Position numbers and translations under genes: made by a program. Source: Aurelia coerulea (lineage: Eukaryota > Cnidaria > Scyphozoa > Semaeostomeae > Ulmaridae). Taken from it: a stretch of DNA of 64,000 nt. The stretch covers positions 2,790,001-2,854,000 of the forward strand of contig CM076958.1 of assembly GCA_039566865.1 (NCBI GenBank), read 5' to 3'. How positions within the stretch are numbered: the stretch's first letter is position 1; every line of letters starts with the position of its first letter. Positions 1-64,000 of the stretch are shown here, in pieces. The notes under the pieces are model-generated. The model was not told the origin of the DNA. It did not search any database and saw only the letters and a list, made by a program, of their open reading frames with translations.

Positions 1-529
1 GTACCTCGTGTGCATCTATTTCAAAAAAATACATAACAAACTCACCCCTTTTCACCAACTAGCTGCAAATCCTCTGCTGTTCACAATGCCTCTATTCATC
101 GCTACAAAAAACAAAAACTGAGTTAAATAACAAACTGAATTTTTCATGATTTCTGGTTAAATTCTTTTTGTCTCGAGAAAGGATAAACATTTTAAAAACT
201 GTAGCTGTGGTGGCATTTCTGGAGGATTTATAGTTAGAAAACCAAATAATGACAGGGAAAGCGGTCTCTGTTTTACCACTGTAGTTAAAATGTTCTGTTA
301 AATATGAATTTGTTTGTTGCTTTTTGCCCAAAAATCTGTTACTCTGAGATCGTTCCAAAGCTCTGCTTAGCGCTTTGCAAGTGCACTTCATGAGTGCGCC
401 AACAAATTTGGGTGAATCAAGAAAAGTTTCGTTGTTTGAAAAATCTGCAAAATTTGGTTTCGCAAATAATTTTTAAATTCCCTCTTGTTCAATTACACCA
501 GAGGCCAGAATAATTTTAGCAATAATAGA

Positions 530-990
530 GATTATGCAAACTCATGCGAAATATTACAAATGGCCAGATATGATTCTCTTACTTAGGTGCAAGACTATGG
601 AATAACCTGTCAGCTGAGTCTAAGCAAGCCACCAACTTCTGTCTAGTTTTAAGAAAGCTATATATAAACCAGCCCTTTTTCTCTGTTTTTGATTGTAAAT
701 TTTGAACATATTGCGAATAGACTGAGTGAGTAACAGTGAAGGGCGTGGGTTTTAAATATTGTAAATAGGGCTTGGGTTTTCAATACAGTACATGGGTTTT
801 AAACATTGTAAATAGGGCCTTATAGTTTGATTTAATCAATAACTTCTTACCTTATTTCCTTAGATTACAATTCATGTTTTTATCGGAGGGCCCCTTGAAA
901 CCAGCTTCTGCTGAAGGGCAACCCTCTTTAAAAGAATTAAATATGAAATATATGAAATATGAATTATATAAAATATGATATAAAATAAGA
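530..990 (+). pseudogene. LINE 3' end, decayed
   Basis: Translates, with stops, as NGQI*FSYLGARLWNNLSAE and SKQAT, the same C-terminal block as 33351-33554. The shared UTR has TTTTTATCGGAGGGCCCCTTG and GAAGGGCAACCCTC. The tail is an ATGAAATAT repeat. Confidence 0.72.
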
Positions 991-1404
991 GCATGTTTCT
1001 AATCCTGGTAGCTCGTTCATCTAAGTTCAACTGAACTCTTGTTTCTACCGTGTATAACTGTCCATGAAACAATGCGGTGACTGAAGAGGTCTTCCCGAAT
1101 ATACAGGAGTGAAGTGAAACACGCCCTTCACTGTTACTCAGTCTAATTTTGGAAACCATGGCATTTAATTATACGGTATGAGTTAATTGAAGTATATGAA
1201 AATATTCGCAAAATCAGAGTTTTTCTAAAGTTGTAAAAAATTAATGGGAGGGCAATCAGTAGAATTTTACCAAACTCCACAAGAATAGTCAAAATATTGA
1301 TACAAACTATAGAATATGAAATTAAGGGAAACGAAAATTTTAAGTTGATGAATCCATCCTTTGTATGAGAATATAATAACATTTTTGATTCACGGAGTGA
1401 GTTT

Positions 1405-2086
1405 ACCAGGTGAGTCAGAAAACCAGCAGTGTTCGAAGACTCATACAAGTTATGCTCGCACAGGCATCAAACCTTTAAAGATTTATTTATCTATCAATCT
1501 ATTAAATGTCGGTTAGAGTCCTTTAACCGTAGTTAATATTTTCCCATGCATAATGCCTTTCCCTCTGCGGGGTTGCCTCGAAACCTGTTAAGGGCGGAAG
1601 TTCTTGCTTCAATTTCCACCAAGATCAATTAGGCCATATGAAGTTATTCGGAGTGAAACGTGCAAACTTTACTTTCCGCTGCTGCGAAAGAGAGCCAATG
1701 AGGAATACGGTTCTCTGACAAATCGAAACATTCTCTATAACCAACGATGGGACACAAGAAGCCCATTCTCGCTCAAAACAAAAGACTTAACACTTAAAAC
1801 ATGAATTATCAACATAAGACTTACAACAAAACAAAACGACATTCATTTGAGGTATTTCATTATAACTCTCACGTTTGGATGGAAATTGTACTCGAAATTT
1901 GATTTTATCACATTTTTCCTAATTTTGGCCAATTTTGCCATTTTTCTTGACCACACAAAGAAAAATGGCAACGTGAGCATAACTGACTGCAAATTTTGAG
2001 TTAAATTCGTGAGTCAGAAAACCAGTAGTGTCCGAAGACTTTTAAAGCTATGCTCGCATAGGCATCAAACCTTGAAAGATTTATTC
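1405..2086 (+). repeat. 80-bp direct repeat, 605 bp apart
   Basis: GTGAGTCAGAAAACCAGCAG with TATGCTCGCACAGGCATCAA (1409-1485) recurs at 2009-2086. The first copy is preceded by TTACCAG, a likely TA-MITE terminus (TACC-GGTGAGTCA). The interval between is unassigned. Confidence 0.6.
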
Positions 2087-2774
2087 TGATTTATTTATTC
2101 TGATTTATTCTGATGATTTATTTATTATGATTTATTCTATCTATCTACCAGATGACCCAGAAAAAGTAACCCAACGCAATCTGTTATAGAAAATTGAGGA
2201 GCCTTTTCTATTTCAGCCTGGGAATATTTTTAGGTACCTGGGGAATATCAACTTGCTCTGAAAACTTTCTACTGAGTTGCCTATTCCCAGACTGAAATGA
2301 AACACGCTCCTCGTCGTTTATACGAGGGACAGCAATACGAGGGACAAAACAAAACAAGAAAACAACACACAAATAATCAAAAGAAAAGAAGGAGACAGGC
2401 AGTTCCACACCAAACCATAATTTTTTTATCTAGTGTCTTTAAAGGATTTTAATTTCTTATTTCATCTTCTGCTCTTGTGACATGCTAAGTCCCATCTGCT
2501 CGAACACAGCATCTACTTGAATTTCAAATGCATAAATTCAATCATTTATTTACTTTCCAAAACAAAGAAAATCTACAGATAATTACCAAATGAATTGTAA
2601 ACATTTGAAAAATATAAATTTTTAATCAATTGCAATTCCATGTTTATGTGATTAGATCTGCACATTGACAACAATATTTGAAAAAGGTTTTAAACCTTCA
2701 AAAAATATTTGAGATATTTATTGCAAAATTTATTGGTTAGGGAAAATAAGCAAAGAGAAACAATTTTACTGTAA

Positions 2775-3045
2775 AATACATGATAGCAAGCCTCTTTATC
2801 GTGTTCTCATGCCATTTTCAATGCATGAGTACACGATAAAGAGGCTAGCAGCGATTGAGGAAAAAAACAATCGAACAGCCTCGTTTTCTTTTGCGCAATA
2901 TGACGTCACTTCGCTCGCTCAAATTGCTTATTTGAATACAAGGAGAAGGCGAAAAATAGTGGAAAAAAGTATCATACATCATTCATAGCAGTATTATCTT
3001 GTATTTTATATTGTTGTACCAACCCCGGACTTCTCCTTTAAAGTT
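2775..3045. mobile_element. TTAA-type element end fragment
   Basis: Ends AACCCCGGACTTCTCCT|TTAA near 3042-3045. About 270 bp are inverted relative to 34507-34745, including a CTCTTTATCGTGT/ACACGATAAAGAG hairpin and TGACGTCA at 2908-2915. Confidence 0.6.
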
Positions 3046-3635
3046 CCTTTCAAGCCATTCCATCTAAAGTATAAGGCATAATTGCCATTTGCACTATCAT
3101 CGAAACGTATTTGCACTAGATTCGAAGTCTGTGTTCTATTTGACAATGCTTTAACGTGTCATACAAAACACACAGGTTAAAAGCAGTATTCGTTGATCTA
3201 TATTTTGGGACTACTTACGTGTCTCTACTATCATACAAAACTGCAAAAAATAAATTACAACACAACAAACAAGAAATGTCAACAAATACGTAATCAGACA
3301 TTTCAAACACCTCCTGTCCTTCAACATAGCACATCATAATGTCAGGAACATATGTCCTGACGATAATATCTAATCCATAGAAAGTGAATCATTTGAAAAT
3401 GGTTTGGAGTAGGATTATCAAGTCAAGATGTAGAATCTTGTTATATATTACGTGGCGCTTTGAAGATTAGAATTGACACTACCGGGCAACCCGACAAATG
3501 TTTCGAACAGTTTCTATACGTTTGCTTCATTATCAAAATTGCAGGAGTTATTTTGTGGCGTGGTAGCGGTTTTCAAATAAACTTCGCTACAAAAAAACAA
3601 CATTTGTAACAATGGACGATTACACTGAAGATGGC

Positions 3636-4236
3636 AACAAGAGCAGATTTTGTAATACAATAGCAAAAGTTGCCTTTGATTGACACCTCAATTCAAAGCG
3701 ATTAGCGGCTGCAGACAAAGGAAATTCTCTCAACCAATAATTCAAAACAAACAAAGCCGCAAAAGTTTCCCCAAAACTTGTAGGGCAAACTCTCGCCTTG
3801 TGCAAGCGAAAGATGGTTTTTAAGGGAAGTTATTTGCTTCTAGCGAAAGAAGAAGGGTAAATCTAAAGTTCTGTCGCTTAGATTATATTTATTTGATTCA
3901 GGAGCGGAGCCGAAGGTATTGTAATTCTAGCGTCTTTAAGGCTTAAAATGAAACGATTACAAAATAGCTCCTAAATCAAATAAACATAATCTAAGCGACA
4001 GAACTTTAGATTTACCCTTCTTCTTTCGCTATAAGCACATAACTTCCCTTAAAAACCATCTTTCCCTTGCACAAAGCGAGAGTTTGCCCTATCCAATTTG
4101 GGGAAACTTTTGCGGCTTTGTTTGTTTTGAATTACTGGTTGAGAGAATTTCCTTTGTCTGCAGCCGCTAATCGCTTTGAATTGAGGTGTCAATCAAACGC
4201 AACTGTTGCTATTGTATTACAAAATCTGCTCTTGTT
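3636..4236. mobile_element. Mutator-like MITE, 601 bp, 9-bp TSD
   Basis: Perfect 9-bp duplication GAAGATGGC at 3627-3635 and 4237-4245. TIRs of about 265 bp start AACAAGAGCAGATTTTGTAA and surround a ~70-bp centre. Length and ends match 16935-17535. Long TIRs with 9-bp TSDs point to Mutator-like (or Rehavkus-type) elements. The ~70-codon open frames in the two arms are mirror images of one sequence, not genes. Confidence 0.9.
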
Positions 4237-4249
4237 GAAGATGGCGGCA

Positions 4250-4615
4250 AGGAACTTTTTATCAACATGCATTAGACTGATCACAAGTTCGTAGTTGTCC
4301 CTATTGATAGACTGATGGACGCTCAAACTACAGTTTGCGCAAAAACATGTTGTTGTTGTTGTTGTTGTTATCGTTGTTGTTGTTGTTGTTGTCGTTGTTG
4401 TTTTTGTTGTTGTTGCTGTTTAGATAACGGGGAAAATCTCTTGAGTTATCAAGGTTTTTATCAAGATGCATTAGACTGATGACAAGTTCGTATTTGTCCT
4501 ATTGATAGACTGATGGACCAAAAAATGTTGTTGTTGTCGCTGTTGTTGTTGTTGTTGTTGTCGTTGTTGTTGTTGCTGTTGGGATAACAGGGAAAATCTC
4601 TTGAGTTACGAATAT
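4250..4615 (+). repeat. Duplicated unit with (TTG)n tracts
   Basis: Two ~200-bp copies share ATGCATTAGACTGAT, TATTGATAGACTGATGGAC, a TTG tract and GGGAAAATCTCTTGAGTTA. A diverged inverted piece is at 16770-16850. Another TTG tract closes the window (63967-64000). Confidence 0.8.
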
Positions 4616-5041
4616 TTATAGATCCTATAGAAATTCAGAAATTCACCAAGAACGCAATGCATCTTGGTAAAAATTTGTTTGCCGCCATCTTTAGCGTAAT
4701 CGTACATTGCAACCATTGTTTTTCATGGGCACATCAGGACAAAGCAATTAGTAATCTTAAACAGCCGAAAATAATAGGGAAATAATTTTTTGCTCAACTT
4801 CACCTGGAAAACATTTTCTCTCGTGGACAATTGCATTTGCATCTGCTGGCAAGAAACAAGTGTAAATTACTGGAAATTAACCGTGAGGCCGACTATTAAT
4901 TATTGACTGGAAATTCATCTTGAGGCCGATTAGGCAAGATACAAGTGTAAATGAATAACCTGCAAAGTCTGAATGGCCAACTCACCGGTTTTGCATGCCA
5001 CAAGTGTTATTCAGAGAAAACATGAGCATTTATTGACAGAA

Positions 5042-5567
5042 AGCATAGGTTCCAAATCTTTTTCTCGGCGTAAAAAGGTGGGTGTAAAATTCAATGACCT
5101 ATTTCTTCTGTTTTAATGACTTGAAAGAAACTTTAGATACTTATCTATAATTCTACCGTTGGACTTTCCAGAAATTTTTGAATATTTTTCGAAATTACAG
5201 CGTATCTTACATTTCAACTCATTTGAGGATGTGACGTCATCAAATTTCTAGATCATAAACCAGATGAGTGACAGACTTTTGCTTGATACCATATTGTAGG
5301 CATTCATAAACTATGGTGTTCTTTGAAGTTACGTCATGTTACGTCACACAGTTTAGAAATTACGATGGTTTTAAGTTGTTTTGAAAATTGTTCTTGAATT
5401 CTTGAAAAAGAAGAAAATCACTCTAAATCTGAAAATATCGAAGATTTCCGAAAAGTCCAGCGGTAGAATTATAGAGAAATAGCTAAAGTTTCCTTGAAGT
5501 CATTCAGTTCAAAGAAATAGGTCACTCAATTTTACACCAGTCTTTTTAAAGATTTGGAACCTATGCT
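5042..5567. mobile_element. AGCATAGGTTCC MITE, 526 bp, 9-bp TSD
   Basis: Perfect TSD TTGACAGAA at 5033-5041 and 5568-5576. TIRs begin AGCATAGGTTCCAAATCTTT and pair almost to the centre. The interior contains GATGTGACGTCATC. Non-coding. It differs from the AACAAG family but has the same 9-bp duplication length. Confidence 0.9.
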
Positions 5568-5644
5568 TTGACAGAAGAGGTCATTCGGCATCAGCTGACA
5601 CGGTGAAGTATATTGATCACGAGTGGGCTGCCACAATTGGAGAA

Positions 5645-5720
5645 TAAGAATGTGCCGTCGCCTGGGATCGAACCCGGGTCTTCATGTCAAAAGTTGACAG
5701 AAGTGGGATGTTTGCCGCCT
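5645..5720 (-). repeat. tRNA-like fragment (T-arm)
   Basis: The minus strand carries CCCGGGTTCGATCCCAGG, a T-arm with box B (5664-5674), preceded by a TGTCA...TGACA mini-stem. There is no matching 5' acceptor strand, so it is probably a tRNA relic or SINE head. Confidence 0.45.
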
Positions 5721-6419
5721 CAAAATGTATTTACCTTATTAAAAAGCTGCTTCGATTAAAATTCCTACTTAGCTTGAAGGGATCTTCAACAATACCTAAC
5801 TGCATCGAATCCTTTTTATGACCATTGATTAAATAATCAAGTTTTGATCATTGTTAGTATTGATATCCCAAAGCAATTATCGCGTAGAGTGTTTGACTTA
5901 CTGCTGTATAACTAAAAGCTCTTTTCAATTTATATTAGCAAGTAAATGGCAAGTAAATTATGGACCAGAATGGAAGGTGGAATTCTCGTTCCCATACAAA
6001 CGCCTTACAGGTATTTTTCTAATTTTTAGGTCTTAGAGATGAATGATTTTACCAAACTAAATTTTCACATCTAAGTTGGTTGGCCTTTGACTGATAGATT
6101 AATATTTTAGTTTTGAATACCTTTTACTTAATACTTTTTATTCCAAAGCCCGCAAAACGCGTGTACTTTTCTTATTTATCCCGTACATGAGAAAGTAAGA
6201 GAGAATGAATGTCGCAAAAGTCAGAAAAGACACATGTTTCGACGGGATGTTCGGGTGAAAACCAAATTTTGAATTTCAAAAAGATTCTATTTGGAGACAT
6301 TTTGAAATTTACCGTAAAGTGAGATAACTTGCTGCTTCGAAAACACATTCTGTTAAGAAACATGCAAAAGGAAAATGGAGATGTTTTTAACTATGTGAAA
6401 AATTAGCTGCACTTTGAAG

Positions 6420-7010
6420 TTAATAGATTTACATCTATACGGCCATGAAACCTTACAAACAGCAACCAAAAAGTACACCAACAATCCTTGAAAATTTCCA
6501 CAAGTTACTCTTGCACTTATCTCTCCCGAAATTCCCTTCGATCATCATTCATTTCAACCGACAACGAAGCAAATGTTTTTCTTGACGAGACCCAGAAAAG
6601 GAGATTTCTACATCTATGAAAGACTGTACCTACGCAAACACAATTCAGGACAAAAAGCTGAAAAACTGCATAGCTACGACAGATGTTATTTGTTATATAA
6701 AAAATACAGTAGAATTTCTTGAAACTTTCAAAGAATTTTTCACAGTTATGTCTGCCGAATTATCCTTGAATTCATCCCAAATGTTGAAAATCCTTAATAC
6801 TACCATTAATTCTTTATCTACTACGAAGCACACACTTTTCTGAACGAGACCCATAAAAAAAAGTTTTACATTTATCAAACAATGAACTTATGCAAACTTT
6901 AAACTGCAAAAAAAAATAAAAATCTTCCAATGTTTGCACAAATTCTAGCATAAGTGCTTTCCCTCGTATCGATCGCCTTTTCACAGAAATTTTTAAACCA
7001 GCGAGAGATT
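6420..7010 (+). repeat. Degenerate ~255-bp tandem repeat
   Basis: Landmarks TTTTTCTTGACGAGACCCA (6578) and TTTTCTGAACGAGACCCA (6835), each followed by TTTCTACAT or TTTTACAT-type text and a TGCAAAC block. Two to three diverged units. No protein recognised. Confidence 0.5.
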
Positions 7011-7040
7011 ATCTCAAATATAAAATTGCTACGAATTAAG

Positions 7041-7262
7041 AGCATAGGTTCCAAATCTTTAAAAAAGCTGGTGTAAAATTCAGTGATCTATTTCTTTGAG
7101 CTGAATGACTTCAAAGAAACGTTAGCTATTTCTCTATAATTCTACCTTTGGATCTTTCTGAAATAATATTTTCAGAATTAGAGTGTTTTTCTTCTTTTTC
7201 AAGAATTCAAGAAAAATTTCAAATAACTTAAAACGATCGTAATTTCTAAACGTAATTTCGAA
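7041..7262. mobile_element. AGCATAGGTTCC MITE, one-arm fragment
   Basis: Begins AGCATAGGTTCCAAATCTTT and follows the inverted right arm of 5042-5567 to about CGTAATTTC. The other arm is absent. Confidence 0.7.
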
Positions 7263-7787
7263 TTAAGCAGAAGAAAAAGGGAGAATCTCTGCATATCTGT
7301 AAGAATACAAGAAAACTTAAGTTCTATAGCTATAAAACCAACTACGATTTGAACAAGAAACGCCAAAACAAACTCACCAACGATTCCTGAATCTTTCGGC
7401 AAATTTCTCCAGCATTAACCTTCTCTGAATCTCAGTCTCGACGTCAGGATTTAAATTCTTGCGATTGTACGATCTACGAACGATAAATCATCTCAATAAT
7501 TGGATATAAAACATTTTAAATGGGCTTTGCGAATAAATCTTCTGCAGAGACAGATTTTGATTATTCTAACAGTTCTGCACTTAGTAAATTCCAGGTTTTT
7601 GCAAGTGATAGCACTCTCGAAACTGAGAATTAATCTGCGTCCTTTTGAAGTAATGATGACCTGTCACGGGGGTGAAAACTGGTATATCTTGCAGCAAATG
7701 AGATGTCGAGCCTGTGCAAAACTTAAAATTAATGTGCAAAATGTCATTGCCCAATCTTTCTAACTGGATTGGTCTAAGGAAGCAGCA

Positions 7788-8427
7788 CCGGGTGAGTAAA
7801 TAAAAAGAATTCCCGTTTGAAAGGTCATAGCTCCCTAGATATCAAGTCGATGATATCGGCAGATATATAATTCAATGGTAGACATGTTCAAATCCATTTC
7901 AAAATTTACCTGACTCAAATCGGCCATTCCGTTCTGAAATTATGAGGGGTTTTCTCGAGAAAGCTGCTTCAAGAAACCATCAAAATGTGCGCAAGATCAC
8001 GACAAAATTTACGTAAAATTTCTATTTTACACGAGCCTTACAGCAATGACTTCTGCACGTGTCAGCACGTGCTATCCTCTTGCGACGATCAACAGGTCTT
8101 GCCCCTGGCATCAATAACCTATTCAAGGGGATTCCATTCTCCCAAGAGGACAAAATACATGAATACATGCGAGTGTCATCATTTTTAGGAAGGAAAACAA
8201 AGGAAAATTTGCCCATTGTTTTCACTCGTTTTGGCAGGTTTTTGGAAGGGGCTTTCTGCGGAAAACATCCCATATCTACGGGAAGGAATCGCTGATTAAA
8301 GCCGGGTGAATTCCTGAAACTAATTCAACACATTGGCACTAAAAGAAGACAGTGTTCAATATCATTGCTTTGATATTCAGGGAGCAGTGGCCTTACAAAC
8401 GGGGATTCTTTTTTTTGACTTACCCGG
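7788..8427. mobile_element. TA-MITE, 640 bp, CCGGGTGAGT ends
   Basis: Left CCGGGTGAGTAAATAAAAAG (flank CA, a decayed TA), right CTTACCCGG|TA at 8428-8429. The next ~20 bp pair as AATTCCCGTTTG with CAAACGGGGATT. The second copy at 52776 aligns throughout. Short open frames inside run on both strands and are not conserved proteins. Confidence 0.8.
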
Positions 8428-8584
8428 TAGGTGATTTACTAGAATCCCAGAGAGGGCATTTTTGATATAATCATTATTTTCAGAATTTCAGTGCCTTTAA
8501 CATTTCTGCAACCGCTATTGAAGTCGTAAGGTCATTAAACTGCTAAATCGTAAACCGCAAAAGCAACAAACTCTTGCTTGCTAT

Positions 8585-9010
8585 CATCTTGTAGATCACA
8601 CGGTGGGGGAGGGGGGGGGTCCTTGGCTAGATTTTGGGTAGGGATCTGCCGCGAGCATATTCAAAATGGTACCGTTGTCTAGACCAATTTTTACAAAAAT
8701 GGTACCCTTGGCTAGACCAATTTGACCATTTCCTGGACCAACTTTTACGAAAATGGCACCCTTTGGCTAGACCAATTTTGACCATTCTCTTGACCAATAT
8801 TGTCAAATTTGTACCGAATATGATATCATGACCATTCGCTAGACCAATATTGTCAAAAATGATATCTTTGGCTAGACCGTTGCTAGGCCAAAATTGCAAA
8901 AAGTATGCCATTGGCTAATCTAGAAGTCTGAAAAAGTAAACAGTATACCCTTCGTAGCGACACATCCCCCAGGTACCTTTACTATGGAAGAACCCCCCCC
9001 CCCCTCCTCC
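8585..9010. repeat. G/C-tract element with ~33-bp internal repeats
   Basis: Bounded by GGGGGAGGGGGGGGGTCC and CCCCCCCCCCCCTCC. The interior repeats TTGGCTAGACCAATTTT with AAAATGGTACC about seven times (8640-8890). The ends resemble the 8-bp-TSD G/C-tract MITEs, but I found no TSD. Confidence 0.5.
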
Positions 9011-9574
9011 TTGGTAGATCCTCAAAAATTGAGTATTCTTAATCTTGGTCATATTGACTTTTCTTCAATCAGTTTAGAATTTATTGTGTATTTAATGTTT
9101 GCCAAAGCTTCAGATACCTCCTCTCGTACATCCTTTCATAAAACTTTAAAACTCTGTAATTCTAAAAAATAATCCTGCTATCAAAAATGCTCTCTCAAGC
9201 AAACTACGGCAAACGACCTAAAGTTCCATTCGATCAATTCAGGTGAAAGAAATGGGCAATAACATGCTACACATTTAATTTCTAAGTTTTGCAAAGATTC
9301 AATGCCCATGTTCGCAAGATCATGATTACGAAGGATGTCATTCCGGGTGAGTAAAATATCACCAAAATTTAATGATGTTACCAATCAAGAAATTTTCAAT
9401 TATTGGGCAACTGTGTCAAGGATAGCATGGGTAAATCTCGTAAAGCAAAAGATACAGCTCTGTTCATGTAATTTATTTTATTGGTTCAGATCTGACTGAC
9501 AAGTGCTCATATCCTTGGCCATCTGAAAGCATCTTATCCTTGACAATTGCTCGTATCCTTGGCCATAACTGCAA

Positions 9575-9865
9575 CAGAAACAATGGATAGCACATGTCTT
9601 CCGGAGAGAGAACGACCACCCCTGTAAGATGTTGACCTTCCACAAAAACAAGATCAAAAGAAGAGGCCGAAAAGTGCCTTCTATACTAGAAAGAACGATA
9701 TCAGCAAGGAAAGGTCAATTCCTGTCTGACTGCTTCAAGAAAATAGATGCAAAAAGTGACTCTTGATGAAAGATCAACTGCAACAGTGACACTGTAACAG
9801 TCAATGATTGCCAATTGCTTCCAAATTTGGAAGTGGCTAACCCTAATTATTATTATATCTCAAGA
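9575..9865 (+). pseudogene. LINE ORF2 C-terminal end and 3' UTR
   Basis: 64 open codons to TGA at 9764-9766: QKQWIAHVFRRENDHPCKML, a basic FKRRGRKVPSILERT-like block, and FLSDCFKK. The UTR ends in AATTATTATTAT. Same family as 23470-23905. The W.AHV.R..N..L.K..F pattern is common at LINE ORF2 C-termini; clade not assigned. Confidence 0.65.
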
Positions 9866-11125
9866 TCGTAAGGAAGAATATAAGGGTGATTTTATGCAAC
9901 TTTTTGCAAATTTTCTACAGAAACTTTTACAAGGATTTTCTATAAATTTACCCCCAAACAAAGATGGCATCGTATTTTCAAAGCTGCTGAGACGTCATGC
10001 TAGAATTCACGAATTGTTATACTTCTTCAATAGAATGCAGACAGGGAGAACCAGGGAGGTGAACTTAGGCGTGTTGGGAAGTTTAACGAAATCACGATTG
10101 CCTCTTCTGCAATTAAGTTTCATAGCGTTCTTTCTCCTACCTACTGTGTACTAATATATTTCAAATCTACCTGTAAATTAATCTCTTTTAAAGTAAGAGA
10201 AAGGTGGGACGGATAGATTTACAGAAATGGTGAAAGCATCTTAGCATATTGTTAAAGCAGAGAAGAGCTCAATATTCAATTAGCGTTTTCAATGCAAAAT
10301 AGCTTTTCATATATGTTATGTTTAATTCGGCTGATTTGAGAAACCAGCTAAATTAAGAAGCTGTTCGTCAGACTGCAGTTTCGATGTCCAGCCTACATTT
10401 TACGAGTAAAATTTCAGATAAACATTTTTTAATACAAAATCACGCTGTTGAAGCCATGAACCACATCTCTTCGAAGTAATGAAAACCTATTCAGTACTGC
10501 ACAAAAATTCGATGCTTGAAGTCTTAATAACTGGTTGTCCAATAACAAAGCCTTGCAATTCATTTTACCGGGTGCGCAAAAAGCCAACTTGAAAATTCAT
10601 GTTACGCTCCGGGTGGATTGGAATGATTTTAAACTTGTGTTGATGATCAAAATGCCCAATTTTTTTGAAACTGTTTTATAACATAAAAAATTGGCAAGTT
10701 GTTTATCTTGTCTTCAAAATGTATGGGGGACACTTATTTGTTTCACAATGATGTGCATTTTAGCTAAATACTTTCTTTTCTATAATAAAGGTATCTAGGC
10801 CAAGACAGCCTCTTACCTGATTACAAAAAATAACAGAACTATAAGATTAACTAAGTTACTACAGTATAAAGTTAACTACAATAATATCAAATGTCCTGAT
10901 AAACATAGATGTCCGTTACAATAATGATAAAGCACATTAAAAGATGCTCGTTTATTGCCAGCAAGATTCAGATTTCAGCTTGGAACAATTTAACAAGAAA
11001 GTTGCAACCAAATTCAAACTGTGCTTGTCCTCTTGACTCTATAACCAGAAAAATTTATTCCACACGCTAAGTTGACCAACATTTGAGTAAACATAGGCTA
11101 TTGCGGCTTCGAGGCATTTCCTGTC
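9866..11125. other. Unassigned interval
   Basis: AT-rich. The only landmark is a TA-MITE-type end (TACCGGGTGCGCAAAAAG) at 10566. The 116-codon frame at 9804-10154 has no recognisable family. Confidence 0.4.
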
Positions 11126-11127
11126 TA

Positions 11128-11723
11128 CTGGGTGTCCCAAAAAAATTGTGCCCCGTTTGTCTGAAGATTGCGACAAAACGGCAAAAGCTTCTCGCCAAAC
11201 TTTTGCATGATGGTGCTCTTCAGATGTTCAATTAAAGTTTGCAACCATCCCCATCAAAATCTGTTGAAAAATGATGGAGCTATGACCTTCAGGAGACCAA
11301 ATTGGCCCGATCACTGAAACCAGCGGTCGGCCATTTTGTTTTACTATATTGCAGCGATAAATAGCTTTATGGAATGAAAAAGAAACAGCAGCCTCCAATG
11401 TCATAGCTCTCGTGAAAATTCCGATAATCCTCGGAGAGTTCCACAATTTCTGACCTCACAGAAATTATTTCTTACCTCGCGTGAAGATATTTATCACTGC
11501 AAAATAGTAAGGCAAAATGGCCAACTGCTGGTTTCAGTGGTCAGGCAAATTGGGTCTTTTGAAGGTCGTAGCTCCATCATTTTTCAACGGATTTTTACGG
11601 GGATGGTGTCAAAACTTTTATTGAACATCTGAAGAGCACCATCATGCAAAGTTTGGCGAGAATCTTTTCGCGTTTTGTCGCAATCTTCAGACAAACGGGG
11701 CACAATTTTTTTGGGACACCCTG
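11128..11723. mobile_element. TA-MITE with ~110-bp TIRs (596 bp)
   Basis: TA at 11126-11127 and 11724-11725. The left end CTGGGTGTCCCAAAAAAATT is mirrored by AATTTTTTTGGGACACCCTG. The arms stay paired for about 110 bp (AGATGTTCAAT at the inner edge). The centre repeats smaller inverted blocks (GGTCGTAGCTCCATCATTTTT-like). Non-coding. Confidence 0.88.
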
Positions 11724-11925
11724 TACAAATTATTAAATGCTTCATATCAAACAGCACAAATAGGGGCAAACTCTCGATAAAATCGTATAGAATCCTGTTT
11801 ATACTGAACAAAAAGCAAGTTCATTTCATCGCTCTTGAGACCTAGTAAAACAAGAACTTTCATTTACATACACTTAACTATACTTGTAATTAATTCATTT
11901 CTAAACTTTTCAGCAACAAATATTG

Positions 11926-12031
11926 TTTAAATCCATTTCAAAATTTACCTCACTGAAATCGGTCACTACGTTCTGAATTTAAGAGGGACTTTCTCGAGCG
12001 AACCCAATCAAGAAATCGTTAACTCACCCGG
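11926..12031. mobile_element. Fragment related to the 640-bp TA-MITE
   Basis: Shares AATCCATTTCAAAATTTACC and TTTCTCGAG with 7888-7960, then ends directly in ACTCACCCGG|TA at 12032-12033. Probably an internal-deletion derivative. Confidence 0.5.
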
Positions 12032-12670
12032 TATGCTTCTAAATTTTCTTAAATCTTTATTTACCTCTGGGAAATATTAGAAAAATTAAGAAGAATGCCT
12101 CGGCATGTTGGCTGCCAAACAGATTAGTTTCATTCATCAAGTAAATTATGAAATACGAATTTTCAAATGCCTCAACTGAGCTCGCTGCACTTACTCTTTA
12201 CCCCCTGGATTGACGGACCGATTTGCAATGTTATAAATTATTCAAAGGAGCTTTACGGAGGTCGTAATAGAAATTATTTATTGCAATAAAGTACTTGAAC
12301 TTATTTCTTTCTCAAATTCGCCTGTTATAAAGAAAGGTTTAAGCAAACACTCCAATAGCTATTGTGTTTCGTAAACCGTTGTGCCGTTTTAAACACAAAC
12401 TATATGGATGATTTTTTTATTTACGGTATTTTGAAATACTGCGGCAAACAAAGTTCATCACTTGATTATCATCAAAAAGCCAAAGACAAAAATCATCTGC
12501 TTGAGAAATATAAACATGTCATGGAAAAGATAACGTTTAAGAATGATTTAAACTTGTTGCATAAAACTTGTAGTTATTTGTAGATAAATGTTTCACCACA
12601 GAAGCCAAAACTTCTACAAATGAAATGGCCTTACATCAAGTCATAGGCGATCCCTGCTTGAAAGAGAGGC

Positions 12671-12807
12671 TACCGGGTGAGTGCGCCATAAACAAGTTCA
12701 GGCGTTTGAAAAATTGCAGTATCTAGAATTCTCGTATTCAATCGTATTCTTTTTGATAGCACAAAGCCGGTGCAATCTCCCAAAGAATTTGATGCCAAAA
12801 AAGTTCC
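12671..12807 (+). mobile_element. TA-MITE left-end fragment (CCGGGTGAGTGCG)
   Basis: CTACCGGGTGAGTGCGCC at 12665-12682 starts a terminus whose partner is not visible. The next element begins at 12808. Confidence 0.45.
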
Positions 12808-12809
12808 TA

Positions 12810-13383
12810 CCGGATGTCCCAAAAAAATATACAGATTTGGTTGACTCCAGCACTGTGAATTTAGCTTCAATCAATGTCTAATCACTCTAAAAATGTTCCT
12901 CGATAGTTAACTTGAACATAGATACCTCGTTTGTTGATATTGGTACTTTGAGAGCAGACATGTTAATCTTGAAAGCTCAAATTTGCCTCTTCCAGCAAAC
13001 CAGAGCTTCAGCCTTTTGGCCTAAGCAATTTCTTAAGGCACAGCTTATAAATCAACGATAGCCTTGATAAAATTTGAACAATATTAGATCTTGTGTTATT
13101 CAGTTTTCCAGAAGCCATCCCCCAGTCACCCCTTGGGAAGTTTCTTAATTTTTCATTAATTTCAGTTCTTAATTTCGATGTGCTTCAGGAATTTGGTGTG
13201 TGGACGCAAATTTGAGCTTTCAAGATTGATATTTCTGCTCTCACAGCACCAATACCAACAAACGAGGTATCTATGTTCAAGTTAACTATCGAGGAACAGC
13301 TTTAGAGTGATTAGCCTTTGATTGAAGCTACATTCACATCGCTGGAGTCAAATAAATATGTATACATTTTTTGGGACACCCGG
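12810..13383. mobile_element. TA-MITE with ~190-bp TIRs (574 bp)
   Basis: TA at 12808-12809 and 13384-13385. Ends are CCGGATGTCCC and GGGACACCCGG. The inverted arms share AACGAGGTATCTATGTTCAA and AATTTGAGCTTTCAAGATT. The interior differs from the other TA-MITEs. Confidence 0.88.
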
Positions 13384-13430
13384 TACATCTTAAAAATCGA
13401 TCAGCTTCGTCTTGAAAGCATCGAAAAATG

Positions 13431-13854
13431 CCCTGAGGGGGGGGGTACTCATTAACTTTCAATACGGAGGGTCCATGCCAATATTTGGGGTCCGAAATTT
13501 TACGTTAAATCAATATTTAGGGTCTGTGAATTACAACATGGACCAAAATTCAATATTTGGGGTCCACAAATCTGAAGAAAGGAAGAATGGTGCAATTTGG
13601 CCCCGAAGTTGCGAATCATGAGATAAATGTTTTGGTATTATTTAAAAACTGAGAAAGAACAAGAAGCTTTAATTGAAATTCTTCAAAACATTTCAGGGGC
13701 CGCAGAAATAAATAGCAATATTTGGGGTCTCCAAACCATTAGACTCAATATTTGGGGTCCCCAAAACATTAGGCTTAATATTTAGGGGTCAGTAAAGAAA
13801 TAATGGCATGGACCCCCCCCCCCCCGTATTGAGAGTTAGGGAGTACCCCCTGGG
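13431..13854. mobile_element. G/C-tract MITE, 424 bp, perfect 8-bp TSD
   Basis: GAAAAATG at 13423-13430 and 13855-13862. Ends are CCCTGAGGGGGGGGGTACTC and GAGTACCCCCTGGG. The interior repeats CAATATTTGGGGTCC-like blocks five or more times. An 8-bp TSD suggests hAT. Confidence 0.85.
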
Positions 13855-14059
13855 GAAAAATGTTCTTTTTCGTTATTTTTGACCGTTCAGAAGATATAAA
13901 ATGTGCCGGTCAGAGTTCCATTTTCAAAATCTACCATTTTCAAAATCTGCCGGCAAAAATATGCCGTTTTCATGTGCACGGGAAGCCTATCCGTCACATT
14001 TTCACGGTATTCAAATTGTCCCAGTATCCTGTGAACGAAGTCTTAGTACAGCCCTGTGA

Positions 14060-14735
14060 GTCTCTACGAAGTTGATGATTAATACTTCACAGTAAACTGA
14101 GAGAAATCCATTACTTTAGTCGATCGTGGTCTGAACTGGATTGGTTCGAGTACAATATGGAGATTTTCAGAACTATGTTGATGACAATTTCACAGCATAT
14201 TCAAAGAAGCTATAGCTCGGATTATTAAGGTTTAATCACTGTTTACCGGTAAAAATTTCAGCTAAAGTCTTAAATTTTTTTGCTCTAGTTAGATAATGAG
14301 ATGTGTCGACTTTCTAATACTATGTTGATGACAATTTCAGGATGTTATTACGGAAAGCACCGCTTACTCTAATGATGTATCGTATTCCTTTGTCTGAGTC
14401 AAACAATAAAATCTCTAATTATAGGTCGATAGTTATAGATATAATTATAGGTTAAAGACTCACCGTTACATTTGATAAATCATAGCTTACTTTCTTGCAT
14501 TTGAGATAATACCGTTTGGTAATTCTAATCATATGTTGATGATTATTTCACAGTGCACTTTAAGTTCTTTCAGGCAAAAGTCGGACAGAACGTTGGGGTA
14601 CAGCATGTATCAAATAATGAGGAATAAAGATGCTACGTTTTGCGACACAAATACAAATGACAAGACTTTCTGAACAGAATATAATCCTCGCTGGCGATAC
14701 TATGTAGATAATAATTTAACAATGTATTTCAACAA
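14060..14735 (+). repeat. Degenerate repeat of TATGTTGATGACAATTTCA
   Basis: The motif appears, with changes, at about 14066, 14170, 14318, 14531 and 14698 (spacing about 100-215 bp). The intervening sequence is too diverged to align by eye. Confidence 0.45.
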
Positions 14736-15479
14736 AGGTCGACGTCCTTTAAACTTTCGTAAACTTTCGTGAACACAAGATACACCATGATCCACAATTT
14801 TACAAAATTCAAGCAGCTTATTGGTCTCGGAAATCAACATAAATATCGAAGAATCCCGACGCAATACGATTGATGAAACCCAGCCACATTGTCGAGTCAC
14901 TGTGAATAGCCTTAGAATCAATCATTGATCCTTATCAATCACGTGACTACCACAAAACAATACCGTTGACTGCAAATGAGTTGTGAAGCTCTCAACAGGG
15001 CACTTGACCTTGCGCGAAAGAAATGATCAATCCTGGAGTGACTTTTAAGCCAAGATATCACTTAATAATCCTGGTTGATGAGACTAATAACGCTAGTTAT
15101 TTGCATTTATTTCGAACAAAGTAGGCTTGCAACCAAAATAAAGCATTAACACATAGCTCTAAGCGTTTCAGAAATATTTATTACGTCTGAAGTAATGCTT
15201 CAGGCAAACAAAGGCATTCTTGGTCTCTCTGAAGTTTGCAAAGGTTATTTAACTGCTCCTACATAGTCTCAGATTCCTCGGCTCTCCCAACTAAAGCATT
15301 TCACAAATTCCAAACAAGCCTTTTCTCTCACGTTTCCTCTCTCCCCGATTATCTATCATTATCTACTAACATTTGCAGACCAAAAAGCATTTGAACATGC
15401 TTATTTTTACAGCACATTTAACAGAGAACTGAAGGAAATGATCGCAGAAGTAGCTACACTGCTAATCGAGTCAGCGATC

Positions 15480-15585
15480 CCTTGCCATGACGCCCATGAG
15501 GGGCTGGTGAGGTTTGAGCCCGGTTCACCTGACTATCGAGGCTGCAAAGTCAGTGGATTACAACACGGCGCCACAACAACTTCAA
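15480..15585 (-). repeat. tRNA-derived SINE-like repeat
   Basis: The minus strand has a box-A-like region (GGCGCCGTGTTGTAATCC), a CTGAC...GTCAG anticodon-type stem (15529-15533 with 15550-15554) and a box-B-like GGGCTCAAACC (15511-15521). A body, GTCATGGCAAGGGATCGC, follows and is shared with 37860-37975. Too diverged in its stems to be a tRNA gene. Confidence 0.55.
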
Positions 15586-16090
15586 CAAGGTGCCACAAAA
15601 CCACCTTCAACTGTGAAATAGTCATCGACGTATTTCTGAATATCTATAATATTCGACAAACAATAAGATAGTTCAACTGGATGTCAGCAACGCAACGCAG
15701 ACATTGATACTCAACAAATAAGGGGCGTCTAAGGTCTTTAATTGGGCAGTACAGCAAACAAAATATGCAGCCCTTGACTAGATTACATCCGTCTTGAAAG
15801 GGGTCCTAAAATTTGCGGCCTTCGGGAAAAAATATGGTAATCTGTTCACCATGATTTTAAACATCGTTGTCCATAAGTAAGCACAAATGCAAAATTCGAT
15901 TGCAAGAATTCTATCACAGATTCTTCACGCAGACATTGCAGTGTTGTAGATCAACGTGAAAAGTTACAGTTTGGCATAGTGTGAACGAAATTGACTGTTC
16001 TCAGAAAAGCGAAAATTCTGAAGAGAAATTTGTAGGAAGAATAAAATGAAATGGCGCAACTTTTTAATTGTACATTAATTGTTCATACTA

Positions 16091-16500
16091 CCGGGTGTCC
16101 CAAAAAAGTACTTCGGTTTAAAAAATCATCAACAATCAATTATCAAACCTTTGATAAAATTTTCTTTTCCACTTGTTTTGTCAAGGACCCAAACATATTT
16201 CTAGATTATAAAAGTTTTGCTTTTAATACAACAAGGTAGAAAAATTACAGGCTGAAAAACCTTATTTTGAGCTATAGTTTTTAAGCAATATACTCAATCG
16301 TGCATAAGAGTAAAACATTTCAGATTTTATAACGTCAGTTGGGTCTATAATGATAGTGCGCATTTCTTTCTGTCATTCATTACCAAATTAGAAGCTTTAC
16401 ATGCACAAAACTTTGATCTGGCAATCGCCAGTGATTTTTTGCAGTATGATTCAAAACCAGGTAACTCCAAAAAGAGCTAAATTTGCTAATTTTTAAACCA
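16091..16500 (+). mobile_element. TA-MITE, left end and interior, right end lost
   Basis: TA at 16089-16090, then CCGGGTGTCCCAAAAAAGTA. The interior matches the 35702-36623 element and the reverse complement of 21878-22423, up to TTTAAACCAAT near 16500, where homology stops. Confidence 0.75.
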
Positions 16501-16934
16501 ATGAAATGAAATGTACGTTTTCGTATCAAAGCTATGAAATGAAAACTATTTACAGACTGTATTATTTTCCAACGAAGGCGATTTTTCTAAAGCATTTTCA
16601 CAGCTCACTGGGATGGAGCGGAGTAGAGATTTACCAGATTCATTCATTTAAATGCCCTTTAAAGGCTCTTGTGCAACCGACATGTTTTGCGATTTTTCAC
16701 TTTGCTCTTCGTGGATTTTAGTCTCACTACACAAGGACCCTCAACTTATGCTCATCTCATTGAAGTGAATTGTTGTTGTTGTTGTCGCTTCAGTAGTTAT
16801 AGCGTCCATCAGTCTATCAATAGCGATAACTACGAACATGTAATCAGTCTATAGGTGGATTGCATGGATTTAATTCGATTCAAGTCCAATGTTTAAAACA
16901 TATATGGAGAAATAGGCCACATCTGGGACTACAG

Positions 16935-17535
16935 AACAAGTACAGATTTTTGTAACACAATAGCACCAGTTGCTTTTGTTGATTGACACCTCAATTCAAA
17001 GCGATTAGCGATTGCAGATAAAGTAAATTCTCTCAACCATAAATTCAAAACATACAAAGCCGCAAAAGTTGCTCCGAAACCCAAGTAGCTAGCGCGCTCG
17101 TTGTGCATTCCAGAAATCGTTTTTAAGAACAAACATGAACACATATCGAAAGAAGAAGGATATATCTACACATCTACCTCGGGCATTTTTTTTTGTCAAG
17201 AAGCTGAGCAGTAAGTGTTTTAATTACACCCAGCAATAGAAGAGAATTGAATCGCCTCCCAATCGGCTTTTGAATCAAACATATGAAATGCCTGAGGTAG
17301 GAGTAAAGATAAATCCTCCTTCTTTCGATCTATGCTCATGTTTGCTTTTAAAAACGATTTCTGGAATGCACGACCAGCGAGCTAGCTACCTGGGTTTCAG
17401 AGAAACTTATGTGGCTTTGCTTGTTTTGAATTACTGCTTGAGAGAAATTCCTTTGTCTGCAATCGCTAATCGGTTTGAATGGCGGTGTCAATCAAAAGCA
17501 ACTCACGCTATTGTCTTACACAATCTGTCCTTGTT
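16935..17535. mobile_element. Mutator-like MITE, 601 bp, second copy
   Basis: Same length to the base as 3636-4236. Flanks GGACTACAG (16926-16934) and GGGCTACAG (17536-17544) match at 8 of 9. TIRs begin AACAAGTACAGATTTT and end TCTGTCCTTGTT. An open frame (17270-17677) crosses its right arm and outward; it is not a recognised protein. Confidence 0.88.
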
Positions 17536-17670
17536 GGGCTACAGTAAGTTAGTGTTGAGCGACATCACAACATCATGGTTCATGCAGCATGAAATTAGGC
17601 CATTTTTACAAAGAGGATTGCAGTACATGCCAGTGGCCCAAGAGCCTTTGAATTTGCCTTTGTTTGTCAT

Positions 17671-18169
17671 AGCATAGGTTCCAAATCTTTATATCGGCGT
17701 AAAAAGGTGGGTGCAAAATTCAATGACCTATTTCTTCTGATTGAATGGCTTGAAAGAAACTTTAGATACTTATCTATAATTCTACCGTTGGACTTTTCAG
17801 AAATCTTGAATATTTTTGGAAAGTACAGCGTATCTTACGTTTCAACCCATTTGAGGATGTGACGTCATCAAATTTCTAAATCATAAACCAGATGAGTGAC
17901 AGACTTTTGCTTGTATGGGTTTCTTGGAAATTATTTCATGTTACGTCAAACAGTCTAGAAATTACGATGGTTTTAAGTTTTTTTGAAAATATTTCTTGAA
18001 TTCTTGAAAAAGAAGAAAAACATTCTAATTCTGAAAATATTGACGATTTCAGAAAATTCCAACGCTAGAATTGTAGAGAATTAGCTAAAGTTTCTTTGAA
18101 GTCATTCAGTTCAAAGAAATAGGTCACTCAGTTTTACACCAGCCTTTTTAAAGATTTGGAACCTATGCT
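17671..18169. mobile_element. AGCATAGGTTCC MITE, 499 bp, second copy
   Basis: Perfect TSD GTTTGTCAT at 17662-17670 and 18170-18178. Collinear with 5042-5567, with a deletion near the centre. Confidence 0.9.
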
Positions 18170-18871
18170 GTTTGTCATACCGAAGACCCTTTGCCATTCA
18201 CTTTACCAAAACTTGCTCACATCACAGCAAAAATTTACTCTTTATCAACACAATCTCTTTGCATAATTTTATTTGCCTGAATCACAAATTAACGAACATC
18301 TATCACCTAAATATGCAGTTCAAGTCCTACCTTAAGGTAATTTTAATTACCATATCACGTAAATAAGTAGATTTTTCTGAGATAATTTTGCAAGAAGACA
18401 ATATTTCTCTGTTGAAATGAATATATGAATGAAAATTAGGAATCACTCAACTCAGTTCCAGCTTGTATTTAAAATTCTAATAATGTTGATCCGATAAAAA
18501 GTCTAAACATCTGATGAGACAAATTTCTTGTTGGCGACTGTCTGACAACCGTAGGAAGTTGAAATTTAGGCAGATGTTTTAAAGGCGCATAGGGATGGGT
18601 CATGTGATTAAATTTCAACGCACCGGATGAGACAGAACAATGCAACCTCGTCCCCAGGGCCTATTGATGTTTCCACTCTTTGAATAAAACTACCGGGTGT
18701 CCCAATAAAAAGTACTCCTGTTTGAAAAATATCAAACTTTGATTACAATGCCCATCTTCAAATTTCTTTTTTTAGCAAGTAGATGAAGAACGGAATCTTT
18801 TTCCCACAAGGTGAATCTCCACCAGGAGGAAAAAGTCGAGCAATTCCACTTTTTCCGCGCTTGCACGTGTG

Positions 18872-19002
18872 CATTTATTCAGTTCATTTCATTTTATTCT
18901 TATTTAGACACAATACCCTATCAGCACTTCAAAGTAAATATGAATATTAATCTAAACAAAAAAAATAAAGCTGCTCTTCCAAGGGGTTGTGTTTGCGTCG
19001 CT
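18872..19002 (-). mobile_element. LINE 3' UTR and tail
   Basis: The minus-strand 3' UTR of the 19003-20916 reverse transcriptase. It ends in a degenerate (TGAAA)-type tail (AAAATGAAATGAACTGAAT) like the tails of the LINE fragments at 530-990 and 33351-33775, consistent with microsatellite-primed, CR1/L2-like 3' ends. Confidence 0.65.
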
Positions 19003-20916
19003 CTACCTCAAGAACTCCCTTAATCTTACTTTAAAGGAGCTCAATGTTGCAGAGTCTCGTATATGCTTCGGGATCTCGTTCCAGGTACTTGCTCCCTGGT
19101 ATCCAAAAGACTTTTTGCAGTATTCAAGACGAAGCCGAGGAATTTCGAAATCATCAATTTTTCTTGTGTTATATCTCGAAATATTCGACCTAGGAGTGAA
19201 TTTATTTTTGAGGTTCTCTGGGCAGAGTCCATTGTTAATTTTGTATGTAGTAATTAGCCTGTCATATTTTATTAGATTGCGTACATCGAGCCAATCACAT
19301 ACCCAGCCATCTTTGTGCCTTGCGCATTCGATTAGTCTGCGTGCCCTGTTTTGCAACCTCTGTAGGGATTCCAGTTTTGTGTTTGACAGACATCCCCAAA
19401 TGACACTGCAATATCTCAGATGGCTTTCAATTAATGCTCGATAAACAGTTGCCAATTGTTTCTGGGAAAGGATGTTTTTGAGTTTAAACATCGCCCCTAA
19501 ACCGTTTTTTATCTTTCGCTTTACGGTTTTGAGTTGTTCTTCCCAATTCATGCTTTCGTCTATTATGACACCTAGATATTTTGTTTTTTGAACTCTGCAT
19601 AATTTTTGATCTTCTACTTCGAGGTCAGGGAAATCTTTGGCTCTGTTCAATTGTTTTGGATGCCCTATCAACATAAATTCGCTTTTTTCAGCATTTAGGC
19701 TAAGTTTGTTTTGCCTCATCCAGGATGATACAAGATCAAGTTCGCCCTTTATGTCATTAAAGAGCTCGTTGATCTCCATGGAGGCATAAGAAATGCTCGT
19801 GTCATCCGCGTACATATTTGGTTTAGATTTTTTCAAACATTTTTCAAAATCATTCATATAAATGATGAAAAGCAAGGGACCCAAACACGACCCCCGTGGT
19901 ATTCCACACTGTACTAAACGCTTGTTTGACGATTTACCTTCTACATAACAATACTGCTCTCTCCCGGCAAGGTATGAAGTGAACCAACCGTGTGCAAGAT
20001 CAGTGACTCCATAGGCTGATAACTTCGATAACAGAACATCATGGTCGACGGTATCAAAGGCTTTTTTTAGATCTAAAAATACGCTTACATTCGTTTTTTG
20101 CTCATTGATGTTCCTGAACCAAGTCTCTGTTATGTTCAGTATCGATGTTTGCGTGTTATGTAATTTACGGAATGAGAATTGGTTGTCTGAAAGAAGACCA
20201 CAATCTTTCATATGAGAAAAGAGTTGATCATGGGCCACCTTTTCCAGCAATCTTGACAGTATCGAAACGACAGAGATTGGTCTGTAATTTGTTAGCTCTG
20301 ATTTTTGACCTGCCTTATAGATTGGTGCCACTCTTGCCAGTTTCCAAAGGTCTGGAAAAATGCCAGTGTCGAGGGATCTATTAAAGATTGTTGTCAAAGG
20401 CCCGCTTACAATCTCCACAGCGTCTTTTAGTATTTTAATAGGTATTTTATCTGGACCTGGCGATTTTGAGGTCTTCAGTTTGTTTATCTCTTGCTTGACA
20501 TAAGATACTTCAACATGTTTGAACAAGAATTTCGGGAGACATTTGTCTTTCACCACATCTCGCACGTAAGCCATTGGGTCGGCATCAGTAGGTGCCTCAA
20601 TTTTGCTTGCAAGCTTAGGCCCAATGGTCACAAAATGCTCATTGAAGGCTTCAGCTATTTCATCTGGACGAACATACTCTCGACCGTTCAGTGTGACTGA
20701 ATTTAAGGGAGCGGAAGTTTTACATTTGTTTAACACTTTATTTATCGTTTTCCACATCGCTTTTGGATTACCTGAGTTTTCTTCGATTAAATTGTGATAG
20801 TAATCTTGCACACTGTTTCGTAGCTCACTTGTTACCTTATTCCTCAGTTTCTTATACCTAGGCCATACGTTATGATCTTTTTCGGCTCTTTTCTTTGCCT
20901 GGTCACATTGGCGGCG
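19003..20916 (-). CDS. LINE reverse transcriptase ORF2, 5'-truncated
   Basis: 637 open codons on the minus strand, bounded upstream by TGA (20917-20919), where homology stops. Counting from the first open codon, it contains a linker (about 1-140), SPGPDKIPIKIL (about 152-163), NYRPISVVSILSRLLEK, motif A FLDLKKAFDTVDH (about 280-292), GIPRGSCLGPLLF (about 338-350), the catalytic MYADDTS (YADD about 369-372), then the thumb and the C-terminal block with TWNEIPKHIRD and SFKVRLREFLR. These are RT_like (RVT_1) landmarks of a non-LTR retrotransposon of the CR1/Jockey-like kind. The apurinic endonuclease domain and ORF1 are missing, so it is a dead-on-arrival copy. No internal stop or frameshift was seen, which suggests a fairly recent insertion. 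It lies inside a TA-MITE. Confidence 0.92.
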   Translation of the reverse strand, partial: RRQCDQAKKRAEKDHNVWPRYKKLRNKVTSELRNSVQDYYHNLIEENSGNPKAMWKTINKVLNKCKTSAPLNSVTLNGREYVRPDEIAEAFNEHFVTIGPKLASKIEAPTDADPMAYVRDVVKDKCLPKFLFKHVEVSYVKQEINKLKTSKSPGPDKIPIKILKDAVEIVSGPLTTIFNRSLDTGIFPDLWKLARVAPIYKAGQKSELTNYRPISVVSILSRLLEKVAHDQLFSHMKDCGLLSDNQFSFRKLHNTQTSILNITETWFRNINEQKTNVSVFLDLKKAFDTVDHDVLLSKLSAYGVTDLAHGWFTSYLAGREQYCYVEGKSSNKRLVQCGIPRGSCLGPLLFIIYMNDFEKCLKKSKPNMYADDTSISYASMEINELFNDIKGELDLVSSWMRQNKLSLNAEKSEFMLIGHPKQLNRAKDFPDLEVEDQKLCRVQKTKYLGVIIDESMNWEEQLKTVKRKIKNGLGAMFKLKNILSQKQLATVYRALIESHLRYCSVIWGCLSNTKLESLQRLQNRARRLIECARHKDGWVCDWLDVRNLIKYDRLITTYKINNGLCPENLKNKFTPRSNISRYNTRKIDDFEIPRLRLEYCKKSFGYQGASTWNEIPKHIRDSATLSSFKVRLREFLR

Positions 20917-21355
20917 TCAGCTCTAAAAAAATCGAAAGATGTGGGGTGGGGGGATTCTAACGTAATTTTTCAGCCTAAAGGTATACCCAACTAATTTTAT
21001 GTCATTTTTCTTTGACAATTTTTGCCGACTTTTGGAATCTGGGGGGACGCCCCCCCCCCCCCCCAGTGGCGCCGCCATTGCATTTATCGTGCGTTCTACA
21101 TCAAATCGCCGCGGAAAAAGTCGAGTGCTAAAAAGTAGCATCTGTTTCTACTTTTCGCTGAATCGCTCTCTGGAAGAACCAATCAGAGCCCTTTGAAGAC
21201 CTGTTACCAGGGATACCGAAATTGAACAAAGCGGAACAAAGAAAATCGCGCTGGAAAATTCTAATCGCACAGGTTTTTCTACCAAGTGAAGATATGACTC
21301 TTTTCAGTTACAAACATCTGGACTCGGAATAAGTTGAATCGCTCGCATTTTCCGC
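20917..21355. other. Unassigned insert between LINE 5' end and MITE half
   Basis: Contains G-tract (20940-20951) and C-tract (21050-21064) segments and a CCAGTGGCGCCGCC motif. A GGAAAAAGTCGAG motif at 21113 recurs at 18827 on the other side of the LINE. The LINE may therefore have entered an element that had already entered the MITE. No coding potential recognised. Confidence 0.3.
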
Positions 21356-21656
21356 TTTATGGAGATTCACTTATACATGGCTGATCTTGTAATTGTTTTA
21401 GAATTAGCAAATTTAGCTCTTTCTATGGCTGCCTAGTTTTGAATCATATTGCAAAAAGCGCTGATTATTACCAAATCAATTTCTTTGTGCACATTTGGCG
21501 TTTATTTTGTTTCAAATGACAGACAGGAAGGCAAACTATCATGGGAGACTTAAGCATAATAAAAAATCTGAAAATTTGCAAAATTTGGCGGATTTACGTT
21601 CTTTTCTTAAAAATTTAGCTCAAAATAACGTTTTCAATGTGTAATATTTTTACCTT

Positions 21657-22545
21657 CAAGCATAGCCTTTCTTGGAAATAGAATGTGGCAGCTGTTACCA
21701 CACGAGATAAAAGACTCCAGCACCCTTCAAATTTTCAAAAAGGAAGTAGCTGTGCTGGAATGGTGATAAATGCAACTGTAGGCTTTGCAAAGTTTATGTA
21801 ACACTGGTTGGGTTCATAACAGGATAGACTTTTATGTTTATATCCTGTATCCTGCAATCAGCACTTACATTCATTTACCGGGTGTCCCAAAAAAGTACTC
21901 CCGTTTAAAAAATCACCAAAAATTGATTTCACGGCCGATCTTCAATTTTCTTTTTTTGTCAAGTATGTCAAAGACCAAACTATTTTTCAATATATAGCTG
22001 ATCTTGTAATTGGTTTAAAAAGTAGCAAATTTAGCTCTTTTTAGGGCTACTTGGCTTTGAACCATATTGCAAAAAAGCACTCATGATTGCCAAATCAATT
22101 TCTTTCTGCATGTAAAGCATCTAGTTTGGTCATAAATGACAGAAAGAAATGCACAAAATTATGGCAGACCTCAATGATGACAAAAAATCTAAAAATTTTG
22201 ACTCTTAGGCAAGATTGACTATTTTGCTTAAGAACTATAGCTCAAAATAAGGTTTTTCAACGTGTAATTGTTCTACCTTGTTGCATCAAAAGCAAACATT
22301 TTATCATTAATGAATATTTTTGGGTCTTTGAAAAAACAACTCAAAAAGAAAATTTTATCAAAGGTTTGATAATAAACTTTTTATGATTTTTGAAACAGGA
22401 GTTCTTTTTTTTGGGACAGCCGGTAGATAAATTGTAAAATATGTAAAATTAGTAGGCCTTAATTAGCTGTAATTTTAGCAATTGTTTTGTTTTTGCCTAC
22501 TTTATAAATAAAGGAATGATGATGAACATTATGATTATGATAGAA
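21657..22545 (+). pseudogene. LINE ORF2 C-terminus and 3' UTR, split by a TA-MITE
   Basis: At 21660-21840 the plus strand reads HSLSFLGNRMWQLLPHEIKD, then a Cys-rich CNCRLCK-type end: the usual C-terminus of an animal LINE ORF2 (YLG.. LW..LP..IK...L..FK). Its 3' UTR resumes after a complete MITE, at 22426-22545 (TAGGCCTTAATTAGCTG), ending near a GAATGATGATGA tail. The same UTR and C-terminus recur on the minus strand at 56045-56290. Confidence 0.75.
21878..22423 (+). mobile_element. Complete TA-MITE, 546 bp, CCGGGTGTCCC ends
   Basis: Flanked by TA at 21876-21877 and 22424-22425. The TIR begins CCGGGTGTCCCAAAAAAGTA and ends GGGACAGCCGG. Each terminal ~100 bp is an imperfect inverted copy of the other. 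It is inserted in a LINE 3' UTR. TA duplication plus this terminus suggests a Tc1/mariner-type non-autonomous element. Relatives: 16091, 18693, 22556 and 35702. Confidence 0.85.
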
Positions 22546-22555
22546 AACAAATCTT

Positions 22556-22664
22556 TACATGTTTTGAGCTACTGACAAAACAAATCAAAAGAAAATTTTA
22601 TCCTAGGTCCGAAAATCGATTTTGGTGATTTTCTAAACCATGTGTGCTTTTATGGGACACGTGG
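22556..22664 (+). mobile_element. TA-MITE right-end fragment
   Basis: About 110 bp matching the right end of the 21878-22423 element, ending GGGACACGTGG|TA at 22665-22666. The left part is absent. Confidence 0.65.
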
Positions 22665-22774
22665 TATAACACCCATTTGAAAAACTTAAACCCCGTTGCC
22701 CAAATTACGGCTTAAGTTAAATTTGAGGATTTATTCAAAAATTAAAATGAATTATCCTAGGCCTAGTTTAAGAT

Positions 22775-22856
22775 AGTAATAACTTGAAAGGCCTTAGTGT
22801 GCTAAAAAAATATCAAATTTTTGTCTATTTCTCGTTCGTTCTTCATCCGCACTTTT
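22775..22856 (+). repeat. Single arm of the intron-2 palindrome family
   Basis: Matches 44850-44930 with few differences (TTGAAAGGCCTTAGTGTGCT, then TTCTTCATCCGCACTTTTAG). The opposite arm is absent. Confidence 0.7.
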
Positions 22857-23469
22857 AGTATCAATTTTAGGTCTATACAATATATAGGTCTATTCCTTCT
22901 GGTTTGCTCAAAACCCCTTCCATAATGTTTGCATTCTTCAAACATAAAAACAATTTTACACAATACAGTTTTTGGTCGTACTTTAATAAGGCGATCAAAT
23001 GGCAATTTCAAGCGACAATTTTCTTTTAAATGTTAGAAACAGGATATATTGATGAAGTCATCATCTGCCAATTAAACTCTAGCCTAAACGATACCAACAG
23101 CATCCTTACAAACCTGAAGAATCGGGAATAAAATAAGTTCCTCAATTACCACGAATAAAAATCTGACAAATATCAAACAAGAAGTATAATTTCCGCACAA
23201 GAACTCTTCAATTAGCTTCAGAAGATTTTAAAAGTTTCAAGCTAATTAGTCTGGAGTCTACCTACAGGCTGCAAATCTTTGCAAAACTTTTGGATCAATC
23301 GTGTATTTTCCTTCCAATGATTTCATCCAAGGGTCAAACTTTAGCTAATTTGCCATACTACTTGAGGAGAATCTCTCTGAAAAGAAATCTGTAGAGTCTG
23401 CACACATGCTACCATAATCCTAGAGTAGAGTATTTTTGATACCAGCATTATTATCTGCATTGCAGCGCT

Positions 23470-23905
23470 GTTTATTATTATCTGCATTGTAATGATAACG
23501 ATGAAGATACTACAGAGATAGATTGGTCATATAAATTCACTAGCGAAAAACTCTACGAAATAACTAATACAGTCGATATAACCACCTATTATGAAAAACA
23601 ACAGAAACAATGGACAGCACATGTCATCCGGAGAGAGAACGACCACCTCTGTAAGATGTTGACCTTCTACACAAACAAGTTCAAAAGAAGAGGCCGAAAA
23701 GTGCCCTCTATACTAGAAAGAACCATATTGTCACGCAAAATAAGCAAAGGTAAATTCCTGTCTGACTGCTTCAAGAAAACAGATGCAAAAAGTGACTCTT
23801 GATGAAAGATCAACTATAACAATGACACTGTAACAGTCAATGATTGCCAACTGCTTCCAAATTTGGAAGCGGCTAAACCTAATTATTATTATTATCATTA
23901 CATTT
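23470..23905 (+). pseudogene. LINE ORF2 C-terminal end and 3' UTR, longer copy
   Basis: Open from about 23470 to TGA at 23800-23802: WSYKFTSEKLYEITNTVDIT, EKQQKQWTAHVIRRENDHLC, KRRGRKVPSILERT, KFLSDCFKKTDAKSDS. The UTR matches 9767-9865 and ends in an ATT repeat at about 23895. Confidence 0.7.
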
Positions 23906-24000
23906 CTGCTAATGTTGAGGTTGTGACGTCATTAAATTGCTAAATCGTAAACCACAAAAAGCTACCGACTTTACTTTATTACCATCCTGTACGCCTTTAC
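23906..24000. mobile_element. Small fragment related to the AGCATAGG MITE interior
   Basis: GAGGTTGTGACGTCATTAAA with TAAATCGTAAACCACAAAA resembles 5225-5280. A similar stretch is at 8500-8600. Confidence 0.4.
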
Positions 24001-24165
24001 CAGTGAGTTTATCTTGAAGAATCTATTGATTTTCCTCAGGTATTCAGAATTTATGGTCCATTTAATGCTGCCAATGTCTTTCATTAAAGTTAAAGTCTGT
24101 TTCAAATTTGATATCCCGTGAAAATATCACCGAATAAAAACAATAGAAGTATTTTGTATGATTAA

Positions 24166-26956
24166 AGGTGGTATGAAGAACAAGGGCAGATTTTGTAACA
24201 ATAGAGCCTTTGGTTTGTTTACATATGACGCCATCTTGATTGACTAGCCAATCAGAGAGCTCTATTTCTATGGCGTCATCCGATGATAATGGCGGAAGGA
24301 GGGGTTTGCTGTGGCGAAAACCATACCCTCGTTTTTTCCTCGCGACGAAAATATACTTTCCCAAAAACTCAAACTTTTTTGCACACGTATAGACCGATAA
24401 ATTTTACATACTTTTCTATTGGCACTAAGCTCTGCGTCTTCTGCTCTTCGCGCAGTCGTTCGCTCTTGACATCCCTTTTTGCACGTCTTCCACGCCCCTC
24501 CGACGGCTATGCCCAAACCCAACAAATCACATTTCTCGATCAACAACAACAGTGTAACTTTAATTTGTCCTGCCATTAGATGAAAGAAAATTTCAGAAAA
24601 GGGTTTTAAAATGTTTGAAAATCAATTTGCATCATCAACTTTCCGAATCTGTGGACATTGCAGCCCCCTTCTCCCCACCCCGGCAACCACCAATCGTTTC
24701 AAGGCGAGAGAGCGAGACGAGCCGGGGACGAGCAGAGACGAGACGGTTCGTGTTCTGAATAAATGTAAATTACAGACCAAAAATCTTTGAAAATGGTAAG
24801 ATACCAGCCTTCCATAAAACGTACGTTATATGTATGCAAAGTATTAATTCTCCAAAAGTAGGTGACTTCCTGCTCCAATCGTCAAGTATTGTCATGAATT
24901 GTCACAAAACGTCTTTCGGTTTCCTTCCCTTCTAATTTTTGTTATGGTGAGCCTGATTTCATGCTACTTGGTAAGGTAAGTTAGTTGAGCATGGAGGACT
25001 TCTTCTCAGGCCCGATCTCTCTTCTGTTTTACTACTGTTTGACATTTCCAGTATTGAAAGTTTACAATGCTTGATTAACAAATTGCAGAAATCACACTCA
25101 GAAATATACTAATGTAAACTCCACCTACCTCTATCAAAATTCAGAAATGATTCTCCTTTCCGAAGTTGGAGTCAAAACAAACCTTTTTAAATGGAAACAA
25201 TTTGAGCGTGCGGTTTACTGAAAGTGACTGCAATCTGCATTTCAAGTGAAGAGTGGCCGAAGAGTGGCAGAACCCAATGGCTTCAATGTCAAAACTGTTT
25301 AGACGCATTTTTGATAAAAACTCAAGTCTCAGGTCGCCAAAAATAAAGAAGCTCGAGTACTGAGAAACTATAAAGTTGATAAACCATTCATTCTAATAAG
25401 TTTTGAAGGAAATTTTGATCATAATTACACTATTGTTCACTTGTTTCCGATAGGGTTCCGATATCATATTACTCAAAAACTCAAAAGGTACTTGAGCAAT
25501 GTCTAAACATTGGAAAGGTTTCAAAAAATATACTTTAGAAATGTTCACGATGGCAAAAGTAGTGACCTTGAAGTTTGTTATGAAACCTTTAATAAGAAAC
25601 GCATAAGAAATAATTTTGAGGAACTTTGCCCCAAATTCTTAGTTTCTTATTAAGAAATTAGGTTTATGCTACTGTGGAAATGGAAACTGTAAATTACAAA
25701 AGTTTCTTTGCTTTTTTAATTAATTCAGGTAGGGTAGTTTCTTATGTTTCTTAAGAGCATACCACTTGCTCGCTGTTTCTTACAAAATTGCGTGTATATA
25801 TTTGAAGATGACAGTAATTTCACCCCGTTTAGCTGCAACTCAAAGAAACAAAGAATGTTCCACTTATTTACTGCTACAACGTACTTGGTCAACTCCGGAT
25901 CTCTGTCGATAATTCTTCTTTCCTGCTGGGCACTCATCGTCGTAACAGGATTAAATTTCCGAGGTTCTTCTCTCGACCCCGGCTTGTCCACCGATTCGGA
26001 AGATTGATGTTGAAAATTGATTTTATGACATTTTAAAACTCTCTCTTAAAATATTTTTTCATCTGCTGGCTTCGCAATTGAAGTCACATTGTTGTTTTTG
26101 ATCGAGAGGTGTGATTTGTTGGGTTTGGACATAGCCGTCGGAGGGGCGTGCAAAAAGGGGTGTCAAGAGCGAACGATCGCGCGAAGAGCAGAAGACGCAG
26201 AGCTTAGTGCCAATAGAAAAGTATGTAAAATTTATCGTTCTATACGTGTGCAAAAAAGTTTGAGTTTTTGCGAAAGTATATTTTCGTCGCAAGGAAAAAA
26301 CGAGGGTATGGTTCTCTCCACAGCAAACCCCTCCTTCCGCCATTATCATCGGATGACGCCATAGAAATAGAGCTCTCTGATTGGCTAGTCAACCAAGATG
26401 GCGTCATATGTAAACAAACCAAAGGCTCTATTGTTACAAAATCTGCCCTTGTTGGTATGAAGCGAAAATTTCTATTGATGCAAACGAATAGCGCAGTTAA
26501 ATGATAAAGAATGTCGCTTAAAATTCTTTGATACCTTGTTTCATTTTAGAGTTATCCACTATTGTGTACGATTGGCTGATGACGTCATTTTGTTTGCAAA
26601 ATGTAAAGAAAGTATACAAGGTTTGCCATGTTTCCAAAGAGAAATCTTATTAAAAAACTTTGCACAATCAACATGCCTTTCTAAACATCATATTAAGTCA
26701 TGAGGCAATTTATATAACATCTATTCAGCTCAGCTGAAATATTTCTTACAACTGTAACATTTCAAAGATCAGATACAGCTATATTTCCACATGTTATCCT
26801 AGTAATTTGCAAACAAAATGACGTCATCAGCTGCAACTTAATATCAGTGGATAACTTGAAAACGAAATGAGATATCAAAGAAATATAAACAGGATTCTTC
26901 ATCACTCGACTGTGCCGCCCATTTGCATTAATAAAAATGTTCGCTTCAGGTCACCT
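24166..26956. mobile_element. TTAA-flanked MITE hosting the 2.3-kb element
   Basis: TTAA at 24162-24165 and 26957-26960. The outer end AGGTGGTATGAAG joins GCGAAAATTTC across the inner insertion, and faces GAACATTTTTATT...CACCT. Removing the inner element and one 9-bp copy leaves about 507 bp with ~200-bp TIRs. Each arm holds a perfect TGACGTCA. A TTAA target suggests piggyBac or Kolobok type. Confidence 0.8.
24179..26453. mobile_element. 2,275-bp element with 9-bp TSD and ~390-bp TIRs
   Basis: Perfect TSD GGTATGAAG at 24170-24178 and 26454-26462. Ends AACAAGGGCAGATTTTGTAA share the first 20 bp, with one difference, with the 601-bp family. The arms 24179-24565 and about 26075-26453 are inverted copies; the matching ~95-codon open frames in each arm are a by-product. 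The 1.5-kb unique centre has no transposase. The stretch 25725-25991 (minus) has protein-like composition and a possible CA|GTAAAT donor, so it could be captured host sequence; this is weak. Confidence 0.88.
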
Positions 26957-27582
26957 TTAAGTTTGCCTCATCGCAAATCTCACGTGACATCTAATTTGAG
27001 ACAAAATTTAGACAGGGCGACCCATGAAATGTACAAAAAAAGTTGACAAATTACCGAAATCCGAATTTGCGCGCATGTTTTGCTCCTAAAAATTTCAATG
27101 GCAAAATTAATCCCAGGATTATAACTGTTTTATTGAAGCGGTTAAAAGATGATATGATTATGCCTAACAAATCCTACTTTCAAAATAGGACTTTGAAAAC
27201 ATCAAATTCCAGAGCAAAAAGCCAAGAATCGCGATTTTATACAAAACCTTCATTGTTATTGGTATAAGATGCTTTATCAAGAAGAAAAGCGACTGAAATA
27301 TGGGGTAATGCGGGATAAACAATATCTAAACACTCTTGTGAAGTTGCAGCAAACCTCAAAATGTAGCAACTCTTAATGAAGCAAGTTCCGGTTAATTTAC
27401 AGCGATTTCTATGCGATCAAAAATTGTTGAGAAATTTGTGAACGTGTAGTTCATTACGTGTTCATCACATACCAATTGACAACTGATGTCAATTGTAAAG
27501 ATGTCATATAAATTAAAACATAGATATAAGAAATCTGGGACGTCAAAATCAGTTATAACGGGTGTCTTAAAAAACAGAAGTC

Positions 27583-28100
27583 AACCTTTATCTATATAGA
27601 AAATTCTGTGTTTACTGAGCAAGAACCGGTAAAAAAAACCATTAACCATGTAGCAATCGCCTGGTTTACTTTAAATAAATGAAGGGAACATGGAGGAAGA
27701 TCTCATTCGTGATATTTACCGGTAGAAGCAAACCTTTATCTATGTAGCAAATGCTGTGTTTACTGAGCGAGAACCGGTAAAAAAAACCATTAACCATGTA
27801 GCAATCGCCTGGTTTACTTTAAATAAATGAAGGGAACATGGAGGAAGATCTCATTCGTGATATTTACCGGTAGAAGCAAACCTTTATCTATGTAGCAAAT
27901 GCTGTGTTTACTGAGCGAGAACCGGTAAAAGTAAACCATTAACCATGTAGCAATCGCCTGGTTTACTTTAAACAAATGAAGGGAACATGGAGGAAGATCT
28001 CATATATGATATTTACCGGTAGAAGCAAACCTTTATCTATGTAGCAAATGCTGTGTTTACTGAGCAAGAACCGGTAAAAGTAAAACCATTAACCATACCA
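27583..28100 (+). repeat. 148-bp tandem repeat, ~3.5 copies
   Basis: Units start AACCTTTATCTATGTAGCAA at 27583, 27731, 27879 and 28028. Each holds two AACCGGTAAAA/TTTACCGGTAGAAG blocks. Adjacent copies differ by few bases, so expansion is recent. Confidence 0.92.
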
Positions 28101-29339
28101 TGTAGTAACATAGTAACGTCCTTGTTTATCAAAACCAAAAATGGCAACATTGACTAAGACATCGTTGTCAAGATTCCAGAGAAAACAACTTTTTAGCGAA
28201 ATTACTATGGCACGGTAACATCTATTTCAAGCAAATAAATTGTCATATCAAAGTTTGCGTTTCGTAAATACAACAAACGCTTAACCAAGAAATGTTCGCA
28301 TCTTTCTTGGGATGAATCAATTTTCGAACTTGCCATGGTTTTTACTGAAGCAGTAAACAGTAAAACACAATCGAGAAATGACAAATACTAGTGAAATTAA
28401 ATGGTAATTACCAATAGAAGTGATTGAAAGTGATACAGCAAACTTCTTCTTTACTTAAAACCAGCGAAGACAGCAATCATTAAGACCCCATATGCGTTTC
28501 ACCATCTTTCCCACTGATCAGCTTATCAACAATCCATTCTTTGCGATGCTGCAATTGATCAGATAAAGTCTAAATCATTCTAACATTGCGTCGAAAAGTC
28601 AGAGAGTGGTTAACAGCATAGGGATGAAATACTGAATAAAAATCGCCAATTTCCTCGAATGAAATTCGAATGTTTCAAGGCTTATCGCAGTGGCATCCTT
28701 TAAACATATGGTTCTTCGTCTCGATGATATATGCTAAGACATTTAACCTGAATGCAAAGACTAGTAAATTTGATTTTCATTCTAAGCTTGTCTTCTGACC
28801 TAGGCCTAGTATTAGCTTACTATGAATAAGTAATGTCCTCAGCTTCAGGACTACGTGTTTATTAACTCAAATTAGAAGAAAACCCATCGCAATCAAAACC
28901 ATATAAAACATGTCAAATCGTAGAAAAGTCGAATTAATAAGCAAGGTCTACCTCGTGCTGGGCTCTACCCACTTTCAACTGCCATTCTTGGGAGGATGTC
29001 TGATGAAACTATGGAAAAACCAGATGTGGATTAGAATATTGAGTAATTTCACATAGAGAAGAGAGAGTGTTGGTTTTAAACATTAATAACAAACACTAAG
29101 AATTGATTTATAAAATAATCTACAGATTCCAGCACAAAAGTTCCGCCATGATTTAACAAATGCGTGGCGATTAGCACTCGGAGCCTTGAGTCAAATCGGA
29201 TCGAGGCTGCTTTAAATAACAGTGCTATAAGATCAGCATGCACAAGATTAACAATAGCATCGAAGTAAAGTAGGGCGTACAGGATGGACCAAAAAGAACT
29301 TCATATTTGAAAATTCGCTATGCAGAGGATACTTGACGC
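28101..29339. other. Unassigned interval
   Basis: Unique-looking AT-rich sequence between the 148-bp satellite and a LINE fragment. No exon with good borders recognised. Confidence 0.4.
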
Positions 29340-29800
29340 AATTGGAATGAAAGTAGCACAAGATGTCTTAAACAACTTCATTGGTTACCCATACATCTCA
29401 GAATTGAACATAAAATTGTAACTACAGCTCCTCAATACCTAAAAGATATGCTGAAACAAAATTAAAGTGTGAGACTATTAAGATCAAACAAGATGTACGT
29501 GAAACAAGATATTCCTAGAGTAAAGAGAGAATCATTTGCGGACCTCGGCTTTGGAATGACATTCCTAATCAAATAAAACAATGCAGTGATATTGAAACAT
29601 TTAAGAACAAGTTAAAAACATTTCTTTTCAATAAGTTTTAAATGGACATTTTAGATTTTTAGAGACTTTAGGAACTGTAAAGCGCACTTGAAGATTTTAC
29701 ATCAAAACTGAGCTATATTAAGTAATTAATTTGTAAATTTGTAATCAAAGTTTGGTCGATAGCCGAAAGGCCTAAGCGTTGCTTGTGATTTGCCTGCTAT
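29340..29800 (+). pseudogene. LINE ORF2 C-terminus, frameshifted
   Basis: Frame-broken blocks: QLHWLPISQRIEHKIVTTAP, QYLKDML, then WNDIPNQIKQCSDIETFKNK and LKTFLFNKF with stop near 29641. This is the standard LHWLP...LW.D.P..I end of LINE ORF2. The UTR continues to about 29800. Confidence 0.72.
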
Positions 29801-30181
29801 TTTTTTGCGCATAGTAAATACAGGTAAAATTGGGCATGTGAAAATTCCTTTAGTTTATTCCAGAGAAACATGCAAACACAGTTCATTCTCCTCAAGGCTA
29901 AAATAATGATTTTTACAAAGTGTAAGATCATCCACGATATTCTTTATATAGGAGTTGATGTTTAAAGTGAGTCGATGTACTTTCGTTAAAAGCTGGCAAG
30001 GCCCGAGTTAACGATATAGTCTATTGCAATTGGTAACTTGAAACGTGCCCTTTCATTACGTAGCTAAAAACAATAGGTGTGTGAGCATTTTTTAGCCTAT
30101 TTATAGCGGCTAGTCGATATTGCTATGTCGATTTCCTTTACTTCTTGAGGGGAATGAAACATGCTTGATTGACGAGATTGT

Positions 30182-30304
30182 ACCGGGTGCGCCAAAATAA
30201 ACTATGCACGTTTGGCAGGCCACAATAAATCGTACACTGAACCGATTTTGAAGATTCATGACTTAATCTTTAGCAAAAAGCCTGAATTAGATTCTAGGAT
30301 TTTT
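30182..30304 (+). mobile_element. TA-MITE-type terminus preceding a foldback
   Basis: TACCGGGTGCGCCAAAATAA starts at 30181. The same CCGGGTGCGC end occurs at 10568. No matching right end was found, so the element is incomplete or its partner has diverged. Confidence 0.5.
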
Positions 30305-30672
30305 TGCAAATTTTTCTACTTTCGGTTTTTAGAGCTAGACGCGAGTTTCTTAAAAGTTTTGTTTAGAAAAACATTGAAAACGATCACAAAATATCGATCA
30401 AATTTTCTAAAGAATCGACATGAATGGACAAAGAGAAAACTTTTTGGTGGTGATTTAGGATTTAGAAATCGATTGATCAATCGATACAATTAATCGATAC
30501 AATTAATCGATTTCTAAATCCCAGATCACCACGAACAATTTTTCTCTTTGTCCATTCACGTCGATTCTTTAGAAAATTTGATCGACGTTCTTTGACCGTT
30601 TTCAGTGTTTTTCAAAACGAAACTTTTACGAAACTCGCGTCTAGCTCTAAAAACTGAAAGCAGAAAAATTTA
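30305..30672. repeat. Large foldback, ~368 bp
   Basis: The arms carry TTTTTAGAGCTAGACGCGAG, AAATTTTCTAAAGAATCGAC and TGGACAAAGAGAAAA with their inverses, meeting at AATCGATTGATCAATCGATAC near 30488. Arm identity is roughly 85-90% by eye. Confidence 0.8.
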
Positions 30673-30890
30673 TTCAAACACAACAAAACGTGAAAAGTGT
30701 TTCCGCTGAAGTGCAAACTGGCCACGTCATCTCTTGACACAAATAAAGTTGCGCTCCAAATAGCACTTAGAACTGGCGTAAAAGATGAATTTCCAATAAA
30801 TATGTAGCATAAACTATAACATCCTAGGCAATGTGATTATCACAATCAAATACGTTTAGTTGATAGGTCAAACATAAATATTTCGTTACA

Positions 30891-31944
30891 CAGGGTGTCC
30901 CATCAAGAGCTTCTCAGTTTTAAACTCAAATATCTCTCGACCTGCTTATCCTAGCAAAAGAAATGAAATCTTTTCTGAAAGCGTAAATTGCAGTTAATAA
31001 ATAAGCACTAGTTTGATAGAATTGAGCAACTTAACAAAAAATTAGGGGGGGTCGTAAAATATGAATCAACTTTTTGGCATTTGTAAGCAACGTTTTACAA
31101 TATCAACACGTGCAATTGGCCACACCATAATAATTTACCTATATTTCTTAGGGCCTGTTTATATGAGGAAAATCATCCCACCTTCCAGGCTATTGGCTGT
31201 CAGGTGGGATGAAATCTGCGTGTGTTTATATGTAATTTTCATCCCACCTTCCAGCATTTCCATCCCACCTCCCAGCCTGTGATTTCAGACAATAACAATC
31301 GTAATTGGTGTTTGGCGCCAGCAGCGATTAGGTTTCCCTTTGTTTTCATATTGGCGCGTGCGCAAGACAGACGATTTCATCCCACCTTCCAGCTTTTCAT
31401 CCCACCTTCCAGCGTTTATATGGAAAATTTTCATCCCACTTCAGTGAGATCCCACCTCTCGTAGAGTGGGATCTCACCTAGCCGGGCTGGTTCATTTTCC
31501 ATATAAATGCAAGATGAACATTACAAGGGATCGTATAGAAGGGTGGGATCTCACCTCTCAGCTCACAGGCTGGAAGGTGGGATGATTTTCCCCATATAAA
31601 CAGGCCCTTAATTCATCTCAACTCCAATGACACCCCTGCAAATGAATGATATCCTGAGTGTCTCAAACCCCATTTCTGTAAGAAGGACGGGGGCTATTGT
31701 GGTAAAAATTGGCAAGCATTTCAATATACATATTGATATCGTAAAACGCTGCTTACAAATGCTAAAAGGTTTATTCGTATTTGACGACTCCCGGTTTTCG
31801 TTTCCGTTGCTCACTTTATCAAATTAGAGCTCATATAGAACTGCAGTACTACGCTTTTAGACAATGTCCTATTCGTTTTGCTAGGATGAGCAGGTCAAGA
31901 AATATTTACGGTTGAAGCTGGGAAGCTTTTTATGAGACACCCTG
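30891..31944. mobile_element. TA-MITE hosting a Harbinger MITE
   Basis: Left CAGGGTGTCCCATCAAGAGC, right end GAGACACCCTG|TA (31945-31946). The arms pair over about 170 bp (GACCTGCTTATCCTAGCAAA with the GCTAGGATGAGCAGGTC side). Removing 31148-31607 leaves about 594 bp. The left flanking base pair has decayed to CA. Confidence 0.78.
31151..31607 (-). mobile_element. PIF/Harbinger-like MITE, 457 bp, TTA TSD
   Basis: TTA at 31148-31150 and 31608-31610. Ends are GGGCCTGTTTATATG and CATATAAACAGGCCC. GGGCCTGTTT-type ends with a 3-bp TTA duplication are characteristic of PIF/Harbinger. The interior is built from repeated GGAAGGTGGGATGA and GTTTATATGG modules in both orientations. Non-coding; it is nested in a TA-MITE. 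Confidence 0.85.
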
Positions 31945-32195
31945 TATATGACACAGTATCTTGCAACAGCCCAATCCAATTTGAGGCCTATGACAGATGC
32001 TGGATTTTCAACACAAAAACCACCTGCCGCTCAGTAGTCGTAAAAGGTCATTGCCTGTAAAAGCTGTGTTGGACGGGGAAAGCGCGAGAAGAGTCGATAC
32101 AAACATGAAGCTGAGAAGCATAGAGGGTGTCCCCAAAAATTGTGTCTCGTTTTACCGGCGGCTATGGAGGAGCCGTCACTACAGTTGCCCCGCTT

Positions 32196-32741
32196 TAGAC
32201 TTATGATGATGAGTCCTTGTATCCCAGCGGTACCCTGCTCAACAAGGACTCATATTGAAACAGTTAAAACCTGACCCTATCTTCTGTATTCGATCGATCG
32301 AATCTGGATCGAACGACTGCTCCGGCTCTGTTCAACAGTCATTCCTTAGAAAGGAAATGCCATAGAAACCACGGTAAGCAGACACTTAATCAACGAAACT
32401 TGGTTCTCATCTGAAGAGGAAAGTTCACTTTACCTAGTGAGTGCAAAATAAGTCTTTTAATGCTGCAATTTCCATGCTTTTAAGACCAAAACATACCAGA
32501 GAAATCTTCAAGTACCTTCCGCAGCAACTTCCTTTAAATTTAGTCAACTGCGTCAATCGAATTGAAGGTTCGAAACTTATTGTTCTTCCACAAATCTCGC
32601 ATTCTGATTGGTATGCTAGTAATCCCAGTGTATTAGGCCTAAATAGGGTCACAGAGTAATACTATGAGTCTCTATTGACTGAAGCGCCATCTTGAAGTCA
32701 AAGGGCACAGGGAAACGAGAGACTCATCGTCATAAGTCTAG
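32196..32741 (+). mobile_element. hAT-like MITE, 546 bp (TAGACTTATG ends)
   Basis: Flanks CCCCGCTT (32188-32195) and TCCCGCTT (32742-32749) match 7 of 8. Ends are TAGACTTATGATGATGAGTC and GACTCATCGTCATAAGTCTAG. The inner sequence includes a decayed TA-MITE terminus (TTACCTAGTGAGTGC, 32432 onward) that is also present in the other copy. Confidence 0.85.
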
Positions 32742-33350
32742 TCCCGCTTTGACACAGTTGCATAGGATAGGCTTAAACTTAGAGTTACAGAGACCTTGTT
32801 TGAGTTATTCTGACAAGTGGTTGACGATTCATGCCACAGGAAAGGCAAAAAATGGTTGCTTCAAAACATTCACTTCCTTTGTTATCCTACAATGCCAAAA
32901 TCGAGTGAATATTGCAAGAGAAGGTTTTATGGCGTCATATTTGAATTTGTGCAAGATTCGCCGAAATTCGCGAAAGTTTATTCTGTCAAATTTTTCCGAA
33001 AATGTGAAATTCGCGAAAGTTTACTCTCGTGAGATTTTCGGAAATATTTCTAGAATCAAACATAGATATTCCTCTTCTTGTCACTTTGTTGTGTGTCTTG
33101 ATAAAAGGCCAGAAAACTAAATATGATCTTGTTAAAAAAAACCCATTCGAACTCAGTATTTTGTGAAAACGCAACACAGAGATAAATTTGAAGTTGTCTG
33201 AGGGAAATCTGCTGTTTGCAAAATGACTGATCTCTGCTCCCTATTGAAATTTCGTGCTGTTATTTGGAATTCGGCAAACTGGTTTGTCGAAGTGTAGTTA
33301 TAGTTTAACTGACCAAGCAAAACCTCAAAAGATAGCTAAACCCTGATACC

Positions 33351-33775
33351 GTGTTTGTTTTCACAACGTCTGCTTTTCGCTCGCTCTGCTCATCATATAG
33401 CCTTCGCAATACGGGGACCGACCAGAAGTTGCCGATGAAAAGGTCAGCAAATGGCCAGAGATGTTTCTCTTACAGAGGTGCAAAACTATGGAATAGCCTG
33501 TCAGCCGAGTCAAAGCAGGCAACCTCTCTGTATAGTTTTAAGAAAACTATTTAGAAACAGGCACTTTTCTTTCTTTCGTTTTTATTGTAATTTTGACCAT
33601 TATTGTACATAGATTAAAAATATTGTAAATAAGGTTTTATAGTTTTATTTAATTAATAGCTTTTATTTTGTACCGTTGTACCTTAGATTGTAATTAATGT
33701 TTTTATCGGAGGACCCCTTGAAAATCAACTTGTTGAAGGGCAACCCTCCTTGAAAGAATTAAAATGAAATGAATA
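33351..33775 (+). pseudogene. LINE ORF2 C-terminus and 3' UTR
   Basis: Open to TAG at 33552-33554: SLRNTGTDQKLPMKRSANGQ, RCFSYRGAKLWNSLSAES and a final YSFKKTI. It ends with GAAAGAATTAAAATGAAATG, so it is a 3' fragment of a CR1/L2-like LINE. A lone TA-MITE right end (CACCCGG|TA, 33815-33816) follows directly. Confidence 0.78.
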
Positions 33776-34506
33776 TGCGATCTAGCTCGTGAATTTCTTC
33801 CTTGGGTCACCCGGTAGTAAACCGTTTTCAAATTTAGCAATGGAAATTACCTTTTAAGTGCCAAGTTCTTGTCCCAAACTGCATACGTATCTTTTTCCTG
33901 GGTCGCAGCTCCAACAACAACACACAACACTGCAAATAAGTGAGCAGTAACAGCATTAGAGATAATGTATCAAAATTCTTAATACTTTTGCTCGTCCATG
34001 ATGAAATAAAACTCATTCTAATAAAAACATACTTAAAATACAAGTCCGATTTCCGCTTTTTTAATTCCATGAAATTTCCGCCGTCACACCTTGGCAGTTT
34101 AAAAATTGCCTTGGACACTCCTTAAACAATCCTAAAAGTTTTAAGAGCAGAGAAAAATATTTTGAATTTTCAGTAAATGTAGCGAAATAGCTCTGAAGTT
34201 GTTTACACATGCGTCTCAAGAGTTAAATCAAATATAGACGAGAAAATAAAACAAAACTTGTCGGTATTCAACCAGTTAAATCTTGTTGGCTTTTTAGCGC
34301 AGGTCCTTGACCAAAATAAATTACAATTCTTGAATGATTGCCTTTCGGGATTCTTGATTATGACCTATATCAAAGTAAAAGAACCTACTAACAAAATGAT
34401 GTTACTTTCCGACCCAATTCCAAGCTTAATGTCCTAAGATCTCGGCTGTAAAATACACTATTTTTCACATAAGAATGCCAGACATTTTGTCCAGCCCCGA
34501 ATTCTT

Positions 34507-34745
34507 AAAGGACAAGTCCGGGGTTGGTATGATTGATGATAAAATACAAGATAATACTGCTATGAATGATGTATGATACTCTTTCCACTATTTCTCGCCT
34601 TCTCCTTGTGAAATTACGTATTCACATAAGCAATTTGAGCGAAGTGACGTCATATCGCGCAAACGAAAACGAGGCTGTGTGATTTGTTTGCCTCTTTATA
34701 GTTGCAAGCCTCTTTATCATGTTCTTGTGCCATTTTCAATGCATA
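34507..34745. mobile_element. TTAA-type element end fragment, second copy
   Basis: CTTAAAGGACAAGTCCGGGG at the left edge, then the same interior as 2775-3045 with GTGACGTCAT. The other terminus is not seen. Confidence 0.6.
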
Positions 34746-35699
34746 ATCTCTAAAACTTGGCATTGCGTAAGAATATTCCGAAAATTATCTAATTATCAAA
34801 AATAACATTATTAAAAGAAAAGGACAGATAATATTAATACTATCAACATTTCAATTATCTTAATAAAGAGACATGAGAACAACATATGACATATTTTGGG
34901 AAACTTGAGTAAGAGTGTTTGATGTCTTGGCAAATGGTGATACAAACATATTACACAAAAAAACATCTGTGTTATTAATTCTGTTATGTTTAAAAATACT
35001 TGTGTTTCTGAAAGTACATAATGCTATTCTTCTATATCATCTATTTTTAGAGATGATAATTTGATGAAAGTTTTAACCTTACAACGTACAAGATTAAAGC
35101 AGTTGGGCTTTTATTTTAGGCTCTTCCCTTATTCCAAAAGATTTCCACTTTGGCCCTGAGCCTTTGCTATCAAATAAAAACTTGTACTACCATACATTTC
35201 AATTCATGATACTTTCATGACGATTTAATGAATGCATATGCTTCTAATGAATGTATTTTCCTAAGCATTTCTAGCTATGAACAGGGTGTTGGTCACATTT
35301 ATAATAAAAGTAGAGGTTGTGGTCATGAAAATATTTCTGGGGGTTTGTCTCCTGGCCCCCTAAGAGTTTCCAACTACTTCCTGGCCTCAGATAAACGAGT
35401 AAATAAAGTAAAATATAAGAAATTTGATGTGAATTGGAATAAGCCAGACAGTTCAAGCATAACCCATTATGAAGCTTCCAGCCTCCTTGATCCAGAATAG
35501 GCTCTGTGGTCCATGTTCTGCATTTAAAGAATGAAGGGCAGAAGGAAATGCTGTCTCGTGTTCTTAACCAAAAGTTAAAGGAGAGTTCTAGTAACGCCTC
35601 TGTTGTGAAGAAATAGCCATTTTAAAAAGCAAGGGACTGTGACTGAGGGAAGGCTTTTCTGGAAAATATTGAATAATAGAAATAAGAATCACTTAGAAA
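34746..35699. other. Unassigned interval
   Basis: One 90-codon frame (35228-35500) of ordinary composition with no recognised family and no clear splice borders. Otherwise nothing seen. Confidence 0.35.
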
Positions 35700-35701
35700 T
35701 A

Positions 35702-36623
35702 TTGGGTGTCCCAAAAAAATAGTACTCCTGTTTAAAAAATCACCAAAAATTGATTATCAAACCTTTGGTAAAATCTTCTCTTTGACTTTTTTTGTCAAAG
35801 ACCCAAAAACATTTACAGATGCTAAAATTTTTTTTCTTTTTTTTTCTTTTTTTTATAATCATTTAAAATGTTACAATACATGTTACATCTACATCCTACC
35901 ATACTTTCTAATTACTTTACAGACTATACAACACTACAGGGACGTGACCACAAGGAGCAAAAGATAATGACTACCAGGTGGACATTAACATAAAGACATG
36001 CAAAAAATAGTAACTAAATAAACAACTGCAAAAAGCTACAAATACGATAAATTACTGATAAATACTAGAATCCGTTTCACATTGGATGTCAGGCCAGCAT
36101 AGTAGTATGATGCTGAGCAATAGGAACCCCGGACGAGAGAACAACAACGACAGCAGTTGCTACCGCTACTGATCCCCCTCCAGAGTCCCCAACGCTCAAC
36201 AAATTTTTGCTTTTGATGCAACGAGGTAGAAATATTACACGTTGAAAAACCTTATTTTGAGCTACACTCTTCAAGCAAAATGCTCAATCTTGCCTAACAG
36301 TCAACATTTGCAGATTTTTCATCGTCATTGAAGTCTCCAATGAAAGTGTCCATTTCATTCTGTCATTTATGACCAAATTAGAAGCTTTATATGCACAAAG
36401 AAATTGATCTGGCAAGTATAAATGCTTTTTTGCAGTACAATTCAAAACCAGGCAGCCCTAAAAAGAGCAAAATTTGCTAATTTCAAACCAATTACAAGAT
36501 CAGCTATGTCTGGGAAAATAATGTGGTCCTTGATCTACTTGGCAAAAAAAGAAAACTGAAGATCAGTCATGTAATCAAATTTTGGTGATTTTTCAAATGG
36601 GGGCACTTTATTGGGACACCCGG
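35702..36623 (+). mobile_element. TA-MITE interrupted by a retro-insert
   Basis: TA at 35700-35701 and 36624-36625. The left terminus TTGGGTGTCCC is mutated; the right is GGGACACCCGG. After removing 35833-36200 and one repeat copy, about 546 bp remain, the same length as the 21878 copy. Confidence 0.8.
35833..36200 (-). mobile_element. Short retroelement insert with A/G-rich tail
   Basis: Flanked by AAATTTTT at 35825-35832 and 36201-36208. On the minus strand it ends in an A-rich tail (AAAAAAAAGAAAAAAAAAG). About 200 bp match 50600-50835 on the plus strand, including GTAGTGTTGTATAGT and AAAGTATGGTAG. This is a SINE or LINE 3' UTR; the family is unknown to me. Confidence 0.55.
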
Positions 36624-36625
36624 TA

Positions 36626-37859
36626 GGATATTTTCTTATTTGCAAAATATAAAAAGTTACTTCTTTATAACTCTGATAACAGACGATTGTGTTAAAGATG
36701 GTGGACAAGAATGTTTATCATGATGCTTTGCATGGCATTGAATTTATATTAATTTGATTAGTTGATTTCTTAAATGCTGCAAAGGATCATGGTAAAAATT
36801 TCCCTATTGTCATCTTTAGCACAATCCTATATTTCCTTGAGACTTCACTAAATATGAACAAACATTAGGAAATTATTGGGGGCTGGAGCCCCCAGCCCCC
36901 CAGCGTCCCACTTTCAATTCCAATTCCAATACCCAATTTGGACAGGGGCGTTTTTTGTCTCCCTGCCAAACTTTCTCAAATATCTCCGCCACTACTGTAA
37001 ATATGGAGTGGTAACTCCTAGACTTTTAGTAAATTCAATTGGCCATCAAATTTCAAAATTCTATGGTCCATAATTGTACCATGTGACCTCTAGATGCCCT
37101 TATTTGGAGACAAGTCACAAAGAATATCTTAAAATCCTCGTTAAATTCTTGCAACTAACGCAAATCATAAAGTTATAAGCACCATTCGATCGGTCTTGAA
37201 GAGTACTTTCATTTGATATACTGTATAGTTTGTTTACATTTGCTAACATCAGCAATTTCTAATATTCATGATGTCCTTTATCTTTAATTGGTCATAGTTT
37301 GAATGTATTAGTGCAATACATCTCAAAACTTGAAGGAAAAAGTGTAAGATTCCTTTTCATTAACTATTTTCACCAATTAGAAGTCTAGAAATAGAAAATA
37401 ATTGACAATATAAATCTCAGTTAGTCTATTCAATTGCTCATTGCTCTTAATTAGCAAGGTTTGCAAGCTAAGTTAAACAATTTCTGTACAAATAACTTCC
37501 TCTACTCCTACTGCTACTTTTGGCTATAATTCCCCCTGACAATAATCTAGACAAATTTTGCTTTTTAAGTCAATAGCTCAATTTTGACAATTTTCCCATT
37601 GTTTTCCATTTCCTAGCAACAACCCTAGATACTAATTAATCTCTATTGTTAGTTTTGTAAAGTTCATTGTCCAAGGAACAATTGAGGTAAGTTTCATTGT
37701 TATATCTCCTGTAATTTTGAAGAAAAAGACCCCCCTGTCGAAAAAACTAAAATTTCTACCCTGTCCAAATAAGGTAACAGAGTGAAGGTGAAGTTGGGGT
37801 TTTTTGTGCCAAGCACTGGGAACACAGAAGTAGAGAAGGATTCCGCAACCCCTTGTCAT
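36626..37859. other. Unassigned interval
   Basis: Holds the GC hairpin and a weak inverted pair TTTGGACAGGGGCG (36936) / CCCTGTCCAAAT (37761). No gene recognised. Confidence 0.35.
36870..36902. repeat. GC hairpin
   Basis: GGGGGCTGGAGCCCCCAGCC with a trailing CCCC: a short strong stem, perhaps the tip of an unrecognised element. Confidence 0.4.
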
Positions 37860-37975
37860 GACCCTCACGTGGTGGGGCTCTACTCACAATCGAACCATGT
37901 CCACCTGACTGTCCTGGCTGCAAAGTCAGAGGATAACACCACTGCGTGACAACAGTGAGTTTGGGTCAGGATGAA
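37860..37975 (-). repeat. tRNA-derived SINE-like repeat, second copy
   Basis: CGCAGTGGTGTTATCC, TGACTTTGCAGCC, stem halves at 37905-37909 and 37925-37929, box B GGTTCGATTG (37887-37896). The body GTCATGACAAGGGGTTGCGG is collinear with the 15480 copy. Confidence 0.58.
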
Positions 37976-38052
37976 GGGAGATCTTCTCACCAAAAGGGGG
38001 CGCCAAGCTGATTTTTCATTTTCAAGAGGGCAGTTACTCACATTTGCCGCCT

Positions 38053-38070
38053 CCCCTAAATCCGACACTG
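38053..38070 (-). mobile_element. Possible hAT-type terminus CAGTGTCGGATTTAGG
   Basis: A lone minus-strand CAGTG-type end followed by GGAGGCGGCAAATG. No partner or TSD found. Confidence 0.3.
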
Positions 38071-38435
38071 CACAAGAAATTGTTAAAAGTAAAATAATTA
38101 GAAATGTCTTTCGTCGTAAACAACTGCAAATCCTGCAAATTATTGCCAGCAAGAAAAGAAAGCAATTATGTATGGGTATGCAGATGAAGATTAAAGTTTT
38201 GTGTCCTTGACAAAGTTTGTACCTAAAGTGGAAATAAAATTTGCCGTCACCCTCTTTTGGGCATCCACCACCCACCTGATACCTGATGACACTGGCTGCC
38301 TCTTTTTCAATTTGCGTGTTTTGCCTTGTCTTTGAATTGAAAACGGCCTAATAAACCGGAAGAATACCTTCTTAACATTGATGCATCTCTTTGCTTTCCC
38401 TCTAGGTCAATGATTAAAATGATGAGCTCACATAC

Positions 38436-38552
38436 CTGAAAAAAGGATTCGTTGGGTTGTCTTTGTATTTCCATTTTCGTGGCTTGAAGTGTTCTCTTGA
38501 AGGATTTCTTTTCCTCTGTTAGTTTCAGCAGCATGCCATTGCAGCTTCCCAT
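38436..38552 (-). CDS. Candidate first coding exon, unknown protein
   Basis: On the minus strand an ATG at 38552 opens 39 codons ending exactly at a CAG|GTATGT donor (phase 0). The peptide is charged and probably helical (starts MGSCNGMLLKLTEEKKSF, ends NESFFQ). The frame stays open upstream to about 38597, so the true start could lie earlier. I do not recognise the family and could not identify a second exon at lower coordinates. It sits head-to-head with the plus-strand exon across a CRE-containing promoter. Protein-like composition plus an excellent donor is the only support. Confidence 0.45.
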
Positions 38553-38655
38553 GTTCCTCAAATCCCAATCACAACAACAACCTAACAACAACAGCAACTG
38601 CTTTTGACACTTCCCGCCACTTGTTCCCAGGCTATTCTGACGTCATACGCTGATT
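38553..38655. promoter_or_regulatory. Candidate bidirectional promoter with CRE and E2F-like sites
   Basis: A 103-bp interval separates two divergent candidate start codons (38552 minus, 38656 plus). It holds a perfect cAMP-response palindrome TGACGTCA at 38638-38645, 10 bp from the plus ATG, and TTCCCGCC (E2F-like) at 38611-38618. There is no obvious TATA box. Short spacing with CRE and E2F sites is typical of animal housekeeping bidirectional promoters; that this one works is inference. Confidence 0.5.
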
Positions 38656-38772
38656 ATGGCGAACGGACAGAGCGCACAAGTCTCCCTGTTGATTTCGACA
38701 AGATTTCCCTCTGCTGCTGTACGGGAAAGGTGTATAAACATTTTGCATACAGCGTTCCCGTTACAAGGAGAG
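38656..38772 (+). CDS. Candidate first coding exon, unknown protein
   Basis: The first ATG after an in-frame TGA (part of the CRE) opens 39 codons that end at GAG|GTAAAC (phase 0). An earlier donor, AAG|GTGTAT after 38729, is an alternative. The peptide begins MANGQSAQVSLLISTRF and ends FPLQGE. I do not recognise it. Possible downstream exons between 38.8 and 41.2 kb could not be identified. The position immediately downstream of CRE and E2F-like sites argues for a real 5' exon; otherwise it is a chance open frame. Confidence 0.4.
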
Positions 38773-39085
38773 GTAAACCTTAGGCAATAGACACAAAATT
38801 TGCACCCCAAAAACACGTTCCTGTCATGCAGGAACGAGAACGGTGTGTTTAGTATATTATTTAACTAATATACACCGTTCCCGTTATAATAAGACATAGC
38901 ATGGCACATAATTGTTAACGAGTTGTCGATGGACGGTATCATAAGCTTGATTTGGAGCCATTCAGTCGATACATGGTCTAATTTTGAAAACATCTGAAAT
39001 GTCATCAACCTAATGAAAATTCACTTGATATCAAATTTGACCTAAATGCCAAAAGATAGAAACATGGCATAAGTTTGTTAATTAA

Positions 39086-39659
39086 GGGAGTTGTCATTTT
39101 TAATGCTGGGTGCTGGGGTGGAAGAATTTTGGAGACAAACTGAAAAGTTTCCTTACCCCATTCAATAAATTCAATAATATTTGAAACCCCATTTCGAAAT
39201 ACTGAACAAATTTCATACCCCAATAATATTGCTACTCGTATCATGCATCCATATGCATTGTGGTAATGAAAGAAGATTTAATTGAGAAAAACTTTGCAAC
39301 ATTATTCCAAAGTTCCATGTTAGAGGATTGAGAAATTTGAAGAAAAGGGTGTTTTTTTTACCAAGAGCTTGAAAGTACCAAATAATGCAACCTAAACGTG
39401 AAAGAAAGGAAACCGGAAAAGGTCAAGGTATCAAGGAAACAAAGAACACTCATTAATGTGATTTCACACAGTAGAAAAATTTAACATTTTGCAATTAATA
39501 TATAAATCATATCTATGATGGGGATGTCTTCAAAACTTTGATACCCCATCGTGAATTAGCAAAAAGAATTTGATAACCCATTAAAACAAGGCTAGAAAAT
39601 TCAATACCCCTCCAAAAATTCTTCCACCCCTGTATCCAGCATTAAACATGACACCTCCC
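39086..39659. mobile_element. Harbinger-like MITE, 574 bp, TAA TSD
   Basis: TAA at 39083-39085 and 39660-39662. Ends are GGGAGTTGTCATTTTTAATG and CATTAAACATGACACCTCCC. A second inverted block, GGGGTGGAAGAATTTT, faces AAATTCTTCCACCCC. Several AATACCCC motifs lie in the interior. No coding frame. Confidence 0.72.
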
Positions 39660-39827
39660 TAACTTAATGTCAATGGATGGCATTTGAAGCTTGGTTTGAT
39701 GCCATTCCTTCAAAACATGTGATATTTTTGAAAACTTTTGATTTGTTAATATCATCAAATCATCAAGCTAATGAAGATGCACGTGGTATCAAATTTAGTC
39801 TTATGCAATGAAGTCAGGACTTGGTAC

Positions 39828-40116
39828 CCCGGGGGAGGTACATAACATATTTAGGGTACGGGTATGTGCCGCCCATATGGGTGGGTTTTTGGCCCAAAGT
39901 TCTCTAAACAAGGGTCCCTTTTTGGCAGATTTTCCATAAACAAGGGTGGGGTTTCGCTGAAATTTGAAAAAAATGGTTAAAATGGGCAGTTTTCCTCCAA
40001 AATTCATCATAAAAGTGGGTACCAAAAGCAAGTTTCGGTAATTAGAAGAGGGTAGCTTTCTGAAAACCGGGCGGCAGACCCCCGTCCATCCTCAAGTCAT
40101 GTACCCCCCCCCCGGG
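39828..40116 (-). mobile_element. G/C-tract MITE, 289 bp, perfect 8-bp TSD
   Basis: CTTGGTAC at 39820-39827 and 40117-40124. Ends are CCCGGGGGAGGTACATAAC and GTACCCCCCCCCCGGG. The interior has GGGTATGTGCCGCCCATATG. Same family as 57873-58158, inverted. Confidence 0.87.
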
Positions 40117-40391
40117 CTTGGTACATGCTTAAATGTTTGCAACTTGATCTGAATGGACGGGATTTGAAAATTGGTTCAATTCGATGCCATTCAGCCAATA
40201 ATGGGAATAATGGTAAATTTTTGAAATCATATGAAATATCATCAACTTAATGAGGATGAGCATGATATCGAAAGTTGGTCTTATGCAATGAAATGAGCTT
40301 CTTAATTAGATCTTCGGAATTTTATATTCTTTTTCATTGCTCAACGCCCTCGTGAATTTCTGTGCCCAACTTTTCAAATGGTGTCCTGGTA

Positions 40392-41177
40392 TAGACTTAT
40401 GACGATGAGTCTCTTGTTGCCTTGTGCTCTTTGACTTCAAGATGGCGCTTCAGTCAACAGAGACTCATAATATTACTCTGAAAAACCTGACCCTATTAGG
40501 CCTAATATGCTGGGATTCCTAGCATACCAATTAGAATGCGAGATTTGGCGAAGAACAATCAGTTTCGAACCTTCAATTCGATTGACGCAGCTTACTAAAT
40601 TTGAAGGAAGTTGCTGCAGCAGGTACTTGAAGATTTCTCTGTTATGTTTTGGTCTTAAAAACGTGGACATTGCAGCATTAAAAGACTTATTTTGCACTCA
40701 CCAGGTAAAGTGAACTTTCTTCTTCAGATTAATACCAAGTTTTGTTGATTAAGTGTCTGCTTACCGTGGTTTCTATCGCATTTCCTTTCTGAGGAGTGAC
40801 TGTTGAACAGAGCCGAAGCAGACGTTCGATCCAGATTCCATCAGTTCAGTTCAGTTCAGTTCAGTTTCATCATTTTAAAATTCCACCAACATACAATATT
40901 GAAATAATTAATACATTAAACACAAAAGAAAACTATTACAACTAAATTTAACTTAACTAACATACAACAACAATACTGATCAATTAAATACAAATAAGGA
41001 GAATTGTATGCATGGGAATTTCTTAAGGAGGAGCTCTCTCAGTAGCTAGGCTAATCGAGGAGAGAGCACCCCATCAATCGAATGCAGAAGATAGGGTCAG
41101 GTTTTTAACTGTTTCATTATGAGTCCCTGTGAGCAAGGTACCGCAGGGATACAAGGGACTCATCGTCATAAGTCTAG
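40392..41177 (-). mobile_element. hAT-like MITE copy 2, interrupted by LINE 3' end
   Basis: Perfect TSD TCCTGGTA at 40384-40391 and 41178-41185. It is the inverse of 32196-32741. Removing the LINE piece (40844-41070 plus one CCATCA) gives about 553 bp. It ends 68 bp before the SMIM15 start codon. Confidence 0.88.
40844..41070 (-). mobile_element. LINE 3' UTR with (ACTGA)n tail
   Basis: On the minus strand it ends ATGAAACTGAACTGAACTGA. CCATCA at 40838-40843 and 41071-41076 is the likely TSD. Only the 3' UTR was copied. Confidence 0.7.
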
Positions 41178-41245
41178 TCCTGGTACCTATCCATCCAAGC
41201 CTCTAGATCAAGTCGAGGTTATTTTAGGGCAGCTACAAAATCAAA

Positions 41246-44200
41246 ATGTCGGACGACGAAACTTGGAAAGAATTCTTTGAAAGATGGGCATTGGGAATCA
41301 TAGAATATGCTGCAAAGAACCCAAAGGATTTCGTTTTATATTGTAAGTATCAAATTGGTGAAGCTGCAGCCATCGATTTGATTGATGTGAATCACATCAT
41401 GTGATGATGATGACAGAAACGACAAAGCATTTGCTTCTCAATTTCATTCAGCCATCACCACCATAGGGTCACACCTCCAGTCTGCGGACACTATTATTTA
41501 ATTGGTAATTGTCACTACTTAGAAATCGCGTACGAACCTATGCAATGACTCACAACACAGGTTAAGTTTAAAACATACATATGTGCTGCTATCACATCAG
41601 AATATCAAAATGAAATTTTAATCAATTTCTCCGCACAAAAATCTTGGCTCTTCTTTGTCTTGTTGTCTCTTTCCAGTTGGCGGCCATGACCTCCAGTCTG
41701 CGGACATGTAATAAATTCACTACAAATTTGCCTAAAAGGGCATTGTTTCAAAATATTTCCAACAATTCAGCCCTTGTTAACTCATTGTTATGTGCCTTGC
41801 AAATTGCAATGATTCCAATCAGCTCTTGATTTAAGTCAAAATTATCAAAACCAATGGATTATAACATCCTGTAAAAATTGGGCCTAAATTGCCATTTTTC
41901 CACAGGGCGCACAAGAAACAAATGGAAAACACGTGTCCTCAGACTGGAGATAGGTTGTGTCAGTGACGGGTTGAACTTTAACCCCCCTGAATCCTGAATA
42001 AGAGGTGTAATCATCAGAGCTCCCAAGGGAATTTGAAAACAAAGCATGGTAAAACAATAGACGATTACGGAAAAGATGGCGGACCTCATTTCACGCAATG
42101 CATGAAGGGAATATGCCCCCTAGCAACGCATAGCTACCAAGATTTATGACTGCAGCATAAAATCTTGACCGCAGCTGCGATAGATTTTGGCTGTCGCAAC
42201 TTTATCGTGAGATCTACGCTCTTTTCAGTCATCACTCACAGTTTTAAGGAAAATTCGTCTTCATATGGTCTTGTTTCATAAATAAGTTTGAAGTGACCAG
42301 CTGTTTTCGTCGTTTCGTCAAGAGTTTCAAGATTTTTGACTTTGTTTACCTTTACTGTCAAGGGTCGAGGCTGTGAACAGACCCTGGCATTCGAAAATAG
42401 AATGAAATATTGTAAATTCTTTTCTCTTGGAATTTGCATAACAAAAGTATAATGTATTGCAATGGCTTCGATTCGCTCGGCCGAACACAACATTCGAACT
42501 CTCTTACTTTCAGAAATCAAAATGTGCATTCTTTCGGGATTTTTCTCTGCCAAGTCTGCCAGCTCTACCGTTTTCTGAATGTGCCTTCTTTTGGCAACTT
42601 AGATTTTTCTCTGCGAAGCGTACAGTGCCATTTTCAGAAGACTCTGCAGACTTCAGGGCCCTTCAGATGCCCAAAAGAAGATGCCTTTGGAAGAGCGTAG
42701 ATCTCACGATAAAGCTGCGACGGCCTAAATCTATCGCAGCTGCGGTCAAGATTTTATGCTGCAGTCATAAATTTTGGTAGCTATGCGTTGCTAGGGGGCA
42801 TATTCCCTTCATGCATTGCGTGAAATGAGGTCCGCCATCTTTTCCGTAATCGTCTATTGGAGCGTGAAAACAGTCTTGACGGAACATTTTGCAATGATTT
42901 AACACACAAAGTTTGAATTCACTGGTTTATTGACTAATGCTGGCAATGGAAAGGATTCTTGGCTGTCAAATTTCAATTTGCTCAGAAGGTGATCAGCTTT
43001 GAATTCTCTGAAGTTCTGATGAAATTCTTGACGGAAATTTTCGAATAAGAATAAAACTAGGTTTAAGGGACCAGAAAAGTGCGTGGATTTACAGTTTTTT
43101 TATGGACGAAAACAAGTGTTTTCACTCGTTGTTTGCAGACTGGATTTGTCCGCAGACTGGAGGTATGACCCTAACTGAGTCTAGCCTAGGTATATATGTA
43201 AATATATATAGGTTGAGACTGTTAGTTAGGCATGATTTAGGCAGCTGATACGTAGGATGGTTTTTAAATTTTGAATCAGCCTAGTATCAGGCTTTCTGTG
43301 AACCTTTGCAAAAAACATTCCGTTTCCAAAAACCTGCCATGTTTTAAAAAGCCTTCCTTTTATTATGTCACTTCCTTTGGCACTCTTCCCCCACATGCCT
43401 TAGATTGTAGCTAATATTTTGTTCCATGAAAATATCCTTCAATACAATCCTTATTCATTTCAGGACTTTAAGTCTGAAATTGCTCCCATAGAGATCCTGT
43501 CAGCCAGAGTTTATCAAATCATGAAACTCTCAAAAAGGCCTGGTTGTATGGCATTTTCATCCAATTTTGACTATTTGCTGAGTAAAACTCGTTTGCAAAT
43601 TGTGCATAGAATCCTGTGACTTCATAACAAATTCCTCAAACAAACTCTAATTGTCCTTAAATTGTTTTTGTCAAAATTTCTCAAAGGCAGATAGTTTTTC
43701 AGAAGCAATTGTTTAGTTATTTTGTCCCCAAGCATCAAGATTTTCAAATGGTGTTTTTTAACTTATTTGCTGAATTTGAGAAATCTCATTTCAATATATA
43801 CTTTGTTTCTTTTCACAGTCTTTATGGCCCTGACTCCAATAATGATATGCAGTGCAGTGTTGGCATTTCTAATGATCAAAGAGCTTGACCAAAAAGATAA
43901 AGAAAAGAAAAAGAAAAGTAAGAATTTGCTGCAAAATCAATTTGATGATACAAATAAATCACACAAGTTAATCAAATTGAAAGAGTATGGTCTTCTTGAA
44001 AGCATTCAATTCCTGAATTCAGTTCTTCTTTATCTTTTCTTTTCATGTTGGCATAGCTTCCTTTGAATCCTTTCTTCAGACTGTCCATCCAGCATTCCTG
44101 TTCTTATTCTCCCCCTTGTTCTCTTGTTCTCCATTCTTCCTGCTATTGCGAACTTGAGTAAGTTGTCACCCTATATAATGTGTCCAAGCCAATTTTTCTT

Positions 44201-45118
44201 TTGATGGGTGATGTTGTTTTTTATTTGCCTCTTTTCTTTTATCAGCTGAAGTACTTCTTCATTGGTTTTCCTGTCAGTCCATCGTATCTTTTCCATTCTT
44301 CTCCATACCCACGTTTCAAATGCTTATATCCTCTTGATATCAGTGTACCTGGAGGGTCCAGGTCCCAGATCTATATAAAACAACAAAAAATTAATCCTGT
44401 TGAAAAAACATTGAAAATGCACCAGGGTAAAAACTTTAAAAGTCAGGCTCATTATCTTATGTCTGGAAATTGATCTTCTTCTCTACATTTTTTAAAGCTA
44501 ACCTAAACATGTCAAATTTGTTTGTTTGTTTTTGTTTGTTGCCTTATTTTTATTCGATTTTTTACACCTAGCTATACATATATATATACAATGTTGATAC
44601 TGATGAAGGCTTGCGCCGAAACGTTTAAACAAATGTGTTTTTCTTGAGTACATATATCTTTTTTATAACATATTGCGAATGAGCTAATGAGAATATATAT
44701 ATATATATATACAAATAAAATGGATACTATAAGTGCGGATGAAGAACAAACGAGAAATAGACAAAAATTTGATGTTTTTAGCACACTAAGGCCTTTCAAG
44801 TCATTACTATCATCAGAGTGTGAATGAGAGTCACACTCTGATGATAGTAATGACTTGAAAGGCCTTAGTGTGCTAAAAAACATCAAATTTTTGTCTATTT
44901 CTCATTCGTTCTTCATCCGCACTTATAGTATCCATTTTATTGTTTCTTTATTGCCAATATATACAAATATATACACATACAACTCATCTAAATCGAAGCT
45001 ACTAGCAAATGGAAAAAATTGAATTAAAGGAATTCAATAAACATCTTCTCTTTCCTTTGCAGATACAAAACAAGTGAATTTAGCAAAGACAAGGAGGAAG
45101 GCTGTAAAAACGGATTGA
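41246..45118 (+). CDS. SMIM15: SMIM15-like small integral membrane protein, 3 exons
   Basis: Exons 41246-41342, 43819-43917 and 45063-45118 join to 252 nt (83 codons plus TGA). Donors are GTAAGT and GTAAGA; acceptors are TTTTCACAG and TTTGCAG; both introns are phase 1. The product has an acidic N-terminus (MSDDETWKEFF), then IEYAAKNPKDF, one membrane helix (about residues 31-52, containing ALTPIMICSAVLAF), a Lys/Glu-rich charged stretch (DQKDKEKKKK) and a basic tail ending RRKAVKTD. This order and the motifs WAAK-x-P, ALTP, SAVL, KEKKKK and N-x-AK-x-x-R match the SMIM15 family, which is about 74 residues in human as I recall it. The start is the first ATG of an open frame that reads straight into a strong donor. 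SMIM15 has no well-established molecular function; a single-pass membrane protein is the safe statement. Both introns are packed with inverted-repeat elements, and a hAT-like MITE ends 68 bp before the ATG. Confidence 0.9.
41466..43171. mobile_element. Composite TIR element filling SMIM15 intron 1
   Basis: TA flanks at 41464-41465 and 43172-43173. Ends are GGGTCACACCTCCAGTCTGC and GCAGACTGGAGGTATGACCC. Extra copies of the CCTCCAGTCTGCGG block at 41690-41704, and inverted near 41940, show internal rearrangement. Holds 42055-42859. Confidence 0.65.
42055..42859. mobile_element. TIR element in SMIM15 intron 1, ~805 bp
   Basis: Ends CAATAGACGATTACGGAAAA and TTTTCCGTAATCGTCTATTG; the arms pair for about 170 bp (to AGAGCGTAGATCTCACGAT). 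No convincing TSD. It is nested inside 41466-43171. Confidence 0.78.
44714..44941. repeat. 228-bp near-perfect palindrome in SMIM15 intron 2
   Basis: The arms begin ATAAAATGGATACTATAAGT and run about 110 bp to a loop of about 8 nt (AATGAGAG) between GTGTG and CACAC. A half copy with the same arm (AACTTGAAAGGCCTTAGTGT to the ATCCGCAC block) is at 22775-22856. Confidence 0.85.
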
Positions 45119-45477
45119 GTGTGTCATTTTTATTTTGTCAATAGATATGTTGCTTTACATATTTGAACAACTCACTCAAGCATATTATTACCTTCACACT
45201 GAATCTCAAGAAAAACTCTGATTATGAAAGACTATTTTGGTTTGAATTGAGTATTTACTTACCGAAATTACAGAAATCTTTCACCATGCATGTCGCCATT
45301 GATGCGTTATTTTAAATTGGATGTTTTTTTTCTAATTTAAAATCGAAATATTTTTTTCAAGATTGCTTGTACTAAGTGCAGAAATTCAATTAGAAAATTC
45401 TTAAAATCATTTTGAACCTGAATAGATAGTTTGACATCTCTAGGGTACTTACTTCTTAATTTCATAAACATCGTTCC

Positions 45478-46650
45478 ATCATTCATTCATTTATACAGTT
45501 ATTCTTCTCTGCATCCAGTTGTACATTCTTTTTTCATTCATTCATTAACTCATTGATTCTTTTATCATTTATTTATTCATTCATACATCAATTCTTTATC
45601 TATTATTTGTTCATCAATTCATTCATTTATACATTTATTCAGTTATTCGTTCAGTTATTCATTCTGCCTTTCATTCATTTATTAATTCATTTATTCATTA
45701 ACTCATTAATTCTTTTATCATTTATTCATTCATTCATTCATTCATACATACATCTAATCTTTATCTATTATTTGCTCATCAATTCATTCATTTATACATT
45801 TATTCAGTTATTCGTTCAGTTATTCATTCTGCCTTTCATTCATTTATTAATTCATTTATTCATTAACTCATTAATTCTTTTATCATTTATTCATTCATTC
45901 ATTCATTCATACATACATCTAATCTTTATTTATTTGTTTGTTCATCAATTCATTCATTTATACATTTATTCAGTTATTTGTTCAGTTATTCATTCTGCCT
46001 TTCATTCATTTATTAATTCATTTATTCATTAACTCATTAATTCTTTTATCATTTATTCATTCATTCATTCATTCATACATACATCTAATCTTTATTTATT
46101 TGTTTGTTCATCAATTCATTCATTTATACATTTATTCAGTTATTCGTTCAGTTATTCATTCTGCCTTTCATTCATTTATTAATTCATTTATTCATTAACT
46201 CATTAATTCTTTTATCATTTATTCATTCATTCATTCATTCATTCATACATACATCTAATCTTTATTTATTTATTTGTTCATCAATACATTCATTTATATA
46301 TTTATTCAGTTATTCATTCTGTCATTCATTTATTTATTCATTAACTCATTTATTAATTCATTTATTCATTAATTATTTCATTCATTCATTCATTCATACA
46401 TTCATACATATATTCTTTATCAATTTATTTGTTCATCAATTCATTCATGTATACATTTATTCAGTTATTCATTCTGTCATTCATTTATTTATTCATTAAC
46501 TCATTTATTCATTAATCATTTTATTGACTTTTTCATTTTGTTAATTCATTCTAACTCTTATATTATTGTGTTTTTCCTAAATTCATTTATTTGATTGTTC
46601 ATTTATTTATTTCCTTAGTTATTCATTCATTCATTCGTTCATTGATTTAT
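45478..46650 (+). repeat. TTCA-rich array with 166-bp higher-order unit
   Basis: Degenerate (TTCA/TTTA)n. Above that, units beginning TTGTTCATCAATTCATTC (or TTGCTC) recur at 45607, 45773, 45939, 46104 and 46274 (166, 166, 165 and 170 bp), each with a GTTATTCATTCTGCC landmark. Open frames through it are low-complexity artefacts. Confidence 0.93.
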
Positions 46651-48648
46651 TATAAGGTGCATCACAAAGTAAAATAAACTCTAACAAAATTCTTGAATCC
46701 TTAGAATGAATTTCCCGAATTTGACAACGTGACAATTCTAGTTTCAAGGCATATTTGCAAGACAATGTCGTCATGAAACTGGTAAGAATGAAAGTACCAT
46801 TAACTATCTTCGAGGATAAGACCGTTTAGAAACCAAATTCTTCGCGTCAACAAATGTTTTTCCACCATTGCCCAACCCAGTTACAAATGATACCCAATCT
46901 TCAACCCCTTGGACCGTCACAAATGTACCCCAAGACAGTCAGTCTATTCGAAGAATATGAAAGATTTTCTAAAAAATGTCCTTTCGAAAACCTGTCTTCG
47001 AGGATAAGGCCGTTTAGAAACGAAATTCTTCGCTTCAACGAATGCTTTTTTCACCATTGCTTCTTGTTGCTACAACAACATAAACTCTTTTTTTACTTTG
47101 ACGTCAGGGAAATATTTGATTTCCTACCGATTAATTTTCAAGTCCTGTTTACCTGGAAGATAATTGCTTATTACTAATTACTATTTGTTAATCTTAAATT
47201 GATAAGGTATAATGATACTACCATATTTTGAGGGTAAACAACTTAAGGGTAAGCAATTTAAGGGTAAACAACTTGAGGGTATTTAGAGGCGTCGCCGTAC
47301 ACATTGTGGCCAATAAGTGCTCAATTTGGCTTTCCAGCATAAACTAATCTTAGCCCAAAATGTTGCCTGTCCTAGCACGTACAATTTGTAGTGAATTAAT
47401 TATGGCTCTTGGAGCGGCGAGTGGCTAAAAACACTCGCCATCTTATAGGCCTCGCTCATCTTCAGGTTTACTTGGTGAATTGTTTGCTGATTAGCCAAAA
47501 TGGTAACATAGGTTTGAAAATTTGCCTCCGTCAACAGAAGAACGTTATGTCTGAAATTACAAGTGTTTCCTCTGCAACTTGAAAAAATGGCTCAAAATTT
47601 CGAGCAACCTGGCAATGTAAACAACACATATGAAAGTCACATGAAGAAATCATGCTAAATGCTGGTTGGTTGAAATCGAACGGGCGACGCAACAAGCCAA
47701 AAGCTTTATAAAAGGTCTAAATCATTTCAGCGACAAACCACAGCAGCTCAAAAGGGACGACATCTTTTCGCGGGAAACTGACAGAGATTCGTTGTATGAC
47801 ACTAGACAGTAGAGTTCCAGGAAAAAATTGTCAGTTTTATTGGCGGCAAGTTGAGTAAAATTTGTTGCAACACTTAAAAATGATAGCTGTAATGCTGGTT
47901 CCTGGAAACTTCAATCTTACATCACTGAAGACAACCCTGTCAGAAACGAGGATAAGAATCAATGAGATTGTTTGAATGTGATATAACCCGTAAGATATCA
48001 ATCAAAAGTACGGCGCTCCTTTGTTGATTCCAGGAAAAATGTCAGTTTCACACGATTCCAGACACCAAAAATTCACCAGGCCAGTCTAGACTGAGAATAA
48101 GAATCACTGAGATTGTTTACATTTGATGTGGCCCATCAGATCTCCATCAAAACCGTTGATCCTGAGCTGTGCTGTCGTCTTGATGACGTAAATCGCTCAA
48201 TTGTGGTGGTCTTTTTGCTACCATATCCACCATATCATAGTAAAATTTGTTTACAGACTGTCTTCAAAATTGTTTACAGGCTGTCTTCAAAATTGTTTAC
48301 AAATCTGGGGACCCAGAGAAAGTCTGCATTGACAAGAATAGCCTCCACAACGAAACAGTTTGGTGTACGGTAGAAACATGTACATAGATTCTAACTTCAG
48401 CGAAAGTTTTTCAAGCGAAAAGTTTTGAGTGATATGGGCGTTGGGGGCCCGGGGAAAGAAGGCATAAAAAATCATGGCAAAATGGTCTTTATTTTTGTGG
48501 TCCATGAAAATTATGTTTCAGTGAAATCAGATTTTGGATCCCTCAAGGATCCTGCTTAGGATCATTGCTGTTTATTCATATCAGTACCTTTTTGATTACA
48601 AAGTCCAGCTTTGTAATCTAAGAGGGGGCTCCGGGTCAGTCAGAAAGT
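46651..48648. other. Unassigned interval
   Basis: Apart from the 18-bp repeat and the small hairpin GCGAGTGGCTAAAAACACTCGC (47417-47438, stem GCGAGTG), nothing is recognised. Confidence 0.35.
47230..47283 (+). repeat. ~18-bp triple repeat
   Basis: GAGGGTAAACAACTTAAGGG, with three near-copies in tandem. Confidence 0.7.
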
Positions 48649-48664
48649 CAGAAAGAAAGAAAGT

Positions 48665-48719
<55 letters not shown>
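48649..48719 (+). repeat. (GAAA)n microsatellite
   Basis: About 17 GAAA units, interrupted once. A 46-bp tandem duplication (CCGTCACGCTCGTTAAAGCA with its GAAAG lead) follows at 48721 and 48767. Confidence 0.95.
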
Positions 48720-48720
48720 T

Positions 48721-48812
48721 CCGTCACGCTCGTTAAAGCAATTGATTAACGTGAAAGAAAGAAAGTCCGTCACGCTCGTTAAAGCAATTGATTAACGTTT
48801 TACCTCTGCTAA
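48721..48812 (+). repeat. 46-bp tandem duplication
   Basis: CCGTCACGCTCGTTAAAGCA followed by ATTGATTAACGT occurs at 48721 and 48767 without mismatch. TTAAAGCAATTGATTAA is partly palindromic. Confidence 0.9.
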
Positions 48813-49336
48813 TTGGCACTGAAATAAAGAAAGCGCACAGAAAGCGCACACAAGACAGAAGTTTCCCGCGATCAGATAGAAAAATTTGACGTCGGCATGT
48901 TTCATGTTAGACAGATTTGACACCATAAGATGGATAAATCACCATAATGTTTACCCTGGCACAGCAACAAATTTACCCAGAATTGGCACGTTCTTGACTT
49001 CATTAGCAGCTTAATTACGTTAAAACAATCGTTTTCTAGAACGAACGCATCATTAGCCACTCGTTGATAGTACTCATTATGCAAATAAGTCAACTTTAGA
49101 GGATGATGTAAACGGCGGCCTGCACAGAGGGTAGCATTCGCAGCCTCACCGAAGGTAGAAGGACCCCCTCCTGCACAGCTACAGATGCAAATATGCAAAC
49201 GTCGCAGGTGAAGTTGAGAGGAAAGGTGCAGAATCCCATCAAACAATGGCGCCATTCACTGAGGGAAGGCACATGATCACACTGAACCAAAACATCTTCA
49301 TGCATACGATTCTGCACAGATGTTATTTTCGTGACT

Positions 49337-49436
49337 GCTTGTCTCAAATTAGATGCCCGCGAATAGAAACGTTCTGCAGAGTTCTGCATAAGTAATTTTG
49401 GGTTATCGTTAATCTCACATGACATCTAATTTTAGA
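49337..49436. mobile_element. ~100-bp mini-element, second copy
   Basis: GTCTCAAATTAGATGCCCGC to CATGACATCTAATTTTAGAC. A single related end is at 26966-27016. Confidence 0.55.
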
Positions 49437-50599
49437 CGATGCACCAATAGTTTCATGCACGAACCAAGCCAACTAGGGGTAATGATTTTTGATTTGTTGC
49501 GTATCATCTTCGTTTGACATAAAAATCAAAATATTGCTTTTCGGGCGATTCTTGTCGTTTTACAAGGCGCTTGATTTGCTATTGAAGGTGACTTTAGCAG
49601 CAACATTCATCCCTCTGACTGTAGCTAAAAACAGCATCACAACGATCATTTGGGGTTATGAAGAACTCGATATTCAGATTTTCTTATGCTTGCTTAGCTC
49701 AGGACGGACTTTGTAATCATCCAAAAGGATCTTATGTTTGTATGTACTGAGGATCCATTTGTGGTAGTTTGATGTAGTCTGTTTACTAAATTTCTAATTT
49801 TTCTACAACTTTTCTTTTACACAAAGTTATTTAGCTCCGAGTTTCATTTGTCTTGGAGGTATGTTTTTATTTTTATTTGAAAATTTTCGCGCAAGAACTT
49901 GCATGAAACTGAATTTCCACTCAAGGAACTAGAGCATTCACAGCCTAAATATTGAAAACTACAAATTAATGGCTTTGAGAATCATTTTATATTCTTTAAA
50001 CACGGTAACCCCGTCGACAAAGGTCGCTTTTCAGGGGGCCGTGATCCGTTTTGGTTTGGAGGCATCAGTAACGTCTCCATTACTTGCCTATATGATTCTT
50101 AGTTTTTGGTTATCTGAAGTTAAAATGCCACTGTAATCGAACAGATATTTCAGAAAGGACAAACCGTATGTATGTTATTATACATGCTCTTGTCCAATAT
50201 TCGGTCAGGAGACGACTAGTTATTGTCCAAGTTTGTTCAGCCGAAAATTTGCTGTCATGCAACGTGTCATTTTAAAAGGAATGCAACTATGCCTATTCGG
50301 CAAAGGTTCGTTTCCACTCAATTCTAGTCACGTGATCAGTCCCTTGATAAAACAACTTTGGATTTCTTTAACATATTTCGTGCCACGAAAAGTTGCGTCT
50401 GAAGCTTCTCAAGAGTTTGGTCACATGACTTGATCTGGGTGTAAATAAGCCTCAGCCGAAGCCGGCTTTCCAGATATTTGATGCTGTCTTTTTATCATGT
50501 GTGTAGATAACTGCGCTGAGAGACGTAGGTGGAGTTTTCCATGATGCAGTGCGCCTCTTGGAATCTTGCTTATTGTGAGTTGGAGTAGACAGTTATGTT

Positions 50600-50835
50600 T
50601 TCATCGCAACCCTGACCTGACATCTAATGCTAGACAGAATTTAGTATAGTATCCATTATGTTTTAATCGTTCGTAGTGTAATCGTATGGAACGTTGCGTG
50701 TCTTTATTTATTGGCCATGGGGTAGTCATTGTCTTTCGATCCCCTTGGCATCGTCCTTGTAGTGTTGTATAGTAATTAGGAAAGTATGGTAGAATGTAAG
50801 ATTTATTCTAATATCTTATATGAATAAAAAAGGAC
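50600..50835 (+). mobile_element. Second copy of the short retroelement
   Basis: Matches the reverse complement of 35833-36100, from TGACATCTAATG to AAAGTATGGTAGAATGTAAG, and ends near ATGAATAAAAAAGG. No open frame. Confidence 0.5.
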
Positions 50836-51061
50836 AGTTATCATATTTTATCATCACCATTTATCAACACTTTTTAATGCTCGAAAAATTTTGTCGTACA
50901 AAATGGTAGATTTCAATTTGTCTTCAACAACTCATTACAATATGAGTTGTTTATCATTACAATATGCATTACATACATTTCATTTCTCAAATTCATTCCC
51001 ACAACTACATTTCGTAGCATTACAGCTTGTAGTGTTAGTTTAGCAGCTTTCAGTTTTATTT

Positions 51062-51158
51062 TACTGGGTGTCCCAAAATAAATCTCGTAGAGTGGGATCT
51101 CACCTAGCCGGGCTGGCTCATTTTCCATATAAACGCAGGATGAAACTTACAAGGGATC
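51062..51158. repeat. TA-MITE tip fused to inverted Harbinger-MITE piece
   Basis: TACTGGGTGTCCCAAAATAA (51062-51081) is a lone TA-MITE terminus. 51082-51158 is the reverse complement of 51231-51307, so 51082-51307 forms a stem of about 77 bp with a 72-nt loop. Confidence 0.7.
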
Positions 51159-51621
51159 GGGCCTGTTTATATGGGGAAAATCATCCCACCTTCCAGCCTG
51201 TGAGCTGAGAGGTGAGATCCCACCCTTCTATACGATCCCTTGTAAGTTTCATCCTGCGTTTATATGGAAAATGAGCCAGCCCGGCTAGGTGAGATCCCAC
51301 TCTACGAGAGGTGGGATCTCACTGAAGTGGGATGAAAATTTTCCATATAAACGCTGGAAGGTGGGATGAAAAGCTGGAAGGTGGGATGAAACCGTCTGTC
51401 TTGCGCACGCGCGAATATGAAAACAAAGGGAAACCTAATCGCTGCTGGCGCCAAACACCAATTAGAACACGATTGTTATTGTCTGAAAACCGTGGGCTGG
51501 GAGGTGGGATGAAAATGCTGGAAGGTGGGATGAAAATTACATATAAACACACGGAGATTTCATCCCACCTGACAGCTGATAGCCTGGAAGGTGGGATGAT
51601 TTTACTCATATAAACAGGCCC
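51159..51621 (+). mobile_element. PIF/Harbinger-like MITE copy 2 (463 bp)
   Basis: Same ends and interior as 31151-31607, opposite orientation. The right side abuts TTA (51622-51624), shared with the next copy. The left side lacks TTA and is preceded by an inverted duplicate of its own interior (51082-51158). Confidence 0.85.
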
Positions 51622-51624
51622 TTA

Positions 51625-52081
51625 GGGCCTGTTTATATGGGGAAAATCATCCCACCTTCCAGCCTGTGAGCTGAGAAGTGAGATCCCACCCTTCTATACG
51701 ATCCCTTGTAATTTTCATCTTGCGTTTATATGGAAAATGAACCAGCCCGGCTTGGTGAGATCCCACTCTACGAGAGGTGGGATCTCACTGAAGTGGGATG
51801 AAAATTTTCCATATAAACGCTGGAAGGTGGGATGAAAAGCTGGAAGGTGGGATGAAATCGTCTGTCTTGCGCACGCGCGAATATGAAAACAAAGGGAAAC
51901 CTAATCGCTGCTGGCGCCAAACACCAATTACGATTGTTATTGTCTGAAATCACGGGCTGGGAGGTGGGATGGAAATGCTGGAAGGTGGGATGAAAATTAC
52001 ATATAAACACACGGAGATTTCATCCCACCTGACAGCTGATAGCCTGGAAGGTGGGATGAGTTTACTCATATAAACAGGCCC
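51625..52081 (+). mobile_element. PIF/Harbinger-like MITE copy 3 (457 bp)
   Basis: TTA at 51622-51624 and 52082-52084. Identical length and nearly identical sequence to the copy at 31151-31607 (inverted). It sits directly in tandem after copy 2. Confidence 0.87.
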
Positions 52082-52084
52082 TTA

Positions 52085-52773
52085 GAGATTTTGTGCAGAA
52101 GTGTTGACATTGTACTCGACTATAAATCAATAAATAATCATCAGTTTCAACACATGTCGCTATGTCCAGATCAAATTTTAGGAGGCATGGTTAATTTTCT
52201 TGTGACGAGTCTATCATTGAGGAGAACCTACTTCAATTGTGTAGCCTTCACAATGAATATCAACATAAACATTGAGTAAAAACAATAACATTGAGTTGTA
52301 AAATTGTGTGCGTCAACCATCCGCTAAGCCGGCTTTCTGGCATTCTCTGATTTTTGTCGTCGAGAGATTGTGAAGAGATGAGCTACATTTTGTCAGTACG
52401 CTCTGTTTGAATTTTTCGAATCGGTTACACGATTTTTCCACTATATATTTGAAAAAAGAGATTGCTCTGGAGATGCCCTAGTGGGCGAAACTAGTTAGCA
52501 GATAACTGAATAGAAAAGCGCAAAAGATCAACTCGATGCCTGCTCTCTGTGGATGTTGTCCCTCTTCTTCTCATCGTTCATTTTATTTTTTATTTGAAAA
52601 AGGATATTTATTAACTCCTCGCCTGCTAAAATTGACAAAGTCTTTAAGGAGCTGGCGTATATGGCTAGTGCCCCTTTTTTCGCTTCGAATGGCTTTAAAG
52701 GAACTTTAGTATCATTGCTGTAATTTTTGCCATGGACTTATTGAGAGAACTACTCACGACCACCACAATATGT
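52085..52773. other. Unassigned interval
   Basis: Nothing recognised between the Harbinger pair and the next TA-MITE. Confidence 0.35.
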
Positions 52774-52775
52774 TA

Positions 52776-53402
52776 CCGGGTGAGTCAATAAAAAGAACCC
52801 CTGTTTGAAAGGTCATGGCTCCCTGGATATCAAGACGATGATATCGGCAAATATATAATCCAATGGTAGACATGTTCAAGTCTATTTTAAAATTTACCTT
52901 ACTGAAATCGGCCACTCGGTTCTGAAATTATGAGAGATTTTCTCGAGAAAGCCTCTTGAAGAAACATTCAAAACGTGCCCAAAATCACGAACAAATTTCC
53001 CTGGCATTTCTAACTTGCACGGGCCTTACAGCAATGACTTCTGCACGCGTCAGCACGTCCTATCCTCTTGCGAGGATGAACAAATCTTCCCCCTGGTATC
53101 ATTAACCTATTCAGGGGGATTCCTTTCTCCCAAGAGGACAAAATACACGAAGACATGTGAGTGTCATCATATTTAGGAAGGAAAACCAAGGGAAATTTGC
53201 TCATTGTTTTCATTCGTTTTTGCAGGATTTTGGAAGAGGTTTCTGCAGAAAATCTCCCATATCCACGGGAAGGAATGGCCGATTAAAGCCGGGTAAATTA
53301 CTGAACCTAATTGAACATATTAGCAATAAAACAAGACACTTTTCAATATTATTGCTTTGATATTCAGGGAGCAGTTGCATTCCAAACGCGGGATTCTTTT
53401 TT
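52776..53402 (+). mobile_element. Second copy of the 640-bp TA-MITE, right end lost
   Basis: TA at 52774-52775, then CCGGGTGAGTCAATAAAAAG. Collinear with 7788-8427 up to GCGGGATTCTTTTTTTA near 53402; the CTTACCCGG terminus is missing. Confidence 0.78.
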
Positions 53403-53964
53403 TAAGAAAAAAGACCATTGCACTATTTATCATCTATGCGCTTGATATAAACCATTTCGTGCATGTTTTTCGTAACTCGAAAATCGTCCAACAAAGTCAG
53501 TCAAATTTCGTCCTTGTTTCGTCTTTGGAATGAACATTTTTGCACCACTAGTTACCCCCAAGAACCTAGCAGAAGCTACGCTTAAATTTTCTATGCCGCT
53601 TTTACCCATGTAAACTTGTACCCATATTTACTTGTATGTGGGGATGGGCCTCCTCGTTGCCATTTCGACTGAAAACTGGCCAAAATTTCATCGCATCTCT
53701 ATTCGTTTTTTCAGCCATTTTCAGAAACAGTTTCCTGGCGAAGTCGTCCATTTCTCTAGAGTGGTATGTTTGTTCAAATCCTGGATGAATCTATTCTTGG
53801 CACTACTATCCTAGCATTCGAAACTTTCCTTTTTCTTCTCTTTTCAATAAGGTTGCTCACACAACAACGAGGGTTTGAGTTCGAGACCATTACGATAAAA
53901 GGCAGTGTTGCTAATAGAATACGTGGCAGATAGAATGTAATATAATATAAATATAGCCTAAAAC

Positions 53965-54515
53965 CTATTGCTAGCAATGCCTTGCTTCATGGCAAGCCTT
54001 TCGCTGCTAAAAACATGCAATAACAGTTATGATTAAAACCAAGAGCTAGCGATGCCACGCTTAAACGCAGGTCTTTCGCTGGTAAAACATGCATTAAAAT
54101 TTTTTAGCCTAGATCGAGCGATGCCATGCTTAAACGAAGGTCTTTTGCTGCTTGAAAACATGCAGTAAAATTTCTAGCCAGCAATGCCATGCTTAAACGC
54201 AGGTCTTTCGCTACTTTAGAATATGCAGTAAAGCTTCTTAGCCTTATGCTAGCGATACCATGTTTAAACGCAGGTCTTTTGCTGCTTGAAAAAATGCAGT
54301 CAAATGTTTCAGCCTAAAGCTAGCGATGCCGTGTTTAAACGCAGGTCTTTTGCTGCTTGAAAATATGCAGTAAAATGTTTCAGCCTAAAGCTAGCGATGC
54401 CATGCTTAAACAAAGGTATTTCACTGCTTGAAAGCATGAGTAAAATTTCTGGCCTAAAGCTAACAGCACCATGTTTAAACGCAGGCCTTTCGCTTTTTGA
54501 AAACGTGCAATAGGA
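53965..54515 (+). repeat. Eight-copy minisatellite, unit ~63-76 bp
   Basis: Units contain GCTAGCGATGCCATGCTTAA, ACGCAGGTCTTTCGCTGCTT and AACATGCAGTAAAATTT. Unit starts are near 53970, 54046, 54116, 54179, 54250, 54318, 54388 and 54460. Copies are 75-95% alike. Confidence 0.9.
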
Positions 54516-54917
54516 ATCTTGCTCATCAATAAATCGGCTGTTTTTTATGCCTTTTGAGACCGAATTTTGAATTACCAGTTTATGAAAAGATCTACCATCG
54601 AGCTGTCCCCATTATTGGTGTTTAATAATAAAGCGTTATAACGAGCAGCACTCCTTCCTTTCCTTGCTTCTCGACTCATACCCTTACTTTTGGCGGTCTG
54701 TGTTGCCCAGTTGTCTCAAGAACGTCGGTTTTCTTGGACGGTCCTGTAGAAAGATCAACCTTTTACCGGCAATCTGTCGTATCCTTTTGAGCCAGGCACG
54801 GTTGTTAGCATTGGTTGTTTCTCTTTTCTCTCACGGAAATCTCTCACGGAAATCGTCTACCGCAAAGGCCAATTTTCTCAACTATTTCTCTGTCTGTTAC
54901 GCTATACCCAATCCTAG

Positions 54918-55250
54918 TTTTCATCCACTGGCCAATGATAGGACCCACCTTTTGACATGGAATACTTTTATGACATCATAATCCTTGCACAGTCCCATGC
55001 ATTAATTGCGCTGTCGAAAAGAGACCCTGGACAGGAGCAGTTTTCTCAACTTTTCTTGGTCTTTCGTCCATTAGATGAATTAGACTGAACCATAGAATGA
55101 CAAAATAGACCCAGCTTTCATGCACCGGCCAATAAAAAGACCTTCCTTTTGACATGGAATACTTTCTGGATGTCATAATCCTTGCACAGTCTTCTACATT
55201 AATTGCACTGTCGAAAAGAGGTCCTGGACAGTGGCGGTTTTTCTGAAATT
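54918..55250 (+). repeat. ~199-bp tandem duplication
   Basis: TTTTCATCCACTGGCCAAT and TTTGACATGGAATACTTT with CATAATCCTTGCACAGTC recur at 54918 and 55117; a third diverged copy is at about 56715-56805. Confidence 0.7.
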
Positions 55251-55589
55251 ATCTCACTCCCTCATCTTTATGCTCCGGTACATTCTTCTCCGGTGATTAC
55301 CGGTGATATCTGAATCTTCCCGGCAGAAAGCGGCTCATAAGATGAAATCTAGCTGCATTGATGTTCCCTGAAATGTCCCCTTAATACTGTCTAGCTGCAC
55401 TGATGAGCCCTGACATTGGATGAAACCGGTCTGAACCATGACTTATGCTTATGAAGCGCTTGTTGACTTCTCATTTACGATGCTTTACAAAAGAAACTTT
55501 GGCTGCAAACTTTGCAAACCCCGGGGAGATATTTGATGATTTGCTTCAACGCAGATACAGTTCCCCATCAGATCTTATGCTGCCCATCC

Positions 55590-55905
55590 TCTGAAAAATT
55601 TACAAAAAAACTTAAAACCATCGTAATTTCTGCATTTTTTATGAAACATGATTTCAAGGAAACTATAGTTTATAGATGCCTACAATATGGTATCAAACAA
55701 AAGTCGTTCACTCTTCTGGTTTACGATTTAGAAATTTGATGACATCACTCCTTATATGAGTTGAAATATAAAATACGCTGTAATTTCGAGAAATATTGAA
55801 TATTTCTAAAGATTCAGCGGTAGACTTGTAGCATTCAATTAAAGAAATAGGCCATAGAATTTTACATCAACCTTTGCACCGATTTAAAGATTGGGAACCT
55901 TTGCT
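55590..55905. mobile_element. AGCATAGGTTCC MITE, diverged fragment
   Basis: Starts in the interior (ACTTAAAACCATCGTAATTT) and ends GATTGGGAACCTTTGCT, a decayed terminus. The left arm is missing. Confidence 0.65.
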
Positions 55906-56044
55906 CCTCACTCGGGCACTTTGACGGGGTGTTTCGTTGTCAACCTTTTTTCGGCTAATCGAGTTTAATCCGCTAATTCACACTGCTTCGTATTCATTTT
56001 TATCCGTTTTCATATTGATTCGTTTTACCTGTTCGCACTGCTCT

Positions 56045-56290
56045 GGGTTTTTATTATTTTATTATTATTATTAAACATCTATTTAAAGTAGGCTAAAATA
56101 ATGAATAGCTAAATTACAGCTAATTAAGGCCTACTATTTACAATATACATAATTTACAATAAAACTATTAATATATATTACAGGACAAATCAGAGTTAAA
56201 ATCTATCATGTTAGAAACCCAACTTGCGGGATATATACTTTGCAAAGCCTACAGGTCAAAGTTAGTATGAAAACGCTAGGAAAACGAGAA
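56045..56290 (-). pseudogene. LINE 3' end
   Basis: The minus strand reads CRLCKVYIPQVGFLT and stop, then a UTR with GTAGGCCTTAATTAGCTGTA identical in kind to 22426-22545. It ends in a TTATTATTA tail at about 56045. It has landed in a CGTTTTC-rich repeat. Confidence 0.7.
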
Positions 56291-56690
56291 AGGGTTCACA
56301 TTGCTCCGCTCCGGATAAAAACGAAAACGCTATGAAAACGAGACCACCGCTTCTCTATATAATTGGAAGTTTTGGCGTCATAGCATTTCATTAACTTCGA
56401 GTGAGTCATCCATGTTGAGAGAAGTTGTTCAAATTGCCGCGAACTGAGCATGTTGTTGAGTTGTTGTTGTTGTTACCGTTTTCAAAAGTATCTGTTGTTG
56501 CGTTTTCGGTGTTCACACTGCGTTTTCGTGTTTTCAAATATCTCCATTTTCAAAAGTCTCCGTTTTCAAAGTGCGTTTTCAAAAGTCTCCGTTTTCAGGA
56601 TGGGGCAGTGTGAACACATGGCGAAAACGGACACTTTTTTATCCGTTTTCATTTGAATACGGAGCAGTGTGAACGGGGCCTAAGTGACAG
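56291..56690 (+). repeat. CGTTTTC-rich repeat
   Basis: Many GTTTTCAAAAGTCTCC and AAAACG blocks, ending CAGTGTGAACGGGGCCTA. The matching text before the LINE fragment (55980-56044, CCGTTTTCATATTG, TTCGCACTGCTC) shows that the LINE 3' end at 56045-56290 split the repeat. Confidence 0.55.
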
Positions 56691-57146
56691 ACAGACTAAA
56701 CATGCCCAGTTTTCGTGCGCCGATTACACCGGTCAATAGAAAGGCCCACCTTTTGACCCACAATCCATTTATATCGCCATAATCCTTGCACAGTCTTTCC
56801 ATTAGTTGGTTTATCAAGCCAGCAGTCACTGCCCTCCTTCGTTGTTTTAAGCTCTGTAATTCATCTCCTCTGATTGCCTGATCGCGCTAATTAAACAACT
56901 TTTCATTTGTTTTCGGATTAAGGGGTACGGAGGGCGGAAAGAGAGATTTTGGGATATTTGACAACGGTACAAATAAAGTGCAAAGAATTCTAAAAGAGGA
57001 TTTGTGATTGGCGTCGTTCATCAGACTATTAAATTGATCATCTCTTTGAGTTTTTTCAGTTAGAGCGAAGTAAAGGAAAGACAAGCTGGAGAAATTGCAC
57101 GTGTTGGGTGAGTCTGGTTTTAAAGTTCGAATCAATCTGTCTCACA

Positions 57147-57256
57147 TTAGATGTTAGGTGGAACTATCCGCGAATAGATATAATCAAATGGTTTCGTATC
57201 CGTAATTTTACGTTATCGCAAACCTCACACCACACGACATCTAACGTGAGGCAGAC
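57147..57256. mobile_element. ~110-bp mini-element, CTCACATTAGATGT ends
   Basis: Inverted ends GTCTCACATTAGATGT and ACATCTAACGTGAGGC enclose CCGCGAATAGA and TTATCGCAAACCTCAC, the same order as 49337-49436. Confidence 0.55.
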
Positions 57257-57872
57257 CTTTTTTCATTTCAATTTATGTCTTGTAGAAGGTCGAACATTGT
57301 TGTTTTAGGATTTTAGGGGATTCAACTTTCGGGAACTTTCGTCCTTGGCGGCAAAAATGCTGAAGCACGGTACATTGTGGTCTACTTGATGTGAACTCTC
57401 TTTGTCACAAAACACTTCTCTTTGTTGTTCTACAATTATTGGAAAACTTGAATTTTAGTTGACTCTAATCGTTGATCCATGGATCCATTCTCTGTTAATA
57501 TTCTTTTGAGTCTTACAGCTAAGAATTTTGTCAGTCAACTTTCGCTCTTATTAACAGAAAGTATGGGTCACAATCTAGCGCCCCCAACCATTTCGTTGCG
57601 AAATTTTTTCAGTGTTTTGCCATTTATAGAGTCCTATTTTACATTGCTGTTGTGTTAACTGTATTCCTTAGCAATCAAAAGAACTCTTAACTAAACAGTT
57701 TCGGGTAGCAACTGACCCGTAGACCAAGAACTCTAAATGTTTTGTGTCCGCAGAAAAGATGGAAACCCCTCCGCACCGAGACTCCCCAAAAATGTCCGAT
57801 GAAATAACCAATGAAATGTCTTACAAATCCCAATCCGTCACTATTTAACTGCTTTTCATACCATGAAATTTG

Positions 57873-58158
57873 CCCGGGGGGTACATGACTTGTGGATGGA
57901 CGGGGGTCTGCCGCCCGATTTTCAGAAAGCTACCCTCTTCTAATTACCGAAAATTTGCTTTGGTACCCACTTTTATGATAAATTTTGGCGGAAAATTGCC
58001 CATTTTAACAATTTTTTGCGAATTTCAGCGAAATCCCACCCTTGTTTATGGAAAATTTGCCGAAAAAGGACCCTTGTTTAGAGAATTTTGGGCTCAAAAA
58101 CCCACCCATATGGGCGGCACATACCCGTACCTTGAACATGTTATGTACCCCCTCCGGG
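57873..58158 (+). mobile_element. G/C-tract MITE, 286 bp, perfect 8-bp TSD
   Basis: GAAATTTG at 57865-57872 and 58159-58166. Ends are CCCGGGGGGTACATGAC and TACCCCCTCCGGG. The ~100-codon open frame through it is a composition effect and is broken in the other copy. Confidence 0.88.
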
Positions 58159-58304
58159 GAAATTTGTTTCACTAGATTGGCGTTCCCTAGCGAACTGCAG
58201 GGCGTGGCCTCAGAAAATTACTGAATCACTGGAGTTGTAGACCCTCGTCTACCTCTGGCACTCCAATTGATTTTCCGTAACGCGCTTCTGGCACCCCGGG
58301 GCCA

Positions 58305-58750
58305 TGATAATAATAATAATGATAGTAATCTATTTATTTATGGTTGGCTCGAAGATAACTACTTGAAGCTAATTAAAGCCAACCATTAACAAAAACGAAA
58401 ACTCAAAATTAAATAATATTATTTACTATACAAATAAATAAATATCTATAAAAATCCTAAATTATTTACAAATCTCTTACACAATCTACAGTTGCAATTC
58501 CTAAATTTATGCTTTTTTATCTTCTGCTTAAATTCTGTCAAGGTATGAGACTCTTTTAGTTCTAATGGCAACGAATGCCAGAGTTTGTGTCCAATGTACC
58601 TGATTGTGTCTATACCATAAGCATTTGCGCATCGAATTGGTACTGACAAATTGTCATTACCTCTCAGTCTATGGGATTCTCTTCTCGACGAAGATTTCAG
58701 ACATGAATTTAGGATTGAGATAATTTTTGGTCTTATAAATTTCCATAGTT
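58305..58750 (-). pseudogene. LINE ORF2 C-terminus with frameshift
   Basis: On the minus strand, EIYKTKNYLNPKFMSEIFVE runs into a frame change near 58670. It continues RLRGNDNLSVPIRCANAYGI, DTIRYIGHKLWHSLPLELKE and CNCRLCKRFVNNLGFL with stop at 58446. The tail is an ATTATT repeat at 58308-58320. Confidence 0.78.
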
Positions 58751-59052
58751 AGCAACTGTAGATTTCTATGGTGAATGGTAACTGAATCTGCCACCATCTG
58801 CCATCAGTTAACAATTCTTCAAAATTTGACGACGTATCCTTGAATGCGATTCTAAATGCTCTCCCTGACGACGAGAAGGTGTAAGTTAGATTCAGTGAGA
58901 TGGACGAAAGAAATTCGTTGTGATTTATTCATTTAACGCCTTTGCTTTCTTTATCTCTCATTTTGCCTCTGAAATCGAGCATTCTTTTATTGAACAAATA
59001 ATCCAATTGTGCAGGTTTGCGTTCTTCGAAAAATGAAAATTTCGTTGTGTGG

Positions 59053-59262
59053 TAGACTGGCCCCAAGTCTATCTCTTCCATCCGTCTACCGTTCCCTTTA
59101 CGGTAGTTCCTGGATCCGCCTTTTTCTGGATCCGCCATTCCAACATTCCGTCCAGAGAGCTCGAGAGATGTTGGAATGGCGGATCCAGAAAAAGGCGGAT
59201 CCAGGAACTACCTTAAAGGGAACGGTAGACGGACGGAAGAGATAGACTTAAGGCAAGTCTAG
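59053..59262. mobile_element. hAT-like palindromic MITE, 210 bp, 8-bp TSD
   Basis: Perfect TSD TTGTGTGG at 59045-59052 and 59263-59270. Ends TAGACTGGCCCCAAGTC and AAGGCAAGTCTAG share TAGACT/AGTCTAG with 32196 and 40392. The arms (GGATCCGCCTTTTTCTGGAT and its inverse) pair almost to the centre. Confidence 0.85.
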
Positions 59263-59362
59263 TTGTGTGGAGTCTTGTTTCAACCCAGTTTCGCTCATTT
59301 CCAGGGCTCGTCAGTGCAGCTAGGCAGTATGAGCGAACATTTCAGGGAGGCATTTAAACTGT

Positions 59363-59440
59363 TAGCCTGCGTGCAGACTTTACTTTCCACTGCGAAGGAG
59401 AGCCTTTCGCAGTGGAAAGTAAAGTCTGCGTGCAGGCTAC
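59363..59440. mobile_element. 78-bp hairpin element with 8-10-bp TSD
   Basis: TAAACTGT (extendable to TAAACTGTTA) at 59355-59362 and 59441-59448. The arms are TAGCCTGCGTGCAGACTTTA onward and their perfect inverse; the loop is about 8 nt. A related core occurs at 1658-1694. Confidence 0.8.
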
Positions 59441-59466
59441 TAAACTGTTAAAGATGAGAATTTTAC

Positions 59467-59649
59467 TTGTTGAGGAGACGAGATACGCTTTGTCCGAGGA
59501 AACTTTTTTGTCCCCCCGTGCAGTTGGTTAAAGTTTATATGCGCCCAACATAGCTCCAACACAAAACGCTACTGCGCATGAGCTTTAACCCACTGCACGG
59601 GGGGACACATAGGTTTCCTCGGACAAAGCGTATCTCATCTCCCCAACAA
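59467..59649. mobile_element. Inverted-repeat element, ~183 bp
   Basis: Arms TTGTTGAGGAGACGAGATAC and GTATCTCATCTCCCCAACAA extend inward through CTTTGTCCGAGGAAAC and CCCCGTGCAGT. No clear TSD (TTTTAC against TTAC). Confidence 0.65.
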
Positions 59650-62600
59650 TTACAGGTAGGGCCCCTATGAATCTCCACTATGGGGACATGTCTGCGTTTT
59701 TTCTGTCTACAAATCAAAGCTTAAAAGACATGAAATTCTCCATAGACATTTAGTCAAGGGTAAACCTGATCAATGTCTTCTAAGTTCTGTTTAATGTTGT
59801 TTACCAGATTCCCCTTGTAAGTGATAAGCGAGGGTTGATAGATGAATCTATCTTCCAAATGCTTCCTTAGATAAGCCAGATAACTTCTAGAGTAGTATAT
59901 AATCCACAGTTAAGTAGAAAATTAATCATTCTGCAAACTTAACGGAGAATTCAGGAGGTATTCATCTCTTGTAGCTCCAAGTGTCAACTGCTGAGGAGAA
60001 AGCGTTATCTACCTTGAAGAGAGAGACGGTAACCAATTGAGGGGTGCACAAGGAGCGAAAGTTTTTGCAGCAAATTCACAGGTGTGTTTTCGTTTTGCAA
60101 TTTTAGAGAAGTTTGTCTCCTTTCTATTCTAGGTATTTTCACGCATCAAGGCCACCAGCAATTTCGTAGATCTCATGGTGGAAACAAATGCACGAAACCA
60201 TTGCTGTAACTCTAATGAGAACGTAAAATTTTCTTCCTAGTAAAAGTAGCGTGACTGGTTTTGCTTGTAAACAAAAACTTATAAACTATGTTCCACTACC
60301 TCTTTCGTGAGTCAGGAAATGAGTCATTCGTGTCTGGAAATTTTCTGGGTGTACATATACAAATGCAGACTAGAGCAGAATTTGACGTTCGTTTGGAAAG
60401 CTGCTGAAACTTCTGGCAAAGTTCCAAATGCATTTGCAATGGTGCTCGTTTTTGGCAAGCTCATGAAAAGATCTTTTGGGAAAATACCAAATATAATCTT
60501 GGTTGCATCGCGTGTATTTCTAGGTGTACTTCTAATGTATCTTTCTTTAGCTGTCTTGCCCGAATTTCACGTTCCTTTTTAGCGTACCCAGAGCAAAACA
60601 CTCATTGCAAAATTTCAAATCTTTTGGTTTGGTGCTACTTTTTATTGGCAAGTCTCCAAGTATTTTTGGCGAAGCTCCAAAGTTGTTTGGCATGGTGCCA
60701 GAACGTTTGTTGGCCGTTTGTTTGGCATGGTGCCTGAACGTTTGTTGGTCACGCCTAACGTATGTCTCGCAAAAAGTGTTGTCATTAGCTGATTTGAAAT
60801 TGATGTGAATCATTTTTTCACCAGTTTCATCAGGATTTGACGTTTATTAGCTATTTATCACGACCACGCCTGAATTTCAAATAAGCTGGTCCTCTCATTG
60901 GTCAGTTCCAACGTGATGCTGAGTGTATTTTCTCTGTAGTTCCGCCAAATTTTGAGGCTTTTTGCAGCAGGTTACAATGACCATGCCTGGAACCTCGAAT
61001 AAGCTTATGCCTTCTCGTTGATTAATTTCAAGCACACGTCATCTTATGTATGGTATCACCATAATGGCCATATTTTGGCGTTTCATTGGCAATCTGGCAA
61101 AGTTTTGGAATACAGTTTGGAAGTTCGCCGCCGCTTTTTCTTCGATGACCACGCCTTTTCAGGTTTTCAAGTAGACTTCCTGATTGGCCAATTTCAAATG
61201 AGCTATAAATTTATGTCACTTCTCTTTCATTGTCACTTCTCTTTCAGTGTTCTCTTCAATGTTTTGCAGTGTAAAGCTGTGTCTGATTCTGTTGGGCGTA
61301 GTCCCTTGTATCTTTCTCCGTTTAACATACTTTTTCGTACCTCACATTATTTTGTACCCAAAACATACAAGAGACTGATATAGATGTAGGAGGCATTGGG
61401 GCGAGGAGGGCTGCAGGATCCCTGGAAAGGCAAAATTTATTTCATGAAGGCTTCATTCGGGCAGTTTTATCTCAATGAAGCCGTCATATTCGGGCAAGAT
61501 ACTCCCCACGCCCATGCAGGTTGAAACTGTGTACTTTCCCTTCATGTCTGCAAGCATTTATGTGGAGTAATACACTAACTAGTTATTCACTGCACACTGG
61601 GATACTTCGAATTTGTTCTTCCTTTGTAGCAAATATCTTATCACCATGGCATGGGTAGTGCAAGAGGGCTGTGCTTCATGATCAGGGACCATCCATTTTG
61701 TCCGGGCTACCTAGCCCCTTTCAGCATTGTAGCTTCCTTGCTATTGATCGAAGTCCATAGAGACGATATACAAATTTCATCAGGGGGCTCCTGAGCTCCC
61801 TGGTAAGGGGGCATTTGTTTTGTTTTGGCTATCCGCCCCATTTTCTTCTACAAGCGTCTACTATTCGTCCAGAAACACAGATATGTTATGCGGCTTTGCA
61901 TAGGGGGGCTGAGTTGAGTTTCGAATTGCTACGAATTCCCGACCCCCATTTCCACCCAGTAACCTCTCTGTTATTTACCCGGAAACACCCGTATACTGTA
62001 CCGGTATATTAATTTTTGCTCACAAACTTTCTGTATAGTTTTACAGCATCTTCGCTGTAGACCTGATGTGATTTAGATTTGTAAGCAGAAACACTGATGT
62101 GATTTGTCGGAGTTTAGCGGATTCATACCATGAATTTTTTCTTTTTAGTTTATCGAATGAAGTTAGTGTTGATTGCAAACTTTGTCTAATTGCATGAACT
62201 TTTCAGACGTTGCTTACCGTTCATTAGCTGTTTTAATTGTTTATCCCATTCTTTAGTTCATTTGTTCTCAGTTTAATGGTTTTAGGTCTTTCAGTTGTTT
62301 TCGTTCTCCTAAATCTTCTAAATTTTGTCTCATACTGCTGCTTTAGGTTCTCTCTTTTGTTTATTTATTTTCAGTTCAATGGTTTTAAGTCTTATTGTTT
62401 CGCCCAATTCTTCCAAATTTCTATTCTTCCCCAATCAAGGTTCGGCCTTTTCTATCTCTATAGCTCGTTTATTTTGTTAAAGTTCTTCTAATGTTAAGAG
62501 TGTTAAGCTTTATTTCATTCTTATTCTCCCAAATCTCGTCAATATTTAGCCAATTTGTCCCTTCTTTTATTCATTTCTTCCAATTTTAATGATGTTAAGT

Positions 62601-63966
62601 TCTTCATTTTCTTTTTGTTTATATTTCCACAAATCCTTCCTTGCCTGCCATTTTCAGACAGTTTCCCAAAAGTGGCATAAACTTTTAATTTATTTAAACA
62701 ATAATCGTACAAATGTTGTCTAGCTCTTTGTTCTTTTATTTATTTTGCTGTTATTTCCGTCTTGTTTACCCTTTTCGGCGTTCTTTCATTTTACAATTTG
62801 ATTGTCCCCCAGATTAATCTTTATACTTTTATTTTTCCTCAGAATAGTTACCAGACCTCTCACGTTGAGATAGAAATTGTTTGCCACCATGTTTGCTCTG
62901 TTTACATTTGTCGGCGTTCTTTCTTTTTCCAATTATTTGTCCCCAGATTACCAGAGATAGTCTCCAGATTATTTCGTAATCATAACTGCAGAGTTCTCTG
63001 TCTCGCGTACTATCAGAAATGAATCACGTGTGCAGTATTGAATATTCACATGCACAGAAGACCACCATCACGTGTAACTTTTAGATTTATACCAGCTATA
63101 ACGCATGCGCACTTCTCCGTCTACCCATCATTGAAGATTTACTTACCGTTTTCTTGTTTTGTCTCTACTTGCTCTTCCAAGCTCTGCTACACAATTCTCA
63201 GTCCAGTCACAAATTTTGTTAATAATTCCTTTCCAATTCTCGACTCTCTGAATTATCCAACCATTGCAGATCTTTCTCCTTCCTTACAATGATACTGTCG
63301 TTTTACTGTTGATAGCCTTTTGCAAATTTCAACTATAGTCTCTCTATTTATTTCTTTATTCGTGTCACTGTGTATTATTCTTTCGTTATTTTACCACCCA
63401 GGATCTAATTTTCAGCCCGCTTTTCTTTTCCCTCGCTCGTTAGGCTCTAATCTATCATGTTAGGTTCAAACCTGTTTCTGCTATTTCTTTGCTCATCACA
63501 AAGAATCTTATCATTCACCGTCATCAGTTTTTCCTAAGCATTTCAACCACCAGTGACAGGGGGATATTCTTCACGAGAATTAATCATCTTCCCTAAAAAT
63601 TCTTCTTGAGTCCTTTTCTTCCCTTTTTCTTTCAGGTCATGACTGCAGTAAGTCAGCAAAATTATTAATCGTACCATATTCGCTGTCCTTTTTGTCGTGT
63701 TGCGTTGTTCCAAATTTTGTACTTCAAAATTATCTTTCCCCAGTGGAATATTGCATTGCCTCGAAGAATTTTCACTCTTAGCCAGAGCTGACGTTTTCAG
63801 CCCCTCCCTTTTTGACATTTTCCTCCAGAAGTTCTCCGTAACATCTTGTTTCTTCCTTTGTTCATTTGAATAGATACCCCATTACAGACATCGGCTTGGC
63901 TGATTACAAAGTCTACATAGTCGTGGTTCAGCGCAATTCAGAAAATGCGAAAGTATAAAATATGTT
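59650..63966. other. Mostly unassigned; T-rich 62.1-63.4 kb
   Basis: No LINE, TIR element or exon recognised beyond the degenerate repeats at 60.6-61.2 kb. 62.1-63.4 kb is strongly T-rich on this strand, with many TTTTATTT and CTTCTTTT runs. Its hydrophobic open frames are composition artefacts. Confidence 0.4.
60861..61195 (+). repeat. Degenerate repeat with GACCACGCC landmarks
   Basis: GACCACGCCTGAATTTC, GACCATGCCTGGAACCTC and GACCACGCCTTTTC, each followed by an AAGTAGCTT/ATTGGTCAATTTC-like block, at 60861, 60979 and 61145. Just upstream, GTTTGGCATGGTGCC repeats at 60686 and 60720. Confidence 0.4.
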
Positions 63967-64000
63967 TTGTTGCAATTGTTGCTGTTGTTGTTGTTGTTGT
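63967..64000 (+). repeat. (TTG)n microsatellite at window edge
   Basis: TTGTTGCTGTTGTTGTTGTT runs off the end of the window. Confidence 0.85.

Follow-up and report, generated by a model that had tools for sequence, protein, structure and literature searches.

The locus

The window, that is, the whole stretch of 64,000 nucleotides of Aurelia coerulea DNA analysed here (C16:2790001-2854000), carries on its plus strand three short exons that join into a single open frame of 83 residues, in which all codons and the stop are intact (Table 1). Both introns are of the GT-AG type. The donors read GTAAGTAT after exon 1 and GTAAGAAT after exon 2, and the acceptors end in TTTTCACAG before exon 2 and in CCTTTGCAG before exon 3, so that intron 1 is bordered by GTAAGT/CACAG and intron 2 by GTAAGA/TGCAG. 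An in-frame TAG is located 21 bases 5' of the ATG. The exon coordinates, the lengths of 97, 99 and 56 bases and the junctions 41342/43819 and 43917/45063 had been proposed in an earlier note on this DNA and proved exact to the base, and the 83-residue product with its ALTP...SAVL stretch and KEKKKK tail described there is present in the joined translation.

That note had also considered each exon too short to show as an open reading frame and had therefore called the gene hidden. The first statement fails for exon 2, which is located inside a 123-residue stop-to-stop frame (43695-44066) and, in a profile search of the assembly, reached 36.5 bits with PF15086 on its own, above the cut-off of 27. 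The gene is indeed hidden from gene finding by frame length, but not from a profile search, which detects exon 2, nor from a protein search, by which exons 1 and 2 are detected strongly and exon 3 weakly.

Table 1. Features of the Aurelia locus and its surroundings (positions in the window)
Feature	Position	Strand	Description
Exon 1	41246..41342	+	97 nt; runs from the start codon to the phase-1 donor and covers residues 1-32 plus the first base of codon 33
Intron 1	41343..43818	+	2476 bp, phase 1
Exon 2	43819..43917	+	99 nt; up to residue 65 plus the first base of codon 66, with KEKKKK and the larger part of the membrane helix
Intron 2	43918..45062	+	1145 bp, phase 1
Exon 3	45063..45118	+	56 nt including stop; from the remaining bases of codon 66 through residue 83, forming the basic tail
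Upstream inverted-repeat element (MITE-like)	40392..41176		15/15 matching ends; perfect 9-bp flanking duplication GTCCTGGTA
Gap between element and ATG	41177..41245	+	69 bp
Inverted-repeat element in intron 1	41464..43173		27-bp inverted ends beginning TAGGGTCA; interrupted by inner element
Nested inverted-repeat element	42055..42859		Inside 41464-43173; 169-bp arms, 98% complementary
Fold-back sequence in intron 2	44714..44941		Arm pairs of 66 nt and 49 nt
Reverse transcriptase frame	19003-20916	minus	637 residues; PF00078, E 2e-36

Within 1.5 kb 3' of the stop codon neither AATAAA nor ATTAAA was found, and the sole such signal up to position 48000 is at 46673. A TTCA-based tandem repeat of nearly 1 kb with a 166-bp higher-order unit (45533-46513) begins about 0.4 kb past the stop codon and is possibly part of the 3' untranslated region.

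The gene had been thought to fix the strand of the whole region. However, a single gene is silent on its neighbours, and the reverse-transcriptase frame runs on the other strand. This frame was the only one with a Pfam match at E<=0.01 when 10 of the 24 listed open frames were searched, the remaining nine being without a match, and scans of the window for tRNAs and for Rfam families at gathering scores returned nothing. Repeated DNA is found elsewhere in the window: a 71-bp unit is repeated in tandem about eight times at 53959-54503, and the block at 31143-31608 recurs about 20 kb away in inverted orientation with 97-98% identity (51159-51464 and 51624-52089), where it is duplicated in tandem at around 51-52 kb.

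Family membership and relatives

When compared with Pfam, the joined protein matched UPF0542 (PF15086) with an E value of 2.7e-18 and 66 bits (cut-off 27) over profile positions 3-68 of 68, while five other families that appeared at E<=1 each stayed under their own cut-off. The PF15086 profile found one place in the assembly at E<=0.001. The same search also produced a weak hit, below the cut-off, in its E. coli control, so little weight can be given to weak matches with this profile; those relied on here are far stronger. A protein search of the 574-Mb assembly (294 contigs), in which all seven candidates were scored, yielded three matches at E<=1, and these are the three exons themselves (E 4.8e-15 for exon 1 and 0.42 for exon 3 alone). 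At this threshold, the assembly showed neither a second copy nor an intronless retrocopy. The sequences of solved structures gave no match at E<=1. Searches for markers of the organism returned no COX1 match, with the family detected in 8 of 14 controls, no GFP match and, with 59 of 25,473 candidates scored, no mir-124 match at E<=0.001, the last two with no signal in any control; these results do not discriminate between phyla.

Support for splicing was sought from relatives by comparison at the protein level. In the first protein search all eight candidates reached E<=0.01. Since P0002 corresponds to exon 1 of the window itself, seven of these are relatives, and P0001 alone among them is full length. 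This protein of 82 residues is uninterrupted, aligns to 96% of the query with 75% identity and is colinear with it through both junctions, at which there is no insertion or deletion; it is one residue shorter than the Aurelia protein near the N-terminus. The longest contig of its source, 1080 nt, suggests, short of proof, that P0001 is a transcript. Three relatives (P0004, P0005 and P0006) share exon 1 and then read CKY, as would be expected from read-through of a GTAAGTA donor, and two others (P0003 and P0007) share exon 2 and then read SK, as read-through of a GTAAG donor would give. P0008, on a 223-kb contig, has 25 residues of exon 2, MICSAVLAYLMIKELDQKGNEKKKK, in common with P0001 and diverges exactly at the position of intron 2, after which its residues are unlike those that follow the other donors. 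The gene type represented by P0001 probably has an intron at this position, and because P0008 departs from it there, P0001 itself reads like the spliced product of an intron-bearing gene.

Of 261 candidates in a search with a two-row profile, 11 proteins reached E<=0.1; this added P0009, P0010 and P0011, each of which matches UPF0542. In a comparison of six relatives with Pfam, five matched, the exception being P0004, which covers exon 1 only. The earlier reading of the locus as a complete SMIM15 homologue is thus borne out by the PF15086 match, by the continuity of an uninterrupted relative across both junctions and by other relatives whose reading enters introns at these very points.

The gene neighbourhood known from human was looked for with the profiles PF05071 and PF21055. 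The sole PF05071 match in the assembly is located on C3 and is, as we assume from its residues, NDUFA12, although this search may have missed NDUFAF2 itself; the two matches to ZSWIM4-8_C (PF21055) are on C14 and C18, and the gene studied here is on C16. By these searches of the assembly, NDUFAF2 and ZSWIM6 were not found near the Aurelia gene, and human microsynteny at this locus was rejected, as the matches are on other contigs. Shared neighbours are supportive of orthology across phyla, not defining. The available text of PMC12659240 gives NDUFAF2 and ZSWIM6 as the neighbours of human SMIM15. The human neighbourhood used for the comparison was ERCC8-NDUFAF2-SMIM15-ZSWIM6.

Mobile DNA in and around the gene

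The surroundings of the gene had been described as rich in mobile DNA, and repeats were found in both introns and in the upstream flank. For the outer element of intron 1, for which a TA target is plausible, 39 other copies with 83-88% identity are listed (best 40 of 130 candidates scored), 35 of which start at 41463 or 41464. The element nested inside it has likewise 39 other listed copies, with 86-100% identity (best 40 of 538 candidates scored). One of them, on C7, is listed as 100% identical over 803 bases, which suggests a recent movement, and both the nesting and the higher identity among copies suggest that the inner element is the younger of the two.

The upstream element, which belongs to a numerous kind and carries a further insert at approximately 40844-41072, is matched by 39 other listed copies whose best piece is 95-98% identical (best 40 of 4161 first-look candidates); for all three elements the identities lean high, because the best candidates alone were scored. 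A related copy in inverted orientation is located near 32296-32740. Immediately before the ATG, some 40 bp show a likeness to the 5' flank of the relative P0004 (SSRGxFRAATK in one frame). The bases between the element and the ATG are probably 5' untranslated region, and given the resemblance to P0004, the element appears to have been inserted just 5' of the gene's own 5' end. That it now supplies the promoter or the first transcribed bases is improbable in our view. If true, a recently moved element would have taken control of a conserved single-copy host gene.

Discussion

Taken together, we interpret the locus as a protein-coding animal gene that belongs to the SMIM15 (UPF0542) family, has three exons and occurs in a single copy, with a probability of about 0.96. 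The exons are short and the third one finds itself in the assembly only with an E value of 0.42, which might raise the suspicion that three unrelated short frames had been joined by eye, by chance. This was addressed with a profile HMM built from P0001, P0009, P0010 and P0011, which contains no window sequence but whose members had been found with the Aurelia protein as bait. This HMM was used to score 30,000 chains of three exons each, sampled at random on both strands of the window with a GTRAG donor, a YAG acceptor, introns of up to about 3 kb and an open frame. As random draws repeat, these correspond to 12,771 distinct names including the query, 12,220 of which do not touch the three exons. 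The joined protein scored 124.7 bits, and the exact chain, which was drawn three times without having been planted, came out on top, tied with the query, whereas 6.3 bits was the maximum for any chain that avoids the three exons. With P0001 removed from the HMM, the respective scores were 92.7 and 6.1 bits. Considering also that the Pfam match runs over nearly the full profile and that exon 3 (residues 66-83) is identical to P0001 at 15 of 18 residues, an assembly by chance is refuted and retains next to no probability.

A different explanation would be that the locus is an SMIM15 copy that is silenced or in decay, with surviving exons but with its expression ended by mobile elements in the promoter and introns. 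This would fit an inverted-repeat element ending 69 bp before the ATG, the nested elements in intron 1 and the 1.5 kb downstream without a canonical poly(A) signal. However, every codon including the stop is intact, as are both GT-AG pairs, no other copy was found in the assembly, the bases between the element and the ATG resemble the flank of a relative, and the protein is 75% identical to P0001. We therefore regard a silenced copy as very unlikely.

On this reading, the pre-mRNA would be spliced at two phase-1 introns to encode an 83-residue single-pass membrane protein, with a putative amphipathic N-terminal helix at about residues 3-23, an N-P break, a predicted membrane helix at about residues 29-55 and a strongly basic tail. 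Hydropathy peaks at approximately residues 29-55, and the tail has a net charge of +8 compared with -3 for residues 1-28. AlphaFold2 was run on P0001 with a five-row alignment, one row of which (P0003) is homologous in exon 2 only, and gave helices at 3-23 and 25-81 with a mean pLDDT of 80.6 and a pTM of 0.42. Hydropathy and charge agree with this model in showing an N-terminal helix, the N-P break and a long helix that crosses the membrane into the basic tail. Following the positive-inside rule, the basic tail is most likely cytosolic.

What such a protein does can be proposed only tentatively. The most likely guess, based on this topology and on one human CRISPR screen and held with low confidence, is that it acts in the early secretory pathway as a small accessory membrane protein and assists the delivery of certain cargo to the surface. 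In the available text of that screen, cells in which SMIM15 was targeted showed greater resistance to a toxin that uses ADAM10 as its receptor, and the surface delivery of ADAM10 needs SYS1, ARFRP1 and TSPAN14; an action of SMIM15 via ADAM10 is not demonstrated there, and SGMS1, a further hit, produces a membrane lipid and thereby points to membrane lipids (PMC4828653). The same gene might also have another job, as a mitochondrial or translocon-linked small membrane protein with no part in trafficking. SMIM15 is among the results of a kidney mitochondrial protein study (PMC11934170), the available part of which would imply its presence in a mitochondrial preparation and may argue for a compartment other than the secretory one, and a basic tail following a membrane helix would suit contacts with the ribosome or translocon. 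The context of the CRISPR screen, as far as its available text goes, points instead to the secretory route (PMC4828653), with nothing decisive on either side, and we consider a mitochondrial or translocon-linked role quite possible, though short of likely.

In the available literature the human gene has no established function. In the text available of each source, information on human SMIM15 is described as limited (PMC7299323), no disease is reported for the human gene (PMC12659240), a parasite homologue appears in a mefloquine affinity experiment (PMC10025029) and repressed translation is described in dengue-infected cells (PMC9316442), the latter two giving no functional lead.

The earlier note describes an ordinary, conserved animal gene correctly and with care, and it confirms that a three-exon gene for a small protein is recoverable by eye from raw sequence. 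Little is changed by it beyond the annotation of the Aurelia genome. It does provide a gene structure, with a coding region divided by two phase-1 introns, for a conserved protein family without an established function.

In comparison with known members of the family, the Aurelia protein differs at a motif, LSWKL, that is quoted for the family in the available text of PMC10025029. The corresponding position reads LAFLM in the Aurelia protein, and the exact motif is likewise absent from all four full-length relatives (P0001, P0009, P0010 and P0011), each of which passes the PF15086 cut-off; the motif is descriptive, and membership in UPF0542 is decided by the profile score. P0009, a UPF0542 protein at 63.7 bits with a tail similar to that of the Aurelia protein, is encoded by an uninterrupted 80-residue frame on a 34-kb contig, in contrast to the two introns of the Aurelia gene, which suggests that some lineage may do without these two introns. 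Human SMIM15 (C5orf43), as a member of the same family, likewise has one membrane helix followed by a lysine-rich tail, and the ALTP...SAVL stretch presumably resembles the human protein. The human coding region, which we take to be contained in one exon, would then correspond to an Aurelia gene in which it is divided by two coding introns.
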